A DNA stretch of 64,000 bases from Rhizobium etli CFN 42. Lineage in GTDB: Bacteria; Pseudomonadota; Alphaproteobacteria; Rhizobiales; Rhizobiaceae. Under the pieces are notes generated by a model. That model had not been told where the DNA came from. It saw only the letters and a list, made by a program, of their open reading frames with translations, and did not search any database. Where the stretch lies: contig NC_007763.1 in assembly GCF_000092045.1 (NCBI RefSeq), forward strand, positions 1-64,000, given 5' to 3'. Below, piece after piece: positions 1 to 64,000 of the stretch; position 1 is the stretch's first letter; each line of letters opens with the position of its first letter. Position numbers and translations under genes: made by a program.

Positions 1-258
1 AAAATTTCGTGTCATCTGTCCGTGGCGATCTATGGTTAACGAAAGGTGACGGAAATAAACAGGGTGATAACTTCTTGTTAGGATATTCTTCCTTTGAGAT
101 CATGAAGTTACAAGATTTTTGATTGGCAAGGCGAGGGAAGGACCTGATCGACGATCGGCCGGCGTTCGCTGGAGAAACGGTGCGGTTGGAGTTGACGTGA
201 AAAGCCTTTTTGACGATACGGCGCGGGTGGCGTATGGCGGAAATCCGCTGAAGAGGCA

Positions 259-843
259 ATGGAAGAAGTGCTGGGCATGGGCTTGAAACGGGCGGTGGAT
301 TTTCTCCTGGCTTTGATAGCTTCGGTCATCCTGCTCGTTCCGATCCTTGTCGTCGCTCTTAGTGTCCGGCTAACATCACCAGGACCGATCCTCTACTGGT
401 CAAAACGTATCGGGCGTTTCAATCAGATCTTCCTGATGCCGAAATTCCGCAGCATGCGCGTCGACACGCCGACAGTCGCGACACATCTGCTCGAAAACCC
501 TGAGCGGTTTCTGACGCCCATCGGCTCGTTTCTGCGCAAATCCAGTCTCGACGAACTGCCCCAGCTCTGGTGCATTCTGGCGGGCAAGATGAGTTTCGTC
601 GGGCCGCGCCCGGCGCTCTACAATCAATATGATCTGATCGAATTGCGGACGGTCTACGGCGTCGACAAACTGCTGCCCGGATTGACAGGTTGGGCGCAGA
701 TCAACGGGCGTGATGAATTGCCAATTCCGGAGAAGGTGAAATTCGATGTCGAATATCTTGAGCGACGCTCCCTCGGTTTCGACATGCGCATCCTGTTTCT
801 GACGGCCGAGAAGGTCGTTCGCCGTAAGGGAATAAAGCACTAG
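259..843 (+). CDS. Bacterial sugar transferase (initiating glycosyl-1-phosphate transferase)
   Basis: Bacterial sugar transferase family (WcaJ/ExoY/PglC-type core). Such enzymes move a sugar-1-phosphate from a nucleotide sugar to undecaprenyl phosphate at the inner membrane and so start a surface glycan. Seen: one N-terminal hydrophobic segment (about residues 13-37), the KFRSMR motif, SLDELPQLW, FVGPRP, and PGLTGWAQINGRD near the C-terminus. At 194 aa it is the minimal short form. The start is doubtful. A GTG at 197, with GGAG five bases upstream, opens a sensible leader (VKSLFDDTARVAYGG...) that ends out of frame at 284. One extra A near base 268 would fuse it to this frame (QWKK-VLGMGLKR). 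The true gene is therefore probably 197-843 with a one-base lesion. Confidence 0.85.
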   Translation: MEEVLGMGLKRAVDFLLALIASVILLVPILVVALSVRLTSPGPILYWSKRIGRFNQIFLMPKFRSMRVDTPTVATHLLENPERFLTPIGSFLRKSSLDELPQLWCILAGKMSFVGPRPALYNQYDLIELRTVYGVDKLLPGLTGWAQINGRDELPIPEKVKFDVEYLERRSLGFDMRILFLTAEKVVRRKGIKH

Positions 844-966
844 CTTACCTACTTCTGATAGATGAGCGGTGCGGAACACTTTGATTTCCGATTATTTCAG
901 TTGCGCTCGTTGTAGAAAATGACAACAAGGTGGTTGTCTGATTGATCTGCGAGACGCTGGGAAGCA

Positions 967-3018
967 ATGCCTGAAAATACCCCCACTGAGACGCCACGCT
1001 CGAGATGGTTCTTGGTGCCGATGCAGGCGCTCGTCGCGCCTCTGCTGGCGATGCCGCGTGCTGCCAAACGCGCTCTCGCCTTGCTGGTGGATTCCGGTCT
1101 TTGTGTCCTGACGATCTGGCTGGCTTATTGCTTCCGTCTGAACGAATGGACGGTGCTAACAGGCGTGCAGTGGTTGCCGGTCTTCGTTTCCTTGTGCATG
1201 GCGCTTCCCATCTTCATCGTCATGGGCATGTATCGGGCGATCTTCCGTTATGCCAACATGGCCGCTTTCATTGCCGTTCTAAAAGCCATTGCGATCTACG
1301 GTGTCGCCTTCATGACGATATTTACGGCGCTCAGCGTCCCGGGCGTTCCGAGAACCGTCGGCATTCTCCAGCCCTTCCTGCTGCTGATTGCGATCGGCCT
1401 GTCGCGGTTGGGTATCCGTTATTGGCTCGGGGATACTTACCAGCGTATCCTTCACCAGAACACGCTCGCCAAGGTGTTGATCTATGGGGCGGGAAATGCC
1501 GGGCGGCAACTCGCCGGCGCTCTGACGAACAGCGCCGAACTCAATGTCGTCGGCTACCTCGATGATGATCCGCGCCTTAAGGGCGGCATCATGGGCGGTT
1601 TGCCGATCTATGACCCGTCGGATCTTCCGGTGCTCGCCGAAACACTTGGCGTGCACAACGTGCTTCTTGCTCTTCCATCCGCATCGCGGCAGCGTCGCAA
1701 TGAAATTCTCGAGCATATCCGCAAAGCCAGGGTGAACGTCCGGACTTTGCCGGATCTCACCGCTCTGGCTCAAGGACGAGTCGCGGTTTCCGATATTCGT
1801 GAGCTGGAGATCGAAGACCTGCTCGGCAGGGAAGCGGTTGCGCCGCGGCAAGAGCTGCTCGACAAGGCGATGCGCAACAAGGTGGTGATGGTCACGGGTG
1901 CCGGCGGCTCCATCGGCGGCGAGTTATGCCGCCAGATTCTGCGCAACGCGCCTTCAAGCCTCATCCTCATAGATCAGAACGAGTTTGCACTTTATAATAT
2001 TCATGCCGAATTGCTGAAGCTGGCCGAAGTTTACAAGCATGAGGGGCTGCAGATCGTGCCGATCCTTTGTTCCGTCCGCGACCAGGATCGCATGGAACAT
2101 ATCATGGAAAGCTGGCGGCCTCAGACGCTTTATCACGCCGCCGCTTACAAGCATGTGCCTCTCGTCGAACACAACGCCGTGGAAGGCATCAAGAACAATG
2201 TCATGGGGACATTGATCACCGCACGTGCGGCAAATAAATACGGCGTTTCGAATTTCGTGCTGATCAGCACCGACAAAGCCGTGCGCCCGACGAATGTGAT
2301 GGGTGCCAGCAAGAGGCTGGCGGAGATGGTGCTGCAGGCGCTTGCGGCAGAGCTGACCGCTGACAGACTGCGGACAAATTTCTCGATGGTCCGCTTCGGA
2401 AATGTCCTCGGTTCCTCCGGATCCGTCGTGCCGCTGTTCCGGCAGCAGATCAAGGAAGGCGGCCCGGTTACCCTGACGCATCCGAAGATAACCCGCTATT
2501 TCATGACCATTTCGGAAGCCTCGCAACTTGTCATCCAGGCGGGCGCCATGGCCGAGGGCGGCGATGTTTTCCTGCTCGATATGGGCGAGCCCGTCCGCAT
2601 TGCGGATCTCGCCCGCAAGATGGTCGAACTGTCCGGATTGACCGTCCGGGACGTGGATAATCCAGAGGGGGACATCGAGCTTGCCGTTACCGGCCTGCGG
2701 CCCGGCGAGAAGCTTTATGAAGAACTGCTGATCGGCGATAACCCCGAGACAACTGAACATCCGCGGATTATGAAGGCGCGCGAGGATTTCCTGTTCTGGG
2801 CAGAACTTTCGAAGAAGCTCAACTCGCTCAATGCGTCGTTGGACCGAAACGACATGGTCGCGGCGCGCGCGACCTTGGCAGAACTCGTTTCCGGCTATTC
2901 CTCAACGGGCGAGGTTTCAGATCTTGCGTTCACCGGGGCCGAAACCAATCCGGCGCATGAAGATGTCAACGCGCTAGCCTCAGGCGCAGGAAATCAGCTT
3001 CGAACCACAGGTGCATAG
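967..3018 (+). CDS. Membrane-anchored nucleotide-sugar 4,6-dehydratase (CapD/WbpM/FlaA1-like)
   Basis: Polysaccharide biosynthesis protein of the large WbpM/CapD type (683 aa). These use NAD(P) to convert UDP-GlcNAc to a 4-keto-6-deoxy sugar for O-antigen or capsule. Seen: about four hydrophobic helices in residues 25-150; a first Rossmann-like segment with YGAGNAGRQLAG near residue 175; and the SDR dehydratase domain starting VTGAGGSIGGELC near residue 309. The catalytic region reads STDKAVRPTNVMGASK, with Met in place of the usual SDR Tyr, as in the long dehydratases. It sits 123 bp after the sugar transferase, and the two probably act on the same glycan. Its last 25 bp overlap the convergent O-antigen-ligase-like gene. 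Confidence 0.92.
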   Translation: MPENTPTETPRSRWFLVPMQALVAPLLAMPRAAKRALALLVDSGLCVLTIWLAYCFRLNEWTVLTGVQWLPVFVSLCMALPIFIVMGMYRAIFRYANMAAFIAVLKAIAIYGVAFMTIFTALSVPGVPRTVGILQPFLLLIAIGLSRLGIRYWLGDTYQRILHQNTLAKVLIYGAGNAGRQLAGALTNSAELNVVGYLDDDPRLKGGIMGGLPIYDPSDLPVLAETLGVHNVLLALPSASRQRRNEILEHIRKARVNVRTLPDLTALAQGRVAVSDIRELEIEDLLGREAVAPRQELLDKAMRNKVVMVTGAGGSIGGELCRQILRNAPSSLILIDQNEFALYNIHAELLKLAEVYKHEGLQIVPILCSVRDQDRMEHIMESWRPQTLYHAAAYKHVPLVEHNAVEGIKNNVMGTLITARAANKYGVSNFVLISTDKAVRPTNVMGASKRLAEMVLQALAAELTADRLRTNFSMVRFGNVLGSSGSVVPLFRQQIKEGGPVTLTHPKITRYFMTISEASQLVIQAGAMAEGGDVFLLDMGEPVRIADLARKMVELSGLTVRDVDNPEGDIELAVTGLRPGEKLYEELLIGDNPETTEHPRIMKAREDFLFWAELSKKLNSLNASLDRNDMVAARATLAELVSGYSSTGEVSDLAFTGAETNPAHEDVNALASGAGNQLRTTGA

Positions 3019-4268
3019 CGTGTACTGCCCCGGTCCGCGCAAATAAGAGCGACCATATAGGCGAATATCGGATCCAGCGCTTTTTGGTTGAACATGATAC
3101 CGAAACTGCCGGTTATAATGTAGCTGCTGGTGAGCAAGAGAGCGAGCGCCATGGCTAGATCCCGGCCAGGGCCAGGTTCCTTTTTCCACGCACCGATGAC
3201 GGGCGTCAGGAGCAGCAGCGAAAGCGCTGCGATACCGACAAGGCCGGCGTCGATTCCCGCTGTGAGAAAGCCGTTATGGACATGGGAATAGGGCAGTTGC
3301 GGCCTCAGGCTCTCAGGGACTTCTGCCAGGACAGCAGCCATCCGGTTCTGCGGGCCATAGCCGGTGAACGGGTCCTTGACGATCGCCGATAGGGCACCCT
3401 TGTAGAGGGCAACACGGGCGCTCAGCGACGTGATATCACCATTGGTGCTTTCGAGCGATGACAGATTGTCCTGGAGTTCACGGACGCGATAGACAACCTG
3501 GTCGCTGCCCAAGGCGAGAAGTCCCAGCAGCAATACCGAGCCGGTGATGGCGAGGCTGCGCAGACTGACATGAAAACGGTTTTTGGGAAAATACCAGAGG
3601 AAAATGACGAGGTGAACGGGGATGACCAGCCAGGCCGAGCGCGTTCCGGAAAGTAGCGCGCTGCCGAGACCGGCGGCATATCCCAATATCGCGATCTTTT
3701 GCTCCATGCTTTTGGGAGATTGAATATTGAGAAGCGCGACGCCGCCGAAAAGCACGCCGATAACGCCCAGCAGCGCCGCGTTCGAGGTTCCCGCCTCGGC
3801 CCTCGGCATCAGGAACAGGACCTGAAGCAGACTGAAAAGAAAAGTAACGATCATGCCGAGACCCGCGCCGAGAATAAAGAGCGGCACAAGGCGGCCATCG
3901 GGAGATTGACGCATGCGCGGCAAAATCAGCCAGATCGAAAAGAACGGCAGGAGCCGGAAAATCCAATCCAGTTCTTCCGAGAAAGGCGGATTGACGAATA
4001 TGCTGACGATCATCACCACCGGGTAAATCGTCATACAAATGGCAACCACCCGGTCGGACTTCGACAGGTTCAGAGGAAAGCGGGCCCTTGCCAGACAATA
4101 GAGGCCGGATAGCATCGACCCGAGGAGGATGAAGGAGTTGAAATTAGGCGAAAGCCCGGGCAGGATTGCAAAGAGAAAGACCGCAATGCCATTGGATCGA
4201 TCAAGCGCGCTTCCAGACCCGTTCCCGGGATGGAGCACCGCAATCACGAGTTGCCTGAAATAATTCAC
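2994..4268 (-). CDS. O-antigen ligase / polymerase-like membrane protein (Wzy_C family)
   Basis: Polytopic inner-membrane protein of the O-antigen ligase (WaaL/Wzy) superfamily, which joins or polymerises lipid-linked glycans on the periplasmic face. Seen: about ten or more hydrophobic helices, and a large loop containing the family-type stretch PYSHVHNGFLTAGIDAGLVG with its His. The open frame runs on to 4460, but the N-terminal 64 residues are Arg-rich and unlike the family. The GTG at 4268 (VNYFRQLV), preceded by AGGG eight bases upstream, gives a usual 424 aa length, so I chose it. The gene converges on and overlaps the 3' end of the dehydratase. Ligase versus polymerase cannot be decided from sequence. 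Confidence 0.8.
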   Translation of the reverse strand: MNYFRQLVIAVLHPGNGSGSALDRSNGIAVFLFAILPGLSPNFNSFILLGSMLSGLYCLARARFPLNLSKSDRVVAICMTIYPVVMIVSIFVNPPFSEELDWIFRLLPFFSIWLILPRMRQSPDGRLVPLFILGAGLGMIVTFLFSLLQVLFLMPRAEAGTSNAALLGVIGVLFGGVALLNIQSPKSMEQKIAILGYAAGLGSALLSGTRSAWLVIPVHLVIFLWYFPKNRFHVSLRSLAITGSVLLLGLLALGSDQVVYRVRELQDNLSSLESTNGDITSLSARVALYKGALSAIVKDPFTGYGPQNRMAAVLAEVPESLRPQLPYSHVHNGFLTAGIDAGLVGIAALSLLLLTPVIGAWKKEPGPGRDLAMALALLLTSSYIITGSFGIMFNQKALDPIFAYMVALICADRGSTRYAPVVRS

Positions 4269-4595
4269 TTTGGTAGCCCTGACGTGTCTCTTTCCAGCCT
4301 CGCTAAGGATCGTTGTCACCGCTGTCAAGCCGTGAAGGCAGGAGGAACCTGCGCTTTTTTCCTGTCGTATTCCGGCAACAGCAGATTCGGATGCTCGTTG
4401 CTCTGCCCAACGACGGCGGCAACAGGCCGCAACAGCAAAGCTATTCCGAACAGAAAACACGTTTGAGGTGCGAACCTATTGAGAAGCTTTGTCATCCTGC
4501 GGCGCAGGATCTGAATCTCTCGTGCCCAGCCGTAGTGGCCGGCCGTTTGTAGGACAGCGACGCGCCGGTCGCGCAGCCACTTTTGGTGCCTGCAG

Positions 4596-4847
4596 CTATC
4601 GCCAATAGGGACGCCGCGCGCTTTCCACCGATGACCGGCCGAGGAGATAGCCGACCCCGAATGCGAGAATACCGATAGTGAGCAACACTGCGCTTGCGGT
4701 GTGCGGGTGGTTTCTAGCCCCGGCCGTGACTGCATAGACCTCACGTTTCACCCCGCTAGCCGCGGATTGGGCAACCTTGGCCAGTCCTTCGGGCGGCTCG
4801 ACGGGTGTGCCGGTAAATCCGGCCTCCAAGTCTTTTTTGTCGACCAT
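4596..4847 (-). CDS. Small membrane-anchored protein of unknown function
   Basis: An 83 aa protein starting MVDKKDLEAGFTGTPVEPP. It has a polar N-terminal half and one transmembrane helix at about residues 52-70 (ASAVLLTIGILAFGVGYLLG), followed by a short basic tail. The ATG at 4847 has AGGAAAGG upstream; the longer open frame above it belongs to the neighbouring gene in another frame. It lies 37 bp downstream of the DUF2934 gene on the same strand and probably shares its stress promoter at 5295-5319. No catalytic motif is visible and function is unknown. Confidence 0.7.
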   Translation of the reverse strand: MVDKKDLEAGFTGTPVEPPEGLAKVAQSAASGVKREVYAVTAGARNHPHTASAVLLTIGILAFGVGYLLGRSSVESARRPYWR

Positions 4848-4884
4848 GTCGCGAGACCTTTCCTGCATTGGCTCAAGATTGCAT

Positions 4885-5271
4885 TTAATCCTGCTCGCGT
4901 GTGCCCGGTGAGGCTTCGCGTTGATCCGCGTCTTCGAGATCCGTCTTGACGAGGAAGACATCGCCATGTTCGCGCGAGGCCTCTCGCAGCGCTTCGAGCT
5001 TGGGAGGATTGTCGGCCGCGCCATACCGCGCATCGAGTTCATGCTCGGCGTGGATCCAGTGATCCCGATGCCTGCCCTCCGGCCTGCCTTCCTTCTCCCA
5101 CAGCGCGTATGCTCTTTTCCGGATCTCCTCCTCGCGGTGCACCGCCGGGCCGGTTTCGTGTGCGGCTTGCCGCGCCATTTTCCCTTTCCGCGCATCGGCA
5201 AGAGAGGATTCCGTCAGCCGCGGGTCGTCAGTCATGTCTTCATTTCTTGTGCGTCGTACCGGGTTCTTCAT
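4885..5271 (-). CDS. DUF2934 family protein, stress-promoter controlled
   Basis: A 128 aa hydrophilic, charged protein. The central stretch IRKRAYALWEKEGRPEG... through HWIHAEHEL is the DUF2934 signature; the function of that family is unknown. The ATG at 5271 has an excellent AAGGAGG six bases upstream, so I prefer it to the internal ATG at residue 13. A GGAAC-N16-GGTT promoter of the EcfG/RpoE2 class lies at 5319-5295 on the same strand and would give a very short leader. It is probably cotranscribed with the small membrane protein downstream. Expression in general stress or stationary phase is inferred from the promoter only. Confidence 0.82.
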   Translation of the reverse strand: MKNPVRRTRNEDMTDDPRLTESSLADARKGKMARQAAHETGPAVHREEEIRKRAYALWEKEGRPEGRHRDHWIHAEHELDARYGAADNPPKLEALREASREHGDVFLVKTDLEDADQREASPGTREQD

Positions 5272-5294
5272 CGGCGCCTCCTTGATTGGATCTC

Positions 5295-5319
5295 AACCAA
5301 TTCGGCTGATCTAAGTTCC
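5295..5319 (-). promoter_or_regulatory. EcfG/RpoE2-type promoter
   Basis: On the minus strand, GGAAC (5319-5315) is followed after 16 nt by GGTT (5298-5295). This matches the alphaproteobacterial general-stress sigma factor consensus (GGAAC, 16-17 nt, CGTT). It sits 24 bp upstream of the DUF2934 start codon. Confidence 0.7.
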
Positions 5320-5412
5320 CAACAGTCTCGACCAGCATCGAAGCGCGGTGAAACAACCCGAACCTCCAAATGTAATCCAATTCCTTCGCAGGTCTTGGCA
5401 GAGTCCCGCAGC

Positions 5413-5430
5413 TGATATACTAGTATGCCA
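5413..5430. promoter_or_regulatory. Candidate GntR operator (palindrome)
   Basis: An imperfect 18-bp palindrome with a perfect 10-bp core (ATACTAGTAT, 5417-5426) lies 24 bp upstream of the GntR start. Its position and symmetry suit autoregulation by the FCD-type GntR protein. Assignment to that regulator is inference. Confidence 0.4.
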
Positions 5431-5453
5431 GAACACGATCACTGGTCTCGATT

Positions 5454-6176
5454 ATGCGGCAGTCCTTAGAAGCCCAAGCGCTTGCGGTTTCGATTTCTCA
5501 GGAAGTCGGTCCGAGGTTGCGACGCGTCACCACGGCCGGTGCGATCTACGAACGTCTCTATGCCGATATCGTCTCGCTCAGGATGCCGCCTGGCCTGTCG
5601 CTGCAGGAAAAGCGGATCGCCGAGGATTTCGGGGTGAGCCGCACGCCCGTGCGCGAGGCGCTGCTTAGGCTCTCCGAAGGCGGGCTGGTCGACATCTATC
5701 CGCAGTCGGGCACGGTCGTATCGCGTGTGCCCGTGGCGTCGATCCCTGAGGCGGTGGTCGTGCGCAAAGCGCTCGAAGGTACGACCGCCGAGACTGCCGC
5801 CCAAAACGCCACCGCTGCCGACATTGCCCATCTGGATGCGATCATCTCCCGGCAGCGGTCGCATGCCGCGGTCGCCAACGCCTCGAACTTCCATGAAGAG
5901 GACGAGGCCTTTCATGAGGCGATCGCTGAGATAGCAGGTTATCCCGGCATCTGGGCGATTCTGAAGACGGTCAAGGTGCAGATCGACCGGGCACGGCGGC
6001 TGGCGCTGCCGGCGCTTGGGCGCATGGACAATGTCGTCCGCGAACACATCGTCATTCGCGACGCGCTCGCCGCTCACGATGCTGCGACTGCGCGCGGCGC
6101 GATGATCCATCACTTGAGCGCCGTCATTCCCGACGTCGACGAATTGCGCTCACGTTACCCCGATTATTTCTGCTGA
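5454..6176 (+). CDS. GntR-family transcriptional regulator (FCD subfamily)
   Basis: A 240 aa regulator. Residues about 25-95 form the GntR winged helix (IYERLYADIVSLRMPPG; KRIAEDFGVSRTPVREALLRL), and the C-terminal two-thirds is an all-helical FCD ligand domain with metal-type His/Asp/Glu positions (EEDEAFHEAI, EHIVIRDAL, MIHHL). FCD regulators usually respond to acid sugars or other carboxylates. The next gene, 45 bp downstream on the same strand, is uxuA, so the likely role is control of hexuronate (mannonate) catabolism. A palindrome just upstream may be its operator. Confidence 0.88.
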   Translation: MRQSLEAQALAVSISQEVGPRLRRVTTAGAIYERLYADIVSLRMPPGLSLQEKRIAEDFGVSRTPVREALLRLSEGGLVDIYPQSGTVVSRVPVASIPEAVVVRKALEGTTAETAAQNATAADIAHLDAIISRQRSHAAVANASNFHEEDEAFHEAIAEIAGYPGIWAILKTVKVQIDRARRLALPALGRMDNVVREHIVIRDALAAHDAATARGAMIHHLSAVIPDVDELRSRYPDYFC

Positions 6177-6221
6177 CGGCAGGTCCAAACACGAACCGAA
6201 ATGGCGAGGGAAGGAAAAAGC

Positions 6222-7409
6222 ATGCGACAGGGTTGGAGATGGTTCGGGCCTGAAGCGCCGGTTACGCTCGATGATGTCCGCCAGACGGGCGCCACCAACA
6301 TCGTCTCGTCGCTCCATCAGGTGCCGATCGGCAGGGCCTGGACGGAAAGGGAAGTGCGCGAGCGCCAGTCCCTGATCGAGACGACGCCGGCCGATCGCTC
6401 GCCGCTGGTCTGGTCGGTCGTCGAAAGCATTCCGATCCCCGATGCCGTCAAGCGCCGGGGCGGTGAGGCGAAGGCCGAAATCGAGGCGTGGATCGCCAGT
6501 CTTGAAGCGGTCGCCGCCTGCGGCATTCCGATCGTCTGCTATAATTTTATGCCCGTCGTCGACTGGACCCGTACCGAACTCGATTTCGTGACGCCGACAG
6601 GCGCCACCGCCATGCGCTTCGATCACGAGCGCTTCGCGGCCTTCGACCTCTTCATTCTGGAACGGCCGGATGCGGCGCAGCAATATTCTGAAGAGGATCG
6701 GCAACGGGCGCGCGTCGTCTTCGAGACCATGTCGGAGGAGGAGATCGCCGAGATAACTCGCATCATCACCTCGGCGCTGCCAGGTTCGACCACTGAACCT
6801 CTGACCATTCCGGCCTTCCGGGAAAAGCTTGTCGCCTATAGCGGCATCGATGCCGCAAGGCTGCGCCGGCACCTGGTCGAATTCCTGGAAGCGGTGACGC
6901 CGGCGGCCGAAGCACGCGGCGTCAAGCTGACGCTGCATCCCGACGATCCGCCGAGGTCGCTGTTCGGCCTGCCGCGCATCGCCTCGACGGCCGATGATTA
7001 TGCTGCGCTCTTCGACGCGGTGCCATCGCAGGCGAGCGGCATGTGTTATTGCACCGGCAGCCTCGGCGTGCGCGCCGACAACGACCTGCCGGCGATTGCT
7101 CGCCGTTTCGCCCCGCGCATCCATTTCGCTCATCTGCGTGCCACGACCCGCGAGGGCGATGGCCGGACATTCCATGAAAGCGCTCACCTGGATGGCGATG
7201 TCGACATGGTCGCAGTTCTCAGGGAACTGGTTGCCGAGGACCGCCGGCGCGGTTCCGAAGAAAGCATTGTCTTTCGCTCGGACCATGGTCACCGCATGCT
7301 CGACGATCTCAACAAGGTTGTCACACCCGGCTACCCGGCGATTGGCCGCATGCGCGGCCTTGCCGAGCTCCGCGGCATCTTACATGCGCTGGACGCTCCT
7401 CCGACCTGA
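6222..7409 (+). CDS. uxuA: D-mannonate dehydratase
   Basis: Mannonate dehydratase (TIM-barrel, UxuA family, EC 4.2.1.8). It converts D-mannonate to 2-keto-3-deoxygluconate in glucuronate degradation. Seen: the N-terminus MRQGWRWFGPEAPVTLDDVRQ followed by TNIVSSLHQVPIG, closely resembling E. coli UxuA; a central VCYNFMPVVDWTRT; LHPDDPP; and a C-terminal HFAHLR and SDHGHRMLDD with likely Mn-binding His/Cys/Asp residues. The ATG at 6222 has AAGGAAA upstream and aligns with the family start, so I chose it over 6201. It forms a likely operon with the GntR gene. No uxuB or kdgK is adjacent, so the rest of the pathway must be elsewhere. Confidence 0.93.
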   Translation: MRQGWRWFGPEAPVTLDDVRQTGATNIVSSLHQVPIGRAWTEREVRERQSLIETTPADRSPLVWSVVESIPIPDAVKRRGGEAKAEIEAWIASLEAVAACGIPIVCYNFMPVVDWTRTELDFVTPTGATAMRFDHERFAAFDLFILERPDAAQQYSEEDRQRARVVFETMSEEEIAEITRIITSALPGSTTEPLTIPAFREKLVAYSGIDAARLRRHLVEFLEAVTPAAEARGVKLTLHPDDPPRSLFGLPRIASTADDYAALFDAVPSQASGMCYCTGSLGVRADNDLPAIARRFAPRIHFAHLRATTREGDGRTFHESAHLDGDVDMVAVLRELVAEDRRRGSEESIVFRSDHGHRMLDDLNKVVTPGYPAIGRMRGLAELRGILHALDAPPT

Positions 7410-7449
7410 GGACGTCCAGGGCAGAACGCCGCCCTCGGTAGAAGTCATC

Positions 7450-7476
7450 GCGCTCTGGCCGGACGCTTCAGAGCGC
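7450..7476. terminator. Hairpin between convergent uxuA and tetR genes
   Basis: A perfect 7-bp stem (GCGCTCT / AGAGCGC) with a 13-nt loop lies between the convergent uxuA and TetR genes and overlaps the TetR stop codon. It could stop transcription in both directions; no long T-tract is present. Confidence 0.4.
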
Positions 7477-8115
7477 GCAACCCTTCAAGAACAAATCCGC
7501 GCACATCTTCGCCCTCGCGGCGATCTCCTCAAGCCCGGGCGGTTCTTGCTGACGCAGCATCGCGGCGCGCTGCGGCTCCATGATCATCATGCCGCGCAAC
7601 ATGCCACAGGCGGCATGTGGATCACCAAGCGCAATCGCCCCGCGATCGATCTGCTTGCGCAGCCAGTCCTCCATCAGCGTATTGGTTCTGACGATCGCCT
7701 TCTCATAAAAGGCCGTGGCGATCTCCGGGAAACGGTCGGACTCGCTGATAACAAGCCGAGTCACTGTGATCGTGTCGAGAGACAGCGTCAGCATGCCATA
7801 GGCCGTCAGCATACGTTCCAGTCCCTGGTGGAGATCCGCCACAGCGAGCGTCCCCGGATCGAGAGTGACGAGGAAGCGTCCCGTCCGCTCGGTGATCATC
7901 TCGGAGAAGAGATCCGCCTTCGTCGGAAACAGCCGGTAAAGCGTCTTCGTTGAAACCCCCGCGCCCTGAGCGATCGCAGCGATGCTTGCCGCGGCATAAC
8001 CGCTGTCGCGGAACTGGCGGTTAGCCGCCTCGATGATCACGCTTTTCGTATCGTCGTCGCAACGGACTTGCGGCCGGCCTCGCGGTCTCTTCTCGATTTT
8101 GTGATTTTGGACCAT
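7468..8115 (-). CDS. TetR-family repressor, probable regulator of the adjacent efflux pump
   Basis: A 215 aa TetR/AcrR-type regulator. The N-terminal helix-turn-helix is clear (IIEAANRQFRDSGYAAASI, AIAQGAGVSTKTLYRLFPTKADLF, about residues 24-70), with an effector-binding C-terminal region. The ATG at 8115 (MVQNHKIEKRPRGRPQ) is the likely start because the upstream 27 residues are not family-like. It is divergent from emrAB across a 136-bp region with a TTGACA promoter flanked by matching inverted half-sites. It is therefore probably the local repressor of the pump, relieved by a toxic compound. Confidence 0.88.
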   Translation of the reverse strand: MVQNHKIEKRPRGRPQVRCDDDTKSVIIEAANRQFRDSGYAAASIAAIAQGAGVSTKTLYRLFPTKADLFSEMITERTGRFLVTLDPGTLAVADLHQGLERMLTAYGMLTLSLDTITVTRLVISESDRFPEIATAFYEKAIVRTNTLMEDWLRKQIDRGAIALGDPHAACGMLRGMMIMEPQRAAMLRQQEPPGLEEIAARAKMCADLFLKGCAL

Positions 8116-8120
8116 AGCAA

Positions 8121-8169
8121 TTTTCCAAATTCTCGTTGACATTCTTTTTTTAAAGCATATTTTGGAAAA
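8121..8169. promoter_or_regulatory. Promoter and inverted half-sites in the tetR-emrA intergenic region
   Basis: TTTTCCAAA (8121-8129) and its exact reverse complement TTTGGAAAA (8161-8169) flank a sigma70-like promoter facing emrA: TTGACA at 8136-8141, then TATTTT at 8158-8163 after 16 nt. The arrangement suggests a TetR operator controlling both directions. Confidence 0.55.
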
Positions 8170-8251
8170 CATCAAGTTTCCTAAAGTGTATTCCACCTGA
8201 ATTCAAAGGCCGCGGCCGGTGGCGACAGCGACCACTCCAAGGAGAGAGACA

Positions 8252-9436
8252 ATGTCCATCAAAACGTTGCAGGCTCTGAACAACAACGCACCTGCCCCGG
8301 AAACCACGGCTGAAGCCGCGCCCGCAACCCTCGATGCCGGCGCCGCTCCGCGCATCGTCGAAGCTGCCGCCGAGCCGGCGCCTGTCGCTCGCAAGCGCGG
8401 CGGCCGCAGATTCCTGCTTGCTGCAACGGCCATCGTTTTGATCGCCGGGGCTGCTTATTATGGGCACAACTACTGGACTATCGGCCGCTTCGAGATCTCT
8501 ACCGACGATGCCTATGTGAAGGCTGACAACACCACCGTCGCACCCAAGGTTTCGGGCTATATCGCGGAAGTGCTCGTCGGCGATAACCAGGTTGTCAAGG
8601 CCGGCCAGCCGCTTGCCCGCATCGACGATCGTGATTTCCGCGCCGCCCTCGATCAGGCCAAGGCCGATGTCGCAGCGGCCGAGGCGACGCTCAACGCCAA
8701 GCAGGCCTCGCTCGACATTCAGCAGTCGACGATTGCCGCCGCGCGCGCCACGTTCGAAGTCGACAAGGCCAATGAGACCTTTGCCGAACAAAACAACAAG
8801 CGCTATGCCAATCTCGCGACCAATGGCTATGCGCCGGTCCAGACTGCGCAGCAGGCGGCTTCCGCCATCGCCGCAGCCCAGGCGACGATCGTTCGCGACA
8901 ATGCCGCCCTCGATGCCGCCGTCAAGCAAGTCGATCTCCTCAATGCGGAACTTGCCCAGGCGAAGGCGACGCTTGCCCATGATCAGGCCGTCCAGCGTCA
9001 AGCGGAACTGAACCTCTCTTATGCGACCATCACTGCGCCGGTCGACGGCACCATCGGCAACAGGGCTCTGCGTGTCGGCCAGTATGTCCAAGCCGGCACC
9101 CAGCTGATGTCGGTCGTGCCGACCAGCGCGGTTTACGTGATCGCCAACTATAAAGAGACGCAGCTCACGGATGTTCGCGCCGGCCAGCCAGTGGATATCG
9201 AGGTCGATACCTACCCGGGTCGCACCTATCGCGGCCATGTCGACAGCCTTGCTCCGGCAAGCGGGCAGGAGTTCGCGCTGCTGCCTCCCGATAATGCGAC
9301 CGGCAATTTTACCAAGGTCGTGCAGCGCATTCCCGTCAAGATCGTCCTGGATGGCGAGGCCGCCAATGGCGATCTGCGTCCCGGCATGTCCGTCCAGCCG
9401 AGCATCGACACCAAGGCCGATGCCGACCGTAAGTAG
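8252..9436 (+). CDS. Membrane fusion protein of a drug efflux pump (EmrA/HlyD family)
   Basis: Periplasmic adaptor (394 aa from the ATG at 8252, which has AAGGAGAG upstream; the frame opens earlier at a GTG without support). Seen: a short cytoplasmic Ala/Pro-rich N-terminus, one transmembrane helix (RRFLLAATAIVLIAGAAYY), the lipoyl half-motif TDDAYVKADNTTVAPKVSGY, a long Ala/Gln-rich coiled coil (about residues 130-240), and the second half-motif ITAPVDGTIGNRALRVGQYV. EmrA-type proteins link an MFS pump to the outer membrane. It is translated with the DHA2 transporter 24 bp downstream and lies next to the TetR gene. Confidence 0.92.
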   Translation: MSIKTLQALNNNAPAPETTAEAAPATLDAGAAPRIVEAAAEPAPVARKRGGRRFLLAATAIVLIAGAAYYGHNYWTIGRFEISTDDAYVKADNTTVAPKVSGYIAEVLVGDNQVVKAGQPLARIDDRDFRAALDQAKADVAAAEATLNAKQASLDIQQSTIAAARATFEVDKANETFAEQNNKRYANLATNGYAPVQTAQQAASAIAAAQATIVRDNAALDAAVKQVDLLNAELAQAKATLAHDQAVQRQAELNLSYATITAPVDGTIGNRALRVGQYVQAGTQLMSVVPTSAVYVIANYKETQLTDVRAGQPVDIEVDTYPGRTYRGHVDSLAPASGQEFALLPPDNATGNFTKVVQRIPVKIVLDGEAANGDLRPGMSVQPSIDTKADADRK

Positions 9437-9460
9437 AGGCGGGGATCAGGAGATCGTGTC

Positions 9461-11044
9461 ATGTCCACTATCGCAGCAACAGCGGTCGCCATTGCGCAAC
9501 CGCGCGCCAGCACAAGGGATTGGATCGCCGTCCTTGCCGGCATGATCGGCGCCTTCATGGCGATCCTCAACATCCAGATCACCAATGCCTCCCTTCTCGA
9601 CATCGAGGGTGGAATCGGAACAGGCGTCGACAACGGCGCCTGGATCTCTACCTCCTACCTAATCGGCGAGATCGTCGTCATTCCGCTGACGGCCTATTTC
9701 AGCAGCGTCTTCTCGTTTCGCCGCTATATCCTCGTCAACTCCATCCTCTTCCCGCTCTTTTCGATGGCCTGTGCCTTTGCGCAGGATCTCGGCACAATGA
9801 TCCTGCTGCGCGGCCTTCAGGGCTTTGCCGGCGGTGTGCTGATCCCGATGGCCTTCACCATGGTGCTGACCAAGCTGCCGAAGAGCCAGCAGCCTCTCGG
9901 TCTTGCGATCTTTGCCCTTTCGGTCACCTTCGCCCCCGCGATCGGTCCGACGATCGGCGGCTATCTCACGGAGAACTACGGCTGGCAGACGATCTTTTTC
10001 ATCAATACGGCCCCGAGCCTCATCATGGCGGCCGCTCTCGCTCTGACGCTGGACAAACAGCCGATGCAGCTTCACCTCTTGAAAGAAGGGGACTGGGCCG
10101 GCATCATCACCATGGCGATCGGTCTTTCGGCGCTGCAGACCGTGCTGGAAGAGGGTAACAAGGACGACTGGTTCTCCTCGCCCTTCATTGTCAAGCTCAG
10201 CATCGTCGCCTTCGTATTTCTTGCTGCCTTCATCTGGATCGAGCTGAGGGTGAAGAAGCCGCTGGTCAAGCTGCGGCTGCTCACCCAGCGCAATTTCGGC
10301 ATCGGCGTGCTAGTCAATGTCCTTGTCGGCGTCGCACTCTTCGGCACGGTCTATATCCTGCCGCAATATCTCGGCCAGGTGCAGCGCTATAATGCTGAGC
10401 AGATCGGCAACGTGCTCGCCTGGACCGGTCTGCCGCAGCTGTTGCTCATCCCGCTGGTGCCCGTTCTTATGAAGCGTTTCGACGCCCGCTACATCGGCTT
10501 CATCGGGATCTCGATCTTCGCGATCAGCTGCTTCATGAACATCATGCTGTCGGCGGACAATGCCGGCGACCAGTTCTGGATCCCGAATATCGTGCGTGCC
10601 ATCGGCCAGGCCTTGGTGCTGACGCCGATCACGGCGATCACCACGGCTGGCATTGCGCCCGTCGATGCCGCTGCAGCGTCGGGTCTTACCAATATGCTGC
10701 GCAATCTCGGCGGCGCGGTCGGCACGGCCTCGCTCGGCACGATCCTGACGAAGCGCGAACAGTTCCATTCGAATATCATCGGCCAGTCGATTACGCTGAC
10801 CCGTGACGAGGTGCGCGATCGCCTGGGAAAATTGTCAGGTTACTTCATCCAGCATGGCGTCACCGATCCGGCCGTTGCATCGCAGAAGGCGATCGTCGCT
10901 CTTGGCCAGACCGTCAAACGTCAGGCCCTCATCATGGGCTTCAGCGACACCTTTGCCGTGATCGGCGTGGTCTTGGCGCTGGCGGCGATTGCCCTGCTTC
11001 TCACGAAAAAGCCGCAGGCTGGCGCAGGCGCCGGCGCCCATTGA
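9461..11044 (+). CDS. DHA2-family MFS multidrug efflux transporter (EmrB-like)
   Basis: A 527 aa proton-driven exporter with about 14 predicted transmembrane helices, the hallmark of the DHA2/EmrB subfamily. Seen: an early NIQITNASLLDI segment (helix 1 motif D-like), RGLQGFAGGVLIPMAFT (motif C region), FAPAIGPTIGGYLTENYGWQTIFFIN (antiporter motif), and C-terminal helices ending in a Gly/Ala tail. It forms an operon with the HlyD-type adaptor and is presumably repressed by the divergent TetR protein. The substrate cannot be told from sequence; toxic aromatics or plant phenolics are the usual guess in rhizobia. Confidence 0.92.
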   Translation: MSTIAATAVAIAQPRASTRDWIAVLAGMIGAFMAILNIQITNASLLDIEGGIGTGVDNGAWISTSYLIGEIVVIPLTAYFSSVFSFRRYILVNSILFPLFSMACAFAQDLGTMILLRGLQGFAGGVLIPMAFTMVLTKLPKSQQPLGLAIFALSVTFAPAIGPTIGGYLTENYGWQTIFFINTAPSLIMAAALALTLDKQPMQLHLLKEGDWAGIITMAIGLSALQTVLEEGNKDDWFSSPFIVKLSIVAFVFLAAFIWIELRVKKPLVKLRLLTQRNFGIGVLVNVLVGVALFGTVYILPQYLGQVQRYNAEQIGNVLAWTGLPQLLLIPLVPVLMKRFDARYIGFIGISIFAISCFMNIMLSADNAGDQFWIPNIVRAIGQALVLTPITAITTAGIAPVDAAAASGLTNMLRNLGGAVGTASLGTILTKREQFHSNIIGQSITLTRDEVRDRLGKLSGYFIQHGVTDPAVASQKAIVALGQTVKRQALIMGFSDTFAVIGVVLALAAIALLLTKKPQAGAGAGAH

Positions 11045-11081
11045 AAAGCGACCGACGCCGCAGGAAAATCATCCTGAAAGA

Positions 11082-11111
11082 AAGCCCTCCTTTATCCGGA
11101 AAGGAGGGCTT
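11082..11111. terminator. Strong bidirectional hairpin between emrB and the aldose epimerase gene
   Basis: A perfect 12-bp stem (11082-11093 with 11100-11111) and a 6-nt loop separate two convergent genes. AAA/TTT edges on the stem allow it to work in either direction. Confidence 0.65.
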
Positions 11112-11123
11112 CGCTGCGAAAAT

Positions 11124-11993
11124 CTACTGCCCGATTTCGACGCTGAAGGCGAAGCGCGCCGTAGTACCCGGCGCCAGCAGGGTGGTCGAGGGCCGCTCCG
11201 ACAGTTCGCCTGATGCTCCAGTTTGCGCAGCAGTCCCGTGCCATGGTTCGACGCAGAGGAAGGGCGCCCCTGGCTTGGTCCACAGCGCAAGATTGGGCAG
11301 GTTTTCGAAACGGAACCGCAAGGCCGGCCCACCCTCGGCGCCGTAGCGCAACCCTTCGCCCGCACCTTCGGGGAAAATCATCGCATCCTGCTCGAACATC
11401 CCATGATCCAGCACCAGTCGGCCCTTGTCGAAGGGGGAGGGCAGCGGCGCTGGATCGATAAGGCCGCCCACCAACCTGACGAGCCCCGGCTCGCCTTCGT
11501 TGTCGAGCGTCACTGTATGGGCGCGCCCGGAAGCGCCAGGCAGCGGCCAGGCAAAGGCCGGATGGAAGCCAAGTCCGAACGGCATGATTTTCCGGCCGCG
11601 GTTGCTGACCTCCGCCGATATCGTCACCGCACGGCCAGTCACCGCATGCTCCACGGCGAACAGAAAATCGAATGGAAAGACCGCCCTTGTCGCCTCGGAG
11701 GCGGCAAGCTCGTACCGGCACATCGTCGCCGTGGATGCCGCGAGCCTAAACTCGTTACGCCGGGCAAAACCGTGCTGCGCCATCGGATAGGGGGTGCCGT
11801 CAATTGAGATCATGTCATCCGGCGCCTTGCCGACGATCGGAAACAGGATCGGTGAGCGCCCGCTCCAGAAAGCCGCGTCACCCGTCCATAACCACGAGCG
11901 CCCATCGCTGCTGGTGAGCGCCTGCATCTCGGCGCCGAGAGAAGAAACGTCGACAGTGAGGTCCTGACTGCCGATCCTGACTGAGCTTGGCAT
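11124..11993 (-). CDS. Aldose 1-epimerase family protein (YeaD/LacX-like)
   Basis: A 289 aa beta-sandwich protein of the galactose mutarotase superfamily. Seen: SPILFPIVGKAPDD, MAQHGFARRNEF (catalytic-type His), GLGFHPAFAWPLP (second conserved His) and LALWTKPGAPFLCVEPWHG (Glu-containing C-terminal motif). These proteins interconvert sugar anomers; this subgroup, often annotated as LacX or glucose-6-phosphate 1-epimerase-like, has poorly known substrates. The ATG at 11993 with AAGGGA upstream is preferred to the adjoining GTG. It is a single gene with no neighbour that fixes its substrate. Confidence 0.85.
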   Translation of the reverse strand: MPSSVRIGSQDLTVDVSSLGAEMQALTSSDGRSWLWTGDAAFWSGRSPILFPIVGKAPDDMISIDGTPYPMAQHGFARRNEFRLAASTATMCRYELAASEATRAVFPFDFLFAVEHAVTGRAVTISAEVSNRGRKIMPFGLGFHPAFAWPLPGASGRAHTVTLDNEGEPGLVRLVGGLIDPAPLPSPFDKGRLVLDHGMFEQDAMIFPEGAGEGLRYGAEGGPALRFRFENLPNLALWTKPGAPFLCVEPWHGTAAQTGASGELSERPSTTLLAPGTTARFAFSVEIGQ

Positions 11994-12080
11994 CACAATC
12001 CCTTTCCTACCAGTTCGGCGCTAAACCATTGGACACCGTTGATTTCATTTCCCGAGAGGAGGGGCGGCGGTGTTCGCGCG

Positions 12081-12416
12081 TCATCTGCGCACCGCGCCCA
12101 ATCGCGCGAGCACTTCATTGGGGATGCCGTAGCGCTGAATGGCGTCGCGGTTGTTCCGCAATCCACAGATCTCGCGCTGGACGAAGAAGGCCCAGACGGC
12201 GTCGGAGGCTTCATTGACAAGCCTTTCGCGCTCCTCGGGGCTCTGGCGCTCGACCCTCCAGGCTTTCAGGTTCGCGAGTGCCGCCTCCACCTTTAGCCCA
12301 TGACGGCCGAGCGAATCGGCGCGTGCGGCCATGAGCTCGTATTCGAGAACGTTGAAACCGCCAGTGTTCTGATTGGATTGTCTGAAAGACTGCGGCGGGC
12401 GAACGCTCATGGGCAC
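12081..12416 (-). CDS. Conserved hypothetical protein (DUF6665-like)
   Basis: A 111 aa soluble, largely helical protein with no signal peptide or membrane segment. The middle (NVLEYELMAARADSLGRHG, then VWAFFVQREICGLRN and YGIPNEVLARLG) resembles a small rhizobial family I recall as DUF6665; function is unknown. The GTG at 12416 is five bases after AAGGA, and the ATG two codons later is an alternative. It stands alone between the epimerase gene and the divergent ABC-F gene. Confidence 0.6.
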   Translation of the reverse strand: MPMSVRPPQSFRQSNQNTGGFNVLEYELMAARADSLGRHGLKVEAALANLKAWRVERQSPEERERLVNEASDAVWAFFVQREICGLRNNRDAIQRYGIPNEVLARLGAVRR

Positions 12417-12550
12417 AGGTTTCCTTCGGCGTGGGTCATGATGTTATCCAATTCGAACTCAGAGATCGAGAGGTCCGAACGGGTCTATCCTGCCGTTTCC
12501 ACGCGTGGCATAAGGGCGCCGAAACTTTCCCGGGACCCCCATAGCACACC

Positions 12551-14173
12551 ATGATTCGTATCGAGAATATCAGCAAGCAGCTTAGCCATCGCATCCTCTT
12601 CATCGAGGCGTCGGCGGCGCTCAACAGAGGCGAGAAGATCGGCCTCGTCGGCCCGAACGGCGCCGGCAAGACGACGATCTTCCGGATGATCAATGGCGAA
12701 GAGCAGCCGGACGAGGGCCAGGTGTCCTGTGAGAAGGGCGTCACGATCGGCTACTTCAACCAGGATGTCGGCGAGATGGCGGGCCATAGCGCCGTCGCCG
12801 AGGTGATGAACGGCGCCGGGCCGGTCAGCGTCGTTGCCGCCGAGCTGCGGGAGTTGGAGGCCGCCATGGTCGATCCGGAGAGGGCGGGCGACATGGAGGA
12901 GATCATCGAGCGCTACGGCGAGGTGCAGGCGCGTTACGAGGAGCTGGACGGTTATGCGCTCGACGGCCGCGCCCGCGAAGTGCTTGCGGGCCTGAGCTTC
13001 AGCCAGGAGATGATGGATGGCGACGTCGGCGCGCTGTCGGGCGGCTGGAAGATGCGTGTGGCGCTTGCCCGGATCCTGCTGATGCGCCCCGATGTCATGC
13101 TGCTCGACGAGCCGAGCAACCATCTCGATCTCGAAAGCCTGATATGGCTCGAAGAGTTCCTAAAGGGCTATGAGGGTGCGCTGCTGATGACCTCGCACGA
13201 CCGCGAGTTCATGAACCGTATCGTCAACAAGATCCTCGAGATCGATGCCGGGTCGCTGACCTCCTATTCCGGCGACTATGAATTTTACGAGCAGCAGCGG
13301 GCGCAGAACGAAAAGCAGCAACAGGCCCAGTTCGAGCGCCAGCAGGCGATGCTCGCCAAGGAAATCAAGTTCATCGAGCGGTTCAAGGCGCGCGCTTCGC
13401 ATGCTTCGCAGGTGCAGAGCCGCGTGAAGAAGCTGGAGAAGATCGACCGGGTGGAGCCGCCCAAGCGCCGCCAGTCGGTCGCGTTCGAATTCCAGCCAGC
13501 GCCGCGCTCCGGCGAGGACGTGATCAGCTTAAAGAACGTCCATAAGAAATATGGCAGCCGAAGCATCTATGAGGGGCTGGATTTCATGGTGCGGCGGCGA
13601 GAACGCTGGTGCATCATGGGCATCAACGGCGCCGGCAAATCGACGCTGCTGAAGCTGGTGACGGGCACGACCACGCCGGACCAGGGCAGCGTCGCTCTCG
13701 GCGCCAGCGTCAAGATGGGTTATTTCGCCCAGCATGCCATGGATATTCTCGATGGCGAACGCACGATCTTCCAATCGCTGGAAGATCGGTTTCCCCAGGC
13801 AGGGCAGGGGCCTTTGCGGGCTCTCGCCGGATGTTTCGGCTTTTCCGGCGATGACGTCGAAAAAAGGTGCCGAGTGCTGTCGGGCGGCGAGAAGGCCCGA
13901 TTGGTCATGGCGATGATGCTGTTCGACCCGCCGAACCTGCTCGTGCTCGACGAACCGACCAACCATCTCGACCTCGACACCAAGGAGATGCTCATCAAGG
14001 CGCTGTCGCAGTATGAGGGCACCATGCTGTTTGTTTCGCACGATCGGCATTTCCTGGCCACGCTCTCCAATCGGGTGCTGGAGCTGACGCCCGAGGGCAT
14101 CCATCAATATGGCGGCGGCTACACGGAATATGTGGCGCGCACGGGTCATGAGGCCCCTGGCCTGCGCAGCTGA
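12551..14173 (+). CDS. ABC-F family ATPase (ribosome-associated, YbiT/Uup/EttA-type)
   Basis: A 540 aa soluble protein with two ATP-binding cassettes and no membrane domain, which defines ABC-F. Cassette 1: GPNGAGKTT near residue 34, LSGGWKMRVALAR signature, LLDEPSNHLD. An acidic/Gln-rich linker (about residues 240-320, the P-site tRNA interaction motif region) follows. Cassette 2: GINGAGKST, LSGGEKARLVMA, VLDEPTNHLD. Members act on ribosomes during translation; some give antibiotic resistance, others are housekeeping. Nothing here marks this one as a resistance type. A hairpin at 14298-14326 probably ends its transcript. Confidence 0.92.
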   Translation: MIRIENISKQLSHRILFIEASAALNRGEKIGLVGPNGAGKTTIFRMINGEEQPDEGQVSCEKGVTIGYFNQDVGEMAGHSAVAEVMNGAGPVSVVAAELRELEAAMVDPERAGDMEEIIERYGEVQARYEELDGYALDGRAREVLAGLSFSQEMMDGDVGALSGGWKMRVALARILLMRPDVMLLDEPSNHLDLESLIWLEEFLKGYEGALLMTSHDREFMNRIVNKILEIDAGSLTSYSGDYEFYEQQRAQNEKQQQAQFERQQAMLAKEIKFIERFKARASHASQVQSRVKKLEKIDRVEPPKRRQSVAFEFQPAPRSGEDVISLKNVHKKYGSRSIYEGLDFMVRRRERWCIMGINGAGKSTLLKLVTGTTTPDQGSVALGASVKMGYFAQHAMDILDGERTIFQSLEDRFPQAGQGPLRALAGCFGFSGDDVEKRCRVLSGGEKARLVMAMMLFDPPNLLVLDEPTNHLDLDTKEMLIKALSQYEGTMLFVSHDRHFLATLSNRVLELTPEGIHQYGGGYTEYVARTGHEAPGLRS

Positions 14174-14297
14174 CGGCTATTTTGCCGGCCAAGTCGAAAC
14201 CATCAAAATCGCAACGACCAGCAGAGCGCTGTCCGGCATATTGTTGGACGGCCGGAGCTTTATCGGCGGTTGTGAAAGCCGTTTATGTGAGCGAAGA

Positions 14298-14326
14298 AGA
14301 GCGCCGGCCGACATTGCCGGCGCTCT
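14298..14326 (+). terminator. Hairpin after the ABC-F gene
   Basis: A perfect 11-bp GC-rich stem (AGAGCGCCGGC / GCCGGCGCTCT) with a 7-nt loop lies 125 bp after the ABC-F stop and before the next gene. No T-run follows, so its efficiency is uncertain. Confidence 0.45.
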
Positions 14327-14393
14327 GCCACGATGATGACCCATTTCCGTGGTGTTCGGGCCTTCTTCAAACAATCGGGGCGGGCACATCAGC

Positions 14394-14921
14394 ATGGACT
14401 GGATCAATCGTCATATCGATCAGCCGTTATTGAACGGCGCGGCAGGCTTGCTGCGGCAGTGGCACATTCGTACGCGGCAGTCGCCGGAGCTGCTGGAGCC
14501 GACGTGGAATCTCGTCGTGCTGTCCTTTCTGCTTATCGCGAGTGGACAGGTTATGGCGGGCAAGCCTTTCGCGCTGAGCATTGCCGCGCTGATCATGCTG
14601 GCCCTGCCTTCAGCCAAAAGATTGTTTTCGGCGGTCAAGGCGGGCGGAAGCGCCTATGGCGTCCGGGAATACAAGTCGTCGCGGGCGCGAGCCGTTGCCA
14701 AACGGGAAGCGGAATGGTCGGTGCGGATCATCGTGCTGTTCTCATCCGCCTGCCTTCCCTTTATCGCCCGCATCGACGATCCGGTGGGCGCCTGTTTCAT
14801 GCTGGGGGCAAGTGTCTGGTTCGTGCTGACCGGGCCGCTCAAGACTTATCTCGATGCGGCCGAACCTCCCGAGCCGACCGAAGGCGACCGGATGTACGGC
14901 GGCGTCTTTCAGTTCGGCTGA
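14394..14921 (+). CDS. Integral membrane protein of unknown function
   Basis: A 175 aa protein starting MDWINRHIDQPLLNGAAG. Hydrophobic segments lie at about residues 39-55 and 58-72 and again at 109-125 and 129-150, suggesting four membrane helices with a basic cytoplasmic loop (SRARAVAKREAEW) between the pairs. The ATG at 14394 is chosen because the upstream 15 codons are not convincing. No domain is recognised. It precedes the DUF1328 gene by 99 bp, but that gene has its own stress promoter, so they need not be cotranscribed. Confidence 0.65.
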   Translation: MDWINRHIDQPLLNGAAGLLRQWHIRTRQSPELLEPTWNLVVLSFLLIASGQVMAGKPFALSIAALIMLALPSAKRLFSAVKAGGSAYGVREYKSSRARAVAKREAEWSVRIIVLFSSACLPFIARIDDPVGACFMLGASVWFVLTGPLKTYLDAAEPPEPTEGDRMYGGVFQFG

Positions 14922-14966
14922 GCGACGCACGATGCGATGTTCCATCCGCCGGCCGTGGGAGTGAGG

Positions 14967-14991
14967 GAACCAAACCGGGCGGCCGCCGTTA
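14967..14991 (+). promoter_or_regulatory. EcfG/RpoE2-type promoter
   Basis: GGAAC (14967-14971), 16 nt, CGTT (14988-14991): an exact match to the consensus for the alphaproteobacterial general-stress sigma factor, 29 bp upstream of the DUF1328 start. Confidence 0.8.
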
Positions 14992-15020
14992 TCTCCGCAG
15001 CAACGTAAAAGGAGATTGCG

Positions 15021-15185
15021 ATGCTTTACTACGCTCTGGTGTTTCTCGTTGTGGCCTTGATTGCCGGTGTCCTCGGATTTGGCGGCATCGCAGGGGCTTC
15101 AGCTTCCATTGCCCAGGTTCTGTTCTTCATTTTCCTGGTGTTGTTCGTCGTCTCGCTTGTCATGCGCTTTATGCGCAGAGTATAG
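15021..15185 (+). CDS. DUF1328 small membrane protein
   Basis: A 54 aa protein with two hydrophobic helices ([19 protein letters not shown] and [16 protein letters not shown]) around [12 protein letters not shown], ending in MRRV. This is the DUF1328/YtjA layout: tiny inner-membrane proteins frequent in stress regulons, function unknown. AAAGGAG lies 8 bases before the ATG. A perfect EcfG-type promoter is just upstream and a terminator hairpin just downstream, so it is a complete monocistronic stress gene. Confidence 0.9.
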
Positions 15186-15207
15186 TGAAGATTGGTCAAG
15201 TATAAAG

Positions 15208-15239
15208 CCCGGTGATAACTATCGCCGGGTTTTGTTTTT
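15208..15239 (+). terminator. Rho-independent terminator after DUF1328
   Basis: A 9-bp stem with one G-T pair (CCCGGTGAT / ATCGCCGGG), a 4-nt loop and a T-rich tail (TTTTGTTTTT) 22 bp after the stop codon. This is a classical intrinsic terminator. Confidence 0.85.
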
Positions 15240-15512
15240 CTTGATAGTTCCGCAGCGGTCGGCGGAAGCCCGCTGCGAGCGAATGTGCTTTTCATGCAAC
15301 CATCCCTAACAAGATCGTGAAAGACCGCATGCAAGTCGCATATGCCTTCGAAATGTCCCAATGGGGCTGAACCGTATCGCTGTCGCTTGCGCCTCCCACG
15401 CGCTTTGACACGCGACGCGAAAACGGCGCCGTCCGGGATTGCTTGGCGGTCCCCTGCGATATCCGGTGCCGCCAGCCGGGTGTTCCCGTCACGATTTGAG
15501 AAGGAGAGACTT
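15240..15512. other. Intergenic stretch before the DUF992 gene
   Basis: After the DUF1328 terminator there is a gene-free stretch up to the DUF992 start. I see only a TTGACA hexamer at 15405-15410 without a good -10 partner, and a ribosome binding site (AAGGAGAG) next to the start codon. No EcfG-type site was found here. Confidence 0.5.
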
Positions 15513-16034
15513 ATGAAGAAAACTCTTGCGACGGCGTTTGCCGCGGTATCGTTGACGTTTGTCGGCGCGGGGGCGGCCAATGCCGCCGACCCCGTCACCA
15601 GAACCTATGAAGAGCCGGACCTGCGCAACGGCGTGAAGATCGGCTATCTCACTTGCGATATCGGCGGCGGCACGGGTTATGTGCTCGGTTCGTCCAAGGA
15701 AGCCGATTGCGTCTTTCAGTCAATTGTCGGCAATGAGCTTTTCGATCACTACACTGGGGAAATTCGAAAGCTTGGCATCGACCTCGGCTTCACCACGCGC
15801 AGTCGCCTGATCTGGGCGGTATTTGCGCCGACGGCTGGTTATCATCGCGGGTCGCTCGCTGGACTTTATGTCGGCGCCAGCGCAGAGGCGACGGTCGGTG
15901 CCGGCGTCGGCGCCAACCTCCTGGTCGGTGGCACCTCCGGTTCAATCCATCTGCAGACGGTTAGCCTGACTGGCCAGCTCGGCCTGAATGTTGCGGCCGG
16001 CAGCGCGTCGATGACACTGACCCCGGCGGATTGA
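15513..16034 (+). CDS. DUF992 exported protein
   Basis: A 173 aa protein with a clear Sec signal peptide (MKKTLATAFAAVSLTFVGAG, cleavage near AANAA-DP). The mature part fits DUF992: GYLTCDIGGGTGYVLGSSKE with a first Cys, CVFQ with a second Cys (a possible disulfide), IGIDLG-like and WAVFAPTA, then Gly/Ala-rich beta repeats (GASAEATVGAGVGANLLVGG). The family is Rhizobiales-specific and of unknown function, probably periplasmic or outer-membrane associated. The ATG at 15513 follows AAGGAGAG. Confidence 0.88.
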   Translation: MKKTLATAFAAVSLTFVGAGAANAADPVTRTYEEPDLRNGVKIGYLTCDIGGGTGYVLGSSKEADCVFQSIVGNELFDHYTGEIRKLGIDLGFTTRSRLIWAVFAPTAGYHRGSLAGLYVGASAEATVGAGVGANLLVGGTSGSIHLQTVSLTGQLGLNVAAGSASMTLTPAD

Positions 16035-16044
16035 CGGGTTTTGT

Positions 16045-16072
16045 CGCCCCCTGCCGCGACGCGGCGGGGGCG
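16045..16072 (+). terminator. GC-rich hairpin after DUF992
   Basis: CGCCCCCTGCCGCG pairs with CGCGGCGGGGGCG with one bulge, 10 bp after the stop codon. It is probably a terminator or mRNA-stabilising hairpin; no T-run follows. Confidence 0.5.
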
Positions 16073-16110
16073 TCGCGCGATTATTGGGTTGGGCTTGCTG
16101 GCGACGAACG

Positions 16111-16577
16111 ATGGATATCCGAATCGCAACGCCCGGCGAGGACGAGATCCTGTCGGGCACTATCTGAAAATCTGGGACAGCTATGGCACGCCGCCCGAAC
16201 ATTAGAGGCCGGATGCGGCGGCGCGGATATTGTCGTTTTTGAGAAGCGGTCGCGAGGAGCGACGCCTCGCCTCGTTCCTGGCCGTTGTGGACGATGAAAT
16301 CGCCGGTTCCGTATCTTGCCAGCTACACCAGTCGCCGTTTCCGGAAGTCATTCGGCCGGAGCAGCGGTTGCACGGTTACATCTGGTCCGTCTATGTCGCG
16401 GAGGCTTTCCGCCGGCGCGACATCGCCTTGGCGCTGACGAACAGGGCCGTTGATTATTTGAAATCCATCGGCTGCACGACCGCTGTCATCCACGCCTCGG
16501 ATGCGGGGGAACCAGTCTATCGCAGCGTTGGCTTCGAGCTGGCGAAGGAAATGCGCCTGAAGTTCCCCGCGAAGTAA
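16111..16577 (+). pseudogene. GNAT N-acetyltransferase, broken N-terminal half
   Basis: A GNAT-type acetyltransferase whose first third is damaged. Reading starts at ATG 16111 (MDIRIATPGEDEILSG), then a one-base loss near 16157 shifts the frame. The continuation HYLKIWDSYGTPPEH is followed by an in-frame TAG at 16203, then RPDAAARILSFLRSGREE and an intact C-terminal part. That part holds the core GNAT elements GYIWSVYVAEAFRRRDIALAL (acetyl-CoA binding region, with RRRDIA in place of the usual R/Q-x-x-G-x-G/A) and ASDAGEPVYRSVGFE. A protein could start at TTG 16230 (115 aa) but would lack the first strand and helix. The family is certain; inactivity is inferred. Confidence 0.65.
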
Positions 16578-16634
16578 GCCACCTAGCCGAAGCGGCTGTA
16601 GACGGCTGAGGAAAGTGCGCGCCGCGTCTTCTGT

Positions 16635-17564
16635 TTACGTTTTCGGCTTGCCGGGTGCGATAAAGGCGTTGATCCTCGCCTCGTCATGGCCGGCTTCGCG
16701 CAGGAAGCGGCTGGCGAATTCGATGGCAGGGCTTCTCAATGCATCGTCCGGCCGGATCAGGTGAAAAGCGACATGGGAATCGAGGGTACGCTGTGACACT
16801 GCGACGACGCGGCCGGCGGCAAGCGCGGCATCCGACAGCGGCGGCCTTGCAAGCGCAATGCCGAGCCCTTGCGCGCAGGCATCGATCACCAGATTGTAAT
16901 CCTCGAAGCGTCGGTCCTGCCCACGCGGCGTATAGTCGACGCCCTCACGCGCGAGCCAGCGACGCCAGCCCTCGATATTGGAGTCGTGAAGGATCGGCAG
17001 ATCGAGCAGCGAAAGCGCATCCGAGCGTTTCCCGAGTCGTGCTGCCATCGCCGGTGAGGCGATCGGCAAAGATTTCTCCTGCCAGAGCGGCAGGGCGCGC
17101 ACGCCGGCCCATGGTCCCTTGCCGCAGCGGATGGCAAGGTCCGTACCTTCGCCGAAGTCCGCCAGGCGGTGTTCGAGCGTCAATTCGACATGCAGCTCAT
17201 TTCCTTCGAGCTTTGCCAGGCGCGGAAACAACCATAGAGAGGCGACGGACGGAGTAACGGAAAGGCGCACCACCGCCTTGTTCGGCCGTGGCAGCCAGCG
17301 CTCGCCGGTGTTACCAAGCAGGGAAAGGGCTTCCTCGGCACGGGCGTAGAAGCGCATGCCCTCCGGGGTGAGGCGCACACCGCGAGCTTCACGCGCGAAG
17401 AGCCGCACACCCATCCAGCGCTCGAGCCGCGAGACCTGCCGGGATACGGCGCCGTGAGTGATTCCGCTTTCCTCGGCCGCGGCCGAAAACGATCCGAGCC
17501 GGGCGGCGCGGGCAAAGGTCTCGAGCGTATCGAGCGGTGGGAGCGCTGGCGAGCTGTGAACCAT
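16635..17564 (-). CDS. LysR-family transcriptional regulator (GcvA-like)
   Basis: A LysR-type regulator of about 309 aa. The N-terminal winged helix is typical (LDTLETFARAARLGSFSAAAEE, ITHGAVSRQVSRLERWMGVRLF), followed by a periplasmic-binding-protein-like effector domain. The GcvA-like variant has WLFPRLAKLE and ...RPPLSDAALAAGRVV. The ATG at 17564 (MVHSSPALPP) is a plausible start; a GTG two codons upstream is possible and no clear ribosome binding site decides between them. It diverges from the DMT transporter gene with only 85 bp between starts and is therefore likely to control it. Confidence 0.87.
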   Translation of the reverse strand: MVHSSPALPPLDTLETFARAARLGSFSAAAEESGITHGAVSRQVSRLERWMGVRLFAREARGVRLTPEGMRFYARAEEALSLLGNTGERWLPRPNKAVVRLSVTPSVASLWLFPRLAKLEGNELHVELTLEHRLADFGEGTDLAIRCGKGPWAGVRALPLWQEKSLPIASPAMAARLGKRSDALSLLDLPILHDSNIEGWRRWLAREGVDYTPRGQDRRFEDYNLVIDACAQGLGIALARPPLSDAALAAGRVVAVSQRTLDSHVAFHLIRPDDALRSPAIEFASRFLREAGHDEARINAFIAPGKPKT

Positions 17565-17649
17565 GCGCACATTTGATCATCGATTGCGGTGCTTTTCAAG
17601 CATGCATTGAAGGGCTAATTCATTGCGGCACGCACAGATGGAGGCGAAA

Positions 17650-18555
17650 ATGAGCATGGCGGCAAGCGCACCGGTTTCGGCAAAACAGCAAGGCGGCTTC
17701 GATCTGATCGCCTTTGCGGCGATCGTGGTTACCATTCTTTTCTGGGCCTCTTCCTTCGTCGTGATTCGCATTTGCCTCGGACCGCTGACGCCGATCGAAC
17801 TGGCAACGGCCCGTTATGTGGCGGCAGGCGTCCTCGCCCTTGTCTATCTCGCCATCTACCGGCCGATGCCGGAAAAGCGTGATTTCCTCCGCCTCTCGGT
17901 GGCTGCTATCCTCTTCATCGCCGCCTATGCGGTTCTCCTGAACACCGGCGAGCAGACGGTGGCGGCGGGGCCGGCGAGCTTCATCATCAATACCATGCCC
18001 GTCTTCACCGCCCTGATTGCCACATTCGCGCTCGGCGAGCGCTTCGGACGCTGGGGCTGGGCGGGTACTGCGGTTTCCTTCGGCGGCGTGGCGCTGATTG
18101 CGCTTTCCTCTGACGGCGGCTTCAAGCTCGATCCGAACGCCGTGCTGATCCTCGGGGCAGCGCTCTGCTCGGCGATATCAAGCGTGTTGCAGAAACCGCT
18201 GCTCGCTCGCCTGCCGGCGCTTGCCGTCACCGCCTGGATCCTGCTGATCGGCTCCGTGCCGCTGTTACCAGCCGTCCCATCCACGATCAGCGCGCTGGCC
18301 GCGGCGCCGGCAGAGGTCAATTGGGGCGTTGCCTATCTTGTCATCTTCCCGACTGCGATTGGCTATCTTACCTGGGCCATCGCCTTGAAGCGGCTGACGG
18401 CTGCGCGCGCCTCGAATTTCCTCTACGGCGTCCCGCCGGTCGCAACGCTGATCGGGTTCGGCTGGCTGGGCGAGACGCCGACTGCGCTCGGCGCAATGGG
18501 CGGCGTCATGGCGATCCTCGGCGTGCTCGTGGTCAACGTGATGCGGAAACGGTAG
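17650..18555 (+). CDS. EamA/DMT-family transporter
   Basis: A 301 aa protein with about ten membrane helices in two EamA repeats (WASSFVVIRICLGPLTPIELATARY in the first; WGVAYLVIFPTAIGYLTWAIALKRL in the second). These drug/metabolite transporters usually export amino acids or metabolites across the inner membrane. The ATG at 17650 is preferred because GGAGG lies 6-7 bases upstream; the frame opens earlier at 17623. It is divergent from a LysR gene, a common arrangement in which the regulator senses the exported compound. The substrate is unknown. Confidence 0.88.
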   Translation: MSMAASAPVSAKQQGGFDLIAFAAIVVTILFWASSFVVIRICLGPLTPIELATARYVAAGVLALVYLAIYRPMPEKRDFLRLSVAAILFIAAYAVLLNTGEQTVAAGPASFIINTMPVFTALIATFALGERFGRWGWAGTAVSFGGVALIALSSDGGFKLDPNAVLILGAALCSAISSVLQKPLLARLPALAVTAWILLIGSVPLLPAVPSTISALAAAPAEVNWGVAYLVIFPTAIGYLTWAIALKRLTAARASNFLYGVPPVATLIGFGWLGETPTALGAMGGVMAILGVLVVNVMRKR

Positions 18556-18624
18556 CTGCATCGCGCACCGCGGCATTCGGAGTGCGGAAGGGCCCGCTAA
18601 CAAATAGGCATTGCGCTGCCGTTC

Positions 18625-18645
18625 GCTTTCTTTAAAAACGAAAGC
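18625..18645. promoter_or_regulatory. Candidate GlpR operator upstream of glpR
   Basis: A 21-bp near-palindrome, GCTTTC-N9-GAAAGC, pairs at 8 of 10 positions and lies 18 bp before the glpR start. Half-site CTTTCG recurs upstream of glpD, which suggests autoregulation by the DeoR-type repressor. Confidence 0.45.
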
Positions 18646-18663
18646 AGATCGAAAGGGGCGCCG

Positions 18664-19437
18664 ATGTTCTTGACCGACCGACAAACTGAAATCGTGTCGA
18701 TTGCTAAATCGAGCGGCAGGGTTCTGGTCGAGGAGCTTGCCTCCCGTTTTTCGGTGACGCCGCAAACAATCCGCAAGGATCTGAACGATCTCTGCGATGC
18801 CCAGGTGCTGACACGCATCCATGGCGGTGCGACATTTCCGAGCGGGACGGAGAACGTCAAATATGAGGCGCGACGGCAGATCGCCGCTTCCGAGAAGCAG
18901 GCAATCGGCATGGCGGCAGTCGAGCTGATCCCGAGCGGAGCCTCGCTTTTCATCAATATCGGCACGACGACCGAAGCGGTGGGCGAGGCGCTCGCCAACC
19001 ACCACGAGCTGATGGTGATCACCAATAACATAAACGTTGCCAATAGGTTGCGTCTCTTTCCGGCAATCGAGGTGGTGATTGCCGGTGGGGTCGTGCGTGG
19101 CTCGGACGGCGGCATCGTCGGCGAAGCGGCGGTCGATTTCATCCGCCAGTTCAAGGTCGATTATGCCGTCATCGGCGCATCGGCAATCGATAGCGACGGC
19201 GCGCTCCTTGATTATGATTTTCGCGAAGTGAAGGTCGCCCAGGCGATTATTGCCAATGCCCGGCATGTCATCCTCGTTGCCGATTCGACGAAGTTCGAAC
19301 GCACCGCGCCGGTCCGGATTGGCCAGCTCTCCCAGGTCCATACCTTCATCACCGACCACTGTCCGGTGCCGTCGATCCGTAATCTCTGCCTCGAATACAA
19401 TGTGAAGCTGATCGAAACGAGCACCAGATCGCGTTAG
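18664..19437 (+). CDS. glpR: DeoR-family repressor of glycerol catabolism
   Basis: A 257 aa DeoR-type repressor: an N-terminal helix-turn-helix (RQTEIVSIAKSSGRVLVEELA, FSVTPQTIRKDLNDLC), the linker RIHGGA, then the sugar-phosphate-binding isomerase-like domain (FINIGTTTEAVGEAL, ADSTKFERTAPVRIG). GlpR normally releases DNA when glycerol-3-phosphate accumulates. It is first in an eight-gene co-oriented glp locus, 121 bp before glpD. Candidate operators lie upstream of both glpR and glpD. Confidence 0.93.
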   Translation: MFLTDRQTEIVSIAKSSGRVLVEELASRFSVTPQTIRKDLNDLCDAQVLTRIHGGATFPSGTENVKYEARRQIAASEKQAIGMAAVELIPSGASLFINIGTTTEAVGEALANHHELMVITNNINVANRLRLFPAIEVVIAGGVVRGSDGGIVGEAAVDFIRQFKVDYAVIGASAIDSDGALLDYDFREVKVAQAIIANARHVILVADSTKFERTAPVRIGQLSQVHTFITDHCPVPSIRNLCLEYNVKLIETSTRSR

Positions 19438-19452
19438 ATCATGCGAATGGAA

Positions 19453-19506
19453 CAAACATTCGTTTGACATTCACATTCCTTTCGCTTTAACTGTTATCAC
19501 TTTCGC
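19453..19506 (+). promoter_or_regulatory. glpD promoter region with candidate GlpR sites
   Basis: TTGACA at 19464-19469 and TTAACT at 19487-19492 (17-nt spacer) form a sigma70-like promoter. It overlaps an inverted repeat CAAAC-N4-GTTTG (19453-19466) and a direct repeat CTTTCGC at 19479-19485 and 19500-19506, spaced 21 bp (two helical turns). These are candidate sites for GlpR. Confidence 0.5.
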
Positions 19507-19558
19507 AATCGCGCAGATTTTGTGCGATGCGAAATCAGCAGCGGGCTCGGAGGGGCAA

Positions 19559-21073
19559 TTGAGCCGGGAGATACACGACATATTCGTCATCGGCGGCGGC
19601 ATCAACGGCTGCGGCATCGCGCGCGACGCCGTTGGGCGCGGCTATTCCGTCGCGCTGGCGGAGATGAACGATTTCGCCTCCGGCACCTCGTCGGGAGCGA
19701 CCAAGCTGATTCATGGCGGCCTGCGTTATCTCGAGCATTATGAATTCCGCCTGGTGCGTGAATCGCTGATGGAGCGCGAGATCCTCTGGGCGATGGCGCC
19801 GCACATTATCTGGCCGCTGCGCTTCGTATTGCCTTATCATAAGGGCGGCATTCGCCCGGCCTGGCTGATCCGGCTCGGCCTTTTCCTTTACGATCATCTT
19901 GGCGGCCGCAAGCTACTGCCGGCGACCTCCGTGCTCGACATGCGCAAGGACCCGGCCGGCAAACCGCTGAAAGCGCTGTTCACAAGGGCGTTCGAATATT
20001 CCGACGGCTGGGTCGATGATGCCCGCATGGTCGTGTTGAACGCCCGCGACGCTGCCGACAAAGGGGCGACGATCATGCCGCGCACCAAAGTGGTGTCGGC
20101 GCGACGCGAGAATGGTCTCTGGCACATTGAAACGACCGATACGGTCACTGGCCGCGATGACAGCCATCGGGCCCGCATGCTGATCAACGCCGCCGGTCCC
20201 TGGGTCGATCACGTCATCCGTTCCGCCTTCGGCCAGAACGAGGCCCGCCACGTTCGTCTCGTTCAGGGTAGCCATATCGTCGTCAGGAAGAAGTTCGACG
20301 ACCCCCGTGCCTATTTCTTCCAGAATCCCGACAACCGCATCATCTTCGCCATCCCCTATGAGGGCGACTTCACCCTGATCGGCACCACGGACCGCGACTA
20401 CACTGCCGATCCCAAAGATGTCCGGATCTCCGAGGAGGAGACGGTCTATCTCTGCAATGCCGCGTCGGAATATTTCAAAGAACCGGTCAGGCCGGAGGAC
20501 ATCGTCTGGACCTACTCGGCAGTCAGACCGCTTTTTGACGACGGCGCCTCGAAGGCGCAGGAGGCGACGCGCGATTATGTGCTGAAGCTGGAAGGCGAAG
20601 CCGGGGCCGCGCCGCTGCTCAACGTCTTCGGCGGCAAGCTCACCACCTATCGTCGGCTTTCTGAGCATGCGCTGGAGAAGATCGGCGCCGCGATCGGCGT
20701 CAAGGGTGCTCCTTGGACGGCCAAAAGCCATCTGCCCGGCGGCGACTTTCCGGTTCGTGGCTACGAAGCGGAAGTCGCCGGTCTTAAGCGGCGCTATCCG
20801 TTCCTTGCCGATGCACACGCCCGCCGGCTGGTGCGCCGTTACGGCACGCGGGCTGTGACTCTGCTTGGCGCTGCCCGCGGCCTTGACGACCTCGGGCGGC
20901 TGTTCGGCGGCGATCTCTACGAGGCCGAGGTCAAATATCTCGTTGAGCATGAATGGGCCCGGCACGCAGAAGACGTGCTGTGGAGGAGAACAAAGGATGG
21001 TCTGCGCCTTTCGAAGGAACAGGCCCAGTCACTGGAGGAGTACATGGCTGCCATACCGGCGATGGCCGGATAG
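19559..21073 (+). CDS. glpD: Aerobic glycerol-3-phosphate dehydrogenase
   Basis: FAD-dependent GlpD (EC 1.1.5.3), which oxidises glycerol-3-phosphate to DHAP and passes electrons to quinone at the inner membrane. Seen: N-terminal dinucleotide motif FVIGGGINGCGIARDAVGRG, SSGATKLIHGGLRYLE, an INAAGPWVD segment, TDRDY, and a C-terminal GlpD helical domain. The TTG at 19559, five bases after GGAGG, gives 504 aa and starts MSREIHDIFVIGGG like the family. An upstream TTG at 19520 would add 13 unlikely residues. It is second in the glp locus. Confidence 0.94.
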   Translation: MSREIHDIFVIGGGINGCGIARDAVGRGYSVALAEMNDFASGTSSGATKLIHGGLRYLEHYEFRLVRESLMEREILWAMAPHIIWPLRFVLPYHKGGIRPAWLIRLGLFLYDHLGGRKLLPATSVLDMRKDPAGKPLKALFTRAFEYSDGWVDDARMVVLNARDAADKGATIMPRTKVVSARRENGLWHIETTDTVTGRDDSHRARMLINAAGPWVDHVIRSAFGQNEARHVRLVQGSHIVVRKKFDDPRAYFFQNPDNRIIFAIPYEGDFTLIGTTDRDYTADPKDVRISEEETVYLCNAASEYFKEPVRPEDIVWTYSAVRPLFDDGASKAQEATRDYVLKLEGEAGAAPLLNVFGGKLTTYRRLSEHALEKIGAAIGVKGAPWTAKSHLPGGDFPVRGYEAEVAGLKRRYPFLADAHARRLVRRYGTRAVTLLGAARGLDDLGRLFGGDLYEAEVKYLVEHEWARHAEDVLWRRTKDGLRLSKEQAQSLEEYMAAIPAMAG

Positions 21074-21114
21074 GCGGCATGTGGTCCCCGCTGCGTGGAG
21101 GCAGGGGAATCGGA

Positions 21115-22209
21115 ATGCTGGAACTGCGAAACGCCGCCAAGATGGTGGGCGCGGACTATCACATCTATCCGACCGATCTGGTCCTTGAGCGGGGCACACT
21201 GAATGTCCTGCTTGGGCCGACGCTGTCGGGCAAGACGTCGCTGATGCGGCTGATGGCCGGGCTCGACCGTCCGACCGCCGGCTCCGTCCATTTCGACGGT
21301 GCCGACGTCACCGGCATGCCGGTGCAGAAGCGCAATGTCGCCATGGTCTACCAGCAGTTCATCAACTATCCGGCATTGACCGTTTATGAAAACATCGCCT
21401 CGCCGATGCGCATCTCGGGCAAGGACGCCGCCACGATCGACCGCGACGTGCGCAGGGCCGCCGAGCTTCTGAAGCTCACGCCCTATCTCGACCGCACACC
21501 GCTGAACCTGTCCGGCGGGCAGCAGCAGCGTACCGCGCTTGCCCGCGCGCTCGTCAAGAATGCCAGCCTCGTGCTGATGGACGAGCCGCTTGCCAATCTC
21601 GATTACAAGTTGCGCGAAGAACTGCGTGAGGAGCTGCCGAAGATTTTTGCCCAGTCGGGTGCGATCTTCGTTTACGCCACCACCGAACCGTCCGAGGCGC
21701 TGCTGCTCGGCGGCAATACGGCAACTTTGAACCAAGGTCGGGTCACCCAGTTCGGGCCGACCATCGACGTCTATCGCCGCCCTGTCGATCTCGACAGCGC
21801 CGGCATCTTCGCCGATCCGCCGCTGAACTCGCTCGACGTGACGAAATCGGGCGATATCTTCACGCGCCCGAGCGGGGCCACGCTTCCCGTCCCCTCGCAT
21901 CTGGCCGCGGTGCCGAACGGGCCGGTGACGATCGCCTTTCACCCGCATCATCTCGGCCTTCGGGCCCAGACCGGCGATGCGGCCCGCCTGCAGGCGCGCA
22001 CGCTGGTTTCCGAGATCACCGGTTCGGAAAGCTTCGTGCATCTGGAATATGACGGCGTGCGCTGGGTGATGCTGGCGCATGGCATTCACGACATCGATCC
22101 GGATATCGAGATCGAGGCCTTTCTCGACACCCGCCACCTGATGGCCTTCGGCGCCGACGGCCGCGCCATTGCTGCGGTCGGCGCTGTCGCTGCAGCCGGA
22201 AAGGCATAG
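21115..22209 (+). CDS. glpS: Glycerol ABC importer, ATP-binding subunit 1
   Basis: First nucleotide-binding subunit (364 aa) of the rhizobial glycerol importer GlpSTPQUV. Seen: Walker A GPTLSGKTS (altered from GxSGCGKS/T), Q-loop VYQQFINYP, perfect signature LSGGQQQR, Walker B LVLMDEPLANLD, and a C-terminal MalK-type OB domain. The switch region reads VYATTEPSEAL, so the H-loop His is missing. GlpT has the opposite pattern, meaning the pair should have one normal and one weak ATP site. The start at 21115 (MLELRNAAKM) is family-like; the longer open frame is not. It lies 41 bp after glpD and 9 bp before glpT. Confidence 0.92.
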   Translation: MLELRNAAKMVGADYHIYPTDLVLERGTLNVLLGPTLSGKTSLMRLMAGLDRPTAGSVHFDGADVTGMPVQKRNVAMVYQQFINYPALTVYENIASPMRISGKDAATIDRDVRRAAELLKLTPYLDRTPLNLSGGQQQRTALARALVKNASLVLMDEPLANLDYKLREELREELPKIFAQSGAIFVYATTEPSEALLLGGNTATLNQGRVTQFGPTIDVYRRPVDLDSAGIFADPPLNSLDVTKSGDIFTRPSGATLPVPSHLAAVPNGPVTIAFHPHHLGLRAQTGDAARLQARTLVSEITGSESFVHLEYDGVRWVMLAHGIHDIDPDIEIEAFLDTRHLMAFGADGRAIAAVGAVAAAGKA

Positions 22210-22218
22210 GAGAGCACC

Positions 22219-23289
22219 ATGGCACGCATCACGCTCGACCATATCCGCCACGCCTACGGCGCCAATCCGAAGACGGAAAAGGATTATTCGCTCAAGGAAG
22301 TCGATCACGAGTGGAACGACGGCGGCGCCTACGCGCTGCTCGGCCCCTCCGGCTGCGGCAAGACCACGCTGCTCAACATCATCTCCGGCTTGCTGCAGCC
22401 TTCGCATGGCCGCATTCTCTTCGACGGCAAGGATGTGACGAACCTTTCGACGCAGAGCCGCAACATTGCGCAGGTCTTCCAGTTCCCCGTCATCTACGAC
22501 ACTATGACCGTCTACGACAATCTCGCCTTCCCGTTGCGCAACCGCGGCGTGGCCGAGGCCGATGTCGACCGGCGCGTGCGCGACATTCTCGAAATGATCG
22601 ATCTAGCCGGCTGGGCCAAGCGCAAGGCGCAGGGGCTGACCGCCGACCAGAAGCAGAAGATCTCGCTCGGCCGCGGACTGGTGCGCAACGACGTCAACGC
22701 CATCCTGTTCGACGAGCCGCTGACCGTCATCGATCCTCATATGAAATGGGTGCTGCGCTCGCAGCTGAAACGGCTGCACAAGCAGTTCGGCTTCACCATG
22801 GTCTATGTCACCCACGACCAGACCGAGGCGCTGACTTTCGCCGAGAAGGTCGTCGTCATGTATGACGGCCAGATCGTTCAGATCGGCACGCCGGCCGAGC
22901 TGTTCGAGCGTCCGAGCCACACCTTCGTCGGATATTTTATCGGGTCTCCGGGCATGAACGTCATGCCTGCACAGATCGACGGCAGCGCCGTCAAGATCGG
23001 AGATGAGGTGCTGACGCTGGATTATGCGCCGAATACCAATGGCGCGGTGAAGACCGAACTTGGCATTCGCCCCGAATTCATCCGCCTCGGGCGGGAGGGC
23101 ATGCCGGTTACAATCAACAAGATCGAGGATATCGGCCGGCAGAAGATCGTGCGCGCCCGTTTCGCCGGCCAGCCGATCGCGATCGTCGTCTCTGAAGATG
23201 ACGACATTCCCGCGGATGCCCGCGTCACCTTCGATCCGTCCGCCATCAGCATCTACGCCGACAGCTGGCGTGTCGGCAGGGAGGCCTGA
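22219..23289 (+). CDS. glpT: Glycerol ABC importer, ATP-binding subunit 2
   Basis: Second nucleotide-binding subunit (356 aa). Seen: intact Walker A GPSGCGKTT, Q-loop VFQFPVIYD, Walker B ILFDEPLTVID, intact H-loop YVTHDQTEAL and a C-terminal OB domain. The ABC signature is replaced by LTADQKQKISLGRGL, so it lacks LSGGQ. Together with GlpS (good signature, no H-loop His) this predicts an asymmetric heterodimer. The name follows the rhizobial glpSTPQUV scheme and is not the E. coli GlpT antiporter. It is followed by glpP after 3 bp. Confidence 0.92.
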   Translation: MARITLDHIRHAYGANPKTEKDYSLKEVDHEWNDGGAYALLGPSGCGKTTLLNIISGLLQPSHGRILFDGKDVTNLSTQSRNIAQVFQFPVIYDTMTVYDNLAFPLRNRGVAEADVDRRVRDILEMIDLAGWAKRKAQGLTADQKQKISLGRGLVRNDVNAILFDEPLTVIDPHMKWVLRSQLKRLHKQFGFTMVYVTHDQTEALTFAEKVVVMYDGQIVQIGTPAELFERPSHTFVGYFIGSPGMNVMPAQIDGSAVKIGDEVLTLDYAPNTNGAVKTELGIRPEFIRLGREGMPVTINKIEDIGRQKIVRARFAGQPIAIVVSEDDDIPADARVTFDPSAISIYADSWRVGREA

Positions 23290-23292
23290 GCC

Positions 23293-24156
23293 ATGCAAAA
23301 AACGTGGAACAACAAAGCCTGGTTTCTGGTGCTGCCGGTGCTGCTGCTCGTGGCCTTTTCGGCGGTCATTCCGCTGATGACCGTCGTCAACTACTCGGTG
23401 CAGGATACGTTCGGCAATAACGAGTTCTTCTGGGCCGGCACCGACTGGTTCGTCCAGACGCTGCATTCCGACCGCTTCTGGGAAGCGCTCCAGCGCAATC
23501 TGCTGTTCTCCTTCATCATCCTGGCGCTTGAAATTCCGCTGGGCATCTTCATCGCCCTCAACATGCCGAAGTCGGGGCCCGGCGTCCCAGTCTGCCTGGT
23601 ACTGATGGCGCTGCCGCTGCTCATTCCGTGGAACGTCGTCGGCACCATCTGGCAGGTTTTTGGACGCGTCGATATCGGCCTACTCGGTCATACGCTCGCC
23701 GCGATCGGTCTCGACTACAATTATGTCCGCGATCCCGTCGACGCCTGGGTGACTGTCATCGTCATGGACGTCTGGCACTGGACGAGCCTCGTTGTGCTGC
23801 TCTGCTATGCCGGCCTGGTTTCAATCCCGGACGCCTATTATCAGGCTGCCAAGATCGACGGCGCCTCGCGCTGGTCCGTCTTCCGCTACATCCAGCTGCC
23901 GAAGATGAAGCGGGTGCTGCTGATCGCTGTGCTCCTGCGCTTCATGGACAGTTTCATGATCTATACCGAGCCCTTCGTCGTCACCGGCGGCGGCCCCGGC
24001 AACTCGACGACCTTCCTCTCCATCGACCTTGTGAAGATGGCGGTCGGCCAGTTCGATCTCGGCCCGGCGGCGGCAATGTCGATCATCTATTTCCTCATCA
24101 TCCTGCTGCTCTCCTGGGTGTTCTACACCGTGATGACCAGCAGCGACGCGAGCTAA
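23293..24156 (+). CDS. glpP: Glycerol ABC importer, permease 1
   Basis: A MalF-type inner-membrane permease of 287 aa with six predicted helices. The cytoplasmic coupling motif is EAA-like (YYQAAKIDGASRWSVFRYIQLPKMK, about residues 190-214), which docks onto the ATPases. The N-terminus NNKAWFLVLPVLLLVAFSAVIPL is the first helix. It lies 3 bp after glpT and 14 bp before glpQ, so translation is coupled. Confidence 0.92.
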   Translation: MQKTWNNKAWFLVLPVLLLVAFSAVIPLMTVVNYSVQDTFGNNEFFWAGTDWFVQTLHSDRFWEALQRNLLFSFIILALEIPLGIFIALNMPKSGPGVPVCLVLMALPLLIPWNVVGTIWQVFGRVDIGLLGHTLAAIGLDYNYVRDPVDAWVTVIVMDVWHWTSLVVLLCYAGLVSIPDAYYQAAKIDGASRWSVFRYIQLPKMKRVLLIAVLLRFMDSFMIYTEPFVVTGGGPGNSTTFLSIDLVKMAVGQFDLGPAAAMSIIYFLIILLLSWVFYTVMTSSDAS

Positions 24157-24170
24157 GGGGGAGGGCAGAT

Positions 24171-24992
<822 letters not shown>

Positions 24993-25004
24993 GGAGGACC
25001 GGAC

Positions 25005-25286
25005 ATGACCCTTTCCTGGATGGCCTGGACGCTGCCGACGGCGCTGTTCTTCCTGACGATCCTGACGCTTCTGATCGCCATGAGCGTCTGGGAGTTTTTT
25101 TCGCCGGGCGGCTCGCCGCGCGTGGGCGTGCTGCGTTTCGAAACCACCCGCGGCGACCGGCTTTTCATTTCGCTGCTCGGTGCAGCGTTCATTCATCTTG
25201 CATGGCTTGGGCTCGCTGGGCCCAACCTGTGGTGGGCTCTTGCCATCTCCGTGGTCTACGCCATCGGCGTGTTCCGCTACGTGTGA
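25005..25286 (+). CDS. glpU: DUF2160 small membrane protein of the glycerol importer operon
   Basis: A 93 aa protein with about three membrane helices (WTLPTALFFLTILTLLIAMSVW; FISLLGAAFIHLAWLGL; LWWALAISVVYAIGVF) and the DUF2160 segment RFETTRGDRLFISLLG. Proteins of this family occur almost only next to GlpSTPQV-type importers and are probably an accessory subunit; a direct role is not known to me. It starts 12 bp after glpQ and is followed by the binding-protein gene. Confidence 0.87.
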   Translation: MTLSWMAWTLPTALFFLTILTLLIAMSVWEFFSPGGSPRVGVLRFETTRGDRLFISLLGAAFIHLAWLGLAGPNLWWALAISVVYAIGVFRYV

Positions 25287-25365
25287 CGGCAAAGTGAAGA
25301 CAGATGGCCGGGGGTCCTTGGCCGCCTGAGTATGTGACTGCAATCGCAAACCCTGGGAGGATATT

Positions 25366-27090
<1,725 letters not shown>

Positions 27091-27099
27091 GGCGGACCC

Positions 27100-27159
27100 G
27101 GCCGGAGGCAACGAGGCCTCCGGCCATCCCTTCCTGCCACCGGCGACAAGCCGGTGGCA
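27100..27159 (+). other. Two tandem hairpins between glpV and glpK
   Basis: Two perfect 10-bp stems: GGCCGGAGGC / GCCTCCGGCC (27100-27109 with 27116-27125) and TGCCACCGGC / GCCGGTGGCA (27135-27144 with 27150-27159). They lie in the glpV-glpK gap, have no T-tract, and probably stabilise or partly attenuate the mRNA. Confidence 0.6.
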
Positions 27160-27240
27160 CCCACAATCTATCTCTCACGAAACATCCGCGTCCTGCCGAT
27201 CGCCGGCAGGCGAGCGATCTCGTCCGAGCCGGAGACGGAT

Positions 27241-28743
27241 ATGAGCGGCTATATTCTTTCGATTGATCAGGGCACGACGTCTTCGCGTGCGATCATCTTC
27301 AACAGCGACATGAAAATGGCCGGATCCGCTCAGGCGGAGATCACGCAATACTATCCGCAGCCCGGCTGGGTGGAGCACGATGCTGCCGAAATCTGGCAGT
27401 CCGTCGTCGACACGATGCGCAAGGCGATCGCTGGTGCCGGCGTGGATGCCGCCGCGATCGCAGCCGTCGGCATCACCAACCAGCGCGAAACGGCAGTCGT
27501 CTGGGACCGCAAGTCCGGAACACCGCTTTACCGCGCGATCGTCTGGCAGGACCGGCGCACGGCGGAAATGTGCGAAAGCCTGAAGGCCGATGGATATGAG
27601 AAGCTGTTTTCCGCCAAGACCGGCCTGCTGCTCGACCCATACTTTTCGGGAACCAAGCTACGCTGGCTGCTCGACAATGTCGATGGGCTGCGCGAGCAGG
27701 CCGAGGCGGGCGAGGTCTGTTTCGGCACGATCGACAGCTGGTTGATCTACAAGCTGACCGGCGGCCGCGTGCATGCGACCGATGCAACCAATGCATCGCG
27801 AACCCTGCTCTACAATATCGATGACGGAACCTGGGACGAGGAACTGCTCGGCATTCTCGGCATCCCGGCCGCCATGCTTCCCGAGGTCAGGGAATGCGCC
27901 GATGATTTCGGCCGGGTCGACGAGGCCCTGTTCGGGGCCGCGCTGCCGATCTTCGGGGTCGCCGGCGACCAGCAGGCGGCGGCGATGGGCAATGCCTGCT
28001 TCGAACCCGGCATGATGAAATCGACTTACGGCACCGGCTGCTTCGCCCTGCTCAACACAGGCCAGGATCGAGTCTCCTCCGCCAATCGGATGCTGACGAC
28101 CATCGCCTGCCGCCTCGACGGCGAGACGACCTATGCGCTCGAAGGCTCGATCTTCATCGCCGGTGCCGCCGTGCAATGGCTGCGCGACGGCCTCGGCATT
28201 ATCGGCCAGGCGTCGGAGGCAGGGGTGCTTGCGGCCAAGGCCGATCCTGGGCAGCAGGTCTATATCGTCCCCGCCTTCACCGGGCTCGGCGCGCCTTATT
28301 GGGATCCGGCTGCGCGTGGTGCGATCTTCGGCCTGACGCGCAACAGCGGACCGGCGGAATTTGCCCGCGCCGTGCTCGAATCCGTTGCCTATCAGACACT
28401 CGACCTGCTTGTGGCTATGAAGAGGGATTGGGGCGCCAACCAGCTGGAGACGGTGTTGCGCGTCGATGGCGGCATGGCGGCTTCCGATTGGACGATGCAA
28501 TGCCTCGCCGACATGACCGGAAACCCGGTCGACCGCTCGGCGATCCACGAGACGACGGCGCTCGGGGCCGCCTGGCTTGCCGGCTCCAGGGCCGGTATTT
28601 GGCCGGGCAAGCGTGAATTTGCCAAGGCTTGGGCCTGTGATCGACGTTTCAGCCCCGCAATGGCGGAGACAGAGCGGCAGGCCAAGATCATCGGTTGGAA
28701 GAATGCCGTGTCGCGGATGATCTCGGACGCTTCGGCGGGATAG
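27241..28743 (+). CDS. glpK: Glycerol kinase
   Basis: FGGY-family glycerol kinase (EC 2.7.1.30), 500 aa, making glycerol-3-phosphate for GlpD. Seen: phosphate-1 motif [13 protein letters not shown] at the N-terminus, [36 protein letters not shown], adenosine-site motif [17 protein letters not shown], and [12 protein letters not shown]. The ATG at 27241 ([11 protein letters not shown]) is the family start, not the earlier one at 27154. It ends the glp locus. It is likely in the same transcript as glpV despite the hairpins, and under GlpR. Confidence 0.95.
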
Positions 28744-28797
28744 CCAGACGGTGCAATGCGGCGGATCGATCGCCGCGGGGCATCTATGGCGGTGACA

Positions 28798-28827
28798 AGG
28801 CCTCCCGTATTCAAATCCGGGAAGCCT
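28798..28827. terminator. Hairpin between convergent glpK and the AlaRS-like gene
   Basis: GGCCTCCCG pairs with CGGGAAGCC (one mismatch) around a 12-nt loop, between two convergent stop codons. It is probably a shared terminator of modest strength. Confidence 0.4.
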
Positions 28828-28835
28828 CATCCCTG

Positions 28836-29695
28836 CTACTCGATGATCTCATCGATGTCGGAGAGATCGATGCCGTGGGTGTCGAACCACCAGTCCGCCC
28901 CCTTGTCGCAATAGCGATCGCGCAGGCGCAGATACTTGGCGCCGAGCCGCTTCTGGCGTTCGACCTCTTTCTGGAAGAACGGATGCTCGAGTGTGCCGCC
29001 CATCTTGTGGATGCGGCGGAGCAGTTTGCGCAGAACATATCCCTGCTCCTTATTGCCCGGCCGATATCCGCTTTCTACGATCGTCATCACCGTCTCGCGC
29101 AATGTCTCCAGCGCATCCGCCGGCGGCGTGCCGTTGACGATCATATCGAGACGCTCCGCGCCAAAGCCGACATCGATACAGCTTCCGAGCGGATTGACGA
29201 TGTTCCCGATCTCTATGCCATGCTTGTAGAACTCGGTGCAGTATCCGCTGATGCTGCCATCGCTCCAGATGCATTCGGCATCGGCAACGATGGGTACGCG
29301 CCCGTCATAGAGCGGCGTCCATTCGATCAGGCGGTCTGGATGCATCGTTACATGATCCGGCGCCAGACCGAGCGTTCCGAGAAAGGCGAGCCAGAAATCG
29401 ATGGCGTCGCCGACGGTCATTTCCCTGAAGGAGAAAAGCCCGAGCATGGTGAAGTGGAGGAAGTGAGTTCCGTCGCCGATCTCGTCGAGGTCGCCCATGC
29501 GCAGGCAGGCCTGGCTGTTTGCGACGGTTCCGCTAAAAGAAGGATCGGAGAAGAGAGCCTTGTATTGCTGCATGCCAGCGCTGCAGAAGAGCGTTGTATC
29601 GTCATGCGGCCGTACGGATTCGATGCGTGTGAAGTCGATGCCCTTGGAGAGGCAGAAGTCTTGATAGTACTGGATCAGGCGTCCCGCGGTGTCAT
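28836..29695 (-). CDS. Stand-alone alanyl-tRNA synthetase-like catalytic domain
   Basis: A class II synthetase core of the AlaRS type, without the editing and C-terminal domains of full AlaRS (about 286 versus about 875 aa). Parallels with AlaRS: RPHDDTTLFCSAGMQQYK; SQACLRMG-DLDEIG; HFTMLGLFSF (motif 2 region); CTEFY; IDVGFGAERLD (motif 3 region); and EQGYVLRKLLRRIHKMGG at the start of the tRNA-binding part. The start is broken. A strong AAAGGAGG precedes ATG 29695, but that ATG is one base out of frame with the conserved N-terminus (DTAGRLIQYYQDF). One base added after the ATG repairs it; otherwise translation begins only at ATG 29573. A role in activating alanine or a similar acid for a non-ribosomal use is speculation. 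Confidence 0.7.
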
Positions 29696-29880
29696 AGGCA
29701 ACCTCCTTTGCTGTTCGTGCCTGCTACAACATAGCGATGTCACGCCTGTGCGGCAATCTTCTGCAGCGCGCGGGCACGCCGTTTCTATCATCGCCGCCTG
29801 TTCGGCATGTGACGAGGCAGGTACTAAAGGTTCCCGTTCCCGCGAGGAGTGGCGTCCGCCGATCCCTCCGGATACCGCGG

Positions 29881-30870
<990 letters not shown>

Positions 30871-30897
30871 CAAAGTCCCTTCTGAAAACCGTGCCGC

Positions 30898-32031
30898 CTA
30901 AAGGGCGGCTGCGTAAATCGAGCGAATGTCGGCACGCGTGAGGTCACGCGGATTGTTGTCCAGCAGGCGCCGGATGGCAAAAGCGTCCTCGGTCATGGCG
31001 TCGAGATCGCTTTCCGGCACGCCAAGCCCTGACAGTTTCATCTCGATGCCGAGTTCGGCGCAGAAAGCATAGGCCGCATCGAAGACGGATGCTGAGTTTT
31101 CCGAGGTATGGCGCCCAAGCGCCTCCATCACCGCTTTCGTCTTCTCAGGCGCAGACGGCGTGTTGAAGGCGAGAACATGCGGGAATATCAGCGCATTGGC
31201 AGCGCCATGCGCCACATGCCAGCGCGTGCCGAGCGGGTAGGCGAGCGCATGGCCGCCGGCGGTGTTGACCGGGCCGAGGCAGAAGCCGCCATAAAGCGAG
31301 GCGAGCGACAGGCCGGCGCGCGCTTCGGCGTCGTTGCCGTCTCTGACGGCGCGGGCGAGATATTTGCCGACCAGCCGCGTTCCCTCGATCGCATAGATAT
31401 CGACCATTGGATGAGCCTTGCGGTTGGTGAAGGCCTCGACGCAGTGGGCCATGGCGTCGACGCCGGTGGCGGCCGTCGTGCGTGCCGGCACGCTGAAGGT
31501 GAGCGCCGGATCGATGACGGCGATGTCGGCCAGCATATGCAGGCTTTCGACAGCGAGCTTCGCCATGGTCCTGGGGTCGGTGACGAGCGCGCGGATGCCC
31601 GCCTCACTGCCGGTGCCCGATGTTGTCGGCACCTGGGCGAGCGCTGCCTTGCGCGGCCCGTGCACCTTGTTCGGGCCGACGACGTCATGCAGCGTCTGTG
31701 CGGAGCCGGCAAGAACGGCGGCGAGTTTTGCCAGATCCATGGCGCTGCCGCCGCCGAAGCCGACGATCAGTTCGGCGTCGGCGCCGTTGGCCGCCTGCAG
31801 CACCTTTTCGAGGTTGGCCGTATCCGGCTCGGGCGTCACTTCGGCAAAGACCGTCATCTCGCCCTTCAATTCCAGCAGGTCGATGCGCGCGGCATTGAAA
31901 GCGTCGGAGATGATGAGCGTGCGTCTGAAACCCTTTTCGGCAGCCCATTTGCCGAGCTTTGCCGCCGTGCCGATGCCGAACTCGATCAGATGCGGCCGAA
32001 CGATCGTGATTGGCGAATCCAAGCTTGCCAT
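30898..32031 (-). CDS. Iron-containing alcohol dehydrogenase
   Basis: Group III (Fe-type) NAD(P)-dependent alcohol dehydrogenase, 377 aa. Seen: the nucleotide-binding GFGGGSAMDLAKLAAVL, PTTSGTGSEAG, and metal ligands in DAMAHCVEAFTNRKAHP and GGHALAYPLGTRWHVAHGAANAL. AGGAGG lies 8-9 bases before the ATG at 32031 (MASLDSPIT), so the longer frame is rejected. It is the first gene of the operon with pdxA2, behind its own AT-rich promoter region. It presumably oxidises or reduces a hydroxy acid or aldehyde in the acid-sugar pathway; the substrate is unknown. Confidence 0.9.
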   Translation of the reverse strand: MASLDSPITIVRPHLIEFGIGTAAKLGKWAAEKGFRRTLIISDAFNAARIDLLELKGEMTVFAEVTPEPDTANLEKVLQAANGADAELIVGFGGGSAMDLAKLAAVLAGSAQTLHDVVGPNKVHGPRKAALAQVPTTSGTGSEAGIRALVTDPRTMAKLAVESLHMLADIAVIDPALTFSVPARTTAATGVDAMAHCVEAFTNRKAHPMVDIYAIEGTRLVGKYLARAVRDGNDAEARAGLSLASLYGGFCLGPVNTAGGHALAYPLGTRWHVAHGAANALIFPHVLAFNTPSAPEKTKAVMEALGRHTSENSASVFDAAYAFCAELGIEMKLSGLGVPESDLDAMTEDAFAIRRLLDNNPRDLTRADIRSIYAAAL

Positions 32032-32362
32032 GAACCAGTCCTCCTGCAAGATCCTGCGGCGAAATGTTGCGTCATTTATTGTAAAGTTGTAAGCCAAGTG
32101 TCAAGCGGCATTCCTGGCCTGGAGAAATTTTATCGTCGGCTCTGCCGTTTAATGCGGTCGAATTGCACAAATATTACTTTAAAAACAATAAGGCTTATCG
32201 ATTATCGGATGAAATAGTCGATCAAAGGTCAGCCGCCAGTGCGGCGGTGGTGGGGAAGCAAATGTTGTCAAATCCTCGGCGCGGCCGGCCACTCTCCTCG
32301 TGTCCCTCATCGTCTCACGCGGGATCGGAAAACAGCTCTACAATTCCAGGCCGGCATCTTGC
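32032..32362. promoter_or_regulatory. 331-bp intergenic region with promoter for the iron alcohol dehydrogenase operon
   Basis: On the minus strand a TTGACA hexamer (about 32104-32099) is followed after 15 nt by TACAAT, directed at the dehydrogenase gene. The sequence TTTACAATAA here also occurs upstream of the binding-protein gene (34679-34688). The rest, up to the sialidase-like stop at 32363, holds no gene I can support. Confidence 0.45.
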
Positions 32363-33550
32363 CTAAGGCAGCGCTCGCGGGGCGAGCCGCACATATTTGA
32401 TGGCGCGCCGGTAATAGGTGTAGGCGACATGGAGCGTGCCATCACTGCCCTCAATGACCGAGGGGTAGGAGAACTCGCGGTTCAGCGAATCCTTGGAATT
32501 GTTGCTGAGGCAAAAGCCGTCGCCGGTATCGAGATCGATGCGATGTGGAAAGGTCCTGCCGCCATCCCTCGAAATCGCCAGGCTGAGCGGCGCGCGCGGC
32601 ACACCCCAGACCGCCTTGCGGCCGGCATCGGCAACGACAGCAGCATTCTCTCCACATTCGTCACCCTCGATTTCGTCATAGAGAGACTGACGCCGCGCAT
32701 CCGACATCGTCGCGTTCGAATGGTTGTAAACCATTGCAATCCCGCCATTATCCAGAACGGTGGCCTGGATTGAGGAGTTGTTGTTCGGCAGTTCGGTCGG
32801 CTCGGGCGGGCTCCACGTTTCGCCGCCATCCGCCGATCGGCTGGAAAGAATGGTTTCGGCGAAGCGGTTGCGGTAGAAGGCGATCATCTCGCAGCCGCCG
32901 AGCGGCAGAATGTTCATGTGGACGGCGCCGATGCTGTCGGGAATATCGCGCATTTGCCAGCTGGCGCCGCCGTCGCGCGAGATCAGCACCGCTGCCGTAT
33001 CGGCATCGCCACTCCAGCGTTGGCCCTCAAGCCCGACGCAGCGGAAGATCGGCAGCAGCCAGTCGCCACGGTCGTTGACGACTATCTGTTGGCGAACGAA
33101 GGTACCGGGGCTGTCGCAGAGGATCTGGACCGGACCGAATGTCTTGCCGCCGTCATCGGATATCCGGCATTTAACAATCGAGCCATCCTGGTTGCCTGAC
33201 GTCTGCGATGTGTAGAGCAGCCATGTCTTTCCGTCCGGCGCGTTGAAAATCAATGGGTTCTGCTCTGATTTCTCCGGATCGTCGCTCATCTTTTCCGGTT
33301 CCGACCACCGCCCGGAGCCCGGTGGCAGCCGCGACATGTAAATTGAAATGTCTCTCATGCCCTCCATCGTGCCGCCGAACCAGACGCAGCTCAGCGTGCC
33401 GTCGGGAAGAAAGGCGAGATTTGCTGCATGATTCTGGATGCAAGGCGAGGGCAGGTAGGCATCGGCGCGGCCCGCGACAGAGGGGTGAGGGATGACGGCC
33501 CCGGTCATCAGAGCGGGCACGTCTTCCGGAGGCAGGCCGGTAAATGTCAT
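32363..33550 (-). CDS. Sialidase-fold (BNR/Asp-box) protein, cytoplasmic
   Basis: A 395 aa six-bladed beta-propeller of the sialidase superfamily. Four Asp-boxes are visible: SDDGGKTFG, SRDGGASWQ, SADGGETWS and SRDGGRTFP. FLPDGTLSCVWFGGTMEG and NNNSSIQATVLDNGG lie between them. There is no signal peptide, so it should act inside the cell, unlike secreted sialidases. The start at 33550 follows AGGAGA. It is 10 bp downstream of the DapA-type aldolase gene in the same operon. Related propellers include hydrolases and lyases for uronate-containing sugars. The true substrate is unknown, and the pathway lacks NanK/NanE, so sialic acid is unlikely. Confidence 0.82.
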   Translation of the reverse strand: MTFTGLPPEDVPALMTGAVIPHPSVAGRADAYLPSPCIQNHAANLAFLPDGTLSCVWFGGTMEGMRDISIYMSRLPPGSGRWSEPEKMSDDPEKSEQNPLIFNAPDGKTWLLYTSQTSGNQDGSIVKCRISDDGGKTFGPVQILCDSPGTFVRQQIVVNDRGDWLLPIFRCVGLEGQRWSGDADTAAVLISRDGGASWQMRDIPDSIGAVHMNILPLGGCEMIAFYRNRFAETILSSRSADGGETWSPPEPTELPNNNSSIQATVLDNGGIAMVYNHSNATMSDARRQSLYDEIEGDECGENAAVVADAGRKAVWGVPRAPLSLAISRDGGRTFPHRIDLDTGDGFCLSNNSKDSLNREFSYPSVIEGSDGTLHVAYTYYRRAIKYVRLAPRALP

Positions 33551-33560
33551 GGCGATCTCC

Positions 33561-34463
33561 TCAAGGCAGTTTGGCGTAGCTATCGGCGAGGGCGGCATAA
33601 TCCGCCTCGCTCAGCGGCATCAGCGGCGCGCGCGTACGCTTCCAGGCGGGGTTGCCTGTCTTCAGCCCGACCATTGCCTTGATGGTCGGGATCTGGACGT
33701 AGGAGTTGGAAAGTGTGCGATAGGCGTTGATGCGTGCCTGCGCCGCCTCGACATCGGCGGCGCGCGCCTCGTCGTGGACATGGTCGTAAACGGTGCGCAG
33801 CGAATCCGCCACCAGATTGGAGGTGGCCGTGATGCAGCCTGCGCCGCCGGCCTTCATCAGCGGCAGCAGCAGCGGATCGGCGCCGGCCAACACCGAGAAA
33901 TCGGGATGAGCGGCGATGATGGCCTGCATGTTGTTGAAATCTCCCGCCGATTCCTTGATGCCGACGACCGTTTCCGGGAAGGCCGCAATCAGCCGGCCGA
34001 TCAGCGGAAGGGATAGCGGAACACCCGAAACCTGCGGGATATGATAGAGAATGACCCGCAGACGCGTGTCAGCGACCTTTTCCAGTACCTGCGAATAGGC
34101 GGCGAACAGGCCGTCGTCCGAGACGCCCTTGTAATAGAAGGGCGGCAACATCACCACTTTGGTGACACCGAGCGACAACGCGTGCCGGGTCAGTTCCACC
34201 GTCTCCGGAATGGCGACGACGCCGGTGCCCGGCAAAAGCCTGTCGGCCGGAATGCCGGCCTTCACCGCCGCCTCCAGTATGGCTCGGCGCTCGGCTCCGG
34301 AGAAGGAATTGGCCTCTCCGGTCGTGCCGAGCAGGGCCACGCCATGACAGCCCTCGGCCAGCAGCCGCCGGCAGTGATCGGTGAGAAGGGTGAGGTCGGG
34401 CGTATTGTCTGCCGTCAGCGGCGTTGCGGCCGCGCTGAAAACGCCTGTAATCCTGTGGCTCAT
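33561..34463 (-). CDS. DapA/NanA-family class I aldolase or dehydratase
   Basis: A 300 aa (beta/alpha)8 protein of the dihydrodipicolinate synthase / N-acetylneuraminate lyase family. Seen: GTTGEANSFS (phosphate- or carboxylate-binding), LYHIPQVSGVPL (catalytic Tyr, YxxP-type) and GIKESAGDF with the Schiff-base Lys. Most members split or make a bond to pyruvate. No lysine-pathway genes are near. The catabolic neighbourhood (acid-sugar kinase, importer, propeller) suggests a 2-keto-3-deoxy-acid-type substrate. AGGAGGGCGGA precedes ATG 34463. It leads a two-gene operon with the sialidase-fold gene, divergent from the importer. Confidence 0.87.
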   Translation of the reverse strand: MSHRITGVFSAAATPLTADNTPDLTLLTDHCRRLLAEGCHGVALLGTTGEANSFSGAERRAILEAAVKAGIPADRLLPGTGVVAIPETVELTRHALSLGVTKVVMLPPFYYKGVSDDGLFAAYSQVLEKVADTRLRVILYHIPQVSGVPLSLPLIGRLIAAFPETVVGIKESAGDFNNMQAIIAAHPDFSVLAGADPLLLPLMKAGGAGCITATSNLVADSLRTVYDHVHDEARAADVEAAQARINAYRTLSNSYVQIPTIKAMVGLKTGNPAWKRTRAPLMPLSEADYAALADSYAKLP

Positions 34464-34768
34464 TCCGCCCTCCTCGGTGCGTCCCGTCTTTTCCGGCTGC
34501 ACGGGCAATTGTCATTCGCCTATCGCGATGGATTGCGAAAAACTTTTCCATTGCAGTGCTTTTGTCAAGAAGACAAAACGCGTTCATTCCAGAGGTAAAA
34601 ATTATCTGATTGTTTTAATTATAATATTTCTTGCCATAAATTTTGTTGCAACAAAAATCGCGATTTTTTGTTGACATATTTACAATAACGAGAGAACGAT
34701 AGGTGATGGATTGTGCTGCGCCTGGCAGCGCAGGGAGAGCGCTGCCGATTTCACCTGGGAGGAATGCC
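34464..34768. promoter_or_regulatory. Divergent control region between aldolase and importer operons, with two palindromes
   Basis: A notably AT-rich 305-bp gap. It holds an inverted repeat TTTTGTC-N5-GACAAAA (34560-34578) near the aldolase side and a perfect 16-bp palindrome TTTTGTTGCAACAAAA (34641-34656) near the importer side. Both have TTTTGT/ACAAAA arms, fitting the T-x-GT...AC-x-A pattern of FadR-type GntR operators; the GntR gene at 41536 is the obvious candidate. TTGACA occurs at 34671-34676. Confidence 0.6.
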
Positions 34769-36406
34769 ATGTCTTTTGATCAATCGGATAAAACCAATCT
34801 ATCGCGCCGCAACGCGCTGAAGTTCGGCCTTGCCGCCGGCGTCGGGCTGACCGTGTTCGGGATGAATGCCCGCATCGTGCTGGCCGATGAAGGCCAGGTC
34901 CTGAAGGTCGCCCATCCGGCCTTCGACCAGGATTGGTCGCCCCTGCGCGGCGGCGGCAGAACCTTCCGCTGGAACTCGATCTGGTGGGCTTCGCCGATGT
35001 ATTTCGACAGTCAGGGCAATATCAAGCCCTACGTCTTCACCAGCTGGGAATCGGCCGACAACACGGTCTGGACCTTCAAGATCGACCCCAAGGCCGTCTT
35101 CTCCGACGGCAGCAAGATCACCTCGGCCGACGTCAAGGGATCGTGGGAAGTCGCCTCGATGCCAAACACCAAGAGCCAGCGCGCCGACCAGGTGCTGAGC
35201 AAGGTCAAGGGCTACGCAGAAATCGCCGCCGGCTCGGCCAATGAACTGACCGGTGTCGCGACTCCCGATGAGGGAACGGTCGTCGTGACGCTCGCCGCCG
35301 CCGATCCGATCTTCTTCATGCGTCTCGCAAATCACATCGCACCGATCACCAAGGCGTCGCAGTCGCGCGGCAGCGACGGTGAGGAAATCATCGACTGGTA
35401 CAAGCCTGAGAACAAGCCGGTCTTCTCCGGCCCGTTCAAGCTGACGAGCATCGATATCGATGCCGGCAAGATCACCTTCGAGCCGAATGAGAACTTCTTC
35501 GGGCCGAAGCCGAAGCTTGCCCGCATCGACATCACCTCGATCGAGGACAATGTGACGGCGACTTCGCTGATCAAGTCGGGCGAGTTCAACGCCCACACCG
35601 AGCTCGTCACCTCGACGATCATTCAGGATCTCGGCCCGGAATTCTCGGCCGGTCCGCTGATCCCGACCAGCCAGCACTTCTGGTTCAACATTTCCCGCGC
35701 GCCGATGGACGATCCGAAGGTACGCCAGGCGCTGATCATGGCGGTCGATCGCGACGGCCTGTTCAAGGCATCCTATCCGGATGGGCCGCACAAGAAGGCC
35801 GACCAGATTCTCAATTCGGTTCCCGGCGCCGACAATTCCGGCTTCGAGCCCTTTCCCTATGATCCGGCAGCCGCCAAGAAACTGCTTGCCGAATCGAGCT
35901 ATGGCGGCCCCGAACGCCTGCCGAAGATCCTGTTCGTCGGCATTTCGGCGCCGGCCATTCAGGCCGCCGCCCAGTTCATCGCCGAGCAGTGGCGCCAGAA
36001 TCTCGGCATCACGGCCGTCGACATGAAACCGCAGCAGGACGCCTATGCCGGTCCGGATCAGAACTCGGTCCAGATCTTCCGCGATGACGTCGGCACCCGT
36101 GTTCCCGACGCCGTTTCCTATCTCACGGGCAGCATCGCCTCGACCTCGTCGAACGCGCAGAACAAGCTCGGCGGATACAAGAACGACAAGGTCGACAGCG
36201 CCCTTGCCGAAGCAGCAACCAAGGCTGCGGATGATCCGCAGCGCGTTGCTCTCGCCCAGCAAGCCCAGAAGGCATTCCGCGAGGATTGGGCCTTCATTCC
36301 ATGGTATTCTCAGGCGATGTCGCGCTGGGCCACCAAGGAGGTCAAGGGACTCGAGAAGAACCTCGACTGGCAGATCGCCGAGCCTTGGAACATCTCCATC
36401 GGCTGA
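34769..36406 (+). CDS. ABC importer, substrate-binding protein (SBP_bac_5, dipeptide/oligosaccharide type)
   Basis: A 545 aa family-5 periplasmic binding protein. The N-terminus NLSRRNALKFGLAAGVGLTV is a twin-arginine type signal, with likely cleavage after ARIVLA-DE. It continues with VWTFKIDPKAVFSDGSKITSADV and other SBP_bac_5 features. The ATG at 34769 follows GGGAGGAAT. Family 5 binds peptides, but in rhizobia also oligosaccharides and sugar acids. The linked acid-sugar kinase and aldolase make a sugar acid or glycoside the better guess. It is first in a seven-gene operon; a strong hairpin follows it. Confidence 0.9.
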   Translation: MSFDQSDKTNLSRRNALKFGLAAGVGLTVFGMNARIVLADEGQVLKVAHPAFDQDWSPLRGGGRTFRWNSIWWASPMYFDSQGNIKPYVFTSWESADNTVWTFKIDPKAVFSDGSKITSADVKGSWEVASMPNTKSQRADQVLSKVKGYAEIAAGSANELTGVATPDEGTVVVTLAAADPIFFMRLANHIAPITKASQSRGSDGEEIIDWYKPENKPVFSGPFKLTSIDIDAGKITFEPNENFFGPKPKLARIDITSIEDNVTATSLIKSGEFNAHTELVTSTIIQDLGPEFSAGPLIPTSQHFWFNISRAPMDDPKVRQALIMAVDRDGLFKASYPDGPHKKADQILNSVPGADNSGFEPFPYDPAAAKKLLAESSYGGPERLPKILFVGISAPAIQAAAQFIAEQWRQNLGITAVDMKPQQDAYAGPDQNSVQIFRDDVGTRVPDAVSYLTGSIASTSSNAQNKLGGYKNDKVDSALAEAATKAADDPQRVALAQQAQKAFREDWAFIPWYSQAMSRWATKEVKGLEKNLDWQIAEPWNISIG

Positions 36407-36435
36407 TCGGGAATGATCGGTTCCTGGCAATAAGC

Positions 36436-36461
36436 GCGCGAAGGCTGCAAGGCCTTCGCGC
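36436..36461 (+). other. Intercistronic hairpin after the binding-protein gene
   Basis: A perfect 10-bp stem (GCGCGAAGGC / GCCTTCGCGC, 6-nt loop) lies 29 bp after the binding-protein stop. Such hairpins often protect the binding-protein mRNA and let it outnumber the permease message. Confidence 0.6.
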
Positions 36462-36535
36462 AAGTTTCAAGACGAAGAGATGCGATCTGCCTGGCTTTAT
36501 GACGGACCGTGATCGACGACAGGTGGGAGGTGGCC

Positions 36536-37492
36536 TTGCTGCGCTACGTGCTAACCCGGTTTGCCATCTGGATACCGTCCGTTCTGGTGGTGATGCTGGC
36601 CGTTTACGCGCTGGCTTTCTACGGCGCCGGCGATCCGATCAAGCTCATCTTCCTGCGCGCGCCTGGTGACGTCGCCTATAATCCGCAGCGCATCGAAGCC
36701 ATCCGTGAAAGTGCTGGCCTCAACAGGCCCTTCATCGAACAGTTCGGCCTTTACATCTGGAACCTGCTGCACGGCCAGTTCGGCAATTCGCTGACATCGG
36801 GCCGCGCCGTCTGGGCGATGGTCTCGGCTGCCGCCCCGGTCTCGTTCCAGCTTGCCCTCTGCGCCATCATCCTGACGGCTGTCGTCGCGATCCCGCTCGG
36901 CATGATCGCCGCGCTGAACCAGAATTCGCGCTTGGACTACGCCATTCTGGGCTCGGCGCTCTTTCTCTGGGCGATCCCGGCTTATGTCGCCGGTCCGCTG
37001 CTGATGGTCGGCCTCATCGTTCTGTTGCCGGGCGCAAGCGTGCCTTATGGCTGGGGCGGCGTCTTCGATGTCCGCATCCTGCTGCCGCTGCTCGTGCTTT
37101 CCTTCCAGCCGATCGCGCTGATCGTGCGCCAGACCCGTGCTGCCGTCATCGAGGTGCTGTCGGAGGATTTCGTTCGCACCGCCCGCGCCAAGGGCGTGCC
37201 CGAGATTATCGTGGCACTGCGCCATATCCTGCGGCCCGTGCTGACGCCTGTGGTGACCCAGCTCGGCCTGATCATGATCACCATCGTCAACGGCGCGATC
37301 TTCGTCGAGCTCGTCTTCGGCCTGCCGGGGCTCGGCCGGCTGACGGTGCAGGCGCTGATCAATTCCGATTATCCCGTCATCCTGGCGATCACGCTGATCG
37401 GATCGTTCCTGGTGATGGTGTCGAACCTCCTGGTGGACGTGCTCTATCCATTGCTCGATCCGCGCGCCAATGATTCGAGAAGGAGCCGCTGA
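36536..37492 (+). CDS. ABC importer permease (DppB/OppB type)
   Basis: A 318 aa inner-membrane permease with about six helices. It starts LRYVLTRFAIWIPSVLVVMLAV, the usual DppB N-terminus. The coupling region VLSEDFVRTARAKGVPEIIVALRHILRP is the dipeptide-family EAA loop. The TTG at 36536 lies five bases after GGGAGG and matches the family start; a GTG at 36509 would add nine residues. It ends 2 bp before the second permease. Confidence 0.9.
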   Translation: MLRYVLTRFAIWIPSVLVVMLAVYALAFYGAGDPIKLIFLRAPGDVAYNPQRIEAIRESAGLNRPFIEQFGLYIWNLLHGQFGNSLTSGRAVWAMVSAAAPVSFQLALCAIILTAVVAIPLGMIAALNQNSRLDYAILGSALFLWAIPAYVAGPLLMVGLIVLLPGASVPYGWGGVFDVRILLPLLVLSFQPIALIVRQTRAAVIEVLSEDFVRTARAKGVPEIIVALRHILRPVLTPVVTQLGLIMITIVNGAIFVELVFGLPGLGRLTVQALINSDYPVILAITLIGSFLVMVSNLLVDVLYPLLDPRANDSRRSR

Positions 37493-37494
37493 CC

Positions 37495-38454
37495 ATGTCC
37501 GCAATCCCTCTTTCCACCACCGAGACCATCGAGGAGCCGCCGGTCAGCCTGTGGCGCGACGCCTGGCATCGGCTGCGGCGCAACAAGCTCGCCGTCTTCG
37601 GCCTCATCGTCGTCCTGCTGCTGGCCTTCACCGCGATCTTCGGGCCGTATCTCACGCCCTATGATTACCTCAGCCAGGACCTCAACGCGCGCAACGCGCT
37701 GCCGTCGATGAGCCATCTCTTCGGAACCGACGACCTCGGCCGCGATGTCTTCAGCCGCGTCGTCTTCGGCACGCGGACCGCCTTCCTCGTCGCCGTCATC
37801 GTCACCTTCTTCGCCGTGCTGATCGGGCTGACACTCGGTGCCGTCGCCGGTTTCTTCGGCAATCCCTTCGACCGGGCCATCATGTGGCTGACCGACGTGA
37901 CGATGTCGGTCCCCAACCTGCTGCTTGTCGTCGTCATCAATGCCTCGCTGAAATCGCCGATCACCCGATGGATGGAGGCGCGCTACCTCGAGACTCTCAA
38001 TCCTTTCTACCGCCAGACGATCTGGGTAGATTTCATCCTCGTCTTCGGGTCGATGGCGTTGATCTCCTGGCCGCCCTATGCCCGTCTCGTGCGCGCCCAG
38101 GTTCTGTCGATCCGCAGCCGGCCCTATATTACCGCCGCTCAGGCTCTCGGCCTGTCGAACTGGGTCATCATCAAGCGTTATGTCGTGCCGAATGCGCTCG
38201 GGCCGCTCATCGTCTCGGTCAGCGCCGGTCTCGGCACGGCGATGGTGCTGGAAAGCGCCTTCAGCTTCCTTGGGGTCGGGGTCAATCCGCCGACGCCGAG
38301 CTGGGGCAACATGATCTCGGACGGCCTTCGCGTCTGGCAGCATTATCCGCATCTTCTCGCCGCTCCGGCGGCCGTGCTCGGCCTTGCCTCGGTTGCCTTC
38401 AGCTTCCTCGGCGACGGCCTCAACGACGCGCTCAATCCGCGGGGCAGCAAATGA
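37495..38454 (+). CDS. ABC importer permease (DppC/OppC type)
   Basis: A 319 aa permease with an N-terminal OppC-type segment ([21 protein letters not shown]), [19 protein letters not shown], and the coupling loop [23 protein letters not shown]. About 40 residues between helices 3 and 4 ([20 protein letters not shown] and on) form a longer periplasmic loop than in peptide permeases, hinting at a non-peptide ligand. AAGGAG precedes the ATG. Its stop overlaps the start of the ATPase gene (ATGATG). Confidence 0.9.
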
Positions 38455-39457
38455 TGGATACGCAAAACAGAGAACGCCTGCTCGATGTCAGTGGTCTCAC
38501 CGTCGAGATCGACGGCCGCAACGGCCCCGCCGTCGTCGTCGAAGGCATCGATCTCCATGTCGACAAGGGCGAGACGCTGGGCGTCGTCGGCGAATCCGGC
38601 TGCGGCAAGAGCCTGACCATGCTGAGCCTGATGCGGCTCCTGCCGAACAAGATCAAGGTCACCAAGGGAACGGCAACGTTTGACGGGCGCGACCTGCAGA
38701 CCATGTCAAACGCCGAGCTGCGCAAGGTGCGCGGCGGCGATATCGGCTTCGTCTTCCAGGATCCGATGACCTCGCTCAATCCGGTCATGCGCGTCGGCGA
38801 TCAGATCTGCGAGCCGCTGATCTATCACCGCAAAATGAAGAAGGCGGAGGCTCGCGCCCGCGCTGTCGAACTCCTGCGCCTCGTCGGCATTCCCGGTCCG
38901 GAAGAGCGGCTGCAGGCTTTTCCGCACGAACTATCAGGCGGCATGCGCCAGCGGGTGATGATCGCGATCGGCCTTGCCTGCAATCCCAAGCTTCTGATCG
39001 CCGATGAGCCGACGACGGCGCTCGACGTCACCATTCAGGCCCAGATCGTCGATCTGGTGAAGGATCTGCGCGCCAAGCTCGGCATGTCGGTCGTCTGGAT
39101 CACCCATGACCTGGCATTGATCGCCGGCCTCGTCGATCGCGTTGCCGTGCTTTATGCCGGCACGGTCGTCGAGGATGCACCGGTCGACGAGCTTTATGCT
39201 CGCCCGAGCCATCCTTATACGCGCGGCCTGCTCTCCTCGATCCCGAAACTGTCCGATCCGCCGGCAAGCCGGCTCTCCTCGATCGGCGGCACGCCGCCGG
39301 AGCCCGGGCGCCGGCCGAAGGGCTGCCCCTTTGCGCCGCGCTGCCCGCTCGTCGAGGCGATCTGTCACGAGCAGGTGCCGCGGCTCGAACCCTTGAGCGG
39401 CAGCAGCAACCATCGCGCCGCCTGTTTCGTCGTCCAGAGAATGCAGGAGGCCGCGTG

Positions 39458-39458
<1 letters not shown>
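38451..39458 (+). CDS. ABC importer ATPase (DppD/OppD type)
   Basis: A 335 aa ATP-binding subunit. Seen: Walker [10 protein letters not shown]-loop [12 protein letters not shown], signature [12 protein letters not shown], Walker [14 protein letters not shown]-loop WITHDLAL, and a C-terminal oligopeptide-type extension with the Cys-rich stretch [14 protein letters not shown], which in this subfamily can bind an iron-sulfur cluster. The ATG at 38451 overlaps the previous stop by 4 bp; the longer open frame upstream is a shadow. Confidence 0.92.
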
Positions 39459-40446
<988 letters not shown>

Positions 40447-40450
<4 letters not shown>

Positions 40451-41511
40451 CGCTGAAGGCCGCGATCATCGCCGACGATCTGACGGGGGCGCTTGATACC
40501 GGCACCCCCTTCGTTGCGGCCGGCCTCTCGGTCGCCGTCGCCATCGATGTCGGAGCGGCGCAGGATGCGATCGCCACCGGCTGCGATGTCGTCGTCGTCA
40601 ATACCGCCTCGCGCGCGCTGAGCGGGCATGAAGCCGCCGAAAGGGTCCTGTCGGCGGCCGGCAAATTTCGCGACGTGAAGCCCGGCGTCGTCATGAAGAA
40701 GATCGATTCCCGGCTGAAGGGCAATGTTGCGGCGGAGAGCCTGGCGCTGGCGGATGCGCTCGGCCTGAAGAATATTCTCGTGGCGCCCGCCATTCCCGAT
40801 CAGGAGCGCCTAACCTACCGGGGCTGTGTCGTCGGCCGTGGCGTCAACAAGCCGCTGCCGATCGCCGATCTGTTCGAGGGCCGCGCGGACAATGTCGTCG
40901 TCGCCGATGCCGAGGGCGATGCCGATCTCGATCAGATCGTCGCGGGTCATGTCTGGCTGACGACGCTCGCCGTCGGTGCGCGCGGCCTCGGTGCGGCGTT
41001 CGCCCGCCGGCTCGGCAAGACCGAGCGGCGGCCGGCGACGGAATTTGTGGCGACCCCGCGTACGCTGTTTGCCTTCGGTTCGCGAGATCCGATCACCGCC
41101 GCCCAGATGAACCGGCTCGAAGCCTCCGGCGCCTTGCGGATGGTGGTGGACGCGCCGATGGGGCAGATCGAATGCGGGGAGGGCCTGGCGCTGCCGGTGC
41201 TGCTGCGCTGTACCGGCGATATGACGGCAGATGCGGCCCTCGTCGCCCATGACTTTGCGGCAGGCGTCAAAAGGGTGATCGACGATACGCGGCCCGATAT
41301 GCTGATGGTCGGCGGCGGCGATACGGCGCTGGCCATCCTCCATGCGCTTGACGTGAAGGTGCTCACACCGAAGGGCGAAATCGAGGCCGGTATTCCGTGG
41401 TTCGATGTCGCGGCAGCCGACGGGCGGCCTTTTCGGTGCGCCGTCAAGTCGGGGGGCTTCGGCAAGCCTGATAGTTTGCTAAGACTGGTTCTTCGGAATC
41501 AGGCGGCATAG
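40447..41511 (+). CDS. Four-carbon acid sugar kinase (DUF1537 family)
   Basis: A 354 aa kinase of the DUF1537 family (OtnK/DtnK/DenK/LtnK type), which phosphorylates threonate, erythronate or related acid sugars. Seen: N-terminal IIADDLTGALDTG, VVVVNTASRALS, KKIDSRLKGN, and the C-terminal ATP-binding part MLMVGGGDTALAIL and CAVKSGGFGKPDSLL. At 354 aa it is somewhat shorter than many members (about 420). ATGA overlap with the upstream ATPase gene. With the PdxA2 homologue at 29881-30870 it would give a DHAP-yielding route. The exact substrate stereochemistry cannot be read from sequence. Confidence 0.9.
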
Positions 41512-41535
41512 TGAGATACCGTCGGGGAGAATGAC

Positions 41536-42300
41536 GTGACTGAAGCGAATGGCGAATCTTTGAACGCGGAAGCCGGCCCGCCGGGCAAGCCCGAACGCGG
41601 CAAGGCCGTCAAGCTGGTCGATCGCGTCTTCGACCAGCTGCTCGAGCGGATCCGCGGCGGAAACTATCCGCCGGATTCACGCCTTCCGGGCGAACACGAA
41701 CTTGCCTCGATGCTCGGTGTATCCCGGCCGATCGTTCGCGACGCGCTGGCGCGCCTGCGCGACCAGGGCATCGTCTATGCCCGCCAGGGGGCAGGCACCT
41801 TCGTCAGCGCGCATGGATCGCCGACGACGCAGCTCGCCTATTCGCCTGTCAAGACCATTGCCGATATTCAGCGCTGCTACGAATTCCGCCTGACCATCGA
41901 ACCGGCCGCCGCCTATTTCGCCGCCAAGCGCCGTAATGAGCAGGCGATCCAGAAGATCGCCAGCGCTCTTGCGGATTTGCGCGAGGCGACCAGCCACCAG
42001 CTTCACCGCACCGATGCCGATTTCATTTTCCATCGCGCCGTGACCGAGGCTGCCAACAACCATTATTACACCGCCTCGATCGATGCGCTGAAAGCCCATA
42101 TCGCCGTCGGCATGCATCTCCACGGCCTCTCTTTGCTCGGCCCTCGTCAGGGGCTGGAACAGGTCTATGAAGAGCATAACGCCATCTACAAGGCGATCGC
42201 CGATGGCCGCGCCGATGATGCGCAAAGGCTGATGAAGGCGCATCTCGAGGGCTCCCGAGACCGTCTGTTTGAGGGCAGGGTGCTCGACCTGTCCTTCTGA
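41536..42300 (+). CDS. GntR-family regulator (FadR/FCD subfamily) of the acid-sugar locus
   Basis: A 254 aa regulator with a winged helix (VFDQLLERIRGGNYPPDSRLPG, LASMLGVSRPIVRDALARL) and an FCD domain (EFRLTIEPAAAYFAA, ADFIFHRAVTEAANN). The GTG at 41536 lies behind GGGGAG. It is last in the importer-kinase operon, 24 bp after the kinase. It probably senses the imported acid or its phosphate. The TTTTGT/ACAAAA palindromes at 34560-34656 are its likely targets. Confidence 0.9.
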   Translation: MTEANGESLNAEAGPPGKPERGKAVKLVDRVFDQLLERIRGGNYPPDSRLPGEHELASMLGVSRPIVRDALARLRDQGIVYARQGAGTFVSAHGSPTTQLAYSPVKTIADIQRCYEFRLTIEPAAAYFAAKRRNEQAIQKIASALADLREATSHQLHRTDADFIFHRAVTEAANNHYYTASIDALKAHIAVGMHLHGLSLLGPRQGLEQVYEEHNAIYKAIADGRADDAQRLMKAHLEGSRDRLFEGRVLDLSF

Positions 42301-42466
42301 TGCGGTGGTAGCGGCGGCACTTCGGGGTCGGTCTTCACTTCGAGGATGACGGCCGACCGTTAGGGCTTCCTGCCAGCGGCACGGAACTGATCCCGCCGGT
42401 CGACGAAATGGTGCACAGGCTGATAAGCTCGGCGCTGGGCTGCTGATCGCTCCGCCGGTCGGGTCT

Positions 42467-42730
42467 CTATTGCCTGAGGCGGCCCCAGGACGGATCCCAC
42501 GCAACGTCTTCGACAAGCTCGACGAAGATGGGGGCGTTGCCACGATGGGTTTCCGCCAGCTTGAACGCTGCCTCAGGTTCCATTTCCTCGCCGGGAAAAA
42601 TCGTATCGTCCTGGTCCGTATCTACGACCTTACGGACATATCCTCTGATCTGGTTCCCTGATCGATAGAGCTTGACGATCAGCGAGCCGGCCGGGACGGC
42701 GCCCGCGGAATGCCTGACATATTCGTGCAT
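42467..42730 (-). CDS. Small hypothetical protein
   Basis: An 87 aa soluble protein starting MHEYVRHSAGAVPAGS. It has a likely beta-rich core (LIVKLYRSGNQIRGYVRKVVD) and an acidic C-terminal half with EPEAAFKLAETH. No domain is recognised. The ATG at 42730 has GGCGGAG close upstream. It lies 70 bp downstream of the DUF4142 gene on the same strand and may be read from that gene's EcfG-type promoter. Confidence 0.6.
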   Translation of the reverse strand: MHEYVRHSAGAVPAGSLIVKLYRSGNQIRGYVRKVVDTDQDDTIFPGEEMEPEAAFKLAETHRGNAPIFVELVEDVAWDPSWGRLRQ

Positions 42731-42800
42731 GTCTCCGCCTCTTGCTGGGGTTCTCAACGCCTCCGGCAGCTCCTGTTGTTCGGACCCTTCAGTCTCCCGG

Positions 42801-43328
42801 CTATTTATTGAGTTCTTCCGCCATCTGGAGATGGTGTTCCAGCGCGGGCCGCGTGCTAGCCGCCCACGCCTTCAGTTCCGGATTATCGCCTTCGTCGGCG
42901 TAGCGCTTGAAGAGATCGACCGCGTCTTCGTGGGCGGATTCCTGATCCGAGTGATATTGCTTGTTGAAATCGTCGCCCTTGAGGCCGTTCAGCTTGTCGA
43001 GCATACTTTGCTGATCCGACGTCATTGCTTTCGGAAGGGTCGCTTTGACCTTACCGCCCGATACCAGCGCTTTTAGTTCCTCGCTGGTTTTCTGGTGGTC
43101 GGTCAGCATCTGCTGCGCGAAGGCTTTAGTTGCATCGTCGCCGCGTTCTACCGCGAGCTTGCTGGAGGCGATTTCGAACATGTCGCTCGCCGCGGCCTCC
43201 TTGATGAAGTCCTCCGTTTTTGGCGGTACACCGATCAGGGAGTTGACCCCGCTCTTTTCGGCAGCCGATTGCGCGAAGGCCGGGACAGCAAGCGAGAGGG
43301 CGAGTGAGGCGATAACAAAGCGTTTCAT
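42801..43328 (-). CDS. DUF4142 exported protein
   Basis: A 175 aa protein with a Sec signal peptide (MKRFVIASLALSLAVPAFAQ-S) and a ferritin-like four-helix DUF4142 domain: DFIKEAAASDMFEIASSKLAVERG, AFAQQMLTDHQKTSEEL and ADEGDNPELKAWAASTRPALEHHLQMAEEL. Family members are periplasmic, often stress-induced, and of unknown function. The EcfG-type promoter at 43379-43355 lies just upstream. A decayed relative of the same family occurs at about 45475-45790. Confidence 0.88.
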   Translation of the reverse strand: MKRFVIASLALSLAVPAFAQSAAEKSGVNSLIGVPPKTEDFIKEAAASDMFEIASSKLAVERGDDATKAFAQQMLTDHQKTSEELKALVSGGKVKATLPKAMTSDQQSMLDKLNGLKGDDFNKQYHSDQESAHEDAVDLFKRYADEGDNPELKAWAASTRPALEHHLQMAEELNK

Positions 43329-43354
43329 AAGGATCTCCTGGGTTGTGATCGCCA

Positions 43355-43379
43355 AACTTGCGGACAGGCGCAGAGTTCC
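43355..43379 (-). promoter_or_regulatory. EcfG/RpoE2-type promoter
   Basis: Minus-strand GGAAC (43379-43375), 16 nt, AGTT (43358-43355), 27 bp upstream of the DUF4142 start codon. Matches the general-stress consensus. Confidence 0.75.
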
Positions 43380-43429
43380 CGTCTTATCGCGTCGTTGATG
43401 GTCGCTGTGTGTTTGACAGCGGTCGGCGC

Positions 43430-45406
43430 CTAGAGCCCAAAGGGAAAAGTTTCCGGATCCGATGTACCTGACTCCGGTGCCATGAGCGGTGAAAGCGCCC
43501 GGGTTTCATCGAACCAGAGAAATGCATCATATTGCCGCGACAGCGATGTCGACATGTAATGGCTCAGCCGTTCCGTTTCCGGCCGGTAGATGACGCCGAT
43601 GAAGCGCTGAAGCCGCTGTTCGACGAGGCTTGCGTGCAATTCTTCATCGGCCGCGAGGTCGAGGAGAAATCGCGGCTTTCCGGAATCGTGACAGAGACGC
43701 TCGTAGCTTTGCGGCAGGGACGGATTGACTTGCTTCTTCTCGGCCTGTCCATCCCAGTCGTTTGCCGCGATCACCTCGCCGGAATGCGTTCCCAGTCCTA
43801 TGAGGCTGGTCATTCCATCGAAACGCTGCCGGCACAGCTGGCCAAGGTTCAGCTCGTCGCGGGCGGCTGCCATATCGGTATAGCGGGCATCGCCGATATG
43901 CGAGTTGTGCGCCCATATGATGATTTTTGCCGTCGGACCGTGAAAGTCGAGGAGATGCTCGACGGTATCGGCCATGTAGGTGTCGCGGAGATTCCAGGCT
44001 TGAGAACCGCCGTAATACATGATCCGGTAATACCGCTCGGCTGCGGCAAGCAACCGCGCCGACTGGGCGGCGTTCAGAAAGTCATGACCGTCTGAGGCAG
44101 TGTCGTCCAGAGATCGCGCCAGCAGCTCCGTGCATTGCTTCAGCACCGCCGCCTCGCATGACCTATAGGCATCGGTAAGCACGGCCCGGCCATAAGTCGC
44201 CGGATCGCTCTGCCAGGGACTGAGGCAGCCATAGCGTTCCCTGGCAATCTCGGCGGTTTCCGGGCTGACATTTTCGAGATAGTCGAGGACGGAGCGGATC
44301 GATCCCGACATGTTGTAGAGATCCAGGCCGTAGAACCGAACCGGATCGGCGTGTAAAGCCTTGCGACGCTCGTTATCCCGCTTCAGCCAGCCGAGGAATC
44401 GCGAAAATTCCAGGTTCCGCCACATCCACCTGGGAAAACGGCTGAACGGCGGATCGCCTTTCGACGGCTGGCCATTTATCCAGCGGTCGACCGCCGCGGC
44501 GTCCGGCCAATCCGCTTCGACTGCCACCATATTAAACCCGTGATGTTCGATCAGGTGACGGCTGATGGCCGCGCGTGCCTCGTAGAATTCGGCCGTGCCA
44601 TGGGTTGATTCACCAAGCAGAACGATACGGCTTTCGCCAAACCGATCGAAAAGGGCGGCAAAACTCCGGTCGTCGGCCGAGGGAAATTCTTCCGCCACGG
44701 CCGCGATGAGTTTGTAAGGTGTTTCCTCCGGGCGCGATGACGGGGCTGCCGCCGTGTACATCGGATGTGCGGCAGTCCAGGCATCCTCGCCGATCAGGGG
44801 AACGAAGAACACGCCGCCGAGATCCTCCTCCTCGAAAGTCGTTGCACCGGTGCGCATGATGCGTTTCAAGCGCTGCTCTTCACCTCGGCCGACCGGGATG
44901 ACGAGCCGCCCGCCGAGATCCAGTTGCTCCTTCAAGGCGGCCGGCACCTCGGGTGCGCCCGCGGAAACGATAATGGCATCGAAGGGAGCGGCTTTCGCCC
45001 AGCCCTTGCTGCCGTCGCCCACTCGGACGTCGATGTTGCGGTATCCGAGCTTCTCGAATCGCTCCCGAGCCTGAACCGCCAGCCTTTCATGCCGTTCGAT
45101 GGAATAGACGTGTCTTGCAATCCGGCTGATGAGGGCCGAGGCGTAACCGGAACCGGTTCCGACCTCCAGAACCTTGTCGCCAGCATCCAGATCGGCTTTT
45201 TCGATCATCAGTGCGACGATGTAAGGCTGCGAAATTGTCTGTCCCTCGCCGATCGATAACGGCGCATCCTCATAGGCGAACTCCTCGAAACCAGGATCGA
45301 CGAATTTTTCGCGCGGCACCATCCGCATCGCCCTGGTAACGCTTCGATCGCGAATGCCGCGACGCATGACATGATGTTCCACCATGTGGTCTCGGATGCG
45401 AGTCAT
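43430..45406 (-). CDS. Fusion of protein-L-isoaspartate O-methyltransferase and erythromycin-esterase-like domains
   Basis: A 658 aa two-domain protein. Residues about 1-210 are a PCMT-type methyltransferase, with EDAPLSIGEGQTISQPYIV, the SAM motif VLEVGTGSGYASAL, and GGRLVIPVG. PCMT repairs isoaspartyl damage in aged proteins. Residues about 230-640 are an erythromycin-esterase-like (EreA/B superfamily) domain: IVLLGESTHGTAEFYEAR, VAVEADWPDAAAVDRW, WMWRN, and IIIWAHNSHIGDAR with catalytic-type Glu/His. There is no signal peptide. Its EcfG-type promoter fits protein repair under stress. The esterase part rarely means macrolide resistance in soil bacteria; its real substrate is unknown. Confidence 0.9.
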   Translation of the reverse strand: MTRIRDHMVEHHVMRRGIRDRSVTRAMRMVPREKFVDPGFEEFAYEDAPLSIGEGQTISQPYIVALMIEKADLDAGDKVLEVGTGSGYASALISRIARHVYSIERHERLAVQARERFEKLGYRNIDVRVGDGSKGWAKAAPFDAIIVSAGAPEVPAALKEQLDLGGRLVIPVGRGEEQRLKRIMRTGATTFEEEDLGGVFFVPLIGEDAWTAAHPMYTAAAPSSRPEETPYKLIAAVAEEFPSADDRSFAALFDRFGESRIVLLGESTHGTAEFYEARAAISRHLIEHHGFNMVAVEADWPDAAAVDRWINGQPSKGDPPFSRFPRWMWRNLEFSRFLGWLKRDNERRKALHADPVRFYGLDLYNMSGSIRSVLDYLENVSPETAEIARERYGCLSPWQSDPATYGRAVLTDAYRSCEAAVLKQCTELLARSLDDTASDGHDFLNAAQSARLLAAAERYYRIMYYGGSQAWNLRDTYMADTVEHLLDFHGPTAKIIIWAHNSHIGDARYTDMAAARDELNLGQLCRQRFDGMTSLIGLGTHSGEVIAANDWDGQAEKKQVNPSLPQSYERLCHDSGKPRFLLDLAADEELHASLVEQRLQRFIGVIYRPETERLSHYMSTSLSRQYDAFLWFDETRALSPLMAPESGTSDPETFPFGL

Positions 45407-45435
45407 ATCCGTGGGTCACCTCCAGTCTCGGGGAG

Positions 45436-45461
45436 AACAGCTGAAAGCAGGCGGTTGTTCC
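45436..45461 (-). promoter_or_regulatory. EcfG/RpoE2-type promoter (17-nt spacer)
   Basis: Minus-strand GGAAC (45461-45457), 17 nt, TGTT (45439-45436), 30 bp before the methyltransferase-esterase start. The spacer is one base longer than in the other sites, within the known range. Confidence 0.65.
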
Positions 45462-45474
45462 GGGGCAATTGACC

Positions 45475-45790
45475 CTATTTGGGCTTGGGCTGGTTTGCGG
45501 CCATGGCTTGCGCGGGCAGCCGGATTGCCGCGACGGCGCGCCGCTCAGCTTGTCCAACTGATCGCGGACCACTTGATGATCCGGATCGAGCGTCGTGGGA
45601 AGCGGGATCTTGGCGGCATCGGCCAGCTCTACCAGCTTGGCGTTGGCCTCGGTGTGATCGCGGACCATCCTGTCTGCGATTGCTTGGCGGCATCCACTTT
45701 CGCCTTGCCGGACGCCACCTTGCCCAGTTCCACCTCCGCCAGCCCGCCAGCCCGCCAGCCCGCCAGCCCGCCAGCAAACAGCCTCTCCTG
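45475..45790 (-). pseudogene. Decayed DUF4142 gene
   Basis: Pieces of a DUF4142 protein in shifted frames on the minus strand: AEVELGKVASGKAKVDAAKQ, then, after loss of one base (near 45672), ADRMVRDHTEANAKLVELAD and IPLPTTLDPDHQVVRDQLDKLSG. A further shift leads to a short tail ending at 45475. The start is replaced by an 8-bp tandem repeat and no signal peptide remains. It is a second copy or fragment next to the intact DUF4142 gene. The two joins could in part be sequence errors, but the missing middle helices argue for real decay. Confidence 0.65.
45737..45775. repeat. 8-bp tandem repeat (CGCCAGCC)
   Basis: Four complete copies of CGCCAGCC (45737-45768) followed by a partial fifth copy. 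The unit is not a multiple of three, so copy-number change would shift any frame read through it. It lies at the 5' end of the decayed DUF4142 gene. Confidence 0.9.
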
Positions 45791-45927
45791 GTTATTGGTC
45801 TGGTGCGTCCGAACTGCACACGAGGGCAATTGTTCCGCACAATTGGCGTGGGTTTTTCAGTATCGGGTGGATCGGTTCGGGGGCAGCGGACTGTCGCGTG
45901 CCGGGAATAGTCTATGCCGCGGCACCG

Positions 45928-45952
45928 GGAACCCGACCGAGCGCCGATTGTT
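45928..45952 (+). promoter_or_regulatory. EcfG/RpoE2-type promoter
   Basis: GGAAC (45928-45932), 16 nt, TGTT (45949-45952), 34 bp upstream of the APC permease start. Confidence 0.72.
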
Positions 45953-45986
45953 GGTTATCGCTGTCAGCCCCTGGATAGGAATAGAA

Positions 45987-47885
45987 ATGAACCTCGCGAC
46001 TTTCCTGTTTGGTCGGCGTCTCGCCAATCGCGAGCACGAAGACAAGAAGATCGGCTGGATAGAGGCAGTGCCCGCCATGGGGCTCGATGGCTTGGGATCG
46101 TCATCTTACGGCCCCGAGGCAGCGCTCACCATTCTCATCCCGCTCGGGGCGCTCGGTCTGACCTATATCGGGCCAGTGATGGGCTGCATCGTCGCTCTGC
46201 TGACGATCCTCTATTTCTCCTACCGGCAAACGCTTGCCGCCTACCCGACGAATGGCGGCGCCTACGTGGTGGCGAAGGAAAATCTCGGGGAATATCCGAG
46301 CCTGCTTGCCGCTGCAGCATTGATGATCGATTACGTCTTGAATGTCGCAGTGGGCGTTTCGGCAGGAGTTGGAGCACTCGTATCGGCAATGCCGAGCCTT
46401 CACCCCTACATTCTGCCTCTCTGCCTCGTCGTCGTCCTCATCGTCACGCTCGCCAATTTACGCGGAACGGGAGAGGCCGGTTGGCTATTTGCACTGCCGA
46501 CCTACGTCTTCATCATCTGCTTCCTGGGCGTCATCGGCTATGGGCTGGTCGCGATAGTCCTGGGGGAGAAACCTGCACCCGTCGTCTCCCCGCCTCCGCT
46601 CAGCCCGATAGCACAGGGCGCGACCATATGGCTGCTTATGCATGCATTCGCCAGCGGCTGCACGGCGATGACCGGAGTGGAAGCCGTTTCCAACGGGATG
46701 GGTTCGTTCCGGCAGCCCGTCATGCGTAATGCCCATATTGCGCTCAGCGTCATCGTTGTCACTCTCGGTCTGCTTCTCGGCGGTATTGCCGCCATTGTCA
46801 CGGTCTTCGAAATCGGCGCAATGGATCAGACGAAAGAGGGCTATCAGAGCGTGCTGTCGCAGCTGATTGCCGCCGTCGCCGGCCATGGCCCTTTCTACTA
46901 TATCGCGATGGCAAGCCTTCTCAGCGTCCTTTGCCTGTCGGCCAATACCAGCTTCGTCGGCTTTCCACGTCTTTGCCAGATGGTTGCCGCCGACGGTTAT
47001 CTTCCCAAGGCCTTCGCTCAGCCGGGACGCCGACTGGTATTTACTGTCGGCATCCTCTTCCTATCCGGCTTCGCCGCACTGCTTCTGACCGTCTTCGGAG
47101 GGATAACCGACCATCTGATCCCGCTTTTTGCAATCGGCGCATTTTTGACGTTCACGATTTCTCAATCGGGCATGACCGTTCACTGGTACCGCCAATCCAG
47201 GCTATATGCGGCAAAACTGACGATGAATGCCGTCGGTGCGGTATCGACCGGCGTTGCGCTCATCATCATCCTGACCGCGAAATTTGCGGAAGGCGCGTGG
47301 ATCACATTGATTACGGTGCCGATCACGATCGTCATCTTGAAGTCGATCAAAAACTACTACCGATCGCTTCAGCGCGAGTTGCGCAAGCCCGGTCCGATCA
47401 CCGTCGAAGACGTCGAGCCGCCGACCGTTATCGTTGTCACCGAAACATGGAACAGATTGAGCGAACGCGCCATCAAGTTTGCCTTGACGATTTCGCATGA
47501 TGTGGTCGCCGTCCATTTGATCCGTCTCGGAGGACCGGAGCGGGATGAACGTGAAAACGCGCTTCGCGAGGAATGGCGTGTCGAGGTGGAAGAACCGATC
47601 GCCGCGCACGGACTGAAGCCGCCCAGACTCATGTTCATCCCCGCGCCTTATCGGCAACTGCATGAACCGCTCCTGCGATTGATCGAAAAGCTCGATGCCG
47701 ATAGTCCGGAACGCCCGGTGGCGGTTCTCATCCCCGAAACGGTTAAAGACAAGTGGTGGCAGAAACTGCTGCATATGAACAGGGCAGGGCGGCTCAGGGC
47801 AAAACTGGTCAAGCTCGGCGGGCCTCGTCTGACGGTGGCGACGGTTCCCTGGCGATTGTATCGGGAAGAGCAGGAGGCGGGGTGA
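45987..47885 (+). CDS. APC-superfamily amino acid/polyamine-type permease with C-terminal soluble domain
   Basis: A 632 aa membrane protein. About 12 helices occupy residues 30-470 (MGLDGLGSSSYGPEAALTILIPLG at the first helix; YPTNGGAYVVAKENLG, a typical APC helix 2-3 motif; ASGCTAMTGVEAVSNG). A cytoplasmic C-terminal domain of about 150 residues (TVIVVTETWNRLSERAIKFAL and on) looks like a universal-stress-protein/UspA-type fold. The ATG at 45987 follows AGGA; the very long open frame upstream is not coding. It has an EcfG-type promoter. The substrate is unknown; amino acids or K+ are possible in related proteins. Confidence 0.88.
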   Translation: MNLATFLFGRRLANREHEDKKIGWIEAVPAMGLDGLGSSSYGPEAALTILIPLGALGLTYIGPVMGCIVALLTILYFSYRQTLAAYPTNGGAYVVAKENLGEYPSLLAAAALMIDYVLNVAVGVSAGVGALVSAMPSLHPYILPLCLVVVLIVTLANLRGTGEAGWLFALPTYVFIICFLGVIGYGLVAIVLGEKPAPVVSPPPLSPIAQGATIWLLMHAFASGCTAMTGVEAVSNGMGSFRQPVMRNAHIALSVIVVTLGLLLGGIAAIVTVFEIGAMDQTKEGYQSVLSQLIAAVAGHGPFYYIAMASLLSVLCLSANTSFVGFPRLCQMVAADGYLPKAFAQPGRRLVFTVGILFLSGFAALLLTVFGGITDHLIPLFAIGAFLTFTISQSGMTVHWYRQSRLYAAKLTMNAVGAVSTGVALIIILTAKFAEGAWITLITVPITIVILKSIKNYYRSLQRELRKPGPITVEDVEPPTVIVVTETWNRLSERAIKFALTISHDVVAVHLIRLGGPERDERENALREEWRVEVEEPIAAHGLKPPRLMFIPAPYRQLHEPLLRLIEKLDADSPERPVAVLIPETVKDKWWQKLLHMNRAGRLRAKLVKLGGPRLTVATVPWRLYREEQEAG

Positions 47886-47910
47886 TGGCCATTTTGCCCG
47901 GTCTTTCGGT

Positions 47911-47935
47911 GGAACTTAGTATGAGAAGCGAAGTT
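47911..47935 (+). promoter_or_regulatory. EcfG/RpoE2-type promoter
   Basis: GGAAC (47911-47915), 16 nt, AGTT (47932-47935), 26 bp upstream of the GTG start of the next small gene. Confidence 0.75.
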
Positions 47936-47961
47936 GGACAGGCATCAGCAAAGAGGCGCCA

Positions 47962-48207
47962 GTGTCCACCAATCCACTTATCAGCGAACCGGTCGATGAT
48001 TTCGTCTCCCGCCTTGAGGCGATGACGGACGACGAGTTGTTCGTGATCATGAATGATCTGGAAAAGGCGAGCGAGGCTGCCAAAGGCGGCGCAGCAGAGG
48101 AGATTCTTGCGCGGATCGCTTTGACCGAAAGCGAGATCGAGCGGCGCTATCCCGGCCGATTGCTTGCACCCTATCGCGACTGGAAGCAAAGACAACCGCT
48201 CCTGTAA
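47962..48207 (+). CDS. Small conserved rhizobial protein, stress-promoter controlled
   Basis: An 81 aa acidic, helical, soluble protein starting (GTG) MSTNPLISEPVDDFVSRLEAM. It has heptad-like stretches (DDELFVIMNDLEKASEAA; EEILARIALTESEIERRYPG) that suggest a coiled coil. No known domain. The GTG is 26 bp behind an EcfG-type promoter. It is followed after 32 bp by another small gene, probably in the same transcript. Confidence 0.7.
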   Translation: MSTNPLISEPVDDFVSRLEAMTDDELFVIMNDLEKASEAAKGGAAEEILARIALTESEIERRYPGRLLAPYRDWKQRQPLL

Positions 48208-48239
48208 GCGCTTGTGATATCACGTGAAAGGAAGCTTCA

Positions 48240-48503
48240 ATGAGCAGTTCTGAAACAACAACGGATCACAAGAAAATCCGCAAATGGGCGGAGGAAAGGG
48301 ACGGACGGCCGGCGGCTATCCGGACCCGCGGCAAAGGCGGCGTTCTCCGGATCGATTTCGGAGAAAAGGAAGAGGAGTTCGACGAGATCGACTGGGACGA
48401 ATTCTTCAAGATCTTCGACGAAAACAAGCTCGCCTTTCTCTACCAGGACAAGACCAAGGACGGAAAAACGAGCCGCTTCAACAAATTCGTCGAGCGTCAC
48501 TGA
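48240..48503 (+). CDS. Small stress-associated protein, often misnamed 1,4-alpha-glucan branching enzyme
   Basis: An 87 aa very acidic protein: TDHKKIRKWAEERDGRPAAI, GGVLRIDFGEKEEEFDEIDW, then DEFFKIFDENKLAFLYQD and SRFNKFVERH. Short proteins with this pattern are common in rhizobia and carry the database name '1,4-alpha-glucan branching enzyme', but no GH13 feature is present and the name is wrong for this sequence. AAAGGAAG precedes the ATG. It is probably cotranscribed with the preceding small gene from the EcfG-type promoter. Confidence 0.78.
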   Translation: MSSSETTTDHKKIRKWAEERDGRPAAIRTRGKGGVLRIDFGEKEEEFDEIDWDEFFKIFDENKLAFLYQDKTKDGKTSRFNKFVERH

Positions 48504-48549
48504 GAGACGCCGCGATCGGACCGCCGCGTCGCTGCTGGACGAGCCGCCG

Positions 48550-49350
48550 TTATTTGCGGCCGGAACCCGGTTCTGCCATTTTCGAATGCTGATGGGCGAG
48601 CACGCTTGCCGGCGTGACATTGGCGACAGCCGCTTGAAGCTTGTTCTTCCAGCCGCTGACGACATCGCCTTCACCATCCATCATCGCATCATAGCCAATG
48701 CGCGCGACTTCGCCCGCATCGTCCTTTTTCGCTTGTCCGATCGCCGTATCCGTAAGACCGGCTCGCTTGAAGAATTCAGTTTCTGTCGCCCCGGGCATAA
48801 GGCAACTGACGGTGACGCCGGAATCCTTCAACTCCTCGCGCAACGCAAAAGAGAAGCTGTTGATGAAGGCTTTGGTAGCGTTATAGACGGCCTGGTATGA
48901 CCCCGGCATGAAGCCTGCGATCGAGCCTGTCAGCAGGATGCGCCCCTGGCCGCGGCTGCGCATCTGATTGCCGACTGCATGAATCAGGTGGATCGTTCCG
49001 GTGACGTTGGTATCGACAACCCTACGCGCCTCGGTGAAGTCCTGGTCGAGGAAAGCCTTGCCGAGGCCGCATCCCGCATTGGCCATCAGCATGTCCACCG
49101 ACCGGCCGCTGGCCGTGATCCGCTCCGCAAGCCGGTCCACGCCCTCGGGCGTTGAAAGGTCGGCTTGCACGGCGTCCACTGCGGTGCCGAATTCCTTCAG
49201 TCGGGCCGCCGCCTGGTTGATGCGGTCCTCATCGGCGGCAATGATGAGATCATATCCATCCCGGGCTGCGCATTTCGCCAGTTCGTAGCCGATGCCCGTG
49301 GAGGCGCCGGTGACAACGGCGAGGCCCTTGCCTGCTTGCTTATCAGCCAT
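48550..49350 (-). CDS. Short-chain dehydrogenase/reductase (SDR)
   Basis: Classical SDR, 266 aa. Seen: NAD(P) motif VVTGASTGIGYELAKCAARD, NAG in LMANAGCGLGKA, catalytic Ser in LLTGSIAGFMPG, and YQAVYNATKAFINSF with YxxxK. A VTVSCLMPGATETEF segment is typical of general-metabolism SDRs. The substrate is unknown. It lies 46 bp downstream of the zinc alcohol dehydrogenase on the same strand, so both probably derive from the EcfG-type promoter at 50723-50699. Confidence 0.88.
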   Translation of the reverse strand: MADKQAGKGLAVVTGASTGIGYELAKCAARDGYDLIIAADEDRINQAAARLKEFGTAVDAVQADLSTPEGVDRLAERITASGRSVDMLMANAGCGLGKAFLDQDFTEARRVVDTNVTGTIHLIHAVGNQMRSRGQGRILLTGSIAGFMPGSYQAVYNATKAFINSFSFALREELKDSGVTVSCLMPGATETEFFKRAGLTDTAIGQAKKDDAGEVARIGYDAMMDGEGDVVSGWKNKLQAAVANVTPASVLAHQHSKMAEPGSGRK

Positions 49351-49396
49351 GATGCTTCTCCTTTAGAGCCTCCCGTTCGAAGGAAGCGCATGAAGT

Positions 49397-50566
49397 CTAG
49401 GGTTTGAGAACGACCTTGATGCATCCGTCCTGCTTGTCGCGGAACGTCTTGTAGAGGGTCGGACCGTCTTCCAGCGTGCCGCGATGGGTGATGACGAAGG
49501 ACGGGTCGATGTCGCCCTTTTCAATACGCTCCATCAAGATCGGCAGATAATGCTGGACCGGCGTCTGCGCCATCTTGAAGGTCAGGCCCCGATTGATTGC
49601 CGAACCCATCGGGATCTTGTCGAGAAAACCGCCATAGACGCCGACGATCGAGACCGTGCCGAAGTTGCGGCAGCATTGGATAGCCTGACGCAGCACATGC
49701 GGGCGGTCCGTTCCCATGAACATGGCGACCTTGATGCGATCGAGGCGTGAATCCCAGCTGGCAGCTGCCTCGGCTTCGGTTCCCACCGCGTCGATGCAGG
49801 CATCCGCACCGCGACCGTCGGTCAATTCCATGATCTGGTCGTAGACGTCCTTGTCCATGAAATCGAGGATGACGGCGCCGGCCGCTTCAGCAAGCGCCAT
49901 TCGCTCGGGCACTGCATCGATGGCGATCACCCGTTCGGCACCGAGCAGGAAGGCCGAGCGTATTGCCATCTGGCCAACCGGGCCGCAGCCCCAGATCGCG
50001 ATCGTATCGCCGGACTGGATGTTGCAGAAATCGGCTGCCATATAACCGGTCGGGAAAATATCGGAAAGGAAGAGCACCTGCTCGTCGGAAAGCCCCGCCG
50101 GCACCTTGATCGGCCCGACATCGGCATAGGGCACGCGCAGATATTCCGCCTGTCCGCCGGCATAGCCGCCGAGCAGATGCGAGTAACCGAACAGGCCCGC
50201 TGGCGAATTGCCCCAGAGTTTCGTAACCTTGGCTCGATCGGGATTGGAGCGCTCGCACCCGGAATAGAAGCCGCGCTTGCAGAAGAAACATTCGCCGCAG
50301 GAAATGGTAAAGGGCACGACGACGCGGTCGCCGACCTTGAGCTTAGTATTGTCCTTGCCGACTTCCACCACTTCGCCCATCGTCTCATGACCCATGACGT
50401 CGCCGCTGCGCATCTCCGGCATGACACCGTCGTAGAGATGCAGATCCGATCCGCAGATCGCGCAGGCCGTGACCTTGATGATGGCATCGCGCCCATCCTG
50501 GATCTGCGGATCGGGGACACTGTCACAGCGGATGTCATGCTTGCCGTGCCATGTCAGAGCTCTCAC
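49397..50566 (-). CDS. Zinc-dependent alcohol dehydrogenase (formaldehyde-dehydrogenase-like MDR)
   Basis: Medium-chain dehydrogenase, 389 aa. Seen: catalytic-zinc Cys in [26 protein letters not shown], structural-zinc cysteines in [16 protein letters not shown], and the dinucleotide motif [11 protein letters not shown]. The insert with [22 protein letters not shown] is typical of the glutathione-independent formaldehyde dehydrogenase-like group. The GTG at 50566 ([13 protein letters not shown]) follows GAGGAGG, so it is chosen over the 50-residue longer frame, which would run through a repeat. The true alcohol or aldehyde substrate is not evident. Confidence 0.88.
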
Positions 50567-50591
50567 GGTGGTTCCTCCTCTCCGGTCGCCA

Positions 50592-50685
50592 GCGCATCGG
50601 CCCGAAAATCGGAATCGATTTTCGGAAAGCCCGATGCGCAGATTCAAGGTAGCGCCTTTGAGCGTCCGAAAGGACGCGTGGCGCT
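50592..50685. repeat. RIME-like palindromic repeat element
   Basis: Two neighbouring hairpins: GCGCATCGG-CCCGAAAATCG paired with CGATTTTCGG...CCGATGCGC (50592-50639), and AGCGCC...GCGTCC-GAAA-GGACGC...GGCGCT (50651-50685). The sequence closely resembles the abundant intergenic repeat of Rhizobium genomes. It lies between the alcohol dehydrogenase start and its stress promoter, so it would be in that gene's 5' leader. Confidence 0.75.
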
Positions 50686-50698
50686 CTAATGGCGCTTC

Positions 50699-50723
50699 AA
50701 CCTCAGCTTCGGACAAATGTTCC
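50699..50723 (-). promoter_or_regulatory. EcfG/RpoE2-type promoter
   Basis: Minus-strand GGAAC (50723-50719), 16 nt, GGTT (50702-50699). It lies 133 bp upstream of the zinc alcohol dehydrogenase, with the RIME-like hairpins in between, and divergent from the next site. Confidence 0.7.
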
Positions 50724-50769
50724 CGGCGTGCAGGGCTTTCATGGTCACGGGTTCATCGGCCGCTTCGGG

Positions 50770-50794
50770 GGAACCAGGGGCTATCCAGTGAGTT
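50770..50794 (+). promoter_or_regulatory. EcfG/RpoE2-type promoter
   Basis: GGAAC (50770-50774), 16 nt, AGTT (50791-50794), 36 bp upstream of the small gene at 50831. Confidence 0.72.
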
Positions 50795-50830
50795 CACTCC
50801 GGAAGGGTCGCAACGTTCCAAGGAGAAATC

Positions 50831-51036
50831 ATGACCTCCCCCAACATGCCAAGACCACCAGGCCAAGCGATATCGACGTTTCAGACGACCCGGGCATCAG
50901 CCGTTCGCGTGGCATCGTCTCGTCGCCGGACGACGAAGCGATGCAGGCCGAAAACACCGTCGAAGGCGATACGGCCAACGATACGACGCCCCAGGGCGGC
51001 GTGGATCCACGCCATCGTGGACGCACCAACAAATAA
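50831..51036 (+). CDS. Small hydrophilic stress protein with apparent frameshift
   Basis: The C-terminal frame reads SDIDVSDDPGISRSRGIV, AENTVEGDTANDTTPQGG and VDPRHRGRTNK, ending at TAA 51034-51036. It looks like a real, polar small protein of a type common in rhizobia. The ATG at 50831 has AAGGAG upstream and an EcfG-type promoter, but is one base out of phase with that frame. One extra C in the CCCCC run at 50838-50842 would give MTSPQHAKTTRPSDIDV and join them. Coordinates cover the presumed repaired gene. Function unknown. Confidence 0.55.
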
Positions 51037-51054
51037 TCGTGACACTCGGGCCAA

Positions 51055-51777
51055 TCAGAGATCAAGCAACGCATAAGTCTTGCCGGTGGGTTTCTCGACA
51101 TGGGCCGCGACATTGTAGACGGGGGCGCCGCCCGGCGTGCGGCCCTCATAGGATCCCCGGTGGGCATGACCGTGTACGACCGCATTGACGCGGAATCGGT
51201 CGATCGTTTCGGCCAGCCGTGAAGAGCCGAGAAACGGATAGATTTCCAGGGGCTCGCCGACCACTGTTTCGGCGATCGGCGCGTAGTGCAGCACGACGAG
51301 GGAACGATCGGAGCGGACCTGGCGCATCGCATTTTCCAAGCGCATCGACTCCTCGACGCTTTCGGCGACCATCGCCTTGATCGCCGCCTCGCCGAACGAG
51401 CCGAGCATGTGTCGCCCGAAACCGCCGGCAAAGCCCTTTACGCCGACGAAACCGATGCCGGCGACTTCGGCCGCCTGGCCGTTGAGCAGTTTCACGCCGG
51501 CATCGGTCAGCACCCGGCAGACGTCGTCGACCTGGCCGCTCTCATGATCATGGTTGCCAAGGACGGCGACGGTCGGCACCGTGCAATGGCGCAGATCGCT
51601 CGCAAGCAGTTCGGCCTCCTTGGGCTTGCCGAGATCGGTCAGGTCGCCGGCGATGACGAGAACGTCGGCCACCGAGGAAATCTCCGCGAACAGATCCTTG
51701 TAGGACTTGGCGCCATCTTCGGTCACATGAAGATCGGCCACCGCCGCAATTCTCACACTTTTTCGCTGTTCGTCCAT
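51055..51777 (-). CDS. Metallophosphoesterase
   Basis: Calcineurin-like phosphoesterase, 240 aa. All metal-binding motifs are present: AVADLHV (D-x-H), VIAGDLTD (GD), VLGNHDHES (GNHD), LHYAPI, and VVHGHAHRG (GH-x-H). It is a soluble enzyme; the substrate could be a nucleotide, phospholipid or phosphoprotein. The ATG at 51777 is chosen because the upstream frame overlaps the nucleotidyltransferase gene. It is second in an operon 10 bp behind that gene, driven by an EcfG-type promoter, so a stress-time phosphate-ester hydrolase is likely. Confidence 0.9.
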   Translation of the reverse strand: MDEQRKSVRIAAVADLHVTEDGAKSYKDLFAEISSVADVLVIAGDLTDLGKPKEAELLASDLRHCTVPTVAVLGNHDHESGQVDDVCRVLTDAGVKLLNGQAAEVAGIGFVGVKGFAGGFGRHMLGSFGEAAIKAMVAESVEESMRLENAMRQVRSDRSLVVLHYAPIAETVVGEPLEIYPFLGSSRLAETIDRFRVNAVVHGHAHRGSYEGRTPGGAPVYNVAAHVEKPTGKTYALLDL

Positions 51778-51787
51778 TACGGTTCTC

Positions 51788-52594
51788 CTAATCTCCTCGC
51801 AATTCACCTTCGCCGCCGACATCGGCAAAACCCCATTCCTTCACGTCGATTTCGAAATCCACGCGGGAATACATCCGGCCGCGGCATATTTTCATTTGCG
51901 GCAACGGCAGCTCCTGCTGCGCCTTGAGCCGGTCCAGCAGCTCTTCCAGCAGCCATTGCGGAATCTTGTCTCGCTCGGTCGGGTAGATCCACCTGAAATT
52001 GAGGAGATGGATGAGGAGGACTTCCCAGTGGACTTCCAGATAAGCCAGCAGCTTGCGCCAATCGATGGAGTCATGTGCCTTCAAAATGACGTGCGCGATA
52101 TCGGCGCCATCATAGCGGTGGCGCAGTTGGACAAAGCACTTCGACCAGACCAATTCGGTCGGGCTGACGATCCTGACCGTGTGGCCGCACATCTTGACCC
52201 TGCGCGCATCCTCGAACCAGTCGTCGCCGACCGGCATCGTTCCGTTGGAGGAGGCAAAGATGACGTCAAAGAAATGGTTGCCCTTGAAGACCTTTCCGAG
52301 CCAGCGCTCGTCTTCGACTTCGACCGTGTAGCCCTTGGATTTGAAATGGCCGAGGATGCGCGCGTAGTCGCCCGCTTTGCAAAATATGTCGAAGTCCTTC
52401 GTCTGGCGCGAAATGCCCGTATAGGCGCAAACGGCATAGGTGCCGGCGACCAGAAACGGGATCTGCGATCCGACGAGTTCTCGAACGGCCTGGGTCACGA
52501 ACGGCTCGGCGTCGGGATCGATGAGCTCCGGAACCGCCTTCACTTTCATGAGCGTGTTGTTGTTTTTGCCCGGTTCGGCACTTTTCGCGGTCAT
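51788..52594 (-). CDS. Nucleotidyltransferase-fold protein
   Basis: A 268 aa protein with a pol-beta-type nucleotidyltransferase core: PFLVAGTYAVCAYTGISRQTKDFDIFC (a variant of GG/GS-x-D-x-D, with DFDIF), followed by VRIVSPTELVWSKCFVQ and a helical C-terminus. Similar proteins are annotated as nucleotidyltransferase/AbiEii-like. There is no toxin partner of AbiE type here; the partner is a metallophosphoesterase 10 bp downstream. This suggests a modify/de-modify pair under the general stress sigma factor. The target is unknown. Confidence 0.75.
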   Translation of the reverse strand: MTAKSAEPGKNNNTLMKVKAVPELIDPDAEPFVTQAVRELVGSQIPFLVAGTYAVCAYTGISRQTKDFDIFCKAGDYARILGHFKSKGYTVEVEDERWLGKVFKGNHFFDVIFASSNGTMPVGDDWFEDARRVKMCGHTVRIVSPTELVWSKCFVQLRHRYDGADIAHVILKAHDSIDWRKLLAYLEVHWEVLLIHLLNFRWIYPTERDKIPQWLLEELLDRLKAQQELPLPQMKICRGRMYSRVDFEIDVKEWGFADVGGEGELRGD

Positions 52595-52622
52595 CGTCGA
52601 TCCCTGTATTCACACGCAAAGC

Positions 52623-52647
52623 AACACCCGGAGGGGCTCTAGGTTCC
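52623..52647 (-). promoter_or_regulatory. EcfG/RpoE2-type promoter
   Basis: Minus-strand GGAAC (52647-52643), 16 nt, TGTT (52626-52623), 29 bp upstream of the nucleotidyltransferase gene and back-to-back with the next site. Confidence 0.75.
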
Positions 52648-52709
52648 ACCGCCCTCCATCCTGACGATGACCTCGGACAGGACATGCCATGACAGCCCGA
52701 GGTCATTCC

Positions 52710-52734
52710 GGAACTTCGCCAGCGCCGCGTCGTT
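52710..52734 (+). promoter_or_regulatory. EcfG/RpoE2-type promoter
   Basis: GGAAC (52710-52714), 16 nt, CGTT (52731-52734), an exact consensus match 55 bp upstream of a three-gene set of tiny proteins. Confidence 0.78.
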
Positions 52735-52788
52735 TGGCCAAAGGGCGCGCAGCCGCAGAAAACCGTCCCCAATTGAATGGAGGATGTC

Positions 52789-53010
52789 ATGGACAGAAAC
52801 GCAAAAATATCGACCGGCGCGAACGACAGGCCCAGAAAGGAGACGATTGCTGAAAGTGGTCCCGGAATTCCCGATGACAGCGGCCGGATGGTTGAGGTGC
52901 CGGATGCGGAAGCAAGGCGTATGAAAGCATCGCTGCTGCGCGATCGGCTCGACGAACTCAAGGAGAAGCTCGATGAAGAGACCGAGCTTCCGCAAAGGGG
53001 TTCTCCATGA
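52789..53010 (+). CDS. Tiny hydrophilic protein (stress operon gene 1)
   Basis: A 73 aa charged, soluble protein starting MDRNAKISTGANDRPRKE. The C-terminal half is a probable coiled coil (ARRMKASLLRDRLDELKEKLDEE). The ATG at 52789 is 5-6 bases behind GGAGG and is preferred to the ATG four codons upstream. It overlaps the next gene by 4 bp. The EcfG-type promoter at 52710-52734 makes it part of the stress island. Function unknown. Confidence 0.7.
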   Translation: MDRNAKISTGANDRPRKETIAESGPGIPDDSGRMVEVPDAEARRMKASLLRDRLDELKEKLDEETELPQRGSP

Positions 53011-53204
53011 GCGAGGTGAGGAAAGGCGGCCCCAACCCTTCAGGAATGAGCCACGATAACTCCGAACCGCCGCGGCGTATGATGATATTCGTCGTTACCA
53101 TCTTCCTGATCGCCTGCCTTGTCGCGCTCGCATTCACATGGATGAGACATCCCGGCGAACCGGACGAGAAATCACCTGCGGCGACGACGGAGCAGACACG
53201 ATGA
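53007..53204 (+). CDS. Tiny single-pass membrane protein (stress operon gene 2)
   Basis: A 65 aa protein with a polar N-terminus (MSEVRKGGPNPSGMSHDN), one transmembrane helix (MMIFVVTIFLIACLVALAFTW) and a short acidic tail. Start and stop overlap both neighbours by 4 bp (ATGA), showing translational coupling. No known domain. Confidence 0.7.
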   Translation: MSEVRKGGPNPSGMSHDNSEPPRRMMIFVVTIFLIACLVALAFTWMRHPGEPDEKSPAATTEQTR

Positions 53205-53371
53205 GCGAGGGGGATAGAGATCCTGTTCAGCGGCCATCGTCCTCTTCCGTAGGCAAGCGCACCAGGCTCAATGCCGGCAGAATAGCCCTGATCCTGGTCG
53301 GCACGGTCGCCGTTGTCGCATTCACCCTTTATGCGACAATTGTTCTCTACGGGCTCATCAAGGGCTCCTGA
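53201..53371 (+). CDS. Tiny single-pass membrane protein (stress operon gene 3)
   Basis: A 56 aa protein starting MSEGDRDPVQRPSSSS with one transmembrane helix (IALILVGTVAVVAFTLYATIV). ATGA overlap with the preceding gene. It ends 4 bp before the convergent stop of the Gfo/Idh/MocA gene. The three tiny genes look like one translationally coupled, stress-induced membrane set. Confidence 0.68.
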   Translation: MSEGDRDPVQRPSSSSVGKRTRLNAGRIALILVGTVAVVAFTLYATIVLYGLIKGS

Positions 53372-53375
53372 TCAA

Positions 53376-54401
53376 TCATATGCCGGCGCCATAGATGCCG
53401 TCGATCGCCTCCGCGACCGCAATGAAATTCTCGCACGCGGGATCGTAGCGCTGGCCTCCGGCGAGCTTTTTTGCCCAATCCACGGCAGCCCGTCCGCCCC
53501 AATCGTCGGGGGGGAGGGCGAGAGTTTCGCTCGAAGTGCCGGACATCCTGACGGCCGTAAAATCGTAGAATGAGCCATCGACATTCCTGAAGGAGGCGCC
53601 TCCCTCGGTTCCGAAGAAATCGGCGCCGATCTCGGCGTCACAGCCGGCGTTGAGCCGCCAGGAGCATGTCAGGCGGACGATTTCGCCGCCAGCAAGCGTC
53701 AGCGTCGCGACGGCAAAATCCTCGACCTGATCGTTGTTTTCAAGCCGTTTCCCGCCCGCTTTCAAGGCGCTCGTTACGTTGGTGACGGAGGGAAAATCGA
53801 GGCACCATAAGGCCAGGTCGACGAGATGGACCCCGAGATCGATGACACAGCCGCCGCCGGACTGGTGCTTGTCGTAGAACCAGGGCTTGTCGGGGCCATA
53901 GGCGTTATGAAAGGTCAGATCGGCCGCAAATATCTTTCCAAGAGCGTTCGAACGGATGAGCTGCCGGATCTGCTGCATGCCCTGCGTGTGTCGATAGGAA
54001 AGGTCGACGCCAAGCAGCCTGTCGGCGGTTCTGGAAGCATCGACAACGGCCCTGACCTCGGATGCCGTTCGGCCAAGCGGCTTCTGGCAGAAGACGGCAA
54101 AGCCTGCCCCGAGGGCGCGGATCGACTGTTCGGCATGTGCGGCGCTCGGCGTCGCGATCACGACGCCGTCGAGCTCCTGCTCGAACAACCCGTCCAGATC
54201 GGCGACGATCCTGGCATCCGGGGCGAGCGCCAGGGCCTCTCGTGCCATATTTGTGGAAGGGTCGGCAATGGCGACGGCCTCGGCCACGCCGCTCTCGAGG
54301 ATCGCTTTCATCCGATGCCGGCCGATCCACCCTACGCCGAGAAAGCCCAGCTTCAGTCGTTGTGCGATCGCCGCATTTTCTCCGGACATCGACGGCTTCA
54401 T
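53376..54401 (-). CDS. Gfo/Idh/MocA-family NAD(P)-dependent oxidoreductase
   Basis: A 341 aa oxidoreductase. Seen: N-terminal Rossmann motif LGFLGVGWIGRHRMKAI, GVVIATPSAAHAEQSI, the family Lys in FCQKPLGRTASE, and DLGVHLVDLALWCL with the likely catalytic Asp/His region, then a beta-sheet substrate domain. Members oxidise or reduce sugars, inositols and nucleotide sugars. It overlaps the zinc-type dehydrogenase upstream by 4 bp. The pair diverges from the glycan operon, so a role in making a precursor sugar is likely. Confidence 0.9.
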   Translation of the reverse strand: MKPSMSGENAAIAQRLKLGFLGVGWIGRHRMKAILESGVAEAVAIADPSTNMAREALALAPDARIVADLDGLFEQELDGVVIATPSAAHAEQSIRALGAGFAVFCQKPLGRTASEVRAVVDASRTADRLLGVDLSYRHTQGMQQIRQLIRSNALGKIFAADLTFHNAYGPDKPWFYDKHQSGGGCVIDLGVHLVDLALWCLDFPSVTNVTSALKAGGKRLENNDQVEDFAVATLTLAGGEIVRLTCSWRLNAGCDAEIGADFFGTEGGASFRNVDGSFYDFTAVRMSGTSSETLALPPDDWGGRAAVDWAKKLAGGQRYDPACENFIAVAEAIDGIYGAGI

Positions 54402-55387
54402 GAATATTTCACCAGAGCCTTGAGAAAACCGTCCGGCCGGTCGCGCGTCGTGTTGAGGGCGTCGTCCAGCCTCTCCAGCGGATAGATATGCGTGTAGAGC
54501 GGTTGCGGATCGATCCGGCCCTGGCGCACGGCTTCTATGGCGTCGCGAATGCCTTTGATATAGACGGCCGGTTCGCGCTCATGAGCGTTGATGACGTCGA
54601 GCCCGCGCCAGTTCCAAAGCTGCATGTTGATTTGGCGGGGCCCGTCCTGGTGATAACCGGCGATGATCAGTCGCCCACGTTCCTTGGTAAGCTCGCCCGC
54701 CAGGTCGAGCGGCCATTGTTTGCCGACGGCTTCGATGACGCAATCGCAGAATTTTCCGCCCGTAAGTGTTTTGACGCTCTCGATGATTTGCCAATGATCG
54801 TCCATCGGAATGGTCTCGGCCGCTCCCATCTCTCTCGCCACCCCGAGGGAATAGGGCCGGCGCGAGATGGCGATCACCCTTGCGCCGGCTGCCGCGGCAA
54901 GCCGGGTGAGAAGTGCGCCCAGGAATCCGATGCCGACGATGGCGACGGTCTCGCCGCTTTCGATGTTGCTGCGGCCGAAGATGTTCATGGCGCATCCGAG
55001 CGGTTCGCCCGGAAAGGGCTTGCCATCCAACTCCTTCGGCAGTGATGCGACCATCGAGACATCGGCAATGTCGTGCGTGGCGTAGGCATGGTAGGAAAGC
55101 GCCGCAACCCGCTCTCCCGTCCGAATCCCCGTGACATCGGGGCCAATGGCGTCGACAATACCCCAGCCCTCATGGCCTAACCCACCCGCCTCAGTGGGGA
55201 ACGTCATCCAGTCCGGTCCGGCCCAGGGCGTGAGGTTCGAGGCGCAGACGCCGCATCCTTCCAGTTTCACCCTGACCTGGCCCGGACCGGGTTCCGGCAA
55301 GGGGCAGGTCTCCACCGAAATATGTCCGGGGCCGGTGACGATGGCAGCCCGCATGAGCCCGGCCCTCTGTCTCGCCGCAATGTCCAT
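54398..55387 (-). CDS. Medium-chain (zinc-type) dehydrogenase
   Basis: MDR-superfamily dehydrogenase, 329 aa. Seen: GCGVCASNLTPW (catalytic Cys position), GGLGHEGWGIVDAIG, the nucleotide-binding motif VAIVGIGFLGALLTRLAAAAG, and ISRRPYSLGVAREMGA. The four-Cys structural zinc lobe of classic ADHs is absent, as in some sugar-related MDRs. GGAGG precedes ATG 55387. It forms a two-gene operon with the Gfo/Idh/MocA gene and has an EcfG-type promoter at 55440-55416. The substrate is unknown. Confidence 0.88.
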   Translation of the reverse strand: MDIAARQRAGLMRAAIVTGPGHISVETCPLPEPGPGQVRVKLEGCGVCASNLTPWAGPDWMTFPTEAGGLGHEGWGIVDAIGPDVTGIRTGERVAALSYHAYATHDIADVSMVASLPKELDGKPFPGEPLGCAMNIFGRSNIESGETVAIVGIGFLGALLTRLAAAAGARVIAISRRPYSLGVAREMGAAETIPMDDHWQIIESVKTLTGGKFCDCVIEAVGKQWPLDLAGELTKERGRLIIAGYHQDGPRQINMQLWNWRGLDVINAHEREPAVYIKGIRDAIEAVRQGRIDPQPLYTHIYPLERLDDALNTTRDRPDGFLKALVKYS

Positions 55388-55415
55388 GAGATGTCCTCCA
55401 ATGTGGCACCCCTAG

Positions 55416-55440
55416 AACAACAGGCCTCCCGAAGAGTTCC
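55416..55440 (-). promoter_or_regulatory. EcfG/RpoE2-type promoter (toward the oxidoreductase pair)
   Basis: Minus-strand GGAAC (55440-55436), 16 nt, TGTT (55419-55416), 29 bp upstream of the MDR gene. Confidence 0.75.
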
Positions 55441-55495
55441 AGTAGAGGTCAAAGAAGTCATAGATGATGAAGTCAATAAAGATGTCATTGAAGAA

Positions 55496-55520
55496 GGAAC
55501 TTTTCCATCCGCGTTCGGTT
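55496..55520 (+). promoter_or_regulatory. EcfG/RpoE2-type promoter (toward the glycan operon)
   Basis: GGAAC (55496-55500), 16 nt, GGTT (55517-55520), 47 bp upstream of the first epimerase gene. It is divergent from the site at 55416-55440, so one sigma factor would switch on both arms. Confidence 0.75.
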
Positions 55521-55566
55521 CGGCGCCTATCTCCGAAGCAAATTATTCAACCGGACGGATCTCATA

Positions 55567-56670
55567 ATGACGATTTTGATAACTGGAGGATGCGGCTTCA
55601 TTGGCCGCCACGTTGCTGAAGAACTTCTGAACAATGGCTATCACGTGCGCATTCTCGATGCGCTGATCGATCAGGTGCATGGCGATGCCGAAGTCAGCGT
55701 GCCTCATGGAGCCGAGATCATCCAAGGCGATGTCAGAGACAAGGACGCTGTGCGTGCGGCTCTTGCCGGTGTGAACGGCGTCATTCATCTCGCCGCCGAA
55801 GTCGGCGTCGGACAGTCGATGTATGAAATTGCCCGCTATGTCGGCTGCAACGACCTCGGCACCGCGGTCCTCCTGGAAGCCATGATCGGCCTTCCCGTCA
55901 AGACGATCGTCGTCGCCTCATCGATGAGTGTCTATGGAGAAGGGCTCTATCGGACGGCGGATGGAAAGCGGCTCGGCTATGTCAGGCGGCGCATGCAGCA
56001 TGTCAAGCAGGGCCGGTGGGATCCGCTTGATCAGGATAACCAGCCGCTGACGCCGGTCGCCACCGATGAGGAGAAACCGGTCGATCTTGCGTCCATCTAC
56101 GCTTTGACGAAATACGCGCAGGAGAGGCAGGTTCTTATTTTCGGCGAAGCCTACGGGCTGGATGCCGTCGCGCTGCGTCTCTTCAACGTTTTCGGCGCGG
56201 GCCAGGCGCTTTCCAATCCCTACACCGGCGTGCTCGCCAATTTCGGTTCGCGCCTCGCCAACGGTCAGCCGCCGATGATCTTCGAGGACGGCAAGCAGCG
56301 GCGCGATTTCGTCCATGTCCGCGATGTGGCGACAGCCTTTCGCCTGGCCTTGGAAAAACCCGCAGCCGCCGGTCACGTGATCAACATCGGCAGCGGCCAG
56401 GCCTATTCGATCGCCGATGTCGCGACGCTTCTCGCCGATGCCATGGGCGTGCCCGAGATCGGCCCTGACATCATGAAGAAGGCGCGTTCGGGCGACATCC
56501 GCAATTGCTTTGCCGACATTTCCAAGGCGCGCGAACTGCTCGGCTTCGAACCGAAATATCGTCTCGAAAACGCGCTCGCTCCCTTTGTCGAATGGGTGCG
56601 CCAGAGCGGGGCGGTCGACCGTGGCGCCGAAATGAAGCGGCAACTCGAAGAGCGGGGGCTGGTTTCATGA
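55567..56670 (+). CDS. NAD-dependent epimerase (dTDP-L-rhamnose 4-epimerase-like)
   Basis: Extended SDR, 367 aa. Seen: ILITGGCGFIGRHVAEEL, HLAAEVGVGQSMYEIARYVGCN (a stretch characteristic of the WbiB-type dTDP-rhamnose 4-epimerases), catalytic SSMSVYGEG, YALTKYAQE with YxxxK, RLFNVFGAGQ and RRDFVHVRDVA. It would provide a modified 6-deoxy sugar nucleotide for the glycosyltransferases downstream. It is first in the operon and overlaps the next gene by 4 bp. The exact sugar is an inference from family resemblance. Confidence 0.88.
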   Translation: MTILITGGCGFIGRHVAEELLNNGYHVRILDALIDQVHGDAEVSVPHGAEIIQGDVRDKDAVRAALAGVNGVIHLAAEVGVGQSMYEIARYVGCNDLGTAVLLEAMIGLPVKTIVVASSMSVYGEGLYRTADGKRLGYVRRRMQHVKQGRWDPLDQDNQPLTPVATDEEKPVDLASIYALTKYAQERQVLIFGEAYGLDAVALRLFNVFGAGQALSNPYTGVLANFGSRLANGQPPMIFEDGKQRRDFVHVRDVATAFRLALEKPAAAGHVINIGSGQAYSIADVATLLADAMGVPEIGPDIMKKARSGDIRNCFADISKARELLGFEPKYRLENALAPFVEWVRQSGAVDRGAEMKRQLEERGLVS

Positions 56671-58706
56671 ACAAGGCCGGTGCTCGAGCATCCGATCAGG
56701 AGACGAGGCGGTTCGGTTTTGTCGAATGGTTCCGGCCCGGAGACTATGAGCGGGCTGAGGTCGCGTTGCCGGATATCCTGGAGAGTGGCGCCAGTTATCT
56801 CCGCACACATCTTTCCTGGGCCGAATATCTGGCCCCCGGCGGCCAGCAATGGTTCGATTGGCTGATCCCGCGTATCGGCGGCCAAATCGATCTTCTGCCG
56901 TGCATTCACTACACGCCGCCGTCCCTGTCCCGGACGGGCAGGTCTTCAGGCCCTCCGGTGAATCTCAAATCCTATGCCGACTTCGTCGACCATGTTCTGA
57001 CGCGCTATGGCCGCTATATCAGTCATATCGAGCTCTGGAACGAACCAAACAACCTGCTTGACTGGGATTGGCGCCACGACAGCGACTTTCTGCTTTTCTG
57101 CGAAATGGTCGGAGGCGCCGCCTACTGGGCGAAGCAGAGGGGCTACAAACCTGTACTTGGCGGCCCGTGCCCCTTCGATCCCTATTGGCTCAATCTGATG
57201 GGCACGCGCGGCGTGCTCGGCGTCGTCGACGCCGTCGGCTTCCACGGTTTCCCTGGAACCTGGGATAGCGAGGAGGCAACCTGGGGCGGCTGGGACATGC
57301 ATCTCGGAGAGATGCGTGGGATTATCGATCGTTATAATGCCGATGCCGAAATATGGATCACCGAAACCGGCTACTCCACCTGGCGCAATGACGAGATTGA
57401 ACAGGCGCGGCGCTTCACAAAGGCGCTGAAAGTACCGGCCGATCGCATGTACTGGTATTCATGGCGCGACGTGCCGCCGGATGTTCCGGTTCAGGAAGGC
57501 CTGTGGTTCGATCCGCGGCATTATCATCTGGGCGCTGTCAGCCACGACAATAAACCGAAGCTTCTTGCCCGCCTTCTCACGGAAGGAGGCGTCAAGAGGC
57601 TGGAGGAGGTCGCGGCCCTTGCCGCTCCCAACATCACCTCAGGCGCAGCTCCGATCATCGTCACCGGCGGCAGTGGGTTTGTCGGCTGCAATCTCGCCGA
57701 CCGCCTGCTCAGCGACGGCGAGGACGTCATCATTCTCGACAATCTGGCACGATCGGGAGTCGATCAGAATCTCTCCTGGCTCAAAGAGCGGCATGGCGGG
57801 CGGGTGCATCCGGTCCTCGCCGACGTTCGCGATCTGCTGGGCATCGAAGCAGCCTTCAGAGATGCCAAGGCGGTGTTCCACTACGCTGCGCAAACGGCGG
57901 TGACCACCAGCCTCGTCGACCCGCTGGAGGATTTCGAAACGAACGCGCGCGGCACGCTCAATGTGCTGGAATCGATTCGCAGGGCAGGCAAACGAGCTCC
58001 GATCATCTTCGCCAGCACCAACAAGGTCTACGGCGCTCTCGACGATCTCGGCATGATCGAACTCGATGATCGTTATCTTCCCGAAGACGAGAGCATCAGG
58101 ACGCTGGGGATCGGGGAGGATCGGCCGCTCGATTTCTGTACGCCTTACGGTTGTTCGAAGGGCGTGGCCGATCAGTATATCCTCGACTATGCGAAGTCCT
58201 ACGGCATCCCTGCCGCCGTCCTGCGGATGAGCTGCATTTATGGACCGCGCCAGTTCGGCACCGAGGACCAGGGCTGGGTGGCACATTTCCTGATTCGCGC
58301 GCTCGGCGGGGAACCCATTTCCATCTACGGCGACGGCAAGCAGGTGCGCGATATTCTGCATGTCGATGATGCCGTTGCTGCCTATCGGGTGCTGCTTTCC
58401 AATATCGGGCAGGTCAGCGGCAAAGCATTCAACCTCGGCGGCGGGCCGCGCAACGCCGTCAGCGTGCTCGCGGTGCTGCGCGAGATCGAAGAGCTTGCGG
58501 GCCGTCCAGTCGAAACCAGCTTTGGCCCATGGCGCGCCGGCGATCAGCTCTATTTCGTGGCCGACACGACGAGACTTGAACAGGAAACCGGCTGGCAAGC
58601 CGGAATCGGATGGCGTCATGGTTTGCGGCACCTGGCCGAATGGCTGATCGCCCATCGTTTCGGCGGCCGGCAGATCCGCAGAGAAAAGCGGAAGGCATCG
58701 GCATGA
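56667..58706 (+). CDS. Fusion of a clan GH-A glycosidase-like domain and a CDP-paratose 2-epimerase-like SDR
   Basis: A 679 aa two-domain protein. Residues about 15-310 form a (beta/alpha)8 glycosidase-like barrel with the acid/base Glu in LWNEPNN (E126) and the nucleophile Glu in WITETGYST (E233). There is no signal peptide. Residues about 328-665 are an extended SDR, with IIVTGGSGFVGCNLAD, catalytic STNKVYG, DFCTPYGCSKGVADQYILDY (Y494/K498), YGPRQFGTEDQGW and GDGKQVRDILHVDD. These match CDP-paratose/tyvelose 2-epimerase (RfbE) closely. The fusion suggests a cytoplasmic enzyme that both handles a glycoside and epimerises a nucleotide sugar. ATGA overlaps on both sides. Confidence 0.9.
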   Translation: MNKAGARASDQETRRFGFVEWFRPGDYERAEVALPDILESGASYLRTHLSWAEYLAPGGQQWFDWLIPRIGGQIDLLPCIHYTPPSLSRTGRSSGPPVNLKSYADFVDHVLTRYGRYISHIELWNEPNNLLDWDWRHDSDFLLFCEMVGGAAYWAKQRGYKPVLGGPCPFDPYWLNLMGTRGVLGVVDAVGFHGFPGTWDSEEATWGGWDMHLGEMRGIIDRYNADAEIWITETGYSTWRNDEIEQARRFTKALKVPADRMYWYSWRDVPPDVPVQEGLWFDPRHYHLGAVSHDNKPKLLARLLTEGGVKRLEEVAALAAPNITSGAAPIIVTGGSGFVGCNLADRLLSDGEDVIILDNLARSGVDQNLSWLKERHGGRVHPVLADVRDLLGIEAAFRDAKAVFHYAAQTAVTTSLVDPLEDFETNARGTLNVLESIRRAGKRAPIIFASTNKVYGALDDLGMIELDDRYLPEDESIRTLGIGEDRPLDFCTPYGCSKGVADQYILDYAKSYGIPAAVLRMSCIYGPRQFGTEDQGWVAHFLIRALGGEPISIYGDGKQVRDILHVDDAVAAYRVLLSNIGQVSGKAFNLGGGPRNAVSVLAVLREIEELAGRPVETSFGPWRAGDQLYFVADTTRLEQETGWQAGIGWRHGLRHLAEWLIAHRFGGRQIRREKRKASA

Positions 58707-59815
58707 GCGAACATGAACGATGCAGGGGGCACCGCCGCGTGCTGATGACGGTTGACGCCATCGGCGGCGTCTGGCGCTACGCCATGGACTTGGCCGCAGC
58801 CCTGAAATCGAACAACATCGAGGTTGTCTTTGCGGGGCTGGGTCCTTTCCCGGCAGACGACAAGGTCGCCGAGGCCAGTCGGGTCGGCAAGCTCGTCTGG
58901 CTGGATGCGCCGCTCGACTGGACGGTCGAGAATGAAGAGGCAGTTGCCGAAGTTCCGCGCCTGATTGCGGATCTCGCGCGCCGGGAACAGGCCGATCTTC
59001 TGCATCTCAATCTGCCATCGCAGGCGGCTGGCATGGAAACAAACCTGCCGATTGCGGTGGTTTGCCATTCCTGTGTCGTCACTTGGTTTGCCGCAGTCCG
59101 CGGAAGTCAAGTGCCGCAGGGTTGGCAATGGCAGTACCGGCTGAACCAAGAGGGCTTTGCATGTGCGGACGCGGTGATCGCGCCAAGCCGCAGCCATGCG
59201 AGAGCGATGGAAGCGGCCTATGGAACGATCGGAAATCTTCAGGTCGTTCACAACGCCAGCGCCCTTGAGGCTTCCGACGAGCTCAAGCAGGACTTTGTTC
59301 TTGCTGCCGGGCGCTGGTGGGACGATGGCAAAAACGGCGCGGTGCTGGACAAGGCTGCAGCTATGACGCGATGGACGGTGGCGGCGGCCGGCGCGACCAC
59401 CGGTCCCAATGGCCAGACCACGCGATTTCGCCATGCCGATTACCGCGGCGAGCTTTCGCACGAGCGGATGAGCGCCTTGACGCGGCAGGCGGCCATCGTG
59501 GCCTCGCCGTCCCTCTACGAGCCTTTCGGTCTAGCCGCTCTCGAAGCGGCGCGGACGGGCGCGGCCTTGGTGCTTTCTGATATTCCCACTTATCGCGAGA
59601 TATGGGGCGGAGCCGCTCTTTTTGCCGAGCGGCATCGCTCCGATGCCTTCGCCGATGCCTTCAATACTCTTGCCGACGATCCGCAACTGCGGGCAGCGTT
59701 CGGACGAAAAGCGCGTGCCAGGTCCGCCGGCTTCAGCGTCGAGGCTCAGGCAGAGGCGATGTGCTCGATCTATTCCGGCATGTGCGCCCGCGGTTTTTCA
59801 ACAGCAGCGGAGTGA
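58703..59815 (+). CDS. Glycosyltransferase, GT4-like (GT-B fold)
   Basis: A 370 aa GT-B glycosyltransferase. The N-terminal domain starts VLMTVDAIGGVWRYAMDLAAAL. The C-terminal donor-binding domain has SPSLYEPFGLAALEAARTGAALVLSDIPTYREIW, the EPFG(L)xxLEA motif of retaining GT4 enzymes. There is no membrane segment. It overlaps the fusion gene by 4 bp and precedes three CgeB-like glycosyltransferases, so it adds one of several sugars to the same acceptor. Confidence 0.9.
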   Translation: MSEHERCRGHRRVLMTVDAIGGVWRYAMDLAAALKSNNIEVVFAGLGPFPADDKVAEASRVGKLVWLDAPLDWTVENEEAVAEVPRLIADLARREQADLLHLNLPSQAAGMETNLPIAVVCHSCVVTWFAAVRGSQVPQGWQWQYRLNQEGFACADAVIAPSRSHARAMEAAYGTIGNLQVVHNASALEASDELKQDFVLAAGRWWDDGKNGAVLDKAAAMTRWTVAAAGATTGPNGQTTRFRHADYRGELSHERMSALTRQAAIVASPSLYEPFGLAALEAARTGAALVLSDIPTYREIWGGAALFAERHRSDAFADAFNTLADDPQLRAAFGRKARARSAGFSVEAQAEAMCSIYSGMCARGFSTAAE

Positions 59816-59817
59816 TC

Positions 59818-60948
59818 ATGAAGTTCATTTTCTACACCCATTCATTGGTCTCCGACTGGAATCACGGCAATGCCCATTTTCTTCGCGGCATCATGCGCGA
59901 TCTCCAGCGGCGCGGCCATGAGACGCTGGCGCTGGAGCCGCAGGATGCTTGGAGCCGGGCCAATCTGGTGCGAGACCAGGGGGCGGCTGCGGTCGAGGCA
60001 TTTCACCAAGCCTTTCCGCAGCACCGTTCGCAGATCTACGGCAAGGGATTCGACCACGAAGCAGCGCTTTCCGATGCCGATGTCGTCATCGTTCACGAGT
60101 GGACGGAGCCGCAATTGGTCGAGAGGCTCGGCCGCATCCGGCGCGACGGCGCGGCCTTCACCCTGCTTTTCCACGATACGCACCATCGGGCCGTCTCCGC
60201 CGAAGGCGATATCGCAGGGCTGGCGCTTGACGACTATGATGGTGTGCTGGCCTTCGGGCAGACGCTGCGCGAGCGTTATCTCAGAGCCGGCTGGGGGAAA
60301 TCCGTCTTCATCTGGCACGAGGCGGCGGATGACGCGCTGTTCAGACCGTTGCCGGAGATCGAGAAATGCGGAGACCTCATCTGGATCGGCAACTGGGGCG
60401 ACGACGAACGGTCCGCCGAAATCGGCGAATTTCTGATCCATCCTGCGAGGGATCTGAAGCTCGACGCGGTCGTGCGCGGCGTCCGCTACCCCGACCATGC
60501 GCTGGACGAACTTCGCAAAGTCGGCACCGCCTATGGCGGCTGGATCGCCAATGCCGAGGTTCCCGCGGCCTTCGCCCGCCACAAGGTCACCGTACACATT
60601 CCGCGCCGACCCTATGTCGAACATCTGCCGGGTATTCCGACCATCCGTGTCTTCGAGGCGCTCGCCTGCGGAATACCCCTGATCTCGGCGCCCTGGAAAG
60701 ACGCCGAACATCTCTTCGAATCCGGCAGGGACTACCTTGTCGTCGGTGACGGACAGGAGATGAAGAAAAGCCTGCGCGACGTCCTCTCCGATACCGATCT
60801 GGCTGCGAACCTTGCCGCCGCCGGCCTTGAAACGATCAAGACCCGTCACACCTGCCGCCACCGCGTCGACGAGCTTTTCGCCATTCTGGCGCACTGCGGC
60901 ACGCATAGGGTCACCGCAAACCTGCAATCCAGGGAGGCTGCCGAATGA
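59818..60948 (+). CDS. CgeB-like glycosyltransferase 1
   Basis: A 376 aa GT-B protein of the CgeB / Glyco_trans_1_2 type. It starts MKFIFYTHSLVSDWNHGNAHFLRG. The C-terminal motif is TIRVFEALACGIPLISAPWKDAEHLFESGRDYLVV, in which Glu of FEALA contacts the nucleotide sugar in relatives. CgeB itself acts on Bacillus spore-surface glycans. Only 2 bp separate it from the previous gene and it overlaps the next by 4 bp. Donor and acceptor unknown. Confidence 0.85.
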   Translation: MKFIFYTHSLVSDWNHGNAHFLRGIMRDLQRRGHETLALEPQDAWSRANLVRDQGAAAVEAFHQAFPQHRSQIYGKGFDHEAALSDADVVIVHEWTEPQLVERLGRIRRDGAAFTLLFHDTHHRAVSAEGDIAGLALDDYDGVLAFGQTLRERYLRAGWGKSVFIWHEAADDALFRPLPEIEKCGDLIWIGNWGDDERSAEIGEFLIHPARDLKLDAVVRGVRYPDHALDELRKVGTAYGGWIANAEVPAAFARHKVTVHIPRRPYVEHLPGIPTIRVFEALACGIPLISAPWKDAEHLFESGRDYLVVGDGQEMKKSLRDVLSDTDLAANLAAAGLETIKTRHTCRHRVDELFAILAHCGTHRVTANLQSREAAE

Positions 60949-62033
60949 AGATCGCCTTTTACGGATCAAGTCTCGTCTCCGCCTATTGGAACGGCGCCGC
61001 CACCTATTATCGCGGCCTGCTGCGGGCGCTGGCGGAAAAGGGTTACGATATCACCTTCTATGAGCCGGATGTCTATGACCGACAGAAGAACCGTGACATG
61101 GATCCGCCGGACTGGTGCAGGCTCGTCGTCTACGAAGGGACGATCGACGCCCTCAAGGCCGTCACAAGCGAGGCAGTCGAAGCTGATATCGTCGTTAAGG
61201 CGAGTGGTGTTGGCTTCGAGGACGATCGATTGCTGGAAGAGGTGTTGCGTCATGCACGCCCGCACGCGTTGAAAATCTTCTGGGACGTCGATGCGCCGGC
61301 GACGCTTGCCGAACTCAGGGCCAACCCCGATCATCCGCTACGCCTTGCGCTCGCCCGGCTTGATCTCGTGCTGACCTATGGCGGCGGCGACCCCGTCGTG
61401 AACGCATACCGTTCCGTCGGAGCGGCCGAATGTGTGCCGATCTACAATGCGCTGGACCCGCAAACGCATCATCCGGTGCCGCAGGACTACCGCTTCGCCG
61501 CCGACCTCGGGTTCCTTGGCAATCGCCTGCCGGATCGCGAGGCGAGGGTCGAGCATTTCTTCCTCGAACCGGCGTCGCGTCTGCCAAACCGGACATTCCT
61601 GCTTGGCGGTTCCGGCTGGCAGGACAAGCCGATCCCTTCAAACGTCCGCTATATCGGCCATGTCCCGACGCGCGATCACAACGCTTTCAACGTGACGCCG
61701 ATGACGGTCCTCAACATATCGCGCGCCAGTATGGCGGAGAATGGTTTTTCCCCTGCGACGCGGGTCTTCGAGGCGGCCGGCGCCGGGGCTTGCCTCATTA
61801 CCGACTACTGGGAGGGCATCGATGTCTTTCTGAAGTCCGGCGAGGAGGTCCTGGTCGCGCGCGACGGACAGGACGTGGCTGCCTTGCTCAGCGGCTTATC
61901 CCACCAATCCGCCCGGGAAATTGGAGAAAGGGCGCGCCGGCGCGTTCTGGCCGAACACACCTATGTCAATCGCGCCGAAACTGCAGACGAGATTTTTCGC
62001 GCCCGTCTTGGCGCGCGGGAGGCCGCCGAATGA
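60945..62033 (+). CDS. CgeB-like glycosyltransferase 2
   Basis: A 362 aa paralogue of its neighbours. It starts MKIAFYGSSLVSAYWNGAATYYRGLLRALAEKG and has FWDVDAPATLAELRA mid-protein. The C-terminal motif is ATRVFEAAGAGACLITDYWEGIDVFLKSGEEVLV. The same GT-B, Glyco_trans_1_2 architecture is present. ATGA overlaps on both sides show strict coupling. Differences in the middle suggest that the three paralogues add different sugars or use different acceptors. Confidence 0.85.
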   Translation: MKIAFYGSSLVSAYWNGAATYYRGLLRALAEKGYDITFYEPDVYDRQKNRDMDPPDWCRLVVYEGTIDALKAVTSEAVEADIVVKASGVGFEDDRLLEEVLRHARPHALKIFWDVDAPATLAELRANPDHPLRLALARLDLVLTYGGGDPVVNAYRSVGAAECVPIYNALDPQTHHPVPQDYRFAADLGFLGNRLPDREARVEHFFLEPASRLPNRTFLLGGSGWQDKPIPSNVRYIGHVPTRDHNAFNVTPMTVLNISRASMAENGFSPATRVFEAAGAGACLITDYWEGIDVFLKSGEEVLVARDGQDVAALLSGLSHQSAREIGERARRRVLAEHTYVNRAETADEIFRARLGAREAAE

Positions 62034-63130
62034 CGAGATCGCTCGATATCGTCTTCCTCGGGCTCTCCCTTTCCTCTTCTTGGGGGAACGGTCACGCCAC
62101 GACCTATCGCGCCCTGATCAAGGGTCTTCGGCAGGACGGCCATCGGGTCCTGTTCGTGGAGCGGGACGTGCCGTGGTATGCCAGCCACCGGGATCTCCCT
62201 TCGCCTGACTTCTGCGAGCTCGCCTATTATTCCGATATCGGCGCAATGCTCGAGCGTCACGGCGAAAGGCTCGACAAGGCCGATGCCGTCATCGTCGGAT
62301 CCTATGTTCCCGATGGTGTGCCGCTCATCGACGGGCTCGGGGCGCTGGGGCTGAAACGTCTCTGCTTCTATGACATTGACACGCCGGTCACCCTCGCCAA
62401 GCTCGATCGCGGTGATGAGGAATATCTGGCGCTGCGGCAGGTTCCCTTGTTTGACACTTATTTCTCCTTCTCCGGAGGAAGGGTGTTGACGCGGCTCGAA
62501 CAGAGATATGGCGCGCGCAGAGCCGTCGCGCTCTATTGTTCGGTCGACGAGGGGCGTTATGCCAATACCGGCGAGCCCACTTGCTGGGATCTCGGCTATC
62601 TCGGAACTTATAGCCATGACCGGCAGCCGACACTGGAGCGCCTTCTGCTGGAGTCGGCGCGCCGCCTGCCCTCGATGCGCTTCGTTGTCGCCGGGCCGCA
62701 ATATCCAGCCGAGATTGAATGGCCGGCCAACGTCGAGCGCATCGAGCATCTGCCGCCTGCCGATCACGCAAGCTTTTACAGCCGGCAGCGGTTCACGCTG
62801 AACGTGACCCGCAGCGATATGATTGCCGCCGGCTGGTCTCCCAGCGTGCGGCTGTTCGAGGCTGCCGCCTGCGGGGCGCCTATCATCAGCGACTTCTGGC
62901 AGGGTCTCGATGAACTGCTGCCGGACCGTAACGCTTTGTTCATTGTGCGCACGCCGGAGGATGTCGTGGCGCTGCTGACGGAGCTTCCCGACAGCGACCG
63001 TCTGGCCGCCGCCGCAGCAGCGAGAAAGCTGGTGATGAGCAGTCATACCGGTGTCGCTCGTGCCGGCGAGCTCGCCCGGTCTCTTTCGAATCTGTCCGCT
63101 AATCCAGCTTTTGACCGTATCTCAGCGTGA
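62030..63130 (+). CDS. CgeB-like glycosyltransferase 3
   Basis: A 366 aa third paralogue. It starts MTRSLDIVFLGLSLSSSWGNGHATTYRAL, with CFYDIDTPVTLAKLDRGDEEYL mid-protein (parallel to FWDVDAPATLAEL in paralogue 2) and the C-terminal SVRLFEAAACGAPIISDFWQGLDELL. No signal peptide. The ATG at 62030 overlaps the previous stop; the longer open frame upstream is a shadow. It is followed after 12 bp by the decarboxylase-like SDR. Confidence 0.85.
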   Translation: MTRSLDIVFLGLSLSSSWGNGHATTYRALIKGLRQDGHRVLFVERDVPWYASHRDLPSPDFCELAYYSDIGAMLERHGERLDKADAVIVGSYVPDGVPLIDGLGALGLKRLCFYDIDTPVTLAKLDRGDEEYLALRQVPLFDTYFSFSGGRVLTRLEQRYGARRAVALYCSVDEGRYANTGEPTCWDLGYLGTYSHDRQPTLERLLLESARRLPSMRFVVAGPQYPAEIEWPANVERIEHLPPADHASFYSRQRFTLNVTRSDMIAAGWSPSVRLFEAAACGAPIISDFWQGLDELLPDRNALFIVRTPEDVVALLTELPDSDRLAAAAAARKLVMSSHTGVARAGELARSLSNLSANPAFDRISA

Positions 63131-63142
63131 AGGAGAGTATCG

Positions 63143-64000
63143 ATGCTTCAAGCCAATCGTCGCGGAAAAAGCAAGACTGTTCTGGTGGCAGGGGGCGCCG
63201 GCTTCGTCGGCTCGCATCTCTGCGATGCTCTGCTCGGCCGTGGCGACACCGTCATTTGCGTCGACAGCTACATTACCGGCTCGCGAGACAATGTCAGGCC
63301 GTTGATGAACCATCCGGGCTTCCGGCTCATCGAACAGGATATCTGCAAATTCATTGAAATCGGCGAACCGCTCGACCAGATCTATAATCTGGCCTGCGCC
63401 GCGTCCCCGCCGCAATACCAGGCGGATCCCGTTCACACGATGATGACGTGCGTTGCCGGTACGGGTAATCTGCTGGCGCTTGCCGAGCGGCACCGGGCCG
63501 CCTTCCTCCAGGCCTCGACGAGCGAAGTCTATGGCGATCCCGCTGAGCATCCGCAGAAAGAGGACTATCGCGGTAATGTCAGCTGCACAGGACCGCGTGC
63601 TTGTTATGACGAGGGAAAGCGCGCCGCGGAAGCTCTTTGCTTCGACATGCTGCGTGCCGGCCGCGTCGACGTGCGGGTCGCCCGCATCTTCAACACCTAT
63701 GGGCCGCGAATGCAGGCAAATGACGGCCGGATCGTCTCCAACCTGGTCGTGCAGGCCCTCTCGGGGAAACCGCTCACCATCTACGGAAGCGGCATGCAGA
63801 CCCGGTCCTTCTGCTACGTCAGCGATCTTGTCGGCGGCCTTATGGCGCTGATGGATGTGCGGCCGAACCCTGGTGTTCCCGTCAACCTCGGCAATCCGGG
63901 GGAATTCACCATCAACGAGCTCGCGCAGATGATCCGTTCGATGGTGCCGGTGCGAACGGCTGTTGCCTACAGACCTTTGCCGAAGGATGATCCTCAACGC
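63143..64000 (+). CDS. UDP-glucuronate decarboxylase-like SDR (3' end beyond window)
   Basis: The first 286 residues of an extended SDR, still open at the window end. Seen: TVLVAGGAGFVGSHLCDALLG, IYNLACAASPPQYQADPVHT, QASTSEVYGDPAEHPQ, CYDEGKRAAEALCFDM with YxxxK, RIFNTYGPRMQANDGRIVSN and YGSGMQTRSFCYVSDLV. These match UDP-glucuronic acid decarboxylase (UXS), which makes UDP-xylose, very closely. AAGGAGAG lies before the ATG. It would supply a pentose donor for the glycosyltransferases just upstream. Confidence 0.87.
   Translation, partial: MLQANRRGKSKTVLVAGGAGFVGSHLCDALLGRGDTVICVDSYITGSRDNVRPLMNHPGFRLIEQDICKFIEIGEPLDQIYNLACAASPPQYQADPVHTMMTCVAGTGNLLALAERHRAAFLQASTSEVYGDPAEHPQKEDYRGNVSCTGPRACYDEGKRAAEALCFDMLRAGRVDVRVARIFNTYGPRMQANDGRIVSNLVVQALSGKPLTIYGSGMQTRSFCYVSDLVGGLMALMDVRPNPGVPVNLGNPGEFTINELAQMIRSMVPVRTAVAYRPLPKDDPQR

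Follow-up and report, generated by a model that had tools for sequence, protein, structure and literature searches.

At one end of the 64,000-nucleotide stretch of Rhizobium etli CFN 42 DNA that was analysed (the window), two oxidoreductase genes, IDH and ADH, lie on one strand and face an operon on the other (Table 1). An earlier note on this DNA described nine genes here, i.e., the two oxidoreductases opposite a seven-gene overlapping operon, and all nine are present as described. Four ATGA overlaps join genes of the operon (at 56667, 58703, 60945 and 62030, with refined starts). The edge of the window cuts the operon; followed past 64 kb, it extends to an eighth and closing gene, a TIGR04290 methyltransferase (MT). 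Each arm has one EcfG-type promoter motif, as the note had claimed. The methyltransferase, the inositol module and the radical-SAM alternative described below are all beyond the stretch on which that note rested.

Table 1. Features of the locus in the window and just past its end (positions prefixed C4).
Feature	Position	Strand	Basis or remark
IDH, Gfo/Idh/MocA family oxidoreductase	53376..54401	-	Pfam PF01408/PF22725; KP and DxGVHxxD motifs; 75/80 loci
ADH, zinc-binding dehydrogenase	54398..55354 (ORF open from 55387; probable start 55354)	-	Pfam PF08240/PF00107; 78/80 loci
EcfG-type motif, ADH/IDH arm, GGAAC-N16-TGTT	55416..55440	-	86 nt upstream of ADH start
EcfG-type motif, operon arm, GGAAC-N16-GGTT	55496..55520	+	71 nt upstream of SDR1
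SDR1, extended SDR, sugar-nucleotide epimerase type	55567..56670	+	PF01370; nearest solved relatives are mixed epimerases
Fusion of a clan GH-A-like glycosidase domain (N-terminal, about residues 1-310) with a 2-epimerase-like SDR (C-terminal)	56667..58706	+	
GT4 glycosyltransferase	58703..59815	+	PF13439/PF00534
CgeB-like glycosyltransferase 1	59818..60948	+	PF13524, 123.4 bits
CgeB-like glycosyltransferase 2	60945..62033	+	PF13524, 129 bits
CgeB-like glycosyltransferase 3	62030..63130	+	PF13524, 114.8 bits
UXS, putative UDP-glucuronate decarboxylase (UDP-xylose synthase)	63143..64000, on to C4:64189	+	human UXS1 structures
MT, TIGR04290 methyltransferase, last operon gene, outside the window	C4:64210-64944		TIGR04290 379.7 bits, curated cut-off 300

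Comparison of homologous loci, which the earlier note had proposed as a check, revealed a cassette of ten genes (IDH, ADH, SDR1, the fusion, GT4, three CgeB-like glycosyltransferases, UXS and MT) in near-fixed order across the 80 loci examined. The cassette is found again in many soil, plant and water bacteria, including Sinorhizobium meliloti 1021 (pSymB, 244-248 kb). In L058, L059, L066, L068, L069, L074, L080 and L084, ADH and/or IDH are found elsewhere near the operon or are oriented differently, and in L123 and L128 both are in one arm with genes for an inositol-phosphate synthase (MIPS), a free glycosidase and a methyltransferase. A gene of the UDP-glucose/GDP-mannose dehydrogenase family adjoins the cassette in 12 of the 80 loci, and heads the ADH arm in 7 of those 12. 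The arms had been described as divergent, which is correct for their layout on opposite strands, but both would belong to one pathway, as they are conserved together in homologous loci. No second full copy of the cassette was found in the R. etli CFN 42 genome; what recurs is another methyltransferase (71% identical) and a distant glycosidase, both in the chromosomal MIPS module.

A motif pair in a single window proves little, as the looser pattern GGAAC-N18-TT occurs 15 times in this one on the two strands. The motif GGAAC-N16/17-nGTT was tested near the first gene of each arm, and it precedes SDR1 in 70 of the 80 loci and ADH in 47 of 78. Before genes which do not lead an arm it is rare or absent (IDH 0/75, fusion 2/80, GT4 1/80, CgeB-like genes 0/80, 0/79 and 0/79, UXS 2/76, MT 0/66), and it precedes 34 of 528 other ORFs. 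Across the 80 homologous loci, the motif is far above chance. Exact motifs were missing from the starts that were tested in loci L121, L123, L124 and L128 and in Azospirillum, Roseomonas and Xanthomonas. In the chromosomal MIPS module of R. etli CFN 42, EcfG motifs precede MIPS by 66 nt and a pyruvyl-transferase-like gene by 58 nt, and in S. meliloti they are found ahead of MIPS, SDR1 and the pyruvyl-transferase gene. The conserved predicted promoters agree with the earlier suggestion of stress induction, and at the promoter level, control of the cassette by the EcfG/RpoE2 general stress response is well supported. The cassette genes were not found named in main-text passages of the EcfG/RpoE2 regulon literature, and no mention of the cassette was found in PMC3892343, PMC8877191, PMC12542648 and PMC3616915. 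According to the main text of PMC6599016, the EcfG-dependent genes of Sphingomonas melonis Fr1 include envelope-related genes, glycosyltransferases and a Zn-ADH; no match between these and the cassette was drawn from that text.

The enzymes can be assigned with differing precision. UXS is, on strong homology, a UDP-glucuronate decarboxylase making UDP-xylose: it scores 354.9 bits against human UXS1 structures (next other family, 127.6), and YxxxK is present as YDEGK. The SDR half of the fusion is, by its closest relatives, predicted to be a CDP-tyvelose-type 2-epimerase (274.7 and 256.8 bits; next, 137.2). SDR1 had been called 4-epimerase-like, which stands as a best guess only: GalE is its top NCBIfam match, but falls below the cut-off (156.6 versus 262.3 bits). 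In the glycosidase half of the fusion, the glutamates of WNEPN and TETG are invariant among 16 aligned sequences; this half matched no Pfam family at the gathering score, and did not prove to be a GH39 member, the GH39 Pfam search finding 1 of 11 members at E 0.05. The free glycosidase, which has weak matches to PslG (E 0.047) and a GH39 beta-xylosidase (E 0.11), is by sequence comparison a circular permutation of the fused one. The solved relatives of GT4 align only over residues 244-366, i.e., the donor half, so the acceptor cannot be read from GT4, and an acceptor deduced from its match to inositol-phosphate glycosyltransferases was dropped. ADH and IDH are both below the NCBIfam equivalog cut-offs. 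Among solved structures, IDH is nearest to DgpA-type glycoside dehydrogenases, and inositol dehydrogenases rank lower; hence, IDH is no pointer to inositol.

Two patterns among relatives of the cassette bear on its chemistry. One is a replacement: in 26 genomes, the ADH/IDH pair is present in 7 and a B12 radical-SAM enzyme (TIGR04295), whose gene sits inside the operon of sister cassettes, in 19, with both together in none. A further count of ADH with TIGR04295 gave 0 of 51, and at least six switches between the two were placed on a tree. This replacement suggests that one ring carbon is epimerised or oxidised. The other is a linkage: in many relatives, the cassette is joined with MIPS, a phosphatase and a free glycosidase, a module that R. 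etli CFN 42 has on its chromosome, behind EcfG motifs. In a class sample, MIPS and the cassette co-occur in 6 genomes where 0.8 would be expected (p 2.5e-5), MIPS being present in 6 of 13 cassette genomes, against 14 of 327 genomes, and absent from the other 7 of the 13. Of 50 genomes that have the fused form, 43 lack MIPS, and inositol as a universal acceptor was dropped for this reason.

The claim that no Wzx/Wzy, export ABC or initiating transferase is present holds beyond the window: the recurrent neighbours of the 80 loci include no priming transferase, flippase, polymerase or ABC exporter, and no export, polymerase or priming gene was seen in the next 18 kb (ORFs to C4:82000, judged by reading, with eight scanned against NCBIfam and one more against Pfam). 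A classical exopolysaccharide locus was rejected on these grounds. The closed gene set and a crude hydropathy scan agree with the earlier view on this point; the mark of 1.6 was exceeded by some windows of ADH, IDH, SDR1 and GT4, which are read as buried core segments.

Taken as one pathway of the general stress response, the ten genes would build a small cytosolic glycan, likely a solute or protectant, and the chances of this being so are about even. The best guess as to the product is a cytosolic O-methylated, xylose-containing oligosaccharide, on inositol in some lineages, serving as a stress solute, its chemistry beyond the family level being predicted from sequence. UXS would supply UDP-xylose, while SDR1 and the 2-epimerase-like SDR would remodel further nucleotide sugars. 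GT4 may begin a chain on some small acceptor, to be lengthened by the three CgeB-like enzymes. ADH and IDH would epimerise one ring carbon by oxidation and then re-reduction, a role that elsewhere would fall to the single B12 radical-SAM enzyme. The TIGR04290 enzyme would O-methylate the product, and the clan GH-A-like domain may act in trimming, editing or transglycosylation. Where MIPS accompanies the cassette, inositol or inositol phosphate is the probable acceptor; in R. etli CFN 42, the chromosomal MIPS module could provide it, and in the majority of fused-form genomes, where MIPS is absent, it may be imported inositol or something else. As no exporter accompanies the genes and control is of the EcfG type, accumulation of the product is most likely, whether as a compatible solute or as a protectant in drying or starvation.

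Lipid-linked glycans are often built by cytosolic glycosyltransferases, so a cassette of this kind might also make a surface, lipid-linked or protein-linked glycan (e.g. a decoration of LPS or a glycolipid), finished and exported by genes elsewhere, through which the stress response would remodel the envelope. The polysaccharide-pyruvyl-transferase family gene, near at hand and with an EcfG motif, in S. meliloti and in the chromosomal module of R. etli itself, is in keeping with this, as are the envelope-related EcfG targets given in the main text for S. melonis Fr1 (PMC6599016). Against it, the pyruvyl-transferase gene is absent from all 80 cassette stretches, and the lack of recurrent transferase, flippase, polymerase and exporter genes around the 80 loci, with none seen in the next 18 kb, makes such a product a possible but somewhat unlikely one.

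It is quite improbable that the product is a secreted small glycoside, either a signal or a specialised metabolite: no transporter or resistance gene recurs among the neighbours of the 80 loci, and a strain-specific metabolite would not be expected to show such wide conservation together with stress promoters. The mixture of enzymes does resemble natural-product pathways, since tailoring by B12 radical-SAM and Gfo/Idh/MocA enzymes is frequent in those of the aminoglycoside type, and the solved relatives of IDH include enzymes of such pathways. Least probable is that ADH and IDH form a catabolic unit of their own, for polyols or inositol, which has only the stress regulon in common with the glycan operon. 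The scores of ADH and IDH under the equivalog cut-offs and the loci in which they are displaced or reoriented would allow it, but ADH is retained in 78 and IDH in 75 of the 80 loci, the pair strictly excludes an enzyme encoded inside the operon (TIGR04295), and in L123 and L128 the pair is in one arm with the methyltransferase, MIPS and the free glycosidase.

Returning to the stress solute, several known systems share parts of the cassette. The earlier statement that no such system had been described is correct insofar as no published function for the ten-gene cassette and no paper naming TIGR04290 or TIGR04295 was found in the literature searched, but these two NCBI hypothetical-equivalog families (meth_Rta_06860 and B12_rSAM_oligo) already have members in the cassettes, as the last operon gene and the sister-cassette gene, respectively. 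As single-protein families (curators' context notes aside), they give no gene set, stress promoters, exclusion or MIPS link. The first steps of mycothiol synthesis (inositol-phosphate synthase, MshA, phosphatase) resemble the module, with its MIPS near INO1, together with a GT4 and a phosphatase; however, the S. meliloti MIPS (555.6 bits) is below the TIGR03450 (INO1) cut-off of 638, the GT4 of the window (48.2 bits) is far below the TIGR03449 (MshA) cut-off of 462.5, and the cassette adds three glycosyltransferases, UXS, epimerases and a methyltransferase. In aminoglycoside pathways, the unrelated BtrN (radical SAM) and NeoA (Zn-ADH) carry out the same cyclitol step in different organisms, whereas in the present case a B12-binding domain is part of the radical-SAM enzyme, and its counterpart is the ADH and IDH pair. 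Set beside CDP-tyvelose 2-epimerase, PslG and GH39 beta-xylosidase, what differs is the fusion as such, its glycosidase half with no Pfam family at the gathering score, and the permuted free form.

Trehalose is a protective metabolite of the alphaproteobacterial general stress response. In plants, methyl-inositols and galactosides of these (pinitol and ciceritol) serve as solutes. The pinitol and ciceritol pathway is like the cassette by gene types only: it is a stress pathway with glycosyltransferases and a methyltransferase as well as an inositol synthase and oxidoreductases that epimerise. Speculatively, and with the odds rather against it, the product of the cassette and MIPS module might belong to a class of bacterial stress solute not known so far, in which an inositol or another cyclitol, O-methylated and stereo-inverted, bears a xylose-containing oligosaccharide. 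This would be a counterpart of pinitol and ciceritol under the general stress response, in which the B12 radical-SAM epimerase and ADH/IDH would be interchangeable and the cytosolic glycosidase would exist in normal and circularly permuted forms.

A glycosidase barrel whose fused form has the normal order and whose free form is permuted would, if true, be an unusual case of protein evolution, and the recurrent exchange of ADH/IDH with the B12 radical-SAM enzyme predicts a reaction for the TIGR04295 family. The presence of the cassette in model strains such as S. meliloti 1021 makes it testable at once. Together, the EcfG motifs and the near-fixed gene order suggest that the general stress response of Alphaproteobacteria has in this cassette a metabolic output so far unassigned.

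The nine genes that the earlier note had placed here, two oxidoreductases facing a seven-gene operon, are all real, and the operon continues past the window with an eighth gene, which encodes a TIGR04290 methyltransferase (MT). Four gene junctions of the operon are ATGA overlaps. A c-type cytochrome gene begins 33 bases past MT on the same strand, and oxidase genes then follow on the opposite strand. By homology, UXS (UDP-xylose synthase) is predicted to form UDP-xylose (354.9 bits against UXS1; next other family, 127.6). In the fusion, the SDR half has CDP-tyvelose 2-epimerase as its closest relative (274.7 and 256.8 bits; next, 137.2). Pfam has no family for the glycosidase half; two glutamates in its clan GH-A-like motifs, WNEPN and TETG, are invariant across 16 aligned sequences, and both catalytic motifs are present in 85 of 86 fused proteins. 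A crude hydropathy scan gave no convincing membrane segment, with a few windows of ADH, IDH, SDR1 and GT4 above the mark.

Table. Coordinates of the cassette and of related features (C4, the contig of the window; C2, the chromosome of the same genome; L-numbers, stretches of this and other genomes)
Feature	Position	Strand	Remarks
IDH, Gfo/Idh/MocA oxidoreductase	53376-54401	(-)	
ADH, Zn-ADH	ORF 54398-55387	(-)	probable start 55354
SDR1	start 55567	(+)	sugar-nucleotide epimerase type, no clear substrate
Glycosidase/2-epimerase fusion	start 56667	(+)	
GT4	start 58703	(+)	
CgeB1-3, CgeB-like glycosyltransferases	starts 59818, 60945, 62030	(+)	
UXS	63143-64189	(+)	end beyond window
MT, TIGR04290 methyltransferase	64210-64944	(+)	379.7 bits, cut-off 300
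Genes downstream of operon	L004:2978-11710 (C4 64978-73710)		c-type cytochrome, CtaG-like protein, cytochrome c oxidase subunit I, molybdopterin oxidoreductase family ORF
Extra EcfG-like motifs	50723, 52647, 52710	(-), (-), (+)	two shortly upstream of (-) ORFs ending 49397 and 51788
Chromosomal MIPS module	C2 ~2849.75-2857.58 kb (L009:15752-20000 + L010:1-3575)		second TIGR04290 gene, protein without Pfam match, MIPS, phosphatase, free glycosidase, two genes matching S. meliloti neighbours
582-aa protein beside MIPS	L009:16525-18273, L130:6379-8127		no Pfam or NCBIfam match
Free glycosidase	L010:149-1123, L130:3494-4456		plus 14 further loci

Searching species genomes with a profile of the fusion protein gave 134 loci, of which the best 80 were analysed; selection via this protein means that the fused form is over-represented in the sample. 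By record titles, these best 80 of 134 belong mainly to Rhizobiales and Rhodobacterales. Gene order in them is near-fixed: GT4 and CgeB1 occur in all 80, CgeB2 and CgeB3 in 79 each, ADH in 78, UXS in 76, IDH in 75 and MT (threshold >100 bits) in 66, contig ends accounting for some of the missing genes. In about 8 of the 80, ADH and/or IDH are inverted or placed elsewhere nearby. Across the class the cassette is patchy, as a CgeB2 orthologue is present in 13 of 340 genomes sampled. A fused-form cassette with ADH and IDH within a single operon-like run also occurs on a plasmid of the gammaproteobacterium Xanthomonas sacchari R1 (L134). Neighbouring genes include a DUF1003 gene in 25/80 loci (family verified on one) and a UDP-glucose/GDP-mannose dehydrogenase family gene in 12/80 (the first gene of the ADH arm in seven of these), which fits a supply of UDP-glucuronate for UXS. 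Among the neighbours of the 80 loci, families being judged by eye, there was no recurrent exporter, polymerase or priming gene.

The 300 bases upstream of every cassette gene in the 80 loci were scanned for the EcfG-type motif GGAAC-N16/17-[CGT]GTT, the promoter signature of the alphaproteobacterial general stress response. It precedes SDR1 in 70/80 loci and ADH in 47/78, the latter a lower bound because the dehydrogenase gene leads that arm in seven loci. Counts for the other genes were 0/75 (IDH), 2/80 (fusion), 1/80 (GT4), 0/80 (CgeB1), 0/79 (CgeB2), 0/79 (CgeB3), 2/76 (UXS) and 0/66 (MT), and 34/528 for non-cassette ORFs of at least 150 aa. Before SDR1, 65 of 75 matches lie 55-100 bases from the start, and 30 of 37 genus-level labels (given from record titles) have the motif. 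The 80 loci are related and their counts are not independent; relatedness does not account for the contrast between genes within the same locus. A stricter motif ending in CGTT was found in just 6/80 loci before SDR1 and 9/78 before ADH. Against a universal EcfG-type promoter, the exact motif was absent at the tested starts in Azospirillum (L133), Roseomonas (L132), Xanthomonas (L134) and stretches L121, L123, L124 and L128; L121, L123 and L128 have one-mismatch versions. The window has additional EcfG-like motifs next to the cassette (Table), and neighbouring genes there may share the regulon.

In other lineages, the core operon has no ADH or IDH and carries the B12-binding radical-SAM protein TIGR04295 ahead of GT4 (705.5 and 684.1 bits, cut-off 400). 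Among 26 genomes (16 with TIGR04290 over cut-off, plus ten with a CgeB2 orthologue), 19 carry TIGR04295 and the remaining seven carry the cassette ADH; no genome has both or neither. With a search among those genomes as positive control, TIGR04295 was found in none of 51 more genomes (50 of the 80-locus set and the R. etli genome again). In L061, one of these 50, the cassette lacks a nearby ADH. On a quick LG+G4 tree built from a concatenation of five core proteins (50 rows: 36 ADH, 14 B12), the trait changed at least six times, four changes being forced by well-supported branches, a count that whole-cassette transfer could alter. Shuffled traits were equally low in 0 and 1 of 500 cases, so the trait is also clustered on the tree. 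The simplest reading is that ADH/IDH and TIGR04295 perform the same job. As two NAD(P) oxidoreductases that are almost always paired would oxidise and re-reduce, this suggests epimerisation of a ring carbon; methylation, the other common reaction of B12 radical-SAM proteins, is disfavoured because dehydrogenases could not replace such a step. BtrN and NeoA are a precedent for the exchange of a radical-SAM protein and a Zn-ADH on a cyclitol.

An unfused relative of the glycosidase half accompanies myo-inositol-phosphate synthase (MIPS). In all 16 collected free glycosidases WNEPN adjoins the probable N-terminus (typically MIEAAMIWNEPNNK); the strict second motif is present in 15/16 and a looser pattern in 16/16. 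The opening segment of the fused domain matches the C-terminal end of the free proteins (profile E 1.1e-17 to 3.7e-14), and its remainder matches the N-terminal portion of these proteins (E 2.4e-34 to 5e-28). Since each half occurs once and total lengths agree, the free glycosidase is, judging by sequence, a circular permutation of the glycosidase domain in the fusion protein. Residues 3-184 of the S. meliloti protein match PslG residues 132-319 weakly (E 0.047), an offset as expected of a permuted barrel. MIPS lies in the same or an adjoining stretch in 16/16 of the collected free-glycosidase loci and in 0/87 fused cassettes.

On S. meliloti pSymB, in Roseomonas, in Azospirillum (where UXS and the 2-epimerase were not found in the stretch) and at several further loci, the cassette is built with MIPS, a histidine-family phosphatase and the free glycosidase; L123 and L128 have all of these genes in a single divergent operon pair. 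In the sample of 340 alphaproteobacterial genomes, the cassette occurs in 13 and MIPS in 20, with six carrying both (Fisher p 2.5e-5; 2.0e-4 when R. etli is left out). In the five other genomes with both, cassette and MIPS starts are 6.7-8.1 kb apart in four and unlinked in the fifth. The R. etli module, which is chromosomal, matches part of the pSymB locus and has EcfG motifs upstream of MIPS (by 66 bases) and of a pyruvyl-transferase-like gene (by 58 bases). In several lineages a 582-aa protein adjoins MIPS (Table). As evidence against a general link, MIPS is encoded in just 7 of 50 genomes that carry the fused form. Inositol is a fair candidate for the acceptor where MIPS is present, but is neither a universal acceptor nor a proven one.

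NCBI already has function-less families for two proteins of these cassettes (TIGR04290 and TIGR04295), and published regulon tables may already list cassette genes as stress-dependent. A full-text literature search, whose reach left out most subscription papers and supplements, found no description of the cassette. It is a glycan-building cluster, unusual in gene set and control, and there is good support for a single pathway that has stress promoters. What class of product it makes is a reasoned guess, with about an even chance of being right: a small, stress-controlled cytosolic oligosaccharide whose donors would include UDP-xylose, and which would be methylated and have one ring carbon inverted. 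Inositol would be its acceptor where MIPS accompanies the cassette, a weaker proposal for R. etli itself, where it is somewhat less likely than not; the full cyclitol reading, an O-methylated, stereo-inverted inositol or other cyclitol bearing a xylose-containing oligosaccharide, is rather unlikely. In the cell, the oligosaccharide would act as a solute or protectant.
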